Assembly: GCA_017539385.1 (NCBI GenBank)
Contig: JAFYHC010000083.1
Location: 1-34,438 of the forward strand
Direction: 5' to 3'
DNA length: 34,438 nucleotides
DNA from: Solobacterium sp.
GTDB taxonomy: Bacteria; Bacillota_I; Bacilli_A; Erysipelotrichales; Erysipelotrichaceae
Shown here: in pieces, positions 1-34,438 of the stretch
How the letters are laid out: each line of letters starts with the position of its first letter
Position numbering within the stretch: the first letter of the stretch is position 1
Notes under the pieces: generated by a model
What the model was told of the DNA's origin: nothing
The model's input: the letters and a program-made list of their open reading frames with translations, nothing else
The model's database searches: none
Made by a program: the position numbers and the translations under genes

Positions 1-100
1 GATAGCGAAGTGGCCACACCTGTTCCCATCCCGAACACAGAAGTTAAGCACTTCAGCGGCGGACATAGCCTTTGGTGAAGTATGCACGTTGCCAGGTCGC
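1..100 (+). rRNA. rrf: 5S ribosomal RNA (5' end cut by window edge)
   Basis: The segment holds the conserved 5S core, with CCCATCCCGAACACAGAAGT at about 28-47 followed by TAAGCACTTCAGCG, and ends in the typical GTTGCCAGG 3' arm near 88-96. About ten 5' bases lie outside the window. A strong intrinsic terminator follows directly, so this is the distal end of an rRNA operon. The 3' end is set by where the conserved closing stem should stop and may be off by a few bases. Confidence 0.93.
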
Positions 101-127
101 AAAGAGGAGACATCTCCTCTTTTTTTT
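101..127 (+). terminator. Intrinsic terminator of the rRNA operon
   Basis: A perfect stem pairs 101-109 (AAAGAGGAG) with 114-122 (CTCCTCTTT) around an ACAT loop and runs into an uninterrupted T tract to 127. It sits immediately after the 5S gene. Confidence 0.92.
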
Positions 128-223
128 GTCCCCCTTCAGCATGAATTACTGTGCAGATAAATTCAGAACGTAGTTTACACATTTTATGTCTTCATCTGAA
201 AACTGGCAGTATTCGATCGACTT

Positions 224-254
224 TTCACTATTTTTTCACAGGAGCGTGTATAAT
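224..254 (+). promoter_or_regulatory. Candidate promoter giving a near-leaderless mRNA
   Basis: A perfect -10 hexamer TATAAT lies at 249-254. The best -35 candidate, TTCACT at 224-229, is 19 bp away, longer than ideal. A start site about 7 nt past the -10 would fall near 261, only about 4 nt before the ATG at 265. A GGAG at 241-244 is too far from that ATG (20 nt) to be a normal ribosome binding site, and it would lie upstream of the transcript. Confidence 0.4.
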
Positions 255-264
255 ATTACCGATT

Positions 265-1191
265 ATGAAACCGTATTATAGATCGTTTATCTGGAAATTA
301 TATGTTGTTGTGGGCCTGTGCGCGCTGATACTGAGCTGTATGCTGTATCTGATCGTAACAGGCGCTGATGTGCGCATTCGTGCCGCCAGTGATCCGGATT
401 CTTCGGAGGTTACCCCGACACCGGATGTGACGCCGACACCATCGGCAGACGTTACACCGACTCCGGAAGTGACGATCGAACCGACTAATACGCCGGACAG
501 CACTCCGTCACCGACGCCGGAAACAACACCATCGCCGACGCCTGAAACAACGCCGGAGACGACCCCGACGCCGACACCGGAAACAACACCCACACCAACC
601 CCGACACCGGTTCCGGAATATGATACGGATACAACAGAGAGTCTGCAGAAAGTCATTAACCTTTCGCATCCTGTCCCGGCTGAGTATGTACCGGGGGATA
701 TGCGTGTTCCCAATGTGCCGGTCTATGGCGATCAGCGCATGCGGGAAGAAGCAGCGAAAGCAATGGAAGAGATGTTTGCGGCGGCAGAGCAGGCCGGCTA
801 CCATCTCTATCTTGCCAGCGGCTATCGTTCCTATGCGAAACAGATTGAAATCTATGAAGAATATGTAACAGAGCGCGGACAGGAAGAAGCAGACCGCATT
901 GATGCACATCCGCGTGCTTCGGAGCACCAGCTTGGTCTTGGTGCTGATCTTTGCACAACAGATGGCGGCTGCGCGTTTGACTATTGTTTTGCACAGCGGG
1001 AGGAATACTCCTGGCTGAAGGAAAACAGCTGGAAATACGGGTATATCGAACGCTATCCGGACGGGAAGGAATCCATTACCCGGATCAAGTATTCCCCATG
1101 GCATTACCGCTATGTCGGCAAAGAACTGGCTGAGAAGATCCATGCGTCGGGACTTTGTCTGGAAGAGTATTTTGAAATCTCTGCATACTGA
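265..1191 (+). CDS. VanY-like M15B D,D-carboxypeptidase, membrane anchored
   Basis: The protein (308 residues from this ATG) should trim D-alanine from peptidoglycan stem peptides outside the membrane. Residues 9-32 form one N-terminal membrane anchor. Residues 50-117 are a Thr/Pro/Glu linker. The M15B domain fills roughly 130-300. The zinc motif SxHxxGxGxD is present (S219, H221, D228), as is PWHYRYVG with H280. The residue three before that histidine, normally the catalytic glutamate of E-P-W-H, is serine here (S-P-W-H), so activity is uncertain. An upstream in-frame ATG at 151 is unlikely: it adds residues that look non-coding and has no ribosome binding site. The chosen ATG also lacks one but follows a perfect -10 box. 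The gene stands alone between the rRNA terminator and the PTS operon. Confidence 0.85.
412..615 (+). repeat. In-frame Thr-Pro coding repeat (wall-spanning linker)
   Basis: About 200 bp of degenerate ACNCCN codon repeats encode units such as [10 protein letters not shown] and TPTP between the membrane anchor and the catalytic domain. The short period makes the tract prone to length change by slippage in multiples of 6 or 15-18 bp. The reverse strand reads as a spurious Gly/Val-rich frame, which I do not consider a gene. Confidence 0.85.
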
Positions 1192-1205
1192 CAAAATTTA
1201 AGGCA

Positions 1206-1234
1206 TTGAAATGATAGCGCTTACATGATATATT
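1206..1234 (+). promoter_or_regulatory. Sigma-A promoter of the PTS IIB-IIA operon
   Basis: TTGAAA at 1206-1211 and TATATT at 1229-1234 are separated by exactly 17 bp, a near-consensus housekeeping promoter. The spacer is almost entirely occupied by a cre-like site. The leader to the IIB start is about 200 nt, long enough for RNA-level control. Confidence 0.75.
1212..1225 (+). promoter_or_regulatory. cre operator (CcpA site) inside the promoter spacer
   Basis: TGATAGCGCTTACA matches the catabolite-responsive element consensus TGWAARCGYTWNCW at 13 of 14 positions. It sits between the -35 and -10 hexamers, where CcpA would block polymerase binding. This predicts repression of the PTS genes on preferred sugars. 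Confidence 0.8.
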
Positions 1235-1266
1235 TTCTTCGTCAGGATAATACGGTACCAAATTGT

Positions 1267-1330
1267 AAAAGAATGCGGTGACCGGATTCCCAGGATTCTT
1301 TTCATGAGAGAGTCGAAAGAATCGATCCTG
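1267..1330 (+). other. Leader RNA with two mutually exclusive hairpins
   Basis: AAAAGAAT at 1267-1274 is perfectly complementary to ATTCTTTT at 1295-1302. The overlapping segment CAGGATTCTTT at 1291-1301 is also complementary to AAAGAAT-CGAT-CCTG at 1316-1330, with a four-base bulge. The two stems share 1295-1301 and cannot form together. Downstream, CTTTGC (1340-1345) pairs with GCGAAG (1355-1360). No T tract follows any stem, so this is not an ordinary terminator. The known LicT/SacY antiterminator target sequence was not recognised. Confidence 0.4.
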
Positions 1331-1365
1331 CTGGTTCTACTTTGCGCCGGTACTGCGAAGAGCGA

Positions 1366-1379
1366 TGTAAGCGCTTAAA
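1366..1379 (+). promoter_or_regulatory. Second cre-like site in the transcribed leader
   Basis: TGTAAGCGCTTAAA matches the cre consensus at 13 of 14 positions. It lies about 130 bp downstream of the promoter and about 60 bp before the IIB start codon, a position where CcpA could act as a roadblock or cooperate with the site at 1212-1225. Confidence 0.6.
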
Positions 1380-1441
1380 GCCGTACTTGCGTACGCGTAA
1401 CATTAAAGATAAAATAAATGGTATAGAAAAGGAGAAAAAAA

Positions 1442-1747
1442 ATGGCAAAGACAATTACATTATTCTGTGCTGCAGGTATGTCCACATCGTTACTTGTTAA
1501 CAAGATGAAAGAAGCAGCAGCTGCAAAGGGAGCTGACTACGATATCGCAGCTTACTCTCTGGGTGAACTCGATGTTCAGGGCCCGAAGGCTGACGTTATC
1601 CTTCTTGGACCGCAGGTTCGTTATGCAAAGGCAAAAGTTCAGGCTGCTTGCCCGAACACACCTCTCGCAGACATCCCGATGCAGATGTATGGTCTGATGG
1701 ATGGCAAGAAGACTCTGGAACTTGCTGAAAAACTGTTAGGAGCATAA
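1442..1747 (+). CDS. PTS sugar transporter subunit IIB, lactose/cellobiose family
   Basis: The 101-residue cytoplasmic phosphocarrier has full family length. Cys9 in the N-terminal motif LFCAAGMSTSLLV is the residue phosphorylated by IIA, and the P-loop following it is intact. It would pass phosphate to a sugar bound by a membrane IIC subunit. GGAG at 1431-1434 in an A-rich stretch sets the start. IIA follows after 7 bp. No IIC gene is present in the window, so the transport partner must be encoded elsewhere. Substrate cannot be read from the sequence; cellobiose, chitobiose and lactose are all handled by this family (celA, chbB and licB are names used for relatives). Confidence 0.93.
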   Translation: MAKTITLFCAAGMSTSLLVNKMKEAAAAKGADYDIAAYSLGELDVQGPKADVILLGPQVRYAKAKVQAACPNTPLADIPMQMYGLMDGKKTLELAEKLLGA

Positions 1748-1754
1748 TAGCAGG

Positions 1755-2066
1755 ATGGAAGGAACAGAATTAGTAGCTTTCAATATCATCGCGTCTGTTG
1801 GTACAGCTCGTTCTACTTACATTCAGGCAATCGATGAAGCAGCAGCTGGCAACTTTGAAGAAGCTGAAAAGCTGATCAAAGAAGGTCAGGAAGCTTTCAA
1901 CGGCGGACACGCTACACACCACGAACTGCTCACAAAGATGGCTCAGGGCGAAAAAGTTGAAATGACTCTGCTGCTCACACACGCTGAAGACCAGCTGATG
2001 AGTGCAGAAGCATTCGGCATCCTCGCAGGAAAGTTCATCGATCTCTACAAGCAGGTCAAGGGCTAA
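1755..2066 (+). CDS. PTS sugar transporter subunit IIA, lactose/cellobiose family
   Basis: This 103-residue protein is the helical, trimeric IIA of the lactose/cellobiose PTS. It takes phosphate from HPr and gives it to IIB. The active-site segment LLTHAEDQLM carries the phosphorylated histidine H76 and the metal-binding aspartate D79 that sits in the trimer centre. The gene is 7 bp behind the IIB gene, with AGGAG about 12 nt before its ATG, so the two are co-transcribed. The operon ends in a strong terminator just after the stop. No IIC or phospho-glycosidase is attached, which is unusual for this family. Confidence 0.93.
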   Translation: MEGTELVAFNIIASVGTARSTYIQAIDEAAAGNFEEAEKLIKEGQEAFNGGHATHHELLTKMAQGEKVEMTLLLTHAEDQLMSAEAFGILAGKFIDLYKQVKG

Positions 2067-2070
2067 GATC

Positions 2071-2096
2071 AAAAAAGTCTCTACGGAGACTTTTTT
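2071..2096 (+). terminator. Intrinsic terminator after PTS IIA
   Basis: AAAAAAGTCTC (2071-2081) and GAGACTTTTTT (2086-2096) form a perfect 11-bp stem capped by a TACG loop closed by C-G, the very stable UNCG type. The 3' arm supplies the U tract. Confidence 0.95.
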
Positions 2097-2134
2097 CTTT
2101 GCCTGTGACATAATGGAGGGCAGAGGAATACACT

Positions 2135-2794
2135 ATGAATCAGATCGAGGCTATCTTTTTTGACTTTGATGATACACTTGGCAACCGCGAAGTGTATGCA
2201 TATAACTGCTACAGAGCAATCATCCAGGAACATACATCGATCACAGATCCGGTAGAACTGGAAGCTGTACTGCAGGACTGCATGATCTGGGATCAGAAGG
2301 GCAACTGCAACAAGGGCTATGTCCGGGATAAACTCAGAAATGAGTGGAATATTGATCTGCCCTATGAAGATTTCAACAGTTACTGGGACAGCCGCCTGTG
2401 GGAGTTTACAGAGCTTCTTCCGGATGCCAGAGAAGTGTTGGAAGAACTGAAAACACGCTACAAGATCGGCATTATTACCAACGGACCGTCACTGGGACAA
2501 AAGCGCAAGCTGCAGAAAGCAGGCCTCTGGGATCTGTTTGGCGAAGAGCATATTATCGTGAGCGGGGATTATCCGTTTGCCAAGCCGGACCCGCGTCTGT
2601 TTCAGGAAGCGTGCAGACGGCTGAATGTACAGCCGGAACACGCAGTACATGTCGGTGATATCTTTGCAAAAGATGTTGTGGGGGCGTACCGGGCAGGCAT
2701 GACACCGGTATGGATCTGGACACAGGGAGAACGCAGGAACCATTCCGGCGTAATCACCATCCATTTTCTGAAAGTACTGACAAATCTTTTCTGA
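2135..2794 (+). CDS. HAD-superfamily phosphatase
   Basis: This 219-residue soluble hydrolase carries all four HAD motifs: DFDDT with nucleophile D10 and acid D12, TNG at T115, K150 in AKPDPRLF, and VGDIFAKD with D175 and D180. The segment between motifs I and II is a helical C1-type cap, as in YjjG, phosphoglycolate phosphatase and haloacid dehalogenase relatives. The substrate is likely a small phosphorylated metabolite and cannot be named. GGAGGG at 2115-2120 lies upstream of the ATG. It is a single gene between the PTS terminator and the transketolase promoter region. Confidence 0.88.
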   Translation: MNQIEAIFFDFDDTLGNREVYAYNCYRAIIQEHTSITDPVELEAVLQDCMIWDQKGNCNKGYVRDKLRNEWNIDLPYEDFNSYWDSRLWEFTELLPDAREVLEELKTRYKIGIITNGPSLGQKRKLQKAGLWDLFGEEHIIVSGDYPFAKPDPRLFQEACRRLNVQPEHAVHVGDIFAKDVVGAYRAGMTPVWIWTQGERRNHSGVITIHFLKVLTNLF

Positions 2795-2805
2795 TTCTTT
2801 CAGAA

Positions 2806-2819
2806 TGTAAACGGTTTCG
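2806..2819 (+). promoter_or_regulatory. Possible weak cre site before the transketolase genes
   Basis: TGTAAACGGTTTCG matches the cre consensus at 12 of 14 positions, with mismatches at the usual Y after CG and at the last base. It lies about 90 bp before the transketolase start. It is weaker than the sites at 1212 and 27124. Confidence 0.35.
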
Positions 2820-2825
2820 GTGAAC

Positions 2826-2861
2826 AAAGCCCTTTAAAATCAATGAAAACAGGCTTTTTTT
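2826..2861 (+). terminator. Weak candidate terminator after the HAD gene
   Basis: AAAGCC (2826-2831) pairs with GGCTTT (2852-2857) across a 20-nt loop and runs into a seven-base T tract. The large loop makes it weak. An extended -10 like TGTTAGAAT at 2874-2882 just beyond could start the transketolase transcript. Confidence 0.4.
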
Positions 2862-2910
2862 AGAACATTTGTATGTTAGAATAGCAGGGCATTCAACGGA
2901 GGAAAACTGA

Positions 2911-3726
2911 ATGGACAGAAAAGAACTTCAGAAACATGCAAATAACATCCGTATCAATATTATCAAAGAGGTCGCGAATGCGAATTCCGGTCATCCGGGC
3001 GGATCACTGAGTGCCGCGGATATCGTTACTGTTTTATATTTCAACGTAATGGATATCAACAAGGATAATGTCGGAACAAGAGATCGCGACCGTTTTGTTT
3101 TATCCAAGGGACACGCATCACCGCTGCTGTATGCGGTGCTGGCTGAGAAAGGATTCCTTCCGGAAGAAGAACTCCTGACATTCCGCAAGATGAAATCCAG
3201 ACTGCAGGGACATCCGGATATCAATGAACTGGATGGCATTGACATGAGCACAGGTTCACTGGGACAGGGAATCTCCGCTGCTGTCGGTATGGCCATTGCC
3301 AATAAGCTGGATGGACAGGGACACCGCATCTATGCACTGCTGGGTGATGGTGAATGTGAAGAAGGACAGGTATGGGAAGCTGCCATGGCTGCAGCCCACT
3401 ACAAACTGGACAATCTGTGCGCAGTGATCGACCACAACCATCTGCAGATCGACGGTGATATCAATGATGTCATCGGACCAGATCCGCTGGATGAGAAATT
3501 CCGTGCATTCGGATGGAATGTACTGTGCATCGACGGACATGACTACGATGCGATCGAAGCTGCGTTCAATGCCGCAAAAGAATGCAAAGGCAAACCGACC
3601 TGCATCGTTGCAGAGACCATCAAGGGCAAAGGCGTCTCCTTCATGGAGAACCAGGCCGGATGGCATGGAAAAGCACCGGATGCAGAACTGACAAAAGTCG
3701 CACTGGCAGATCTGAAAGGAGAGTAA
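2911..3726 (+). CDS. Transketolase, N-terminal (TPP pyrophosphate-binding) subunit
   Basis: The 271-residue protein is the first half of a split transketolase, which moves two-carbon ketol units between sugar phosphates in the pentose phosphate pathway. The metal/TPP motif runs from GDG at 145-147 to N176 in DHNHLQ, and the substrate-side histidines SGHPG (about 26-30) and GHAS (67-70) are present. GGAGG 8 nt upstream supports the ATG. The C-terminal subunit follows after 2 bp, so the two halves should form one enzyme. Split transketolases are common in anaerobic Bacillota and archaea. Confidence 0.95.
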   Translation: MDRKELQKHANNIRINIIKEVANANSGHPGGSLSAADIVTVLYFNVMDINKDNVGTRDRDRFVLSKGHASPLLYAVLAEKGFLPEEELLTFRKMKSRLQGHPDINELDGIDMSTGSLGQGISAAVGMAIANKLDGQGHRIYALLGDGECEEGQVWEAAMAAAHYKLDNLCAVIDHNHLQIDGDINDVIGPDPLDEKFRAFGWNVLCIDGHDYDAIEAAFNAAKECKGKPTCIVAETIKGKGVSFMENQAGWHGKAPDAELTKVALADLKGE

Positions 3727-3728
3727 TC

Positions 3729-4655
3729 ATGGCAAAAGCAACGAGAGAAGCATATGGTGAGACACTCGCCGAACTGATTCAGAAGAATCCGAAGATCGTC
3801 GTCCTGGATGCGGACCTGGCAGAATCCACGCATGCGGCTGTTGCCGGCAGAAAAGCACCGGAGCGGTTCTTTGACATGGGTATCTCCGAAGCCAATATGA
3901 TCGGCACAGCAGCCGGTTTTGCGGCAAGCGGCTATATTCCCTTCGCATCGTCTTTTGCAATGTTCTGTACTGGACGCGTATGGGAACAGATCCGCAACAG
4001 TGTTGCCTACCCGCATCTCAATGTAAAGATCGTTGGTTCCCACAGCGGTATTACAGTCGGTGAAGACGGTGTTACCCACCAGGCAATTGAAGACATTGCT
4101 ATCATGCGTGCAATCACAGGTCTGGAAGTATATGTACCGTGTGATCAGTATGAAACACGTGCAGTCATTGAATATGTCGCAAGTTCCACAAATCCTTGCT
4201 ACGTGCGTCTTGGCCGTTCCAAGGTGGAAGATGTATTCGATGCGGATTATAAGTTTGATATCAATAAGATCAATGTCCTGCGCAAGGGCGAAAATGTAGC
4301 AATCTTCTGCTGCGGTCTGATGGTGCAGTCCTCTCTGGAAGCCGCAAAACTGCTGGAAGCCGAAGGCGTGCACGCAACGGTCGTTGATGTATGCTCGCTC
4401 AAACCGGCGGATATAGACGGCATTACGGACATCCTGAAGAGCCATGAGCACATCTTCACTGTGGAAGAACATTCCATCACAGGCGGACTTGGTTCCCTCA
4501 TCTGTGAGGTGGCTTCTGAAAAATGTCCGCGCATCATCCATCGCATTGGCATGTATGGCTTCGGTGAGTCCGGCAATTATAAAGAACTCCTGAAGGAATA
4601 CAAACTGGATGGTGAGGGCGTTTACGACCAGATCAAGGGATATCTTGGAGAATGA
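3729..4655 (+). CDS. Transketolase, C-terminal (pyrimidine-binding) subunit
   Basis: This 308-residue partner contains the transketolase pyrimidine domain (DADLAEST near the N terminus, then FDMGISEANM, whose glutamate activates TPP) and the C-terminal transketolase domain (TVEEHSITGGLGS). The ATG two bases after the previous stop, with AAAGGAGAG 6-12 nt upstream, is clearly the start. A longer in-frame reading back to 3582 merely overlaps the first subunit. The stop codon lies inside the 5' arm of the terminator stem. Confidence 0.95.
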   Translation: MAKATREAYGETLAELIQKNPKIVVLDADLAESTHAAVAGRKAPERFFDMGISEANMIGTAAGFAASGYIPFASSFAMFCTGRVWEQIRNSVAYPHLNVKIVGSHSGITVGEDGVTHQAIEDIAIMRAITGLEVYVPCDQYETRAVIEYVASSTNPCYVRLGRSKVEDVFDADYKFDINKINVLRKGENVAIFCCGLMVQSSLEAAKLLEAEGVHATVVDVCSLKPADIDGITDILKSHEHIFTVEEHSITGGLGSLICEVASEKCPRIIHRIGMYGFGESGNYKELLKEYKLDGEGVYDQIKGYLGE

Positions 4656-4677
4656 GGCATTGCCTCATTCTTTTTTT
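4650..4677 (+). terminator. Intrinsic terminator overlapping the transketolase stop codon
   Basis: GAATGAGGC (4650-4658) pairs perfectly with GCCTCATTC (4662-4670) around ATT, followed by seven Ts. The TGA stop at 4653-4655 is within the 5' arm, so a terminating ribosome would transiently cover the stem. Confidence 0.93.
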
Positions 4678-4687
4678 GTCCTAAAAT
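4660..4687 (+). promoter_or_regulatory. Candidate promoter nested in the terminator
   Basis: TTGCCT (4660-4665) and TAAAAT (4682-4687) are 16 bp apart and would drive the GH3 gene. The -35 element lies in the 3' arm of the preceding terminator. Both hexamers are imperfect. Confidence 0.4.
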
Positions 4688-4710
4688 GAAAGGACAGGGA
4701 GTACACGATC

Positions 4711-6624
4711 ATGCACAAACTCGGAAAAGAAATACTGGCTGCAGTGCTTCTGACTGCGGCTATTGGCGGCTGTACCGCAAGAACCACACCCGAACCGGAA
4801 AAAGATGTGATCCAGGAGCGGGTCGATCAGATGACACTGCAGCAGAAAGTCGAGCAGATGCTCGTCATTGCGATACGCGGCTGGAATGGAGAAGCCAGAT
4901 TCACCATGGTGAATGACCCGGTAAAAAAATACTTAGCCGGTCACACGATCGGCGGATTCATTGCCTTCGCAGAGAATCTGGAATCCAATGACCAGACCGC
5001 TGACTTTGTGGAAGATATGCAGGAAGCTGCCGTACAGAATAGCGGCATTCCGCTTCTGATGGCAGCGGACCAGGAAGGCGGCACTGTCTATCGTCTCTCG
5101 CAGGGCGTCGGCGGTACCGGCAATATGCCATTATGCGCTGCAGGGGACCCATCCTATGCCGAACAGATGGCACTTCTGACAGGCAAAGAACTGTCTGCGG
5201 CCGGCTTCAATACGGATTTTGCACCGGTACTGGATATCAATTCCAATCCTTCCAATCCGATCATCGGCGTACGCTCGTTCAGTGATGATGCACAGACGGC
5301 TGCGCAATACGGTGTATCGTTTATCAAAGGCCTGCACAATGCCGGCATCCTGACATCGCTGAAACATTTCCCGGGACATGGTGATACAGCAACCGACAGC
5401 CATACCGGTCTTCCGCTGATCAATGCATCATTAGAAGAACTGGAACAGCGGGAACTGATCCCGTTTGCGGCTGGTATACAGGCCGGTGCAGAGATGATCA
5501 TGACTGCGCACATCCAGTATCCCAATATCGAAACAGGCACGTACACATCGATCCTGGATGGTCAGGAAATATCACTTCCGGCAACCCTTTCCCATACGAT
5601 CCTCACCGGGATCCTGCGGGAAAAGATGGGATTTCAGGGTGTGATCTGCACCGATGCCATGAACATGGATGCGATCGCACAGCATTTCGATCCCAAAGAC
5701 AGCGCCAGACTGGCAATTCTTGCCGGTGTGGACCTGCTTCTGATGCCGGTATTGGTTGAGTCGGAAGAGGGGCTGTCCAATCTCGATGCGTTTGTGGAAT
5801 CGATCGTTTCCATGGTCAATGACAAAACGATCCCGGAATCCCGCATCAATGAATCGGTATACCGCATCCTGACCATGAAGCAGAAAGCCGGCATTCTGGA
5901 TATCAAATACGATGCTGCACGGCGCACACAGCTGCATGAATCCGCCGCATCGATCGGCAGTAAAGAACACCAGGAAGAAGCACGTGCAATTGGAGACAAG
6001 GCAGTCACCGTCCTGATGAATGATAATGATATCCTTCCCATCAAAGGGGATGCGTATCAGAATGTCCTGATGATCGGCATGCGTGCGGATCATCCCGCTT
6101 CGATGAACTATGCCATGAAGCAATTGAAGGCAGAGGGCGTCGTATCGCCGGCAGTACAGGCCGAAAGCATGTCTCTGCAGTATGGGGATAATACGCAGAA
6201 CTGCCTGAATGCGATACCAGGCAGGGATCTGGTCATCATCACAAGCAATCTCTATTCACCCAGTCAGCTGAATCTTTCCGCCAGTGAATCCATGCGCGGC
6301 ACCGTCCAGTGCATCGAGCAGGCAAAAGCCTATGGGATCCCTGTGGTCATGATCTCCAGCGGACAGCCGTATGATGCGGTTCTGTTCCAGAACTCCGATG
6401 CGATCGTATGCATCTATGATCCGGTGGGCATGCGTAATGTGGACGCGGAAGGCAATCCGGCCGGCACATACGGAGTGATGCTGCCATGTGCGTTCGATAT
6501 CATCTTCGGACGCTGTGCAGCGACCGGCAGACTGCCGCTCTCGCTTCCGGATATTGTCAATGGTGCCTATACCGATACAGTCCGTTATTCCCGTGGAAGC
6601 GGTCTGACCACGACGGTCAACTGA
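4711..6624 (+). CDS. Glycoside hydrolase family 3 lipoprotein, NagZ-like beta-N-acetylhexosaminidase
   Basis: The 637-residue protein is a secreted lipoprotein with lipobox AIGGC at C21. The GH3 barrel spans about 35-390. The NagZ signature KHFPGHGDTATDSH lies at 218-231, with the D229/H231 general acid-base dyad on the mobile loop, and the nucleophile is D315 in TDAMNM. The C-terminal 250 residues form the alpha/beta sandwich found in Gram-positive NagZ proteins (YbbD type). It probably removes GlcNAc from muropeptides outside the cell for wall recycling. GGGAG upstream supports the ATG. The PAP2 gene follows 3 bp after the stop, so the pair is likely co-transcribed. Confidence 0.92.
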   Translation: MHKLGKEILAAVLLTAAIGGCTARTTPEPEKDVIQERVDQMTLQQKVEQMLVIAIRGWNGEARFTMVNDPVKKYLAGHTIGGFIAFAENLESNDQTADFVEDMQEAAVQNSGIPLLMAADQEGGTVYRLSQGVGGTGNMPLCAAGDPSYAEQMALLTGKELSAAGFNTDFAPVLDINSNPSNPIIGVRSFSDDAQTAAQYGVSFIKGLHNAGILTSLKHFPGHGDTATDSHTGLPLINASLEELEQRELIPFAAGIQAGAEMIMTAHIQYPNIETGTYTSILDGQEISLPATLSHTILTGILREKMGFQGVICTDAMNMDAIAQHFDPKDSARLAILAGVDLLLMPVLVESEEGLSNLDAFVESIVSMVNDKTIPESRINESVYRILTMKQKAGILDIKYDAARRTQLHESAASIGSKEHQEEARAIGDKAVTVLMNDNDILPIKGDAYQNVLMIGMRADHPASMNYAMKQLKAEGVVSPAVQAESMSLQYGDNTQNCLNAIPGRDLVIITSNLYSPSQLNLSASESMRGTVQCIEQAKAYGIPVVMISSGQPYDAVLFQNSDAIVCIYDPVGMRNVDAEGNPAGTYGVMLPCAFDIIFGRCAATGRLPLSLPDIVNGAYTDTVRYSRGSGLTTTVN

Positions 6625-6627
6625 TCT

Positions 6628-7584
6628 ATGGATATCTCGATCCTTCTCTGGTTCCAGACGATCCGCCAGGCACTTGGACCTGTCTTTGAGACCATTGTCT
6701 CCATTCTCTCGGATACACTGGCCTATTCGGTTGCCGTTGTTCCGTTTATCTGTTACTGGTGTACGGATAAGCAGGCCGGCAAACGCATTATCTATTCCCT
6801 CAGTATCTCGATGTATCTGAACCAGCTGCTCAAAGTTGCTTTCTGCATCTATCGCCCATGGATCCGCGACAGCCGCATACAGCCGGCTCAAGCAGCGCTT
6901 TCTTCCGCAACGGGATATTCTTTCCCCAGCGGTCATACCATGACAGCCGCCTCGGTCTATGGCAGTATGGCACTGCTCTTTAAAGACAGATACCGGAAAC
7001 TGTCCTGGCTGTGTCTCGTGCTTCTGCTTCTGACGGCATTAAGCCGTGTAGTCCTTGGCGTTCATACGCCGCAGGATGTACTTGTCGGGATCATTGCATC
7101 CTTCTTCAGTATCCGCATCGGCTTTTTTCTGGCAGACGGTCCGAAAAGCGACAGCCGGCGTACACTGTATATGATCGCTGCAGGTGTCATCCTGAGTGCG
7201 TTCGGCATCTGGTTTGCCCTTACAAGAAATTATCCGACAGCGATCGTGGATGGCGAACCCCTGGTGGATCCCACCGCCATGATACGCGATGCCATGATGC
7301 ATATTGGTGTCTTTGCCGGTACATTTGCCGGCGGCCTTCTGGAAGAACATACACTGCGTTTTTCCACGGAAGGCACAAGGAAAGAAAAGATCCTGCGGCT
7401 TCTTGGAGGCGCCGTCGGGATCGCATTCTTTGCCCTTTTCAATCATATTCTGCCGGTGGGCGGGCTTCCCTATGCACTGGTTGCTTTTGCCCGCGGTGCA
7501 TTGGCCGCATTGTTTGCCATCTACCTGTATCCGCTTCTGTTTACATTTTACCGAAAGAAAAAAACCGGTCAGAGCAATGTGTGA
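6628..7584 (+). CDS. PAP2-family membrane phosphatase
   Basis: The 318-residue polytopic membrane protein carries the full acid-phosphatase signature: K69 to RP76-77 (Kx6RP), PSGH at 100-103, and SR139-140 with H146 and D150 (SRx5Hx3D). Such enzymes dephosphorylate lipid phosphates, including undecaprenyl pyrophosphate and phosphatidic acid. The C-terminal third (about 165-310) adds further hydrophobic segments beyond the minimal domain. The ATG follows the GH3 stop by 3 bp and has no clear ribosome binding site, so translation is probably coupled. Its last codons overlap a terminator serving the opposing gene. Confidence 0.88.
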   Translation: MDISILLWFQTIRQALGPVFETIVSILSDTLAYSVAVVPFICYWCTDKQAGKRIIYSLSISMYLNQLLKVAFCIYRPWIRDSRIQPAQAALSSATGYSFPSGHTMTAASVYGSMALLFKDRYRKLSWLCLVLLLLTALSRVVLGVHTPQDVLVGIIASFFSIRIGFFLADGPKSDSRRTLYMIAAGVILSAFGIWFALTRNYPTAIVDGEPLVDPTAMIRDAMMHIGVFAGTFAGGLLEEHTLRFSTEGTRKEKILRLLGGAVGIAFFALFNHILPVGGLPYALVAFARGALAALFAIYLYPLLFTFYRKKKTGQSNV

Positions 7585-7589
7585 CCGGT
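7558..7589 (-). terminator. Intrinsic terminator for the minus-strand DUF2974 gene, inside the PAP2 3' end
   Basis: ACCGGTCA (7564-7571) and TGACCGGT (7582-7589) are perfect inverted repeats. On the minus strand the stem is followed by a seven-base T tract (complement of 7558-7564). On the plus strand there is no T tract. The element includes the PAP2 stop codon. Confidence 0.8.
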
Positions 7590-7595
7590 ATTGGC

Positions 7596-8696
7596 TCATT
7601 CGTCTTTCCAGAATGCGCCTTTGACTTCATCCCATATGACACTGGTGCCTGCGGACGCCAGTTTTTTCATGACATCGGTTGCGTGCTGCTGGGCCTCAGG
7701 ATCCACCTCTTTGAGCTCATTCAGGATGGCATTCCATGCCTTGATGGGATTGGCGCTCATTTCCGCTACCGTGCGGATGCCTGCTTTGTGGATGCAGTCA
7801 AATACCATATCCACGGTATCCAGTCTCTCTTTATCACTCAGCCCGGCCAGCCATGTGTCCAGCGTATTATCGAGATAGGTACTGAGTGTTGTGAACTTCG
7901 GACAGGTTTCAAACTGTTTCCCAAGTACGCACCAGGAATAGGGATTGTGCTGCTGGAACATGGATTCACTGCTGCGGATGATGCGTGTGCTGCATTCCAG
8001 CTTCATCAGCCGTCCGATGAATGACGCTTCCGGTGCAATCAGCAGAATCTTTTCATGGATGCGTTCAAACTCCTTTCGGGTAAGGAAATCATCCCGGAAC
8101 CCCGGGCCGTCGCAGGAAACAACTTCCAGAATACGGTCCTGAATATCTTCACGGCACATCGCAGCGCCATAGATGGCAAGATGACCGCCCTTGGAATGAC
8201 CCCCGATCCGTAACGGACGGTCCGTGTGATCGGCAATATAGGTGATATAGGCTGCGGCTTCCCGCTGTCCTTCTGTCCCGGTGCTGCAGGCAAAGTGGAA
8301 ATCCTCCTGCCAGCCGATGATCGTATTGTCCGTGCCGCGGAAGGCAATATAGTCCGTTCCGTCATCCAGTGCAAATGTCACGGCAGAAAACTGCGTGACC
8401 GGATCCGTATCCAGTACATTGACATAACTGCGGGCTGTGATATTGCCGAAGCGCTCACTCGCACCGCACGCTTCCAGTGTCGGTTTTGGATCATAGCCGA
8501 CTTCACTCTGGTTGTAATTATGCGCAATATAACTATCCCGGATCTCCCGGATACTTTTGGCATCCCGATCAAACCCAACGATGTCTTCCATCTTTGTATA
8601 GGCAAGTTCAGTGAAAATCAGATGATCCACTTCATTCACCGGATCCCGTGCAAACGGAAGATCTCCGCGCCAGCGGATATAATCAAGAATATTCAT
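7596..8696 (-). CDS. DUF2974 (Mbeg1-like) lipase-type serine hydrolase
   Basis: The 366-residue protein has an alpha/beta-hydrolase core. Its nucleophile elbow GGHSKGG places the serine at about residue 168, and FRGTDN at 120-125 is the oxyanion-side strand typical of lipase-like DUF2974 proteins. There is no signal peptide or membrane segment, so it should be cytoplasmic. The substrate is unknown, probably an ester. The start at 8696 is chosen over an ATG seven codons upstream because AAAGGA lies about 7 nt before it. The gene is divergent from the Gfo/Idh gene and convergent with the PAP2 gene. Confidence 0.82.
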   Translation of the reverse strand: MNILDYIRWRGDLPFARDPVNEVDHLIFTELAYTKMEDIVGFDRDAKSIREIRDSYIAHNYNQSEVGYDPKPTLEACGASERFGNITARSYVNVLDTDPVTQFSAVTFALDDGTDYIAFRGTDNTIIGWQEDFHFACSTGTEGQREAAAYITYIADHTDRPLRIGGHSKGGHLAIYGAAMCREDIQDRILEVVSCDGPGFRDDFLTRKEFERIHEKILLIAPEASFIGRLMKLECSTRIIRSSESMFQQHNPYSWCVLGKQFETCPKFTTLSTYLDNTLDTWLAGLSDKERLDTVDMVFDCIHKAGIRTVAEMSANPIKAWNAILNELKEVDPEAQQHATDVMKKLASAGTSVIWDEVKGAFWKDE

Positions 8697-8781
8697 ACGT
8701 TTTTCCTTTTTTATCATTCACCAGAAACACGCAAATCGATGAAACTGGTACAATGTATTTATACTACAGAGAGGTACATTC

Positions 8782-9807
8782 ATGCAAAAACTGACAATTG
8801 GATTTATCGGCAACGGCAAGTCTACCAACCGGTATCATAGTCCGTTCATACTGACTCGAAGTGATAAAATGACCATCAAAACGATCTATGCCCGCCATCT
8901 GGACAAGACCGACTGGCCGCGCATTGACAATGTCCGCTACACAGACGATCTTAAGGAAGTGCTGCACGATCCGGACATCGATGTAATCATCGTTACGACC
9001 CCGCACAACGCCCACGCTTCCTATGCAAGACGCGTTCTGGAAGCCGGCAAGCACTGCGTCGTGGAAAAGCCATTTGTCCCGACATCTGCCGAAGCACGCG
9101 AATTATTTGCACTGGCGGAAGAAAAAGGACTTATGCTGCAATGCTATCAGAACCGCCGCTTTGACAGTGATTTCCTCACGGTGCAGAAAGTCATCGAATC
9201 CGGAAAACTCGGCGACCTCTTAGAGTTGGAAATGCATTTTGACTACTATCGTCCCGAGGTCCCGGAAAACATTCATGAATTCCGTCCGGAATGGTCCTAT
9301 CTCTATGGCCATGGCTGTCATACTCTGGACCAGGTCATTTCCTACTTTGGCAGACCGGATCGCATTCACTACGATGTCCGACAATTGCTGGGCGAAGGAC
9401 GCATGAATGACTATTTTGATCTGGATCTCTACTATGGAATTCTTAAAGTTTCCGTTAAGTCATCCTACTTCCGTGTCAAAAGCCGTCCCTCCTTTGTCGT
9501 ATACGGCAAAAAGGGAATGTTTGAAAAATATGCCAAAGACCGTCAGGAAGCAGACCTGAAGAAATTCTATCTGCCAAAAGATCACGCTGACTTCGGCCTG
9601 GATTCCCCGGAAGACTACGGCACCCTCATCTACATGGATGAAAACGGCTACCACGAAGAAAAAGTACCGAGTGTGCGCGGTGATTATGCACGCTACTATG
9701 ATGCATTGTATGAAACACTGATCAACGGTGCTCCGCAATTGGTCAGACCGGAAGAAACCATCCTGCAATTGGAGATCCTGGAGACCGGCGTTAAAAACAT
9801 GCATTAA
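8782..9807 (+). CDS. Gfo/Idh/MocA-family NAD(P)-dependent oxidoreductase
   Basis: This 341-residue soluble dehydrogenase has the N-terminal Rossmann fold (GFIGNG at 7-12, VIIVTTPHNAHA at 68-79), the EKP motif at 95-97 whose lysine aids catalysis, and GHGCHTLDQ near 176-184 with the H180/D183 pair typical of the family. Relatives oxidise or reduce cyclitols and sugars, and the substrate here is not evident. GAGAGG lies before the ATG. It is transcribed away from the DUF2974 gene from an 85-bp intergenic region holding TACAAT (8749-8754) and TATACT (8760-8765) as -10 candidates. The next genes have their own promoter. Confidence 0.9.
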   Translation: MQKLTIGFIGNGKSTNRYHSPFILTRSDKMTIKTIYARHLDKTDWPRIDNVRYTDDLKEVLHDPDIDVIIVTTPHNAHASYARRVLEAGKHCVVEKPFVPTSAEARELFALAEEKGLMLQCYQNRRFDSDFLTVQKVIESGKLGDLLELEMHFDYYRPEVPENIHEFRPEWSYLYGHGCHTLDQVISYFGRPDRIHYDVRQLLGEGRMNDYFDLDLYYGILKVSVKSSYFRVKSRPSFVVYGKKGMFEKYAKDRQEADLKKFYLPKDHADFGLDSPEDYGTLIYMDENGYHEEKVPSVRGDYARYYDALYETLINGAPQLVRPEETILQLEILETGVKNMH

Positions 9808-9817
9808 CATTATTATG

Positions 9818-9845
9818 TTCACAATTTCACAAAAGTATTTATAAT
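9818..9845 (+). promoter_or_regulatory. Promoter of the nfnAB operon
   Basis: TTCACA (9818-9823) and a perfect TATAAT (9840-9845) are 16 bp apart. The transcript would begin near 9852, which excludes the ATG at 9851 as a start and supports initiation at 9875. Confidence 0.75.
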
Positions 9846-9874
9846 ACAGTATGGAAATATGGAGGAAAACCTAT

Positions 9875-10729
9875 ATGTATCGGATCGTCAGTAAAAAACC
9901 GCTGAACTCTACCGTTACCCAGATGGAGATCGAAGCTCCCCTGGTTGCCAGAAAAGCAAAGCCGGGACAGTTCATCATCCTGCGTGTGGATGAAGACGGA
10001 GAACGCATCCCGCTGACCATTGCCGGCAGCGATGCAGAAAAAGGCACTGTCAAGATCATTTTCCAGATCGTCGGCGGTACAACAGAGAAACTGAATCATA
10101 AAGAAGAAGGTGAATATCTGCAGGATTTTGCAGGTCCTCTGGGTGTCGCTACACATACCGAAGGCATTAAGAAAGTATGCATCGTCGGCGGCGGTGTCGG
10201 CTGTGCCATCGCTATGCCGGTTGCTCAGGAATTCCATCGTCTTGGTGCAGAAGTCACCAGCATCATCGGATTCCGCAATAAAGATATCCTTATCCTGGAA
10301 GATGAATTCAAAGCATGTTCCGACCGTCTGTTCGTTATGACAGATGACGGTTCCTATGCCCGCAAAGGCAACGTTACCGTCCCGTTAAAGGAAATGCTCG
10401 AAGCAGGTGAAACATTCGATATGATCATCACGATCGGACCGCTGATCATGATGAAATTCGTTGTTCTTGCGGCAAAGCCGTACAATGTTCCGGTCACCGT
10501 ATCCATGAACCCGATCATGATCGACGGCACCGGCATGTGCGGATGCTGCAGACTCACGCTGCACCAGGACGGCAAGGCTGTCACAAAGTTTGCCTGTGTT
10601 GACGGACCGGACTTCAACGGCTACGAAGTAGACTTCGATGAAGCAATGTCCAGAAACCGCATGTATGCAGACTTTGAAGCACACGCAAGAGAAGAAGCGT
10701 GCAACCTGTTTAAGAAGGGAGAAAACTGA
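9875..10729 (+). CDS. nfnA: NfnA, ferredoxin-NADP+ reductase subunit alpha (FAD, 2Fe-2S)
   Basis: This 284-residue flavoprotein belongs to the ferredoxin reductase/PyrK-like family. The FAD site RIPLTIAG lies near residue 44, the NAD-binding GGGVGCA near 105, and the C-terminal 2Fe-2S ligands are D217 and the cysteines at 222, 224/225 and 241 (DGTGMCGCC region). An Asp-plus-three-Cys ligand set at this site is what is known for NfnA. With NfnB it forms the electron-bifurcating NADH-dependent reduced ferredoxin:NADP+ oxidoreductase. The start at 9875 follows GGAGG by about 9 nt. The start of nfnB is 1 bp past the stop codon. Confidence 0.9.
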   Translation: MYRIVSKKPLNSTVTQMEIEAPLVARKAKPGQFIILRVDEDGERIPLTIAGSDAEKGTVKIIFQIVGGTTEKLNHKEEGEYLQDFAGPLGVATHTEGIKKVCIVGGGVGCAIAMPVAQEFHRLGAEVTSIIGFRNKDILILEDEFKACSDRLFVMTDDGSYARKGNVTVPLKEMLEAGETFDMIITIGPLIMMKFVVLAAKPYNVPVTVSMNPIMIDGTGMCGCCRLTLHQDGKAVTKFACVDGPDFNGYEVDFDEAMSRNRMYADFEAHAREEACNLFKKGEN

Positions 10730-10730
10730 G

Positions 10731-12137
10731 ATGGCGATCAATCCGAAAAAACATGAGATGCCGACGCAGGAACCGTCGGTAAGAGCGCATAACTTCAACG
10801 AAGTCGCACTTGGATATACTGAAGAGATCGCAGTATCGGAAGCACAGCGCTGCCTGAACTGCAAAAACCAGCCATGTGTTGCAGGATGCCCTGTTAACAT
10901 TCATATCCCGGAATTCATCGCACAGATCAAGACCGGCAACTTCGAAGAAGCATACCAGATCATTTCCCAGACATCCTCTCTGCCGGCAGTCTGCGGCCGT
11001 GTATGTCCGCAGGAATCCCAGTGCGAATCCAAATGTACGCTGGGCATCAAATTTGAACCGGTCGGCATCGGCCGTCTGGAGCGCTTTGTTGCAGATCTGC
11101 ACAACAGCCGCAGCGACGTCACTGTCAATGTTCCGGAAAGCAACGGACACAAAGTTGCTGTTGTCGGTTCCGGTCCGAGCGGACTGACCTGTGCAGGCGA
11201 CCTCGCAAAGAAGGGATACAAGATCACGATCTACGAAGCACTGCATACAGCAGGCGGCGTACTGGTCTATGGTATTCCGGAATTCCGTCTTCCGAAGTCC
11301 ATCGTTGCTAAGGAAGTCGAAACACTGAAGCAGCTTGGTGTTGATGTTGAAACCAACGTCATCATCGGCAAGACCCTGACGATCGATGAACTGTTCGATA
11401 TGGGCTATGAAGCTGTATTCGTCGGTTCCGGTGCAGGACTCCCGAATTTCATGAACATCCCGGGTGAATCCCTCAAGGGTGTCTACTCCGCAAATGAATT
11501 CCTGACCCGTTCCAACCTCATGAAGGCATACCGGAATGATCCGGTCACACCGATCATGAAGGGCGGAAAAGTCGCTGTTGTCGGCGGCGGCAACGTTGCA
11601 ATGGATGCCGCAAGAACCGCTCTGCGTCTTGGTGCAGAAAAGGTCTATATCGTATACCGCAGATCTCTGGAAGAACTGCCGGCACGTAAGGAAGAAGTCG
11701 AGCACGCTATGGAAGAAGGCATTGAATTCCTCCTGCTGCACAATCCGCTGGAAATCCTGGGATACAACAACCCGGATGACCCAAGAGACCCGAAGAACGG
11801 CTTCGTTACCGGCATGAAGTGCATCAAGATGGAACTTGGTGAACCGGATGCCAGCGGCAGAAGACGTCCGATCCCGGTACCAGGCAGTGAATTTGAAATC
11901 GATGTCGATACAGTCGTCATGGCCATCGGTACATCTCCGAACCCGCTGATCAAGAACACAACAGCCGGTCTGGAAGTCAACCGCAAAGGCGGCATCATCG
12001 TCAACGAAGACGGTCTCACCACCCGCAAAGGCGTTTATGCCGGCGGTGATGCAGTTACCGGTGCTGCTACAGTTATCTCCGCCATGGGTGCAGGCAAGCT
12101 CGCTGCCAAGTCCATTGACGAATATCTGAACGCATAA
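10731..12137 (+). CDS. nfnB: NfnB, FAD and 4Fe-4S subunit (GltD-like)
   Basis: The 468-residue subunit resembles the glutamate synthase small subunit. Eight N-terminal cysteines (41, 44, 49, 53, 88, 92, 98, 102) can hold two 4Fe-4S clusters, followed by an FAD fold (GSGPSG at 146-151) and an NADPH fold (GGGNVAMDAAR at 285-295). On its own it could be read as a free-standing glutamate synthase small subunit (gltA), but the adjacent nfnA makes NfnB the better call. AAGGGAG precedes the ATG, which comes one base after the nfnA stop, so translation is coupled. The complex balances NADH, NADPH and ferredoxin pools in anaerobes. Confidence 0.92.
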   Translation: MAINPKKHEMPTQEPSVRAHNFNEVALGYTEEIAVSEAQRCLNCKNQPCVAGCPVNIHIPEFIAQIKTGNFEEAYQIISQTSSLPAVCGRVCPQESQCESKCTLGIKFEPVGIGRLERFVADLHNSRSDVTVNVPESNGHKVAVVGSGPSGLTCAGDLAKKGYKITIYEALHTAGGVLVYGIPEFRLPKSIVAKEVETLKQLGVDVETNVIIGKTLTIDELFDMGYEAVFVGSGAGLPNFMNIPGESLKGVYSANEFLTRSNLMKAYRNDPVTPIMKGGKVAVVGGGNVAMDAARTALRLGAEKVYIVYRRSLEELPARKEEVEHAMEEGIEFLLLHNPLEILGYNNPDDPRDPKNGFVTGMKCIKMELGEPDASGRRRPIPVPGSEFEIDVDTVVMAIGTSPNPLIKNTTAGLEVNRKGGIIVNEDGLTTRKGVYAGGDAVTGAATVISAMGAGKLAAKSIDEYLNA

Positions 12138-12154
12138 GCAGATTCGATACGATG

Positions 12155-12187
12155 AACCATGTCTGAATGAACCAGACATGGTTTTTT
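12155..12187 (+). terminator. Intrinsic terminator after nfnB
   Basis: AACCATGTCTG (12155-12165) pairs with CAGACATGGTT (12173-12183) around a 7-nt loop and runs into a T tract ending at 12187. Confidence 0.95.
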
Positions 12188-12243
12188 AAATTTTCTGCGG
12201 GCATTGAGATTGTATTGTGCAGGCATATCCGATAGAGTAGTCA

Positions 12244-12265
12244 CCGTACAGCATGTTCTGTACGG
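12244..12265 (+). promoter_or_regulatory. Inverted repeat overlapping the MATE Shine-Dalgarno
   Basis: CCGTACAG (12244-12251) and CTGTACGG (12258-12265) are a perfect 8-bp inverted repeat with a CATGTT spacer. The last two bases are also the first two of the ribosome binding site GGAGG (12264-12268) of the MATE gene. It may be a repressor operator or an RNA stem that limits translation. Confidence 0.5.
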
Positions 12266-12273
12266 AGGCACGT

Positions 12274-13617
12274 ATGAAACAGACCGACCGCAAGATCCTG
12301 CGAATTCTGATCCCGGTGATCCTGGAAAATGCATTGATGACATTATCGACAATGATCCTGACAGGATATATCGGCAGACTGACAGTATCGGAGATCAGCT
12401 ATTACGGACTGCAGAACCGTATCTATGGCATTTACTATATGCTGTTCAAAGGCATTGCCGTCGGTGTACTGGTGCTGATCGGCGCAGCGGCCGGCAAAGG
12501 GGATAAAGAAGAATGCCACAGACTGCTGAAAAACAGCTATGTGGATGTATTCCCGGCGGCGCTGTTATTGCTGGGTCTTGTGTATCTGTTCTCACGGCCG
12601 ATCCTTTCCATCATGACCGCAGATCCGGATCTGCTCGATGGCGCAGAATCCTTCCTGCATCAGACCATGTGGTTTTTTCCGCTCATGTCGGTGGTCGCGC
12701 TGAATGCATCGGCCTTCCAGGCAAACGGCAACACACGCACACCGATGATGATCGCTGCGTTAGGCGATCTGGTGAACATTGTGCTTGGCTATGTACTGAT
12801 CTTCGGCGTGGGTGAGTTTGGCGGATTCGGCCTGCGTGGCGCAGCTATGTCGCAGAATATATCGTTTGTGGTGATGCTTTTAGCAGGCTTCTTCTTTCTG
12901 TATGGAAGACATGGGCTGTTTGAAGGCCATCTCCTCTTGTTTCCGGGCATGCGTCTTTCCACAGTGAAAGAAATCTACCGTGTGGGCATACCGGCTTCGC
13001 TGGAATCTTCCGCATGGCAGATCGCTACGATCTTTATCAGCCGTGTCATCCTGCTGTATGGCAAGGATACGTATGCCGCATACCAGCTTGGTTTGCAGGC
13101 GGAGGGCTTCTGCGATATCATGTCCGCCGGCTTCATGACGGCAGCGCTCAGTCTTTCATCCAATGCTCTTGGCGCAGGTGACTACGAAGCACATCGTGTC
13201 AGCTACCAGAGACTGGTGCATTTCGGTTTGATCATCAGTGTGATCACGATGCTGTATCTGGTATTCCTTTCCCGCTTCACGCTGCACTTATTGACGGATA
13301 AGGAAGAACTGGTGACCATTGCATTATTGTATATGCGGTTAATGATACTGTCGCAGATCCCCCAGCATCTGCAGAAGATCTGTGCGGGGTATATCCGTAC
13401 TGCCGGCTATGCCAAGACACCGATGCTGATCTCATTGACCGGACTTTGGGTGGTGCGTGTGCCGCTGTCCATCCTGGCTGGACAAATTCTGCATCTGCCG
13501 GTATTCTGGCTGTGGCTGATCTTTGACCTGGACCAGTGGACCAGGTATTTGCTGGCATTGTGGCTAATGAAAAAAGATAAGATCCTGCAGTACGATACAA
13601 AGCTGCAGAATGCATAA
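12274..13617 (+). CDS. MATE-family multidrug/cation antiporter
   Basis: The 447-residue protein has about twelve hydrophobic segments arranged as two related six-helix halves, the size and layout of MATE exporters such as NorM and DinF. MATE-like features include the N-terminal IPVILENALMTL helix, GYIGRLTVSE in the TM1-TM2 region and a mid-protein AAMSQNISF segment. It would export organic cations or drugs using a Na+ or H+ gradient. The start at 12274 follows GGAGG by 5 nt; the ATG at 12253 lies inside the inverted repeat and lacks a ribosome binding site. It is a single-gene unit closed by a terminator. Confidence 0.9.
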   Translation: MKQTDRKILRILIPVILENALMTLSTMILTGYIGRLTVSEISYYGLQNRIYGIYYMLFKGIAVGVLVLIGAAAGKGDKEECHRLLKNSYVDVFPAALLLLGLVYLFSRPILSIMTADPDLLDGAESFLHQTMWFFPLMSVVALNASAFQANGNTRTPMMIAALGDLVNIVLGYVLIFGVGEFGGFGLRGAAMSQNISFVVMLLAGFFFLYGRHGLFEGHLLLFPGMRLSTVKEIYRVGIPASLESSAWQIATIFISRVILLYGKDTYAAYQLGLQAEGFCDIMSAGFMTAALSLSSNALGAGDYEAHRVSYQRLVHFGLIISVITMLYLVFLSRFTLHLLTDKEELVTIALLYMRLMILSQIPQHLQKICAGYIRTAGYAKTPMLISLTGLWVVRVPLSILAGQILHLPVFWLWLIFDLDQWTRYLLALWLMKKDKILQYDTKLQNA

Positions 13618-13626
13618 GCAATCTAG

Positions 13627-13655
13627 AGACTGCCTCTGACACGGGCAGTCTTTTT
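13627..13655 (+). terminator. Intrinsic terminator after the MATE gene
   Basis: AGACTGCC (13627-13634) pairs with GGCAGTCT (13644-13651) and is followed by Ts to 13655. It isolates the MATE gene from the next operon. Confidence 0.93.
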
Positions 13656-13677
13656 ACATGGTGCAGGAATTGTCCGC

Positions 13678-13683
13678 TATAAT
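13678..13683 (+). promoter_or_regulatory. -10 element of the ART-ABC operon
   Basis: A perfect TATAAT at 13678-13683 lies about 50 bp before the first gene and just after the MATE terminator. No good -35 is present at 16-18 bp (TACATG at 13655-13660 is poor), so the promoter may need an activator or be weak. Confidence 0.5.
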
Positions 13684-13734
13684 TGTAAAGACGCAGAAAG
13701 ACCAAAGCAGCTGTGCTGGAGGAGGGTTCACATC

Positions 13735-14505
13735 ATGATCGATCCGAAAGAAATACAGGCATTACGATGCTATGAAGGGGATGTGCAGAATACATCCGAT
13801 CCATTCTGGGGTGATGGCAAAATGTATGTGACATGGAATGCTATCCTGTTTGACGGAATGACGACCGAAGCAGCACGCTGTGCAGAGGGAAGAAGACTGA
13901 ATCCTGCCTTTCTGGTGGATGATGAACGCTTCCTGTCGCTGACCAGGCATCTGCTGTCTGCTTTGCACAGGATGCCAAAAGACGGTGTGCGCCATGCATA
14001 CCGGGTAGAGCGTCTGGCAGATTATGCTGTCATGAAAGCAAGCGGTATATTGCCGTCGTTTATTTCCACATCCACCGGCGGCTTTCTCGACAGCTATACC
14101 GATAAGAAACAGCTGGTATTGATGGAATTCGACATCATGCCGGAAACACTGTGGGGAGAGCTGGGGGTGCTTCTTCCTGCCTATGCAAAGGCAGAAGAAG
14201 CAGAGATCCTTATCGCACCCTATCAGTCCATAACCATGCAGGAAGAACCGCTTCCTGCGCAATACCGGAATATACATGATGCATGTGGTGAGTCGCCTGC
14301 GGTATACTGTAAAGTGCGTACCGGCACCTATCGTGCACAGTTATCTGCAGCAGAAGCAGACACATCCATAGAGGCAAATAAACGCGTCTATGAAGCGCTC
14401 AATGCACACCTTGTGCCGGAAGAAGACGATGTACGCAGCTATCTTGCATACAAAGCAAAGATGCATAACAGGATATACAGGATGATGGAGGAGTACAGCA
14501 GATGA
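13735..14505 (+). CDS. Putative ADP-ribosyltransferase-fold protein, first gene of an ABC operon
   Basis: The 256-residue protein has no signal peptide or membrane segment. Three motifs appear in the order and spacing of R-S-E class mono-ADP-ribosyltransferases. They are R90 in HAYRVERL, the STS motif in SFISTSTGG (S111-S113), and a final ExE in AEEAEILIAPYQS (E155, E157) followed by the usual hydrophobic strand. The N-terminal 85 residues, including the FWGDGKMYVTWNAILFDG segment, form a helical lead-in I do not recognise. I know of no characterised close relative, so the function is open. GGAGGAGGG at 13719-13727 precedes the ATG. The stop overlaps the next start as ATGA, tying its translation to the ABC transporter genes. 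Confidence 0.55.
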   Translation: MIDPKEIQALRCYEGDVQNTSDPFWGDGKMYVTWNAILFDGMTTEAARCAEGRRLNPAFLVDDERFLSLTRHLLSALHRMPKDGVRHAYRVERLADYAVMKASGILPSFISTSTGGFLDSYTDKKQLVLMEFDIMPETLWGELGVLLPAYAKAEEAEILIAPYQSITMQEEPLPAQYRNIHDACGESPAVYCKVRTGTYRAQLSAAEADTSIEANKRVYEALNAHLVPEEDDVRSYLAYKAKMHNRIYRMMEEYSR

Positions 14506-15272
14506 GTGAATATGTACTGGAAGCGAAAAAACTGACAAAGATCTACAATGCCAATACACCCAATGCATTTGAAGCCCTGCATGCGATCGATTTTCAGGTG
14601 AAGGAAGGGGAGTTCATCGGAATCATGGGACCGTCCGGTTCCGGTAAATCCACCTTTATAAACAACATCTCTACGATCGATACATATACCTCTGGCTTTG
14701 TATATATCAACGGAATTGAGACACGGCGCATGACAGCCAACCAGATGGGACGTTTCCGCTATGAGAATCTGGGATTTATCTTCCAGGACTTCAATCTGCT
14801 GGATACGCATACGCTGTATGAGAATATTGCCCTGCCATTGTCGCTTGCCCATGTGGACAAGGCGGTGATCGATCAGCGGGTAAAAGAACTGGCTGCACAG
14901 ATGAAGATCGATACTCTGCTGCACAAACGTCCCAATGAATGCTCAGGGGGACAGAGACAGCGTGCTGCCATTTGCCGTGCACTGGTCAACCATCCCCGCA
15001 TCATTGTGGCAGATGAACCGACCGGCAATCTGGACAGTGCCAATTCAGCAGAATTAATGAAGATCCTGCGGCGGCTGAATGAGGAGGAAGGCGTTACGAT
15101 CGTCATGGTCACCCACGATCCTTTGGTGACCTCCTATACATCCCGCTTCGTCTATCTCAAAGACGGATACATCGAAAGCGTCACAGAGCGCGGAAACATG
15201 ACACAGGAAGAATACTTCCATGCAATCGTGGAAGTGAATTCGGCGGAAAGCCGGGAAGTGCTGGCAGAATGA
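14502..15272 (+). CDS. BceA-like ABC transporter ATP-binding protein
   Basis: The 256-residue ATPase has Walker A GPSGSGKS (43-50), Q95, signature SGGQ (148-151), Walker B IIVADEP (167-173) with TGNLDSA as D-loop, and H205. The IMGPSGSGKS and NNISTIDTYTSG text is close to the BceA/VraD/YxdL family, which powers peptide-antibiotic resistance or sensing permeases. It starts with an ATGA overlap on the ART-like gene and ends with an ATGA overlap on the permease, a strictly coupled three-gene unit. No BceR/BceS two-component pair is adjacent. Confidence 0.9.
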   Translation: MSEYVLEAKKLTKIYNANTPNAFEALHAIDFQVKEGEFIGIMGPSGSGKSTFINNISTIDTYTSGFVYINGIETRRMTANQMGRFRYENLGFIFQDFNLLDTHTLYENIALPLSLAHVDKAVIDQRVKELAAQMKIDTLLHKRPNECSGGQRQRAAICRALVNHPRIIVADEPTGNLDSANSAELMKILRRLNEEEGVTIVMVTHDPLVTSYTSRFVYLKDGYIESVTERGNMTQEEYFHAIVEVNSAESREVLAE

Positions 15273-16522
15273 TCGTCCAGGATGCCCTGCGTTCACTGCG
15301 TCATTCCCTTTCGCAGGCAGTGTTCTACTGGCTGACGCTCTTGTTAACAACAACGTTTCTCTATCTGTATTTCATCCTGATGATGAGTGATCCGGTCACC
15401 GCCGGTTTCCTGACCGAAGGCACAGACTTTCTGGCAACTGCGGTCACTGTCACCGTGGTCATCATCTGTATGATCGCGATCCTCTATGCCAATAATTTCT
15501 TCGTACGGCGCAAGGCACCGGAACTGGCAGTCCGCCTGATCAGCGGCGCAACATATACCCAATTATCCATGTATCTGCTGTTACAGACATTGATCCTGAT
15601 GGCTGCAGCGATGCCGCTCGGCATTGTGATCGGCCGTCTGTTATTGCCGGTATTGTCCAATGCCGTATCCATGTATGCACAGGTGCCGTATACGATCGAA
15701 ATACGAAAAGACGGCATCGTAATGGCTTCGGTATTCCTTGGCTTTGTCGTCTTCTGGATCATCATGCTGAATCTGAGCTTTGCTTACCGCAATGCCGCAA
15801 ATATGCTCTTTCACAGTACTGCCCTCTATAAGCCGCAGAAAAGCGGTACACTCTATCTGCCGCTTCCGGCCATACTGCGCAAGACCGTATCAGCGATCCT
15901 GTTTCTTGGACCGATCGCATGGATGGCATTCAATCCGGCACCGGCATTCCTGTATGTGCTGATATCGTCCTTCGGCATGGTGATGTTCATCAAAGAAGCT
16001 GCTGTACCGTATCTCACAAAGCGGATCAATGGCAGTGATTCCATCAAGATGGCTTCTCTTGGCTTTCTGCGCAGGGACATCCAGGTGATCACCGTCAGTA
16101 CGATCCTGTATTTCACCGATGCAGTGCTGCTGTTATCTGCGATTACGCTCAAAGACGGACAGCCGGTGGAAATGGCCATGTACATGCTGTCGTATGTCAT
16201 TATGAATCTCATGCTTGCTCTGGCATTACTGTTCCAGTTTTCTTCGGAACTGTCGGCCCGCATTCGTCCCTTTGCGACATTATCGCAGATCGGCTGTACG
16301 CCGCGCCAGCAGAAACAGGCGCAAAACCGCGAACTATTGGCATTGTTTGGCATTTTGCTGGTGCTGGATCTGCTGTATACCGGTGCATTGCTTGTGCCGG
16401 CGATGATGCATGGACGCATCGAAGCATCCTTTGCACTCATTCTGTTTGCTTTAAGCGTTATTCCGTTACTTGCATGCGGTGCGTTCTGCCATGTGTATTA
16501 CCGCCGCTGTATCGCTGCCTGA
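15269..16522 (+). CDS. Short BceB/FtsX-like ABC permease lacking the extracellular domain
   Basis: The 417-residue membrane protein shows ten hydrophobic segments at about 18-39, 56-76, 101-126, 150-172, 206-222, 226-244, 274-294, 303-325, 355-376 and 387-410. Two FtsX-type repeats are visible (ELAVRLISGATYTQ at about 85-98 and TLSQIGCTPRQQ at 337-348). Known BceB proteins are about 650 residues and carry a roughly 200-residue extracellular sensor domain late in the chain. Here no loop exceeds about 35 residues. It pairs with the upstream ATPase through a 4-bp overlap. The substrate is unknown, and loss of the sensor domain argues against classical bacitracin sensing. Confidence 0.85.
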   Translation: MIVQDALRSLRHSLSQAVFYWLTLLLTTTFLYLYFILMMSDPVTAGFLTEGTDFLATAVTVTVVIICMIAILYANNFFVRRKAPELAVRLISGATYTQLSMYLLLQTLILMAAAMPLGIVIGRLLLPVLSNAVSMYAQVPYTIEIRKDGIVMASVFLGFVVFWIIMLNLSFAYRNAANMLFHSTALYKPQKSGTLYLPLPAILRKTVSAILFLGPIAWMAFNPAPAFLYVLISSFGMVMFIKEAAVPYLTKRINGSDSIKMASLGFLRRDIQVITVSTILYFTDAVLLLSAITLKDGQPVEMAMYMLSYVIMNLMLALALLFQFSSELSARIRPFATLSQIGCTPRQQKQAQNRELLALFGILLVLDLLYTGALLVPAMMHGRIEASFALILFALSVIPLLACGAFCHVYYRRCIAA

Positions 16523-16588
16523 GAGCACACTTCTGCTATGAATGGGGAAAAGAGCGTATACTTGTAACAAAATCAGGAGGTATGCACA

Positions 16589-17434
16589 ATGACACGGAAG
16601 GGATTGATACTGGAAGGTGGAGCGATGCGCGGTCTGTTCAGCGCCGGCGTCATGGATGTCATGATGCAGAATGGCATTGAATTTGACGGTGCAGTCGGTG
16701 TATCCGCCGGAGCCGCATTCGGCTGTAATTACAAGTCCAAACAGATCGGACGGGCAATTCGCTACAATACGCAGAATTCCCGCAATCCCCGCTACAGCAG
16801 TCTGCGTTCTTTGCTGACTAGCGGCGATCTCTTCAATGCGGAATTCTGCTACCATACACTGCCGCGGACACTGGACCGCTTCGATGTCGAAGCTTTCCGG
16901 GCAAATCCAATGGAATTCTATGTGGTATGCACCGATGTCCATACCGGTGAGCCGGTATATCACCGTCTGGAAACGGCGGATGATACGGAAATGGAATGGA
17001 TTCGCGCTTCTGCATCCATGCCGGTCGTTTCCAAGGTGGTGGAAGTGGATGGATACAGTCTGCTGGACGGCGGCATAGCGGATTCCATCCCGGTACGCTG
17101 GTTTGAATCCATCGGCTATAGCCATAATGTGGCAGTATTGACACGGCCACTGGAATACCTCAAAGAACCCGCCAGCCCGGTGCTTCTGAGCATGATGAAG
17201 AAATATCCGAAGATGGCAGAGGCAATGAAGCACCGCCACGAAGTCTATAACGAGACACTCGAATATATCATGGAAAAAGAAAAGAACGGTGATCTGTTTG
17301 TCATCCGTCCTTCTGCACCGCTTCCGATCGGCCGCATTGAGCACAGTGTTGCAAAGCTGCAGGAAACCTACAGCCTTGGCCGTGAGGCAATGGAAGCACA
17401 ATTGGAAGATCTGAAAGCATATCTTGCCCGCTGA
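16589..17434 (+). CDS. Patatin-like phospholipase
   Basis: The 281-residue protein has the patatin catalytic layout: oxyanion loop GGAMRG (10-15), nucleophile elbow GVSAG with S39, and catalytic D160 in LLDGGIADS. There is no signal peptide, so it acts on membrane or acyl lipids from the cytosolic side; relatives include the RssA/YchK and YjjU-type proteins. CAGGAGG lies 7-8 nt before the ATG. A TATACT at 16557-16562 may be its -10 box. The gene ends base-to-base against the oppositely oriented lysA, with no intervening terminator. Confidence 0.9.
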   Translation: MTRKGLILEGGAMRGLFSAGVMDVMMQNGIEFDGAVGVSAGAAFGCNYKSKQIGRAIRYNTQNSRNPRYSSLRSLLTSGDLFNAEFCYHTLPRTLDRFDVEAFRANPMEFYVVCTDVHTGEPVYHRLETADDTEMEWIRASASMPVVSKVVEVDGYSLLDGGIADSIPVRWFESIGYSHNVAVLTRPLEYLKEPASPVLLSMMKKYPKMAEAMKHRHEVYNETLEYIMEKEKNGDLFVIRPSAPLPIGRIEHSVAKLQETYSLGREAMEAQLEDLKAYLAR

Positions 17435-18691
17435 TCACCATACCAGCGTCGCAAAAAGATCATCCGGTGTTTCCCTTCGCCGCAATAAGCGCACCGATCC
17501 ATCGCAGCAGTACAGATACTCCGCACACCGCAATTGCCCATTGTACTGGAATCCCATGGAATGCCCATGGGCGCCGGCATCGTGGATAAACAGCACATCG
17601 CCGACAGCAGGGGAAGGCAATGGCCGCTGCACAGCCAGCTTATCATTATTTTCACACAGAGATCCTGTGACATCGTACAGACCGTCGCATGGATCTTTTT
17701 CTTTTCCCATTACCGTAATGTGGTGGTAGGCACCATACATGGCAGGACGCAGAAGGTCCTGTGAACCGGAGTCCGTACCGATATACGTGCGGTATGTTTC
17801 CTTGCGGTGGATTACCCGGGTAATTAATGCCCCATGAGGACCGGTAATATATCTGCCCAGTTCCGTCCAGATCGCTGTATCCGTTAATCCGGCCGGCACC
17901 AGTATCTTTTCATAGGCTCTGCGTACGCCTTCTCCGATCGCTTCGATGTTGTTTTCACGCTGTTCCGGACGGTAGGGGATGCCGATCCCGCCGGAAAGAT
18001 CGATGCACGGAATCGGGCAGCCATGTTTTATATGCATGCGCACAGCCAACTCAAACAGCTTCTCTGCCAATACCGGATAGTATTCATCCGACAATGTATT
18101 GGACGCAAGGAATGCATGCAGGCCAAAGCATTCCACACCGCGTTTCTGCAGTGCTTCCACCGCCGCATGGATCTGCGCTTCCGTCATGCCGAATTTGGAT
18201 TCTTCCGGTGTATCCATGACCTGGAAGCCTTCCTTGCTTTCACCTAGTGCAAAGATCCCGCCGGGATTGTACCGCAGCAGCACGGTCTTCGGCCATTCGT
18301 CCACGATCTCATCCAGCATGTCAATATGGGAAATATCATCCAGGTTGATATACGCACCTGTTTCCAGTGCTTTGCGATAGGCAGATGCCGGCGTATCGTT
18401 GGAAGAAAAGACGATGTCTTCACTGCCAAAGCCGCACCGCTCTGCCAGAAGCAATTCTGTTTCCGTGGCACAGTCGCATCCGCATCCCTCTTCTTTCAGG
18501 ATCTGCAGGATGCCGGGTGTCGGTGCCGCCTTGACGGCATAGTATTCCCGAAAGCCGGGATTCCATGCAAAGGCACTTCGCAGACGGCGTACGGCGGTAC
18601 GTATGCCGCGCTCATCATAGAGATAGAACGGTGTAGGAATGTCTTTCAGGATCACCTGCAGGGATGGATCGTCAATGAACGGTTCTTTCAT
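17435..18691 (-). CDS. lysA: Diaminopimelate decarboxylase (fold III PLP enzyme)
   Basis: The 418-residue enzyme would convert meso-diaminopimelate to lysine and CO2. The PLP lysine is K54 in YYAVKAAPTP. The glycine loop DLSGGIGIPY lies near 231-240, and the C-terminal dimer-site segment DAGAHGHSMGFQYNG near 371-385. The usual CESGD reads CENND (346-350), and the strand usually HFHIGSQ reads HAFLASN. Both variants fit my memory of a clostridial-type branch of LysA. If they alter specificity, a related decarboxylase is possible. The start follows GGAGG on the minus strand by 8-9 nt. The 50-codon gene upstream on the same strand is separated by a terminator. Confidence 0.82.
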   Translation of the reverse strand: MKEPFIDDPSLQVILKDIPTPFYLYDERGIRTAVRRLRSAFAWNPGFREYYAVKAAPTPGILQILKEEGCGCDCATETELLLAERCGFGSEDIVFSSNDTPASAYRKALETGAYINLDDISHIDMLDEIVDEWPKTVLLRYNPGGIFALGESKEGFQVMDTPEESKFGMTEAQIHAAVEALQKRGVECFGLHAFLASNTLSDEYYPVLAEKLFELAVRMHIKHGCPIPCIDLSGGIGIPYRPEQRENNIEAIGEGVRRAYEKILVPAGLTDTAIWTELGRYITGPHGALITRVIHRKETYRTYIGTDSGSQDLLRPAMYGAYHHITVMGKEKDPCDGLYDVTGSLCENNDKLAVQRPLPSPAVGDVLFIHDAGAHGHSMGFQYNGQLRCAEYLYCCDGSVRLLRRRETPDDLFATLVW

Positions 18692-18733
18692 GGCACTGTC
18701 CTCCTGCTGTCCATCTTAGCATGAATGCGGCAT

Positions 18734-18759
18734 AAAAAAGGATGATCAGTCATCATCCT
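18734..18759 (-). terminator. Intrinsic terminator of the small acidic ORF
   Basis: On the minus strand AGGATGAT and ATCATCCT (18752-18759 with 18739-18746) form a perfect 8-bp stem around a 5-nt loop, followed by six Ts. The stop codon of the small gene is inside the hairpin. It separates that gene from lysA. Confidence 0.85.
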
Positions 18760-18898
18760 CATCAAATGAACCAAACAGTTCGTCCAGCTTCGCCTGCAGC
18801 ATCCGCTGGATATCATCATCCACGGGTTTCTGCTTCTTCGGCTCCTGCAGCAATCCCCGCATCTTTGCAACAAATTCATCGTGTGTCATCTTGGCCAT
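18746..18898 (-). CDS. Small acidic hypothetical protein (50 residues)
   Basis: The protein begins MAKMTHDEFV and ends with the acidic tail GSFDEDDD. It looks like two short amphipathic helices (residues 5-17 and 28-42) joined by a KKQKP linker, and shows no known domain. The start is supported by GGAGG on the minus strand (complement of 18907-18911) 8 nt upstream, and TATACT (complement of 18919-18924) is a plausible -10. A dedicated terminator at its stop codon argues that it is a real independent transcription unit. Function unknown. Confidence 0.6.
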   Translation of the reverse strand: MAKMTHDEFVAKMRGLLQEPKKQKPVDDDIQRMLQAKLDELFGSFDEDDD

Positions 18899-19013
18899 AC
18901 TCGTACCTCCTGCACACAGTATAGCGGTATGCGTCTTCGGGATGGCATGGGGAGGCATTTTGCAGGAATGCATGGCTGTTTTCCGGTATGATGAACATAT
19001 GGGGAGGTATACC

Positions 19014-19718
19014 ATGTCCAGAAATATCAAAGTATTATTTGTCGGAAACAGCCATACCTATATGAATGACATGCCGGCACTGTTCTCACACATCTATGAG
19101 AAAACAGACGGCGGACACGCCGAATGCGTCATGCTTGCCTATTCGGGACGCGATTGGCAGTGGCATCGTCAGGAGTATCTTTCCCTGCGCTATAACCTGC
19201 TGTATGGACAGTATGACTATTGTATCCTTCAGCAGGCAGCCCATCCCTTCCCGCCGAAAGAAACAACGATGGAAAACGGCCGTGCAATCATTGAACTGTG
19301 TCAGAAAGTACATACCATACCGGTACTTGCCATGACATGGGCAGAAAAGGCCTATCCTGAAAACCAGCAGAAGATGATCGATACCTATACGCAATTGGCT
19401 GCGGAAACAGGCGCACTGCTTTCACCGGCAGGCATCGTCTGGCAGGATGTGCAGCGTAGCTGTCCTGCAATCGATCTCTATTACAGGGATGGTGAGCACG
19501 CGTCTCCCTATGGCGATCTGCTGATCGCCATGTGTCATGTTTGCACCATATGCCGCATGACACCGCAGCTGCCGGATCATATCCTGGATTTCCAGATAGA
19601 ATTCCCTGGGGAAGGCGGTTTCCCGCATGCTCTGGAAGATGCTGCACAGGTTCGCATTCCCTATGACAGAGCACTGGGTGAATCCATCCGCAAAGCAGTG
19701 ATTCAGCACTGTCTTTGA
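19014..19718 (+). CDS. SGNH/GDSL-type hydrolase
   Basis: The 234-residue protein has the SGNH block I GNSHT with nucleophile S13 and the final catalytic pair in YYRDGEHASPYG (D159, H162). This indicates an esterase or acyl hydrolase acting on an unknown ester, perhaps carbohydrate acetyl groups. There is no signal peptide, so it is cytoplasmic. GGGGAGG at 19001-19007 fixes the ATG; in-frame upstream ATGs lack ribosome binding sites and run back through the divergent small gene's promoter. It is followed by the T-box promoter and looks monocistronic. Confidence 0.85.
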   Translation: MSRNIKVLFVGNSHTYMNDMPALFSHIYEKTDGGHAECVMLAYSGRDWQWHRQEYLSLRYNLLYGQYDYCILQQAAHPFPPKETTMENGRAIIELCQKVHTIPVLAMTWAEKAYPENQQKMIDTYTQLAAETGALLSPAGIVWQDVQRSCPAIDLYYRDGEHASPYGDLLIAMCHVCTICRMTPQLPDHILDFQIEFPGEGGFPHALEDAAQVRIPYDRALGESIRKAVIQHCL

Positions 19719-19743
19719 ATGACTGCACCGTCACCGGATTCTA

Positions 19744-19771
19744 TTGCAAATTCCTTCTTCTTCGGTATAAT
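19744..19771 (+). promoter_or_regulatory. Promoter of the T-box/argS operon
   Basis: TTGCAA (19744-19749) and a perfect TATAAT (19766-19771) are 16 bp apart. The start site near 19778 is just before T-box stem I. Confidence 0.8.
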
Positions 19772-19777
19772 ACTGTT

Positions 19778-20000
19778 TAAAGCGATGAAGAAAAGTAGTA
19801 CTTTTCATCACTGCCCATCAGCGAGTCCTGATTGGTGGAAGAGGACGGGGTAAGCGGAAAGGAACGTGTTTTGGAGCAGGGTCTGCGAAAGAAATGAGCA
19901 GATCACGTTACCCTCGTTACGGGAAAGAGAGGTCACGGATTCCGTGGCAATCAGTGTGGTACCGCGATGCAATGTCGTCTCTGAGAAGAGGCGTCTTTTT
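19778..20000 (+). promoter_or_regulatory. T-box riboswitch, arginine type (CGU specifier)
   Basis: The leader has the stem I K-turn region GCGATGAAGAAAAG (about 19782-19795), the distal-loop motif GATTGGTGGAAG (about 19830-19841) and the T-box core AGTGTGGTACCGCG (19953-19966). By alignment with the stem I layout of glyQS, the strands AAAA and TTTT enclose the specifier side GAA-CGT-G, placing the specifier CGU (Arg) at 19865-19867. The unpaired TGGT (19957-19960) would pair with a tRNA ending ACCA. The terminator is CGTCTCT (19976-19982), loop GAGA, AGAGGCG (19987-19993), then TC and five Ts. Uncharged tRNA-Arg should allow read-through into the downstream genes, which include argS. Confidence 0.92.
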
Positions 20001-20017
20001 ATTTACCGGGAGGTTTT

Positions 20018-20455
20018 ATGCCAGTATATGACATTGTTCTTTATATTCTGGATGTTGTGATCTTTATCATGCTGGCCTGCATGGTCATGAATTCCAGAAA
20101 GATCGTGATTGAAACAAAAGTCGGACAGAGATGGATCGTTCCGCTTCTGTTCGTGGTCGTTGCCGTGATCGGAATCAACCGCTACAGCGGTGTCTTCCGC
20201 ATCGTACAGACAATATTCCTGCTGTTATTTGCGGCATTGTACTACAACATACGCTCCGGCTTTGCCAATGAGGGCATTGTATCCATGGGTACATTGATCC
20301 CCTATGACAAAGCGGGCACCGTTACGCTGAACAAGAAGAACAGCTGCATTCTCTACCGCTACCGCGGCAGAGACGCTGCCATGTTTGTGGACCCGGACCA
20401 GATTCCGGAAATACGTGAATTTCTGCAGAAGAAAAGCAAACTGCTGAACAGATAA
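20018..20455 (+). CDS. Small membrane protein of unknown function, T-box controlled
   Basis: The 145-residue protein has three hydrophobic segments at about 5-26, 41-58 and 62-80, then a soluble C-terminal domain (about 90-145) that looks beta-rich with a final helix. This domain is loosely reminiscent of DUF5673, but I cannot assign it. GGGAGG ends 4 nt before the ATG, a short but usable spacing. It is the first gene after the arginine T-box and lies 13 bp before argS, so it should be made when charged tRNA-Arg is low. A role in arginine supply or stress is an inference from position only. Confidence 0.75.
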   Translation: MPVYDIVLYILDVVIFIMLACMVMNSRKIVIETKVGQRWIVPLLFVVVAVIGINRYSGVFRIVQTIFLLLFAALYYNIRSGFANEGIVSMGTLIPYDKAGTVTLNKKNSCILYRYRGRDAAMFVDPDQIPEIREFLQKKSKLLNR

Positions 20456-20468
20456 GAGGAGTCAGATT

Positions 20469-22127
20469 ATGAGCAATATTCAGGATACGATCATTCTTGC
20501 CGTCACCAAGGCTGTCAAGGAAGTCTGTGACTATGAACCCGAAGAAAAACTGGTCATGGTGGAAACACCGCGTGACCCCAAAATGGGTGACTATTCCACC
20601 AACATCGCCATGCGTCTGGCAAAGATCGTGCGCAAAAAGCCGGCGGACATCGCAGGCATGCTGGTGCCGGTCATTGCAAGAGAACTGCCGGAAGCTTCTT
20701 CCGTAACAGTTGCCGGCCCGGGCTTTATCAATTTCAAGATGAAGGAATCCGCCCTCAGTGACTGCATCAACCACATCATCAAAGCCGGTGACAGCTATGG
20801 CAAAAACAATGCCGGAAACGGGGAAAAGGTACTGGTGGAATTCGTATCTGCCAATCCGACCGGTGATCTGCATTGCGGCCATGCAAGAGGCGCTGCCTGG
20901 GGTGATGCATTATGCCGTGTGCTGAGTGCATCGGGATACGATGTACTGCGTGAATACTATGTCAACGATGCCGGACATCAGATCGATATGCTGGCAGAGT
21001 CCATGCTGTCACGGTACTATGCGGTATTCGGACAGGAGTATCCGCTGCCGGAAGATGGCTACCATGGTGCAGATATCACCGCTGTTGCAAAGCAGATCGC
21101 AGAAACAGATGGTGACAAGTGGCTGCGTGCGGACGAAGAAGAACGCATGAAATACTTCAAGGACAAGGGCATTGAAATGAAACTGGACCAGATCCGCAAG
21201 GACCTTGCCCTGTTCCGTGTTTCCTTCGATTCCTGGATCCATGAGCGTTTCTTCTACGAAGACAATGCCAAGCGTATTAATGATGTTCTGAAGGTCATGG
21301 AAGACAAGAATCTGACCTATGAGAAGGATGACGCATTGTGGTTCCGTTCCAGTGAGTACGGGGATGACAAAGACCGTGTACTGCGCAAGAGCACAGGACT
21401 GCTTACCTATCTCACACCGGATATTGCCAACCATGTATACAAGTATGAGCGCGGCTATACAACACTGATCGACCTGTGGGGTGCAGACCACCACAGCTAT
21501 GTCATCCGTATGAAGTGTGCATTAAAGGCACTGGGCTATGATCCGGATTCCCTGATCGTTGATCTGATCCAGATGGTGCGCATGGTATCCAATGGCGAAG
21601 AAGTCAAGATGTCCAAGCGGACCGGCAATGCGATCACGATCCGTGAACTGTGCGAAGATGTCGGCGTCGATGCGGCACGCTGGTTCTTTGTGTCCAAGGA
21701 AGCCGGTACGCACATGGACTTCGATATGGACCTTGCCCGTCAGAAGACCAATGACAACCCGGTCTACTATGCACAGTATGCCTATACCCGCATGTTCAGC
21801 ATCCTCTCCAGAGAAGATGTAAAGGAATTCGTACCGGAAGAGGGCTATCCGCTTCTGACGGAAGAAAAAGAACTGGCGATCCTGAAGCAACTGACAGAAT
21901 TCCCGGATGTTGTCGCAGATGCCGCAAAGCACCGCTCTCCGAACCGAATCTGCAGCTATTGCCAGCAGCTGGCAAAGAATTTCCACAGTTACTACAATTC
22001 CTGCCGGGTCAATGATCCCACAAATCCTGAGCGAACCAACCAGCGTCTTGGTCTGATCACCGCTGCGATGATCACGATGAAGAATGCCCTGGACCTGATC
22101 GGTGTCAGTGCTCCGGAAAAGATGTAA
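20469..22127 (+). CDS. argS: Arginyl-tRNA synthetase
   Basis: The 552-residue class I synthetase charges tRNA-Arg. It has the N-terminal Arg-tRNA additional domain (about 1-100), the HIGH-type motif as HCGHARG (135-141, preceded by SANPTGDL), KMSKR near residue 380, and a C-terminal DALR anticodon-binding domain ending in NALDLIGVSAPEKM. GAGGAG lies 9 nt before the ATG. Its expression fits the upstream CGU-specifier T-box. A clear terminator follows the stop. Confidence 0.97.
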   Translation: MSNIQDTIILAVTKAVKEVCDYEPEEKLVMVETPRDPKMGDYSTNIAMRLAKIVRKKPADIAGMLVPVIARELPEASSVTVAGPGFINFKMKESALSDCINHIIKAGDSYGKNNAGNGEKVLVEFVSANPTGDLHCGHARGAAWGDALCRVLSASGYDVLREYYVNDAGHQIDMLAESMLSRYYAVFGQEYPLPEDGYHGADITAVAKQIAETDGDKWLRADEEERMKYFKDKGIEMKLDQIRKDLALFRVSFDSWIHERFFYEDNAKRINDVLKVMEDKNLTYEKDDALWFRSSEYGDDKDRVLRKSTGLLTYLTPDIANHVYKYERGYTTLIDLWGADHHSYVIRMKCALKALGYDPDSLIVDLIQMVRMVSNGEEVKMSKRTGNAITIRELCEDVGVDAARWFFVSKEAGTHMDFDMDLARQKTNDNPVYYAQYAYTRMFSILSREDVKEFVPEEGYPLLTEEKELAILKQLTEFPDVVADAAKHRSPNRICSYCQQLAKNFHSYYNSCRVNDPTNPERTNQRLGLITAAMITMKNALDLIGVSAPEKM

Positions 22128-22132
22128 TTCTG

Positions 22133-22159
22133 ATGCACAGTAAAAAACTGTGCATTTTT
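22133..22159 (+). terminator. Intrinsic terminator after argS
   Basis: ATGCACAGT (22133-22141) pairs perfectly with ACTGTGCAT (22147-22155) around AAAAA and runs into a T tract. Confidence 0.93.
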
Positions 22160-22161
22160 AT

Positions 22162-22190
22162 TTGCAATTGTCTCATACAGATAATACAAT
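22162..22190 (+). promoter_or_regulatory. Promoter of the GntR-ABC operon
   Basis: TTGCAA (22162-22167) and TACAAT (22185-22190) are 17 bp apart. The -10 is part of a series of 9-bp repeats, so a repressor bound there would cover the promoter. Confidence 0.7.
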
Positions 22191-22211
22191 TAGTACAGTT
22201 AATACAGAAAG
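22176..22211 (+). repeat. Four tandem 9-bp TACA repeats, probable operator
   Basis: TACAGATAA, TACAATTAG, TACAGTTAA and TACAGAAAG start at 22176, 22185, 22194 and 22203 with an exact 9-bp period. The array covers the -10 box, the start site and the beginning of the ribosome binding site of the GntR gene. The likely binder is the GntR protein itself, which is an inference. Confidence 0.65.
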
Positions 22212-22219
22212 GAGCGCTT

Positions 22220-22579
22220 ATGTTTTTATTGGATCTGACCAGCAAAGTGCCGATCTATGAGCAGATCCAGGCACAGATCCTGCGCTTTATAGAAGCCGGT
22301 GTGCTTGTGAAAGGGGATAAGCTGCCTTCTGTGCGTCAATTGGCACAGGATAACGGCATCAATCCCAATACCGTAGCACGTGCCTATTCCATGCTGGAAC
22401 AGGCCGGCTATGTCTATAACCTGCCCAAGAAGGGCGTATATGTTGCGGAGATCGATACAGCATCCACACACCGTGCACAGATCATGCATGTACTGGAAAC
22501 GCTGAAAGAAAGCGGCTGTACAAAAGAAGAGATCCTGCGTGCTGTGGAAGCACTGTATGAGGAGGAAGAGAATGCTTAA
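22220..22579 (+). CDS. GntR-family transcriptional regulator, YtrA subfamily
   Basis: The 119-residue protein has the GntR winged helix at about 8-76 (YEQIQAQILRFI, LPSVRQLAQDNGINPNTVARAY) and only a short helical tail of about 40 residues, the size that defines the YtrA group. Such regulators normally repress their own ABC transporter operon. AAAGGAG at 22208-22214 fixes the ATG. The stop overlaps the ABC ATPase start by 8 bp, as usual for ytrAB-like operons. Confidence 0.92.
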   Translation: MFLLDLTSKVPIYEQIQAQILRFIEAGVLVKGDKLPSVRQLAQDNGINPNTVARAYSMLEQAGYVYNLPKKGVYVAEIDTASTHRAQIMHVLETLKESGCTKEEILRAVEALYEEEENA

Positions 22580-23456
22580 GATCGAACATCTGTATAAGAG
22601 TTTCGGGGATACCGAAGTATTGAAGGGAATCGATCTGACTGTAGAAGACGGTTCGATCGTCGGACTTGTCGGTATCAACGGTGTCGGTAAATCGACACTG
22701 CTGCGCATCATTGCCGGTGTATATAAGGCAGATGCCGGAAGTGTGCAATTGGATGGACATGACACATGGTATGAACCACAGATCCGCGAAAAGATCGCGT
22801 ATGTATCGGATGAACAATACTATCCGGTGGGAAGCACGGTCGGTTCTTTGCGTCTGCTGTATGAAAGCATGTATGCATTTGATGTACAGCTGTATGAAAA
22901 ATACCTGCAGGTATTCGGACTGTATCCAAAAATGTCCATGGCATCTTTGTCGAAGGGAATGCGGCGGCGTGCAGCATTGCTGTATGCATTGTGCATCCAT
23001 CCGCGTCTCATCCTGCTGGATGAAGCATATGACGGACTGGAGCCGCTTGCCCGTCTGAATCTGAAAAAGATCCTGTCTGCCATGGTAAGCGATGAAAACG
23101 TATCTGTGATCATTGCCAGCCACTCATTGCGTGAACTGGAAGATATCTGTGATTCCTTCTGCATGCTGGAGGACGGCCTGGCGCTTCGTCATGGTGATCT
23201 GGCAGAATCCAAAGGCATGGTCCACAAGTACCAGATCGCATACAGGGAACCGCCGGAGAGAGCGCTCTTTGACGGCCTGGACATCCTGCACTATGAACAG
23301 GAAGGCCGCGTCGTGCGCCTGGTGGTCCGCGGGGAAGCGGAGGAAGTCACTGCCAGACTGAAAGAAAGTGAGCCTGTCTTATTGGATGTATTGCCGGTCA
23401 GCTTTGAAGAACTGTTCCTGTATGAACTGGAAAGCAGGGGGTATGGAAATGAGTAA
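22572..23456 (+). CDS. ABC transporter ATP-binding protein, YtrB-like
   Basis: The 294-residue ATPase has Walker A GINGVGKS (34-41), a degenerate signature LSKGM (126-130) in place of LSGGQ, Walker B LILLDEAYDGL (147-157) and SHSLREL with the switch histidine. LSKGM and DEAYDGLEP are features of the YtrB/BcrA-like exporter group. A C-terminal extension of about 80 residues follows the core. GGAGGAAGAG precedes the ATG inside the GntR coding end. The permease starts within its last codons, so the three genes form one coupled operon. Confidence 0.9.
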   Translation: MLKIEHLYKSFGDTEVLKGIDLTVEDGSIVGLVGINGVGKSTLLRIIAGVYKADAGSVQLDGHDTWYEPQIREKIAYVSDEQYYPVGSTVGSLRLLYESMYAFDVQLYEKYLQVFGLYPKMSMASLSKGMRRRAALLYALCIHPRLILLDEAYDGLEPLARLNLKKILSAMVSDENVSVIIASHSLRELEDICDSFCMLEDGLALRHGDLAESKGMVHKYQIAYREPPERALFDGLDILHYEQEGRVVRLVVRGEAEEVTARLKESEPVLLDVLPVSFEELFLYELESRGYGNE

Positions 23457-24876
23457 GCCGTATTTACAGTATCTGATCAAACGAAGAAGCGTTGTGCTGG
23501 TCTTCTTCTTTGTATGTTTTCTCGGGATGGCAATGTTTCTGTCCGTTACGCGGGATGAACCGTTATGGCGCTATAACAGCGGCGCAGTATTTGCCTTGTA
23601 TGCCTCTGTCATATTGAGCTACGTACTGCCGGTCATCCAGTTCAGCTATGTGCATAACAGACGCTCCGCGGACCGCTATTTCTCACTGCCGCTAAGCCGC
23701 AGGAAGCAATTGTTCACGGAGATCCTGTTCATCTTTGCCATCTGTGCCGTGTATTATCTTGTGATCATGTGCATGCAGTATGCAGTATTCGGCACCCGTG
23801 TCGTACCATTTGCACGCTTTGGCAAGACGATCGTACTGACGGTCATTGCACTGCTGATGCTGGTATTGATCAATACATCCCTGTATCTGCTTGGCAATAA
23901 TCTGGTTGACGGTCTGATCCTGATGGCAGCGTATACAGCTATTCCGGTTCTTGCGGCCATCACATCGTCCGCATTTGAAGCAACCATGGTTGCCGGCGGC
24001 TCCGTATCGTTCAACATTGGCCTGCTGCTTTCCCCGGTCGGCCTGCTTGTGAACAATATTGATGCCGTCATGGGCGGCGAGGCAGTCCATATGGGAGAAA
24101 TTGTACTTGCGCTGGTATATTGTGCCATCGCAGTGTATGGGCTGTATAAGAACTTCATCGAACGGCGTGCAGAGCGGGCAGAACAGCTGTCCGACGGCAT
24201 CCTGGCATATCCGACCGTGATCACTGTCTATGCCGCATGTATCCTGTTCATCCTTGGCTGCTCCGCCATTTCCGAAAAGCCATCCTATATCCTGTATCTG
24301 ATCCTGTTTGTGATCTATGTGATCGCACACTTTGTATACAAGCGCAGAATCGAACTGAAGCCGGCCGGCATCCTGCTGTTTGCAGGTCTGCTTGTACTGA
24401 CGCACGCCTGTGCATACATTGGCTGGACTACCCATGGATTCCATCAGGCAGATAACTACGAGCTGTTTGCGGACAACTATATGCGCTACTACTACAACGT
24501 ACAGGTATCTGATGCAGATCTTGGCAAAGCAGACCGCAGCGGTCATGCATATGTGGATCTGGAAATCGTGCTGCCAAAAGCAGACAAAGAAGCATATGCA
24601 GAGGTCCAGGATATCCTGGAAAACTGCCGCAGACAGTCCATAGCACGCTTCTATGAAAGACAGCCTGGTGATGCGTATTTTGGCAGTATGAACATAGGTG
24701 ATGCATCCGCCCGCAATCGGTACAGCTCTGAAAACTACAGATACTACCGCATCATGGATCCGATCTCAGAAGATGACCTGCAGAAGATCAATAAGCAGTT
24801 CCCGGTAACGATCTACGATGACCGGGACGGCAGTACCTGTGCTTTAAAAGAATATCTGGAGAAGAGAAAAAAGTAA
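23449..24876 (+). CDS. ABC-2 type permease with a C-terminal extracytoplasmic domain
   Basis: The 475-residue protein has about eight membrane segments between 15 and 345, then about 125 hydrophilic residues (345-475), probably outside the cell. That tail is tyrosine-rich, as in DNYMRYYYN and ENYRYYRIMD, and matches nothing I can name. The ATG at 23449 overlaps the ATPase stop (ATGAGTAA) and lies 7 nt after GGGGG; the ATG at 23443 is too close to that site. It is the membrane partner of the YtrB-like ATPase. No hairpin terminator is visible after the stop. Confidence 0.85.
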   Translation: MSKPYLQYLIKRRSVVLVFFFVCFLGMAMFLSVTRDEPLWRYNSGAVFALYASVILSYVLPVIQFSYVHNRRSADRYFSLPLSRRKQLFTEILFIFAICAVYYLVIMCMQYAVFGTRVVPFARFGKTIVLTVIALLMLVLINTSLYLLGNNLVDGLILMAAYTAIPVLAAITSSAFEATMVAGGSVSFNIGLLLSPVGLLVNNIDAVMGGEAVHMGEIVLALVYCAIAVYGLYKNFIERRAERAEQLSDGILAYPTVITVYAACILFILGCSAISEKPSYILYLILFVIYVIAHFVYKRRIELKPAGILLFAGLLVLTHACAYIGWTTHGFHQADNYELFADNYMRYYYNVQVSDADLGKADRSGHAYVDLEIVLPKADKEAYAEVQDILENCRRQSIARFYERQPGDAYFGSMNIGDASARNRYSSENYRYYRIMDPISEDDLQKINKQFPVTIYDDRDGSTCALKEYLEKRKK

Positions 24877-24909
24877 CATATAAAGAATTTATTTAAAAAA
24901 TCACCGGAA

Positions 24910-24928
24910 TGATGGACATTTGATGGAC
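24910..24928 (+). promoter_or_regulatory. 11-bp spaced direct repeat upstream of a PhoB-type DNA-binding protein
   Basis: TGATGGAC occurs at 24910-24917 and again at 24921-24928, an 11-bp period. This is the spacing typical of tandem OmpR/PhoB-family sites. TATTCT at 24933-24938 is a possible -10 box directly downstream. The only gene it precedes encodes an OmpR/PhoB-type DNA-binding domain. Confidence 0.45.
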
Positions 24929-25006
24929 GCACTATTCTATCCTGTGTCATAAGCAGAATTGTGTAGTTACTGCAATATACTGCCGGACAACAGCAAGGAG
25001 CGAACC

Positions 25007-25291
25007 ATGGATATTATTCTGCAGGAAAAAACAAGGACAGTGATTACGGAAAAGGGACCGGTGCACCTGACTGGCAAAGAGTTCGGCATCCTGTCATTTC
25101 TGATGGAAAATGCAGGCAATACCGTTTCTGCCGAAGATATTTACCGTGCTGTATGGGATGCGGAGCCGTTTGACTGTCATCTGGTCATCTCTGTCCATAT
25201 CCGTCATATCCGGGAAAAGATCGAAAAAAATCCTTCCCGCCCGGACCATGTCAAGGTCTTCTGGGGGAAAGGATATTGCTTTAACGCCTGA
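25007..25291 (+). CDS. Stand-alone OmpR/PhoB-type winged-helix DNA-binding protein
   Basis: The 94-residue protein is almost entirely a Trans_reg_C domain. It shows the LTGKEFGILSFLMENAG entry helix, the recognition helix in CHLVISVHIRHIREKIE and the closing hairpin VFWGKGYCF (usually TVRGVGYRF). There is no receiver domain and no room for one: AAGGAG at 24995-25000 is 6 nt before the ATG, and the short in-frame extension upstream is not receiver-like. It therefore cannot be controlled by phosphorylation in the usual way. No histidine kinase is nearby. It may regulate the ABC operon upstream or itself. Confidence 0.85.
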   Translation: MDIILQEKTRTVITEKGPVHLTGKEFGILSFLMENAGNTVSAEDIYRAVWDAEPFDCHLVISVHIRHIREKIEKNPSRPDHVKVFWGKGYCFNA

Positions 25292-25299
25292 TCACTGCA

Positions 25300-26208
25300 T
25301 CATTCATACAGATGGTGATACAGGGCACCGATCAGATTCGCATCGTTATAGAACTTGCATACATCCGTAACTGGAAGAGGGAGCTGTGTTCCCTGGACCA
25401 GGTCCGGGTGTATGTTTTTTATTTGCTGCACAGAGCGCTGCAGTGACTTGATCAGCATCGGCTGCTGGGAGATCCCGCCGCCAATGCAAATTTTATCGAG
25501 ATCCAGTAATAGATTCAGACCGAATAACTGCATGGCCAGTTTGCCGGTATAGGCATACAGTACATCCAGTGCCCGTGCTTCGCCGATATTGACGCGCTCA
25601 AAGAACGCTTCTCCGGTGAGTGCGGAAATGTCCGTCCCGCTTTTTTCTGCATACATGCGCAATAAGCCGCGTGTACCCAGTGCACCCCAATAGCTTTCAT
25701 CATTTTCCGGATCATTGAGATTTGTGCACATGCCGGAGAATTCACCGGCAGAGAAATGCGGACCGCGGCGCAGCTTTCCATCCAGTATGATTCCGCCGCC
25801 GATCGATGTGCCGATGATCATGACTGCTCCGCTGCTGCATCCTGCCAGATTGCCTTTCCAATACTCCGCCAAAGCAGCGCACTTGGCATCGTTCTCCACG
25901 CTGACCGGGAGTCCCCACCGCTTTGTACCCTGTTCCTTCAGGGCATAGCCGGAAAGATACGGGAATGCACCGACGACCTCCAGAATGCCGTTTTCCGCAT
26001 CCACGATGCCCGGCGCAGAGATGGCTATGCCCCATATGCGTGTGCGGTATCTTTCAACAATGGGATCGATCGTCTCCAGGAAGATCTCCAGGGTATCTTC
26101 CCGGGTGGGTGAAGGCACTTTTCCCTGTTCCAGTATTTCCGTATCTTCATTCATCAGGGCATACTTTAAAAATGTTCCGCCCCAGTCAAAGACCAAGTAT
26201 TCTTTCAT
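25300..26208 (-). CDS. ROK-family sugar kinase without the zinc motif
   Basis: The 302-residue protein has the ROK/actin-like ATP site DWGGTFLKYALM (8-19), catalytic D107 in ENDAKCAALAEYWKG and the phosphate loop GTSIGGGI (133-140). The usual GEFGHM plus CxCGxxGC zinc-binding part is absent: the segment reads AGEFSGM (154-160), with no cysteine cluster after it. Zinc-less ROK proteins include beta-glucoside kinase-like enzymes. It has no DNA-binding N terminus, so it is a kinase rather than a repressor. AAGGAAG lies upstream on the minus strand. It follows the AraC gene by 46 bp in the same direction and probably phosphorylates a sugar imported by the neighbouring ABC system. Confidence 0.85.
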   Translation of the reverse strand: MKEYLVFDWGGTFLKYALMNEDTEILEQGKVPSPTREDTLEIFLETIDPIVERYRTRIWGIAISAPGIVDAENGILEVVGAFPYLSGYALKEQGTKRWGLPVSVENDAKCAALAEYWKGNLAGCSSGAVMIIGTSIGGGIILDGKLRRGPHFSAGEFSGMCTNLNDPENDESYWGALGTRGLLRMYAEKSGTDISALTGEAFFERVNIGEARALDVLYAYTGKLAMQLFGLNLLLDLDKICIGGGISQQPMLIKSLQRSVQQIKNIHPDLVQGTQLPLPVTDVCKFYNDANLIGALYHHLYE

Positions 26209-26254
26209 GATAGTTCTTCCTTTTTTCTTATCATACTATGCCAATGCATCACTG

Positions 26255-27109
26255 TCATTTGCTTATATGATGTGCATCACGGTAACCGGACGGGGATACC
26301 CCGAATGTATTGTGAAAGGCACGGGAGAAGTGAAGCTGGTTTTCGTATCCCACCATGGATGCGATCTCACCGATCGACAGCATGGTCTGTTTGAGCAGCT
26401 CGGATGCTTTATTCATCCGGTACTGCAGCAGAAATCGCTGCGGTGAAACGTTAAATGTTTCCTTGAAGATCCGGCTGAAGTAACTCCGGTTCAGGCCGCT
26501 GCTGTCCGCGATCTCTTCCACGGAAATATCCGTGTTGTATTTTTCCTGAATAAAGTTGATGGCTTCCCGCATATAGAAATCACGCAGTTTTTTCTTCTCA
26601 TAGGGAACGGATGTCTTGCTTGTACGCACGATCTCATCCAGTAAAACCATGCCCAGTCCGGTCAGATGCATCGTCGAACGATCTGCTTCTTCTACGATTT
26701 TCAGCATATAGTCCTTTATGGACATATTATCTTTTACGGCAGGTGAATAGACCGGCTGCTGTTCACTGAGGCCGGCAAGCGTCATGGACTGCCTTGCCCG
26801 TAATCCGTCAAATTCGATCCATGTATAGTACCAGGGGTCATCCGGATCGGCAAAGTAACTGCTGATCTGTCCCGGACACAATAGGAATCCCTGTCCCGGA
26901 CCAAGTGAATAGGTGTGCCCGCTGGTATCCAGTTTTCCTTTGCCGTCGATGATGTAATGAAAGAGAAAATGATTTCGCACCGCCGGTCCGAACTGGTGCA
27001 GCGGCTCACAGTGTTCCCAGCCGAATTGATACAGATTCAGATCGATGAACAGATCATCCTGTGCAATATAGAAGCGGTATTTGTTATCGGGATAATTTCG
27101 TTTTGCCAT
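26255..27109 (-). CDS. AraC-family transcriptional regulator of the sugar ABC locus
   Basis: The 284-residue protein has an N-terminal cupin sugar-sensing domain (about 20-170, including FHYIIDGKGKLDTSG and LGPGQGFLLCPGQ) and a C-terminal double helix-turn-helix (about 183-280, with EEIADSSGLNRSYFSRIFKE and IASMVGYENQLHFSRAF). This is the MsmR/RafR arrangement that activates sugar import genes in response to the substrate. It is divergent from the SBP gene across a 278-bp control region. GAGGT lies about 7 nt before its ATG. A perfect cre site is 15 nt upstream of its start codon. Confidence 0.93.
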   Translation of the reverse strand: MAKRNYPDNKYRFYIAQDDLFIDLNLYQFGWEHCEPLHQFGPAVRNHFLFHYIIDGKGKLDTSGHTYSLGPGQGFLLCPGQISSYFADPDDPWYYTWIEFDGLRARQSMTLAGLSEQQPVYSPAVKDNMSIKDYMLKIVEEADRSTMHLTGLGMVLLDEIVRTSKTSVPYEKKKLRDFYMREAINFIQEKYNTDISVEEIADSSGLNRSYFSRIFKETFNVSPQRFLLQYRMNKASELLKQTMLSIGEIASMVGYENQLHFSRAFHNTFGVSPSGYRDAHHISK

Positions 27110-27123
27110 TATAGACCTCGTTG

Positions 27124-27137
27124 TGTAAACGCTTACA
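27124..27137 (-). promoter_or_regulatory. Perfect cre operator before the AraC regulator gene
   Basis: TGTAAACGCTTACA fits the cre consensus at all 14 positions and is nearly symmetric. On the minus strand it lies between a TATAAT -10 (complement of 27151-27156) and the AraC ribosome binding site, so CcpA bound here would block early elongation of the AraC-ROK transcript and reduce the activator of the sugar genes. Confidence 0.85.
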
Positions 27138-27159
27138 GTTTATCGCCATTATTATATAT

Positions 27160-27187
27160 CATAATGTGACATAATGCATATAAATGT
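27160..27187 (+). repeat. 10-bp spaced direct repeats in the AraC-SBP control region
   Basis: CATAATGTGA (27160-27169) and CATAATGCAT (27170-27179) share CATAATG at a 10-bp period, and ATAAATG at about 27180-27186 is a weaker third copy. Tandem direct repeats near one helical turn are typical of AraC-family binding sites. The region is very AT-rich, so chance similarity is possible. GATAAT near 27236 and TAATAT near 27256 are candidate -10 boxes for the SBP gene. Confidence 0.4.
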
Positions 27188-27387
27188 GCAAAATATATAA
27201 AAACTGAGATATAAAAAATCACATAATACAATCTGATAATGTATCTGCCGTTGCTAATATAAAAATGAACTCAGAAGCAGTCAGCCGGATATGTCCGAAA
27301 GAAAAACGGCAGACTGCACTTACTTGCCTGCAGGAAGCTAGCGCCTGCGGACATGCATCTGAAATCGTGAAACAAAGGAGTAGGAAA

Positions 27388-29031
27388 ATGAAGAAACTCA
27401 GCACGATCGGCACAGCCGGTATTGCAGCACTGATGGCAGTCTGTACTTTGACAGGCTGTATGTCTAAACCCACTGCACCAACGAACAATGAATCCGGAAG
27501 AGTAGAACCACCGGCAGACATCTGGGCACCGTATGATCAGACAGTTACTGTTACGACCATGGGCGAAGAGAACAGCGGTACAGAGTTCCAGGGAGATGAT
27601 GACTATGGAAACAACCCCTGGTACCGTGCGTATAAGGAAAGATTCAACATTGATCTGCAGAACAAGTGGATCTCGAATGACTATGGAACAAAACTGAATC
27701 TGGCAATTGCCGATAAAGATATCGCAGATGTCTTCTATGTCGATTCCGCCCGTCTGACGACTCTGTATGAAGCAGGCCTGATCATGGATCTGGATGAAGT
27801 ATTTGACAGCTACGCAAGCGATGTTCTGAAGCAGTACCGCAAAGATTATGCGGACACATGGGAGACCGGATGCTTCGATGGAAAACTGTACGGCATGCCG
27901 CAGATGAACTACGGTATCATCGACCAGTTCCAGTATGTCTGGATCCGACAGGACTGGATGAAAGAATGCGGATTCGAAGAACCGAAGACCATGGATGATG
28001 TGATCAAGATTGCGACAACATTCGCTCAGAAGTACGGCGGATACGCATTACCGGAATGCCAGACACTGGAGAACCTGTTCCGCCTGGCACTGAGCTGGGG
28101 CGCACATCCGGGCATCTGGGTCACCAAGGATGACGGAACGATCGAATACGGTACGATTCAGCCGGAAATGAAAGAAGCGCTGAAACAGTATACACAGTGG
28201 TACAAAGACGGTATCGTCAATCCGAATTTCACAACTCTGAACTGGGATAAGATGATGCAGGGCATGATCAACGGTGAATGCGGCGTTATTCCGTTTGCAC
28301 AGTGGTTCGGATACAACCCGCTGCCGGATCTGATCAAGAACCAGGGCGCGGATGCGATCTTCTTCCCGTATGAGATCCCGACACAGGATGGTTCTCCGAT
28401 CAAGGGAAGCGTTACGTTCAACAACAACGGTTATGTTGTCATCCGCAAAGGCTGCGCGAATCCGGAAGCGATCATGAAGATCGTCAACTTCTATATATAT
28501 ACCGTTAACGATGCTGTAGGCAAAGAAAGCAATGAATATCTGTCCTCTCTGCACAGCTTCAACTATCCGAACGTTGTACGCGGCACACGTATCATCAACC
28601 CGATGAACGACTACAACCAGTACCTCCAGGTCAAAGACGCATTTGACAGATGGCAGGCAGGTGAAGACGTTGATACAAGCGCACTTGGCACCAATGTCTC
28701 CAAGTACAACAGCTGCGTCAACTGGATCACATCGCAGGATCCGAATGGTGTAGGCGACTTCCTGCAGCAGGGCAACGACCGCTCCGCTTACGGTATCGCC
28801 AAGAAATATGTCGATAACAAACAGTATGTACAGGATGCCAAGTGGGGACCGGATACCCCGACACTGCAGGCATCCGGAAGCACGCTGAATGACATTCTGA
28901 TCGAAGGCTTCACAAAGATCATCATCGGTGAAAAAGATATCGATTACTTTGATGAACTCGTACAGCAGTGGAAGACTGCCGGCGGCGATCAGGCAACAAA
29001 AGAAATCAACGACACATACGGCAATAAATAA
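27388..29031 (+). CDS. Sugar ABC transporter substrate-binding lipoprotein (LplA/YtcQ-like)
   Basis: The 547-residue lipoprotein has the lipobox LTGC at C24 and a large periplasmic-binding-type fold. Its segments NNPWYRAYKERFNIDLQNKW and DVFYVDSARLTTLYEAGLI match the long LplA/YtcQ branch of carbohydrate-binding proteins, which work with LplB- and LplC/YtcP-type permeases. It captures an oligosaccharide outside the membrane. AAAGGAG at 27374-27380 fixes the ATG. An in-frame ATG at 27265 would add 41 residues ahead of the signal peptide and is rejected. The 5' leader carries small stems (CGGA-TATG-TCCG near 27287-27298 and GCAGG/CCTGC at 27330-27348). Confidence 0.93.
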   Translation: MKKLSTIGTAGIAALMAVCTLTGCMSKPTAPTNNESGRVEPPADIWAPYDQTVTVTTMGEENSGTEFQGDDDYGNNPWYRAYKERFNIDLQNKWISNDYGTKLNLAIADKDIADVFYVDSARLTTLYEAGLIMDLDEVFDSYASDVLKQYRKDYADTWETGCFDGKLYGMPQMNYGIIDQFQYVWIRQDWMKECGFEEPKTMDDVIKIATTFAQKYGGYALPECQTLENLFRLALSWGAHPGIWVTKDDGTIEYGTIQPEMKEALKQYTQWYKDGIVNPNFTTLNWDKMMQGMINGECGVIPFAQWFGYNPLPDLIKNQGADAIFFPYEIPTQDGSPIKGSVTFNNNGYVVIRKGCANPEAIMKIVNFYIYTVNDAVGKESNEYLSSLHSFNYPNVVRGTRIINPMNDYNQYLQVKDAFDRWQAGEDVDTSALGTNVSKYNSCVNWITSQDPNGVGDFLQQGNDRSAYGIAKKYVDNKQYVQDAKWGPDTPTLQASGSTLNDILIEGFTKIIIGEKDIDYFDELVQQWKTAGGDQATKEINDTYGNK

Positions 29032-29060
29032 AATGAACTTCTTCTGTGAAGGAGAAACCT

Positions 29061-29963
29061 ATGAAGAAAAAGAAGAGTTTCAATGTTAAGAATCTGTGGC
29101 AGTACTATGCCATGCTGATTCCGGGTGTCGTCCTGACATTTATCTTCAGTTATATCCCATTGTACGGTGTCATCATCGCCTTTGAGAAATATAACGTTGG
29201 TAAAGGCTTTGCGTCCCCCTGGGTCGGTCTTGAAAACTTCCGTTATCTGTTCAGCCAGCCGACATTTACCCGTACGATCTGGAATACCCTGTACATTTCC
29301 GTCTGGAAACTTGCATTGGGTATCGTTGTACCGGTAACCATTGCGGTATTACTGAATGAGATGCGTTCCGAAAAACTGAAGCGTTTTTACCAGACACTGA
29401 TCTATATTCCAAACTTCCTGTCATGGATCATCATGGCCGGTGTCCTGATGGATATTCTTTCCAGCACCGGTGCCATTAACATGATCCTGGCAAAGATGGG
29501 GGTCGGCTCGGTAGACTTCCTGGGAAATGCCAAGGTCTTCCCATGGACCATGATCGTCAGTGATGTGTGGAAAGGATTCGGCTACGGTACGATCGTCTAT
29601 CTTGCGGCATTGACCGGCATTGATCCAAGTCTGTATGAATCATCGATGCTGGACGGTGCCACACGCTGGCAGCAGATCAAAAAGATCACGATCCCGCTCT
29701 TGATGCCGACGATCATCCTGATGACGGTATTGTCACTGGGAAGCGTACTGAATGCCGGCTTCGACCAGGTCTACAACCTGTACAGTCCGGCTGTCTGGGA
29801 GACCGGTGATATCATCGATACCTATGTATATCGTCTTGGTATCCAGCAGGCACAGTACTCTGTCGGTGCGGCTGTCGGTCTGTTCAAATCACTTGTTTCG
29901 GCAGTCATGGTCATCACATCCTATCGGCTTGCGGATAAGCTGGCCGGTTACCGGATCCTGTAA
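29061..29963 (+). CDS. Sugar ABC transporter permease, LplB-like
   Basis: The 300-residue protein has six membrane helices and the binding-protein-dependent transport EAA loop YESSMLDGATRWQQIKKITI. Opening text such as WQYYAMLIPGVVLTFIFSYI is typical of LplB/MsmF relatives. GGAG 6 nt upstream selects the ATG at 29061 over a GTG at 29046. It lies between the SBP and the second permease in one operon and forms half of the membrane channel. Confidence 0.95.
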   Translation: MKKKKSFNVKNLWQYYAMLIPGVVLTFIFSYIPLYGVIIAFEKYNVGKGFASPWVGLENFRYLFSQPTFTRTIWNTLYISVWKLALGIVVPVTIAVLLNEMRSEKLKRFYQTLIYIPNFLSWIIMAGVLMDILSSTGAINMILAKMGVGSVDFLGNAKVFPWTMIVSDVWKGFGYGTIVYLAALTGIDPSLYESSMLDGATRWQQIKKITIPLLMPTIILMTVLSLGSVLNAGFDQVYNLYSPAVWETGDIIDTYVYRLGIQQAQYSVGAAVGLFKSLVSAVMVITSYRLADKLAGYRIL

Positions 29964-29975
29964 ACGAGGTGCGCT

Positions 29976-30851
29976 ATGAAAAAGAAAATATCTGTATTTG
30001 ATATTATCCTGACGATCGGGTTAGGCATCATCTGCATCACCTGTGTACTGCCGTTTATTCATCTGCTTGCGGTATCCTTCTCCGGAAGCTCTGCTGTAGC
30101 AGCCGGCAAGGTCGGATTCCTGCCGGTCGACTTCACAACGGCATCCTATGAATACGTAATTACAGGCGGCCGCTTCTTACGGGCAATGGGAATTTCCATT
30201 GAACGTGTGATCCTCGGCACTCTGCTGAACATTGTCCTGATGGTTCTTACCGCGTATCCGCTGGCAAAGAATGATCTGCCGGGACGCGGGATCCTGTCCG
30301 GATTCTTCGTTCTGACAATGCTCATCGGCGGCGGTATGATCCCGACGTATCTGCTTGTCTCCGGACTGGGTCTGAAAGATACGATCTGGGCATTGATCCT
30401 GCCGGGTGCGCTGCCGGTGTACAACATGATCATCCTGATGAACTTCATCCGCGGACTTCCGCATGAACTGGAAGAAGCCGCGTGGATCGACGGTGCTTCA
30501 CCATTCAGCACTCTGATCCATGTCATCTTCCCGCTGCTTGGACCAAGCCTTGCGACTGTCGGACTGTTCTCCATGGTCGGTCACTGGAACGACTGGTTTG
30601 CCGGAATGATCTACATGAGTGAACCGCTCAACTATCCGTTACAGACTTACCTGCAGACACTGCTGGTGGACTTCGAAAAACTCCTGCAGTCCGATACGAC
30701 CGGAAACATTCAGGACATTCTGTCCAAGATGAATGCCCGTACAGGCCGTGCTGCCCAGCTGTTCCTGGGTGCGCTGCCGATCATGCTGGTCTACCCGTTC
30801 CTGCAGAAATACTTTACAAAAGGCCTGACACTTGGAAGTGTAAAAGGTTGA
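29976..30851 (+). CDS. Sugar ABC transporter permease, LplC/YtcP-like
   Basis: The 291-residue protein has six membrane helices and the EAA loop EEAAWIDGASPFSTLIHVIF. It is the usual partner of an LplB-type permease (MalG/MsmG topology). The ATG follows the previous stop by 12 bp with GAGG upstream. A long hairpin sits directly after its stop codon. Confidence 0.95.
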   Translation: MKKKISVFDIILTIGLGIICITCVLPFIHLLAVSFSGSSAVAAGKVGFLPVDFTTASYEYVITGGRFLRAMGISIERVILGTLLNIVLMVLTAYPLAKNDLPGRGILSGFFVLTMLIGGGMIPTYLLVSGLGLKDTIWALILPGALPVYNMIILMNFIRGLPHELEEAAWIDGASPFSTLIHVIFPLLGPSLATVGLFSMVGHWNDWFAGMIYMSEPLNYPLQTYLQTLLVDFEKLLQSDTTGNIQDILSKMNARTGRAAQLFLGALPIMLVYPFLQKYFTKGLTLGSVKG

Positions 30852-30857
30852 TCAGAC

Positions 30858-30892
30858 GAGTTCCCTTCCCCTCTTCCGAGGGGAAGGAACTC
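30858..30892 (+). other. Long intercistronic hairpin without a T tract
   Basis: GAGTTCC-C-TTCCCCTC (30858-30873) pairs with GAGGGGAAGGAACTC (30878-30892), 15 base pairs with one bulged C and a TTCC loop. No U tract follows, so it is more likely an RNA processing or stability element that separates transporter and downstream expression than a terminator. Confidence 0.7.
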
Positions 30893-30917
30893 CGCATGAA
30901 ACTTACAGGAGATTGCT

Positions 30918-31700
30918 ATGTTTCTGTTTTCTGACTATAACAGACCGGGTCCGGGGATCCTTCCGGACGCTCCCAGAGAGCGCGGTCTGAAACGGATCTG
31001 GGAAATGCTTTCCCGGGATTATATCCGTTTCTGGCTTGCCGGGATCCTGAATGTACTGACGATGCTGCCGTATCTCTTCTTTGCCGGATATGCCTATGCC
31101 ACACACAGTCTGCTGATCGCAGTGATCGGCGGGGCAGTCGGCGGAATGATTGCCGCACCATGCTTCTATGGACTGGCAGATACGCTTCTGCGCAGTTTGC
31201 GGGATGAAGCGGGATTCTGGTGGAACCGTTACAGCAGAGTGCTGAAAAAGAACTGGAAGAGTCTGATCCTTCCGGGGATCGTATTCGGCATCATCGGTGC
31301 GATACAGATCTTTGTTCTGCTGCATCTGCAGTTTACGGACGGAGGCATCGGTATATTTCTGTGCCAGATCCTCAGTATGATGATATTCCTCAGTATCTTC
31401 TTATGGGCACTTGCCCAGCAGGCACTGATGGAATTGAAGTTTACAGCTCTCTTGCTGAACAGCTTTCTCCTGAGCTTCCATTATTTTGGAAAATCCCTGG
31501 CCGCAAGCGCATTCGCGGCAGGATACCTGCTGCTGATGGCAGTCTTGTTTCCGGGATCGATCTTCCTGTTAATTACAGCCGGACTGTGGCTGGGACTGCT
31601 GTGCTGTTTCCAGATCATTTATCCGCAGATCGATGAAGTCTTCCAGATTGAAAAGAAAATAAATGAAAAAACTGTCCGTAAGGCAGTGAATAAAGGTTGA
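30918..31700 (+). CDS. YesL-like (DUF624) membrane protein
   Basis: The 260-residue protein has about five to six membrane helices and the DUF624 opening pattern: an N-terminal FLFSDYNRPGPG stretch, then a first helix with WLAGILNVLTMLPYLFFAG and GAVGGMIAAPCFYGLADTLL. Proteins of this family sit in carbohydrate ABC operons of Bacillota, as with yesL near rhamnogalacturonan genes, but their role is not established. CAGGAG precedes the ATG. The alpha-galactosidase starts 4 bp after its stop, which supports membership in the sugar operon. Confidence 0.85.
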   Translation: MFLFSDYNRPGPGILPDAPRERGLKRIWEMLSRDYIRFWLAGILNVLTMLPYLFFAGYAYATHSLLIAVIGGAVGGMIAAPCFYGLADTLLRSLRDEAGFWWNRYSRVLKKNWKSLILPGIVFGIIGAIQIFVLLHLQFTDGGIGIFLCQILSMMIFLSIFLWALAQQALMELKFTALLLNSFLLSFHYFGKSLAASAFAAGYLLLMAVLFPGSIFLLITAGLWLGLLCCFQIIYPQIDEVFQIEKKINEKTVRKAVNKG

Positions 31701-31704
31701 TACT

Positions 31705-33930
31705 ATGTCTATCATACATAATGCTGAAAAATCTACGATAACACTGCATACAGACAATACAAGCTACCAGATCAAGATCGGTCCGTTTGGCTTACTGCAG
31801 CACACGTATTACGGACCGCATATGGAAGAAGATGCGGAATATTGCGTAATGTACCGTGACAGGGGATTTACCCTGACACCGTATGATGCCGAAAGAAAAC
31901 GCTGGCTGTCTGCGGAACTGATGCCGCTGGAATACCCGTGTGAAGCCGCGGGGGACTTCCGTGCACCGGCTCTCAGCATCCGCAGAAAAGACGGCATCCT
32001 GATCGGTGATATGCGGTATGAAAGTCACCGGATCGAAAAGGGGAAGTACAGCCTTGAGGGGCTGCCTGCTGTTTACGATGATACGGAAGAAGCTGAGACG
32101 CTGACAGTCGTATTGAAGGAAAAGAACACGAATATACGTGCAGTACTGCAGTATGGCGTATTGCCGCACAGGGATGTTATTACAAGAACGGCAAGAATTG
32201 AAAACGGCACAGAAGACGACATTGTCCTGACACATGCCGCAAGTGCATGTCTGGACCTTGTCAGCGGGGAATGGGATGTGATCAACTTCCATGGCCGTCA
32301 TGCCGGAGAACGCAATGTATCACGCACACCATCCGGACACCGTGAAACAGTCGTAGGCACCCGCCGCGGCGCATCCAGCCATCACCAGAATCCATTTGTC
32401 ATTCTGGCAGAAAAAGATGCCGGAGAACTGCATGGACAATGCTATGGCATGAGCTTCCTGTACAGCGGTTCCTTCTCCTGCAGCGTATCAGGCGATGCCT
32501 ATGGCGGCACCAGAATGGTCATGGGGATCCAGCCGGATAATTTCGACTATGTTCTGACGCCGGGTGAATCCTTCCAGGCACCGGAAACAGCGCTTGCATA
32601 CAGCTGCGAAGGACTTACAAAACTGAGCCAGATCTACCACAAACTGATCAGCCAGAACATATGCCGCGGTCCGTGGAAAAACAGACGCCGTCCCGTTCTG
32701 ATCAATAACTGGGAAGCGACCGGTCCGGATTTCACTGCTGAAAAGATCCTGCATATCGCGGAAAAAGCAGCGTCGCTCGGCGTAGAGATGCTGGTGCTGG
32801 ATGACGGCTGGTTCGGCAAACGGGATGATGATTTCGCCGGACTGGGCGACTGGTATGTCAACACGGAGAAACTGGGCTGCACCATGGGTGAACTGGCCGC
32901 ATCGATCCGTGACCTGGGAATGAAATTCGGCATCTGGATCGAACCGGAAATGGTCAATGAAGACAGTGATCTGTACCGGGCGCATCCGGACTGGGCACTG
33001 CAGGTGCCGGGTATTGAACCGGCTCTCGGCAGAAGCCAGCTGGTACTGGATTTCTCCAGAGAGGAAGTCGTTGACTATATTCTGGATCACATCTGCAAGG
33101 TACTGGATGAATCCAAAGCAGATTACGTCAAGATGGATATGAACCGTCCGATCTTTGATGTATACAATGCGCTTTCTGCATACCAGAGCAGAGGCAAGAT
33201 CATGTACAAATACATCCTGGGTGTATACCGGTTCATGGAAAAACTGCTGGAACGCTATCCGGATCTGCTTCTGGAAGGCTGTGCATCCGGCGGCGGACGC
33301 TTCGATGCCGGCATGCTGTATTACTGCCCGCAGATCTGGTGCAGTGATAATACAGACGGCATAGACCGCATCCGGATCCAATACGGCACCAGCTTCGGCT
33401 ATCCGGTGCGTACCATGGGTGCACATGTCTCCCGTGTTCCAAACTATGATACACGCAGAATCGTGCCGTTTGATACCAGAGCCGTTATTGCCATGGAAGG
33501 CACCTTCGGTTATGAACTGGATCTGAATACACTATCCGAAGAAGAAGCACGGCAGGTACCGGTACAGATCGAAACATTTAAGAAATACTGGGATCTGCTG
33601 CATAACGGTCTGTATTACCGTCTGACGGATGTTACACACAATACAAAAGAAGCTGCCTGGATGATGGTGGCAGAAGACAGAAGCGAAGCACTTCTCAATA
33701 TCGTTGTACTGGATGTTTCCGGTAACCGGCCAAACCGTTTTGTCAAACTGGCTGGCCTGGATGCCAGTGCATCATACAAAGACGAAGCAAATGGTGCGGT
33801 ATACAGCGGGGCAGCGTTAATGTCCGTTGGTATTCCGTTACCGAAAGTACCGCATGAGAAGTATCACTGGATGCGTGATCTTGGTGAATATGAATCAGTT
33901 CAGATTCATTTCACCAAAGTGACTGATTAA
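31705..33930 (+). CDS. Alpha-galactosidase, glycoside hydrolase family 36
   Basis: The 741-residue cytoplasmic enzyme has the full GH36 layout: an N-terminal beta-supersandwich (about 1-325), a catalytic barrel (about 330-640) and a C-terminal beta domain. The nucleophile is D478 in VKMDMNR and the acid/base D548 in WCSDNTD. Other markers are LDDGWFG (365-371), WIEPEMVNEDSDLY (411-424) and EGCASGGGRFD (524-534). The tryptophan normally found as KWDMN is methionine here, which may alter the galactose subsite. It would split raffinose, melibiose or stachyose brought in by the upstream ABC system. AAAGG about 8 nt before the ATG serves as the ribosome binding site. There is no signal peptide. 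Confidence 0.93.
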   Translation: MSIIHNAEKSTITLHTDNTSYQIKIGPFGLLQHTYYGPHMEEDAEYCVMYRDRGFTLTPYDAERKRWLSAELMPLEYPCEAAGDFRAPALSIRRKDGILIGDMRYESHRIEKGKYSLEGLPAVYDDTEEAETLTVVLKEKNTNIRAVLQYGVLPHRDVITRTARIENGTEDDIVLTHAASACLDLVSGEWDVINFHGRHAGERNVSRTPSGHRETVVGTRRGASSHHQNPFVILAEKDAGELHGQCYGMSFLYSGSFSCSVSGDAYGGTRMVMGIQPDNFDYVLTPGESFQAPETALAYSCEGLTKLSQIYHKLISQNICRGPWKNRRRPVLINNWEATGPDFTAEKILHIAEKAASLGVEMLVLDDGWFGKRDDDFAGLGDWYVNTEKLGCTMGELAASIRDLGMKFGIWIEPEMVNEDSDLYRAHPDWALQVPGIEPALGRSQLVLDFSREEVVDYILDHICKVLDESKADYVKMDMNRPIFDVYNALSAYQSRGKIMYKYILGVYRFMEKLLERYPDLLLEGCASGGGRFDAGMLYYCPQIWCSDNTDGIDRIRIQYGTSFGYPVRTMGAHVSRVPNYDTRRIVPFDTRAVIAMEGTFGYELDLNTLSEEEARQVPVQIETFKKYWDLLHNGLYYRLTDVTHNTKEAAWMMVAEDRSEALLNIVVLDVSGNRPNRFVKLAGLDASASYKDEANGAVYSGAALMSVGIPLPKVPHEKYHWMRDLGEYESVQIHFTKVTD

Positions 33931-33980
33931 GAAACTGACCCGCTCTCCATCATACAGTCAGAAAGAAACAGGAAAGGAGA

Positions 33981-34046
33981 ACCGTCCGGCTCACGGTGCA
34001 GCAGTGTGGAGACCTGCTGTAAAAGCCTGTGCTGCATATAGCACAG
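33981..34046 (+). other. Three consecutive small hairpins before the MsmK-type gene
   Basis: ACCGT/ACGGT (33981-33985 with 33993-33997), CAGCAG/CTGCTG (33999-34004 with 34014-34019) and CTGTGCT/AGCACAG (34027-34033 with 34040-34046) lie in a row in a 143-bp gap. None is followed by Ts. They may be a leader structure or a processed spacer. Confidence 0.4.
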
Positions 34047-34073
34047 TGTGAGTGCATACATTGAGGAGTCAGT

Positions 34074-34438
34074 ATGCACAGAGCTGTAAACATGGCTAGT
34101 TTAACACTTAAGAATATCAAGAAAGTTTATCCGTTCAGCGGTGACGAACAGAAGAAAGCAAAGAAAAAGAAGAAAAACGAAGACGCTCCGGTTGAGAAGA
34201 AGGCAAACCTGCAGATCACAGATGAAGGTGTTGTAGCTGTACAGGAATTCTCTCTCGATATCAAAGATAAGGAATTCATCGTTCTGGTCGGTCCGTCCGG
34301 CTGCGGCAAATCCACAACACTGCGCATGATCGCCGGTCTGGAAGAAATCTCCGGCGGTGAACTGTACATTGGTGACAAGCTTGTGAATGATATTGCGCCG
34401 AAAGACAGAGATATTGCCATGGTCTTCCAGAACTATGC
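34074..34438 (+). CDS. MsmK/UgpC-type carbohydrate ABC transporter ATPase (3' end outside window)
   Basis: The visible 121 residues contain the strand [12 protein letters not shown], an inserted lysine-rich stretch (about residues 26-44), then [10 protein letters not shown] (Walker A) and the Q-loop VFQNY near the cut. The family normally runs about 370 residues, so most of the gene is missing. This ATPase class energises several CUT1 sugar importers and is the likely motor of the SBP-permease set here, which has no other ATPase. GAGGAG at 34063-34068 favours the ATG at 34074; the ATG at 34092, where conservation starts, has no ribosome binding site. The Lys-rich insert is one I recall from other gut Bacillota. 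Confidence 0.92.

What the first reader, a model, noticed from the sequence alone, without database searches (positions are those of the whole stretch)
13735..16522. ADP-ribosyltransferase-like protein welded to a Bce-type ABC transporter
The first gene encodes a 256-residue cytoplasmic protein with R-S-E class ART motifs in order: R90, STS at 111-113 and E155-A-E157. Its stop overlaps the BceA-like ATPase start, and that gene overlaps the permease start, both as ATGA. Strict coupling suggests stoichiometric production of an NAD-using enzyme with a peptide-type ABC transporter. ART genes are mostly known as toxins, phage effectors or toxin-antitoxin parts; I know of no described ART-BceAB unit. 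Possible roles, all speculative, are modification of the transporter or of its substrate, or defence against a peptide antibiotic.
Basis: partly seen in the sequence, partly recalled or inferred. Interest (0 to 1): 0.78.

Follow-up and report, generated by a model that had tools for sequence, protein, structure and literature searches.

The report
Roaming bacterial ADP-ribosyltransferase beside ABC transporter
A gut bacterium carries a real, unnamed enzyme of the ADP-ribosyltransferase type next to a transporter gene pair, but relatives of the enzyme usually sit next to quite different genes, so the apparent enzyme-transporter unit is mostly a local arrangement rather than a widespread new system.

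Summary
The reading frames, motifs and ATGA overlaps are as described. The 256-residue protein is predicted with confidence to be an ADP-ribosyltransferase (ART): its model (pLDDT 92) matches VIP2, iota, C2-I and C3 ARTs (Z about 11-12), and R90, S111, E155 and E157 are invariant in 44 of 44 relatives. It is of the R-S-E type, has no signal peptide, and no Pfam or NCBIfam model recognises it. "Welded to BceAB" holds only locally. ART-ATPase-permease occurs in the window genome and one sister species; two further species have ART beside a permease of the same family at another locus. The other relatives lie beside tRNA synthetases, c-di-GMP enzymes, a sigma factor, glycosidases and others, and the ATPase-permease pair usually occurs without ART. 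Overlaps of 1 or 4 nt are ordinary here (15% of same-strand neighbours). The transporter is BceAB-like (ATPase closest to PsdA/BceA; permease with the 10-helix BceB fold) but lacks the large extracellular domain that marks BceAB, and no BceRS is adjacent. Most likely: a stand-alone cytosolic mono-ART of unknown target that happens to lead this operon. A functional ART-transporter link is possible (recurrence at two loci, rough p 0.04-0.06) but unproven.

The parts
13625..13653 (+). Hairpin of an intrinsic terminator (11 pairs, 7-base loop, followed by TTTTTA) that ends the upstream MATE gene and separates it from the ART operon
   Evidence: folding z-score -3.4; sequence. The consensus scan did not list it.
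13678..13683 (+). TATAAT, possible -10 box of an ART-operon promoter; the -35 is poor (TTTACA at 13653-13658, 19-nt spacer)
   Evidence: sequence; not in the promoter scan, so weak
13718..13726 (+). GGAGGAGGG, ribosome-binding site of the ART gene
   Evidence: sequence
13735..14505 (+). Stand-alone ADP-ribosyltransferase gene (256 aa): R90, S111-T-S, E155-A-E157; no signal peptide or membrane helix
14487..14493 (+). GGAGGAG inside the end of the ART gene, ribosome-binding site of the ATPase gene: the ATPase has its own translation start signal
   Evidence: sequence
14502..15272 (+). ABC ATPase (256 aa), closest solved relatives PsdA and BceA; overlaps the ART stop as ATGA
15269..16522 (+). ABC permease (417 aa) with the 10-helix BceB fold but only a 4-residue link between helices 7 and 8 in place of the extracellular domain; overlaps the ATPase stop as ATGA

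Best explanation
The first gene encodes a cytosolic mono-ADP-ribosyltransferase of the R-S-E clade (Alt/VIP2-like). It most likely binds NAD+, with R90 and the STS strand holding NAD and E157 catalysing, and transfers ADP-ribose to an acceptor chosen by the E-x-E turn, most likely an arginine of a host protein. The acceptor is a general cytoplasmic target, not the transporter. The enzyme belongs to a fast-diverging single-gene family of gut Erysipelotrichaceae and Oscillospiraceae that has changed its chromosomal place many times. In this lineage it sits between a terminator and a BceAB-like transporter pair lacking the extracellular domain, so it is the first gene of their operon and the overlap reflects local operon capture. 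Shown: fold, invariant catalytic residues, selection, gene orders. Inferred: NAD use, arginine preference, independence from the transporter.
For: ART fold: AlphaFold2 pLDDT 92.3, pTM 0.90; 69 PDB matches at E <= 0.001, the top 50 all ARTs; Z 12.0 to 10.7 over 137-161 residues to VIP2, iota-like, C2-I, C3, SpvB and ART toxin/immunity pairs. A relative at 36% identity hits PF03496 above the curated cut-off, 34 bits, E 2.3e-8. Catalytic R, S and ExE invariant in 44/44. In a weak profile alignment the ExE turn aligns with E163-x-E165 of phage T4 ModA. Neighbours not conserved: of 44 relatives, only 4 lie next to this transporter family. ART tree: the four transporter-linked rows form one group in 0% of bootstrap trees. 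Permease tree: at least two changes of the ART-linked label are forced by well-supported branches. Of 20 genomes of the genus with the permease, 10 have no ART, and 4 ART genomes have no permease. Overlaps are ordinary. ADP-ribosyl hydrolase and macrodomain genes are present in 28/32 and 27/32 carriers, so reversal is plausible, though never adjacent.
Against: ART lies directly upstream of a permease of the same family at two different loci, each kept in two species, one of them over deep divergence (ART 35%, permease 46% identity). By a rough count that has p about 0.04-0.06 given the window. Presence of ART and permease is weakly associated in the genus (Fisher p 0.049, not corrected for kinship). 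No target or activity was tested.
Confidence: 0.66

Rival explanations
1. ART and transporter form one functional module: the ART modifies the ATPase or a cytoplasmic partner and so switches a BceAB-like transporter that has lost its extracellular sensor domain and two-component system.
For: Same operon with a terminator upstream of ART; the arrangement is kept between the window and G231 although the flanking insertions differ. Independent ART-permease adjacency in G103/G155, in G103 also with a 4-nt overlap. The permease lacks the sensor domain, which leaves room for another regulator.
Against: Most ARTs lack the transporter and most transporters lack ART. The order differs between the two loci (ART-ATPase-permease against ART-permease-ATPase-permease). 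The ATPase has its own ribosome-binding site. The ATPase is 92% conserved while the ART is 65%, not a sign of tight co-evolution.
Confidence: 0.18
2. The ART is an anti-phage or other conflict effector (abortive-infection type) carried as a stand-alone cassette.
For: All 24 aligned members match the PADLOC model RTas1808, filed under DRT defence systems. Patchy distribution, fast divergence and changing location are typical of conflict genes. Compatible with the best explanation as its biological role.
Against: No reverse transcriptase in the window genome and none near any ART. Neighbours within two genes show only scattered PADLOC hits, no defence island. Several copies sit beside housekeeping genes.
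Confidence: 0.3
3. Toxin of a toxin-antitoxin or toxin-immunity pair.
For: ART toxin/immunity pairs are among the structural neighbours (8za7, 6dre).
Against: No conserved small partner or ADP-ribosyl hydrolase next to the gene; no signal peptide or secretion domain.
Confidence: 0.07

Closest known systems
R-S-E clade ARTs of the Alt/VIP2 type (VIP2, iota/C2-I/CDTa A components, SpvB, C3; phage T4 Alt/ModA)
   Same: ART fold over residues 1-200, R / S-T-S / E-x-E in order; PF03496 reached by some members
   Different: Stand-alone, cytosolic, with a C-terminal helical extension (about 212-255); sequence too distant for Pfam or NCBIfam to name the window protein; no delivery partner
PADLOC RTas1808 (DRT-associated protein)
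   Same: All 24 members match over nearly the full length, best E 5e-41
   Different: No reverse transcriptase nearby or, in the window genome, anywhere; the model name records a neighbourhood, not a function
BceAB / PsdAB peptide-antibiotic transporters
   Same: ATPase closest to PsdA and BceA; permease aligns over all 10 helices with BceB, Z 27.5, 390 residues
   Different: No 200-250 residue extracellular domain between helices 7 and 8; no adjacent BceRS

Membership tests
R-S-E clade ADP-ribosyltransferase | ART fold | tested here: met
   pLDDT 92.3; top 50 PDB matches all ARTs, Z up to 12.0
R-S-E clade ADP-ribosyltransferase | Conserved R, S-T-S and E-x-E in order | tested here: met
   R90, S111, E155, E157 in 44/44; T112 41/44; S113 38/44
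R-S-E clade ADP-ribosyltransferase | NAD-dependent transferase or glycohydrolase activity | not testable with these tools
   needs an assay
BceAB-type transporter | BceA-like ATPase encoded next to the permease | tested here: met
   PsdA E 7e-65, BceA E 2e-64; adjacent genes
BceAB-type transporter | 10-helix FtsX-type permease | tested here: met
   10 long helices; Z 27.5 to BceB
BceAB-type transporter | Extracellular domain of 200-250 residues between helices 7 and 8 (stated as the hallmark in PMC12484072) | tested here: not met
   helices 258-294 and 299-329 are joined by 4 residues
BceAB-type transporter | BceRS two-component genes in the operon (most cases) | tested here: not met
   none among the flanking window genes annotated
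Conserved ART-ABC operon | Gene order kept across the ART family | tested here: not met
   4 of 44 relatives, two loci
DRT defence system | Reverse transcriptase in the locus | tested here: not met
   no RVT_1 match in the window genome; none beside ART in the others
Toxin-antitoxin / toxin-immunity pair | Conserved adjacent antitoxin or immunity gene | tested here: not met
   no recurrent partner across loci; hydrolase and macrodomain genes not adjacent

The most novel reading that the evidence does not exclude
A BceAB-like transporter that has lost its extracellular sensor and its two-component system is instead controlled from inside the cell by an operon-encoded ADP-ribosyltransferase, a pairing that arose twice in one genus.
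Probability: 0.14. Interest if true: 0.75.

Novelty: new member of a known kind. Interest (0 to 1): 0.36.

Why it matters
It identifies a stand-alone ART family, with an intact R-S-E active site, in rumen and gut Firmicutes; Pfam and NCBIfam do not name the window protein, and the only label (DRT-associated) is misleading here. Host-encoded cytosolic ARTs of unknown target are few, so its target would show what bacteria regulate or kill by ADP-ribosylation. Alongside it, a BceB-fold permease family without the extracellular domain asks how such a transporter recognises anything. If the two were functionally linked, ADP-ribosylation of an ABC transporter would be new; the gene-order evidence here argues that this is the less likely case.

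Tried and rejected
Pfam, NCBIfam and PHROGs for the window protein: no hit; PDB by sequence or profile: only chance hits. Close homologues in genome, viral, plasmid and phage collections with the single protein: none, and none viral with the profile, so a phage origin has no support. Reverse transcriptase partner: rejected. Linked ADP-ribosyl hydrolase or macrodomain partner: rejected. Defence island: only scattered PADLOC hits, two of them on more than one neighbour. Profile comparison with phage ModA: aligns only the ExE turn and is too weak to count by itself. PF03496 search in the window genome: silent also in all controls, so uninformative. Promoter scan: nothing at the operon start. Literature: only one held paper has both 'ADP-ribosyltransferase' and 'BceAB', once each, in a review; the library is partial, so absence of a description is not shown.

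Full report
Observation. The three frames and both ATGA junctions are exactly as reported. The window lies in a 2.7-Mb draft genome; named relatives are Solobacterium and other Erysipelotrichaceae metagenome assemblies, many from ruminant guts. A terminator hairpin at 13625-13653 ends the upstream MATE gene and a TATAAT at 13678 precedes the ART gene, so ART is probably the first gene of an operon with the ATPase and permease; the promoter is only a guess, because the consensus scan did not list it. The ATPase has its own GGAGGAG site inside the end of the ART gene.

What the first gene is. The window protein matches no model in Pfam, NCBIfam or PHROGs. Relatives were found in 24 other genomes of its family, then in 33 of 316 genomes at order level, all of the same family, and in Ruminococcus and other Oscillospiraceae assemblies plus one Alistipes assembly. 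In an alignment of 24 relatives Y13, G15, K29, Y31, T33, N35, R90, R93, F109, S111, K152, E155, E157, L159, D182 and K240 are among the invariant positions; in 44 relatives R90, S111, E155 and E157 remain invariant. The AlphaFold2 model has mean pLDDT 92.3 and pTM 0.90. All of the top 50 PDB matches are ARTs, and the structural alignment gives Z 12.0 to 10.7 with 2.6-3.5 A rmsd over 137-161 residues covering residues 1 to about 200. One relative hits PF03496 above its curated cut-off, four others below it. dN/dS of 0.17-0.25 shows a functional protein. There is no signal peptide or membrane helix. The E-x-E turn is the form found in arginine-specific ARTs; this is general knowledge of the family, not tested here. 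In the three-clade classification of ARTs (H-H-h, H-Y-[EDQ], R-S-E; PMC9503650) it belongs with R-S-E.

What the transporter is. The ATPase is closest to PsdA and BceA among solved structures. The permease model (pLDDT 80.7) has ten long helices and aligns with BceB over its whole length (Z 27.5, 390 residues); E. coli YbbP follows (Z 19). Helices 7 and 8 are joined by four residues, where BceAB transporters carry a 200-250 residue extracellular domain described as their hallmark (PMC12484072). No response regulator or histidine kinase is among the annotated neighbours. It is thus BceB-like in fold but does not meet the definition of BceAB. Related permeases occur in many genomes of the genus, often two or three per genome, normally as an ATPase-permease pair with the same 4-nt overlap and no ART.

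Is the linkage conserved? Only in part. In the sister species G231 the order MATE-[transglutaminase-clostripain/LRR]-ART-ATPase-permease-patatin matches the window apart from two inserted genes. G155 has ART-permease-ATPase-permease, and G103 has ART-permease at a contig end; these two share further upstream genes and therefore one ancestral locus. All other ARTs have different neighbours: glutaminyl-tRNA synthetase, an alanyl-tRNA synthetase-like editing protein, GGDEF/EAL proteins, a glycosidase, a sigma-70 factor, a DNA alkylation protein, an amidohydrolase and others. On the ART tree the four transporter-linked members lie in one poorly resolved subclade of eight but form a group in 0% of bootstrap trees. 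On the permease tree the window and G231 permeases sit among permeases without ART (100/96), apart from those of G103 and G155, and well-supported branches force at least two changes. So the linkage arose at least twice, or arose once and was reshuffled. A rough count gives a chance of 0.04-0.06 for one further adjacency among about 26 other contexts. This is suggestive, not decisive, and it rests on assumed gene numbers. ART and permease presence is weakly associated in the genus (p 0.049, uncorrected for kinship).

Coupling. Of 318 same-strand neighbour pairs in these loci, 71 overlap by 1-29 nt and 47 by exactly 1 or 4 nt. An ATGA junction is therefore no argument for stoichiometric production.

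Mechanism. The best-supported reading is a cytosolic mono-ART whose target is something other than the transporter. Carriers usually also encode ADP-ribosyl hydrolase and macrodomain proteins elsewhere, so a reversible modification is conceivable. The PADLOC match to RTas1808 in all 24 members and the patchy, mobile distribution hint at a conflict role, but no reverse transcriptase or defence island accompanies the gene.

Verdict. The ART is real and its family is little annotated. The ART-BceAB unit is a lineage-specific arrangement with slight evidence for function. Novelty: new member of a known kind.

Noticed in passing
window 15269-16522; L157-L174: Permeases with the BceB fold but without the extracellular domain, two or three per genome in this genus, usually paired with a BceA-like ATPase and without adjacent two-component genes noted: a possible distinct transporter subfamily.
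   Followed up: partly
L026 5439-9806 (-): In the sister species a 1455-residue clostripain-family (Peptidase_C11) protein with BspA-type leucine-rich repeats, preceded by a transglutaminase-like protein, is inserted directly before ART and overlaps it by 1 nt.
   Followed up: partly
L037 3094-5628 (-); L039 3539-6058 (+); L101 7733-10309 (+): A protein combining elongation-factor-G-like domains with a C-terminal YacP-like NYN nuclease domain (Pfam shown for L037; the other two are homologues) lies near ART in three genomes.
   Followed up: no
G228:C18:147245-148621, G187:C3, G291:C143, G293:C23, G142:C24, G229:C73, G235:C40: An ADP-ribosyl hydrolase gene and a macrodomain gene lie within about 2 kb of each other in several genomes, away from the ART gene.
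   Followed up: no
PADLOC model PDLC03798 (RTas1808): This model matches the whole ART family although no reverse transcriptase is nearby, so DRT calls based on it in these bacteria would be doubtful.
   Followed up: partly
L110 772-1677 (+): An ART of this family in an assembly labelled Alistipes (Bacteroidota) groups with Ruminococcus sequences: recent transfer or a misassigned contig.
   Followed up: no
L028, L029, L030, L037, L039 (genes directly upstream of ART): A small membrane protein of about 200 residues, in some with a GNAT acetyltransferase, is kept upstream of ART in the subclade that includes the window's ART but is missing in the window.
   Followed up: partly
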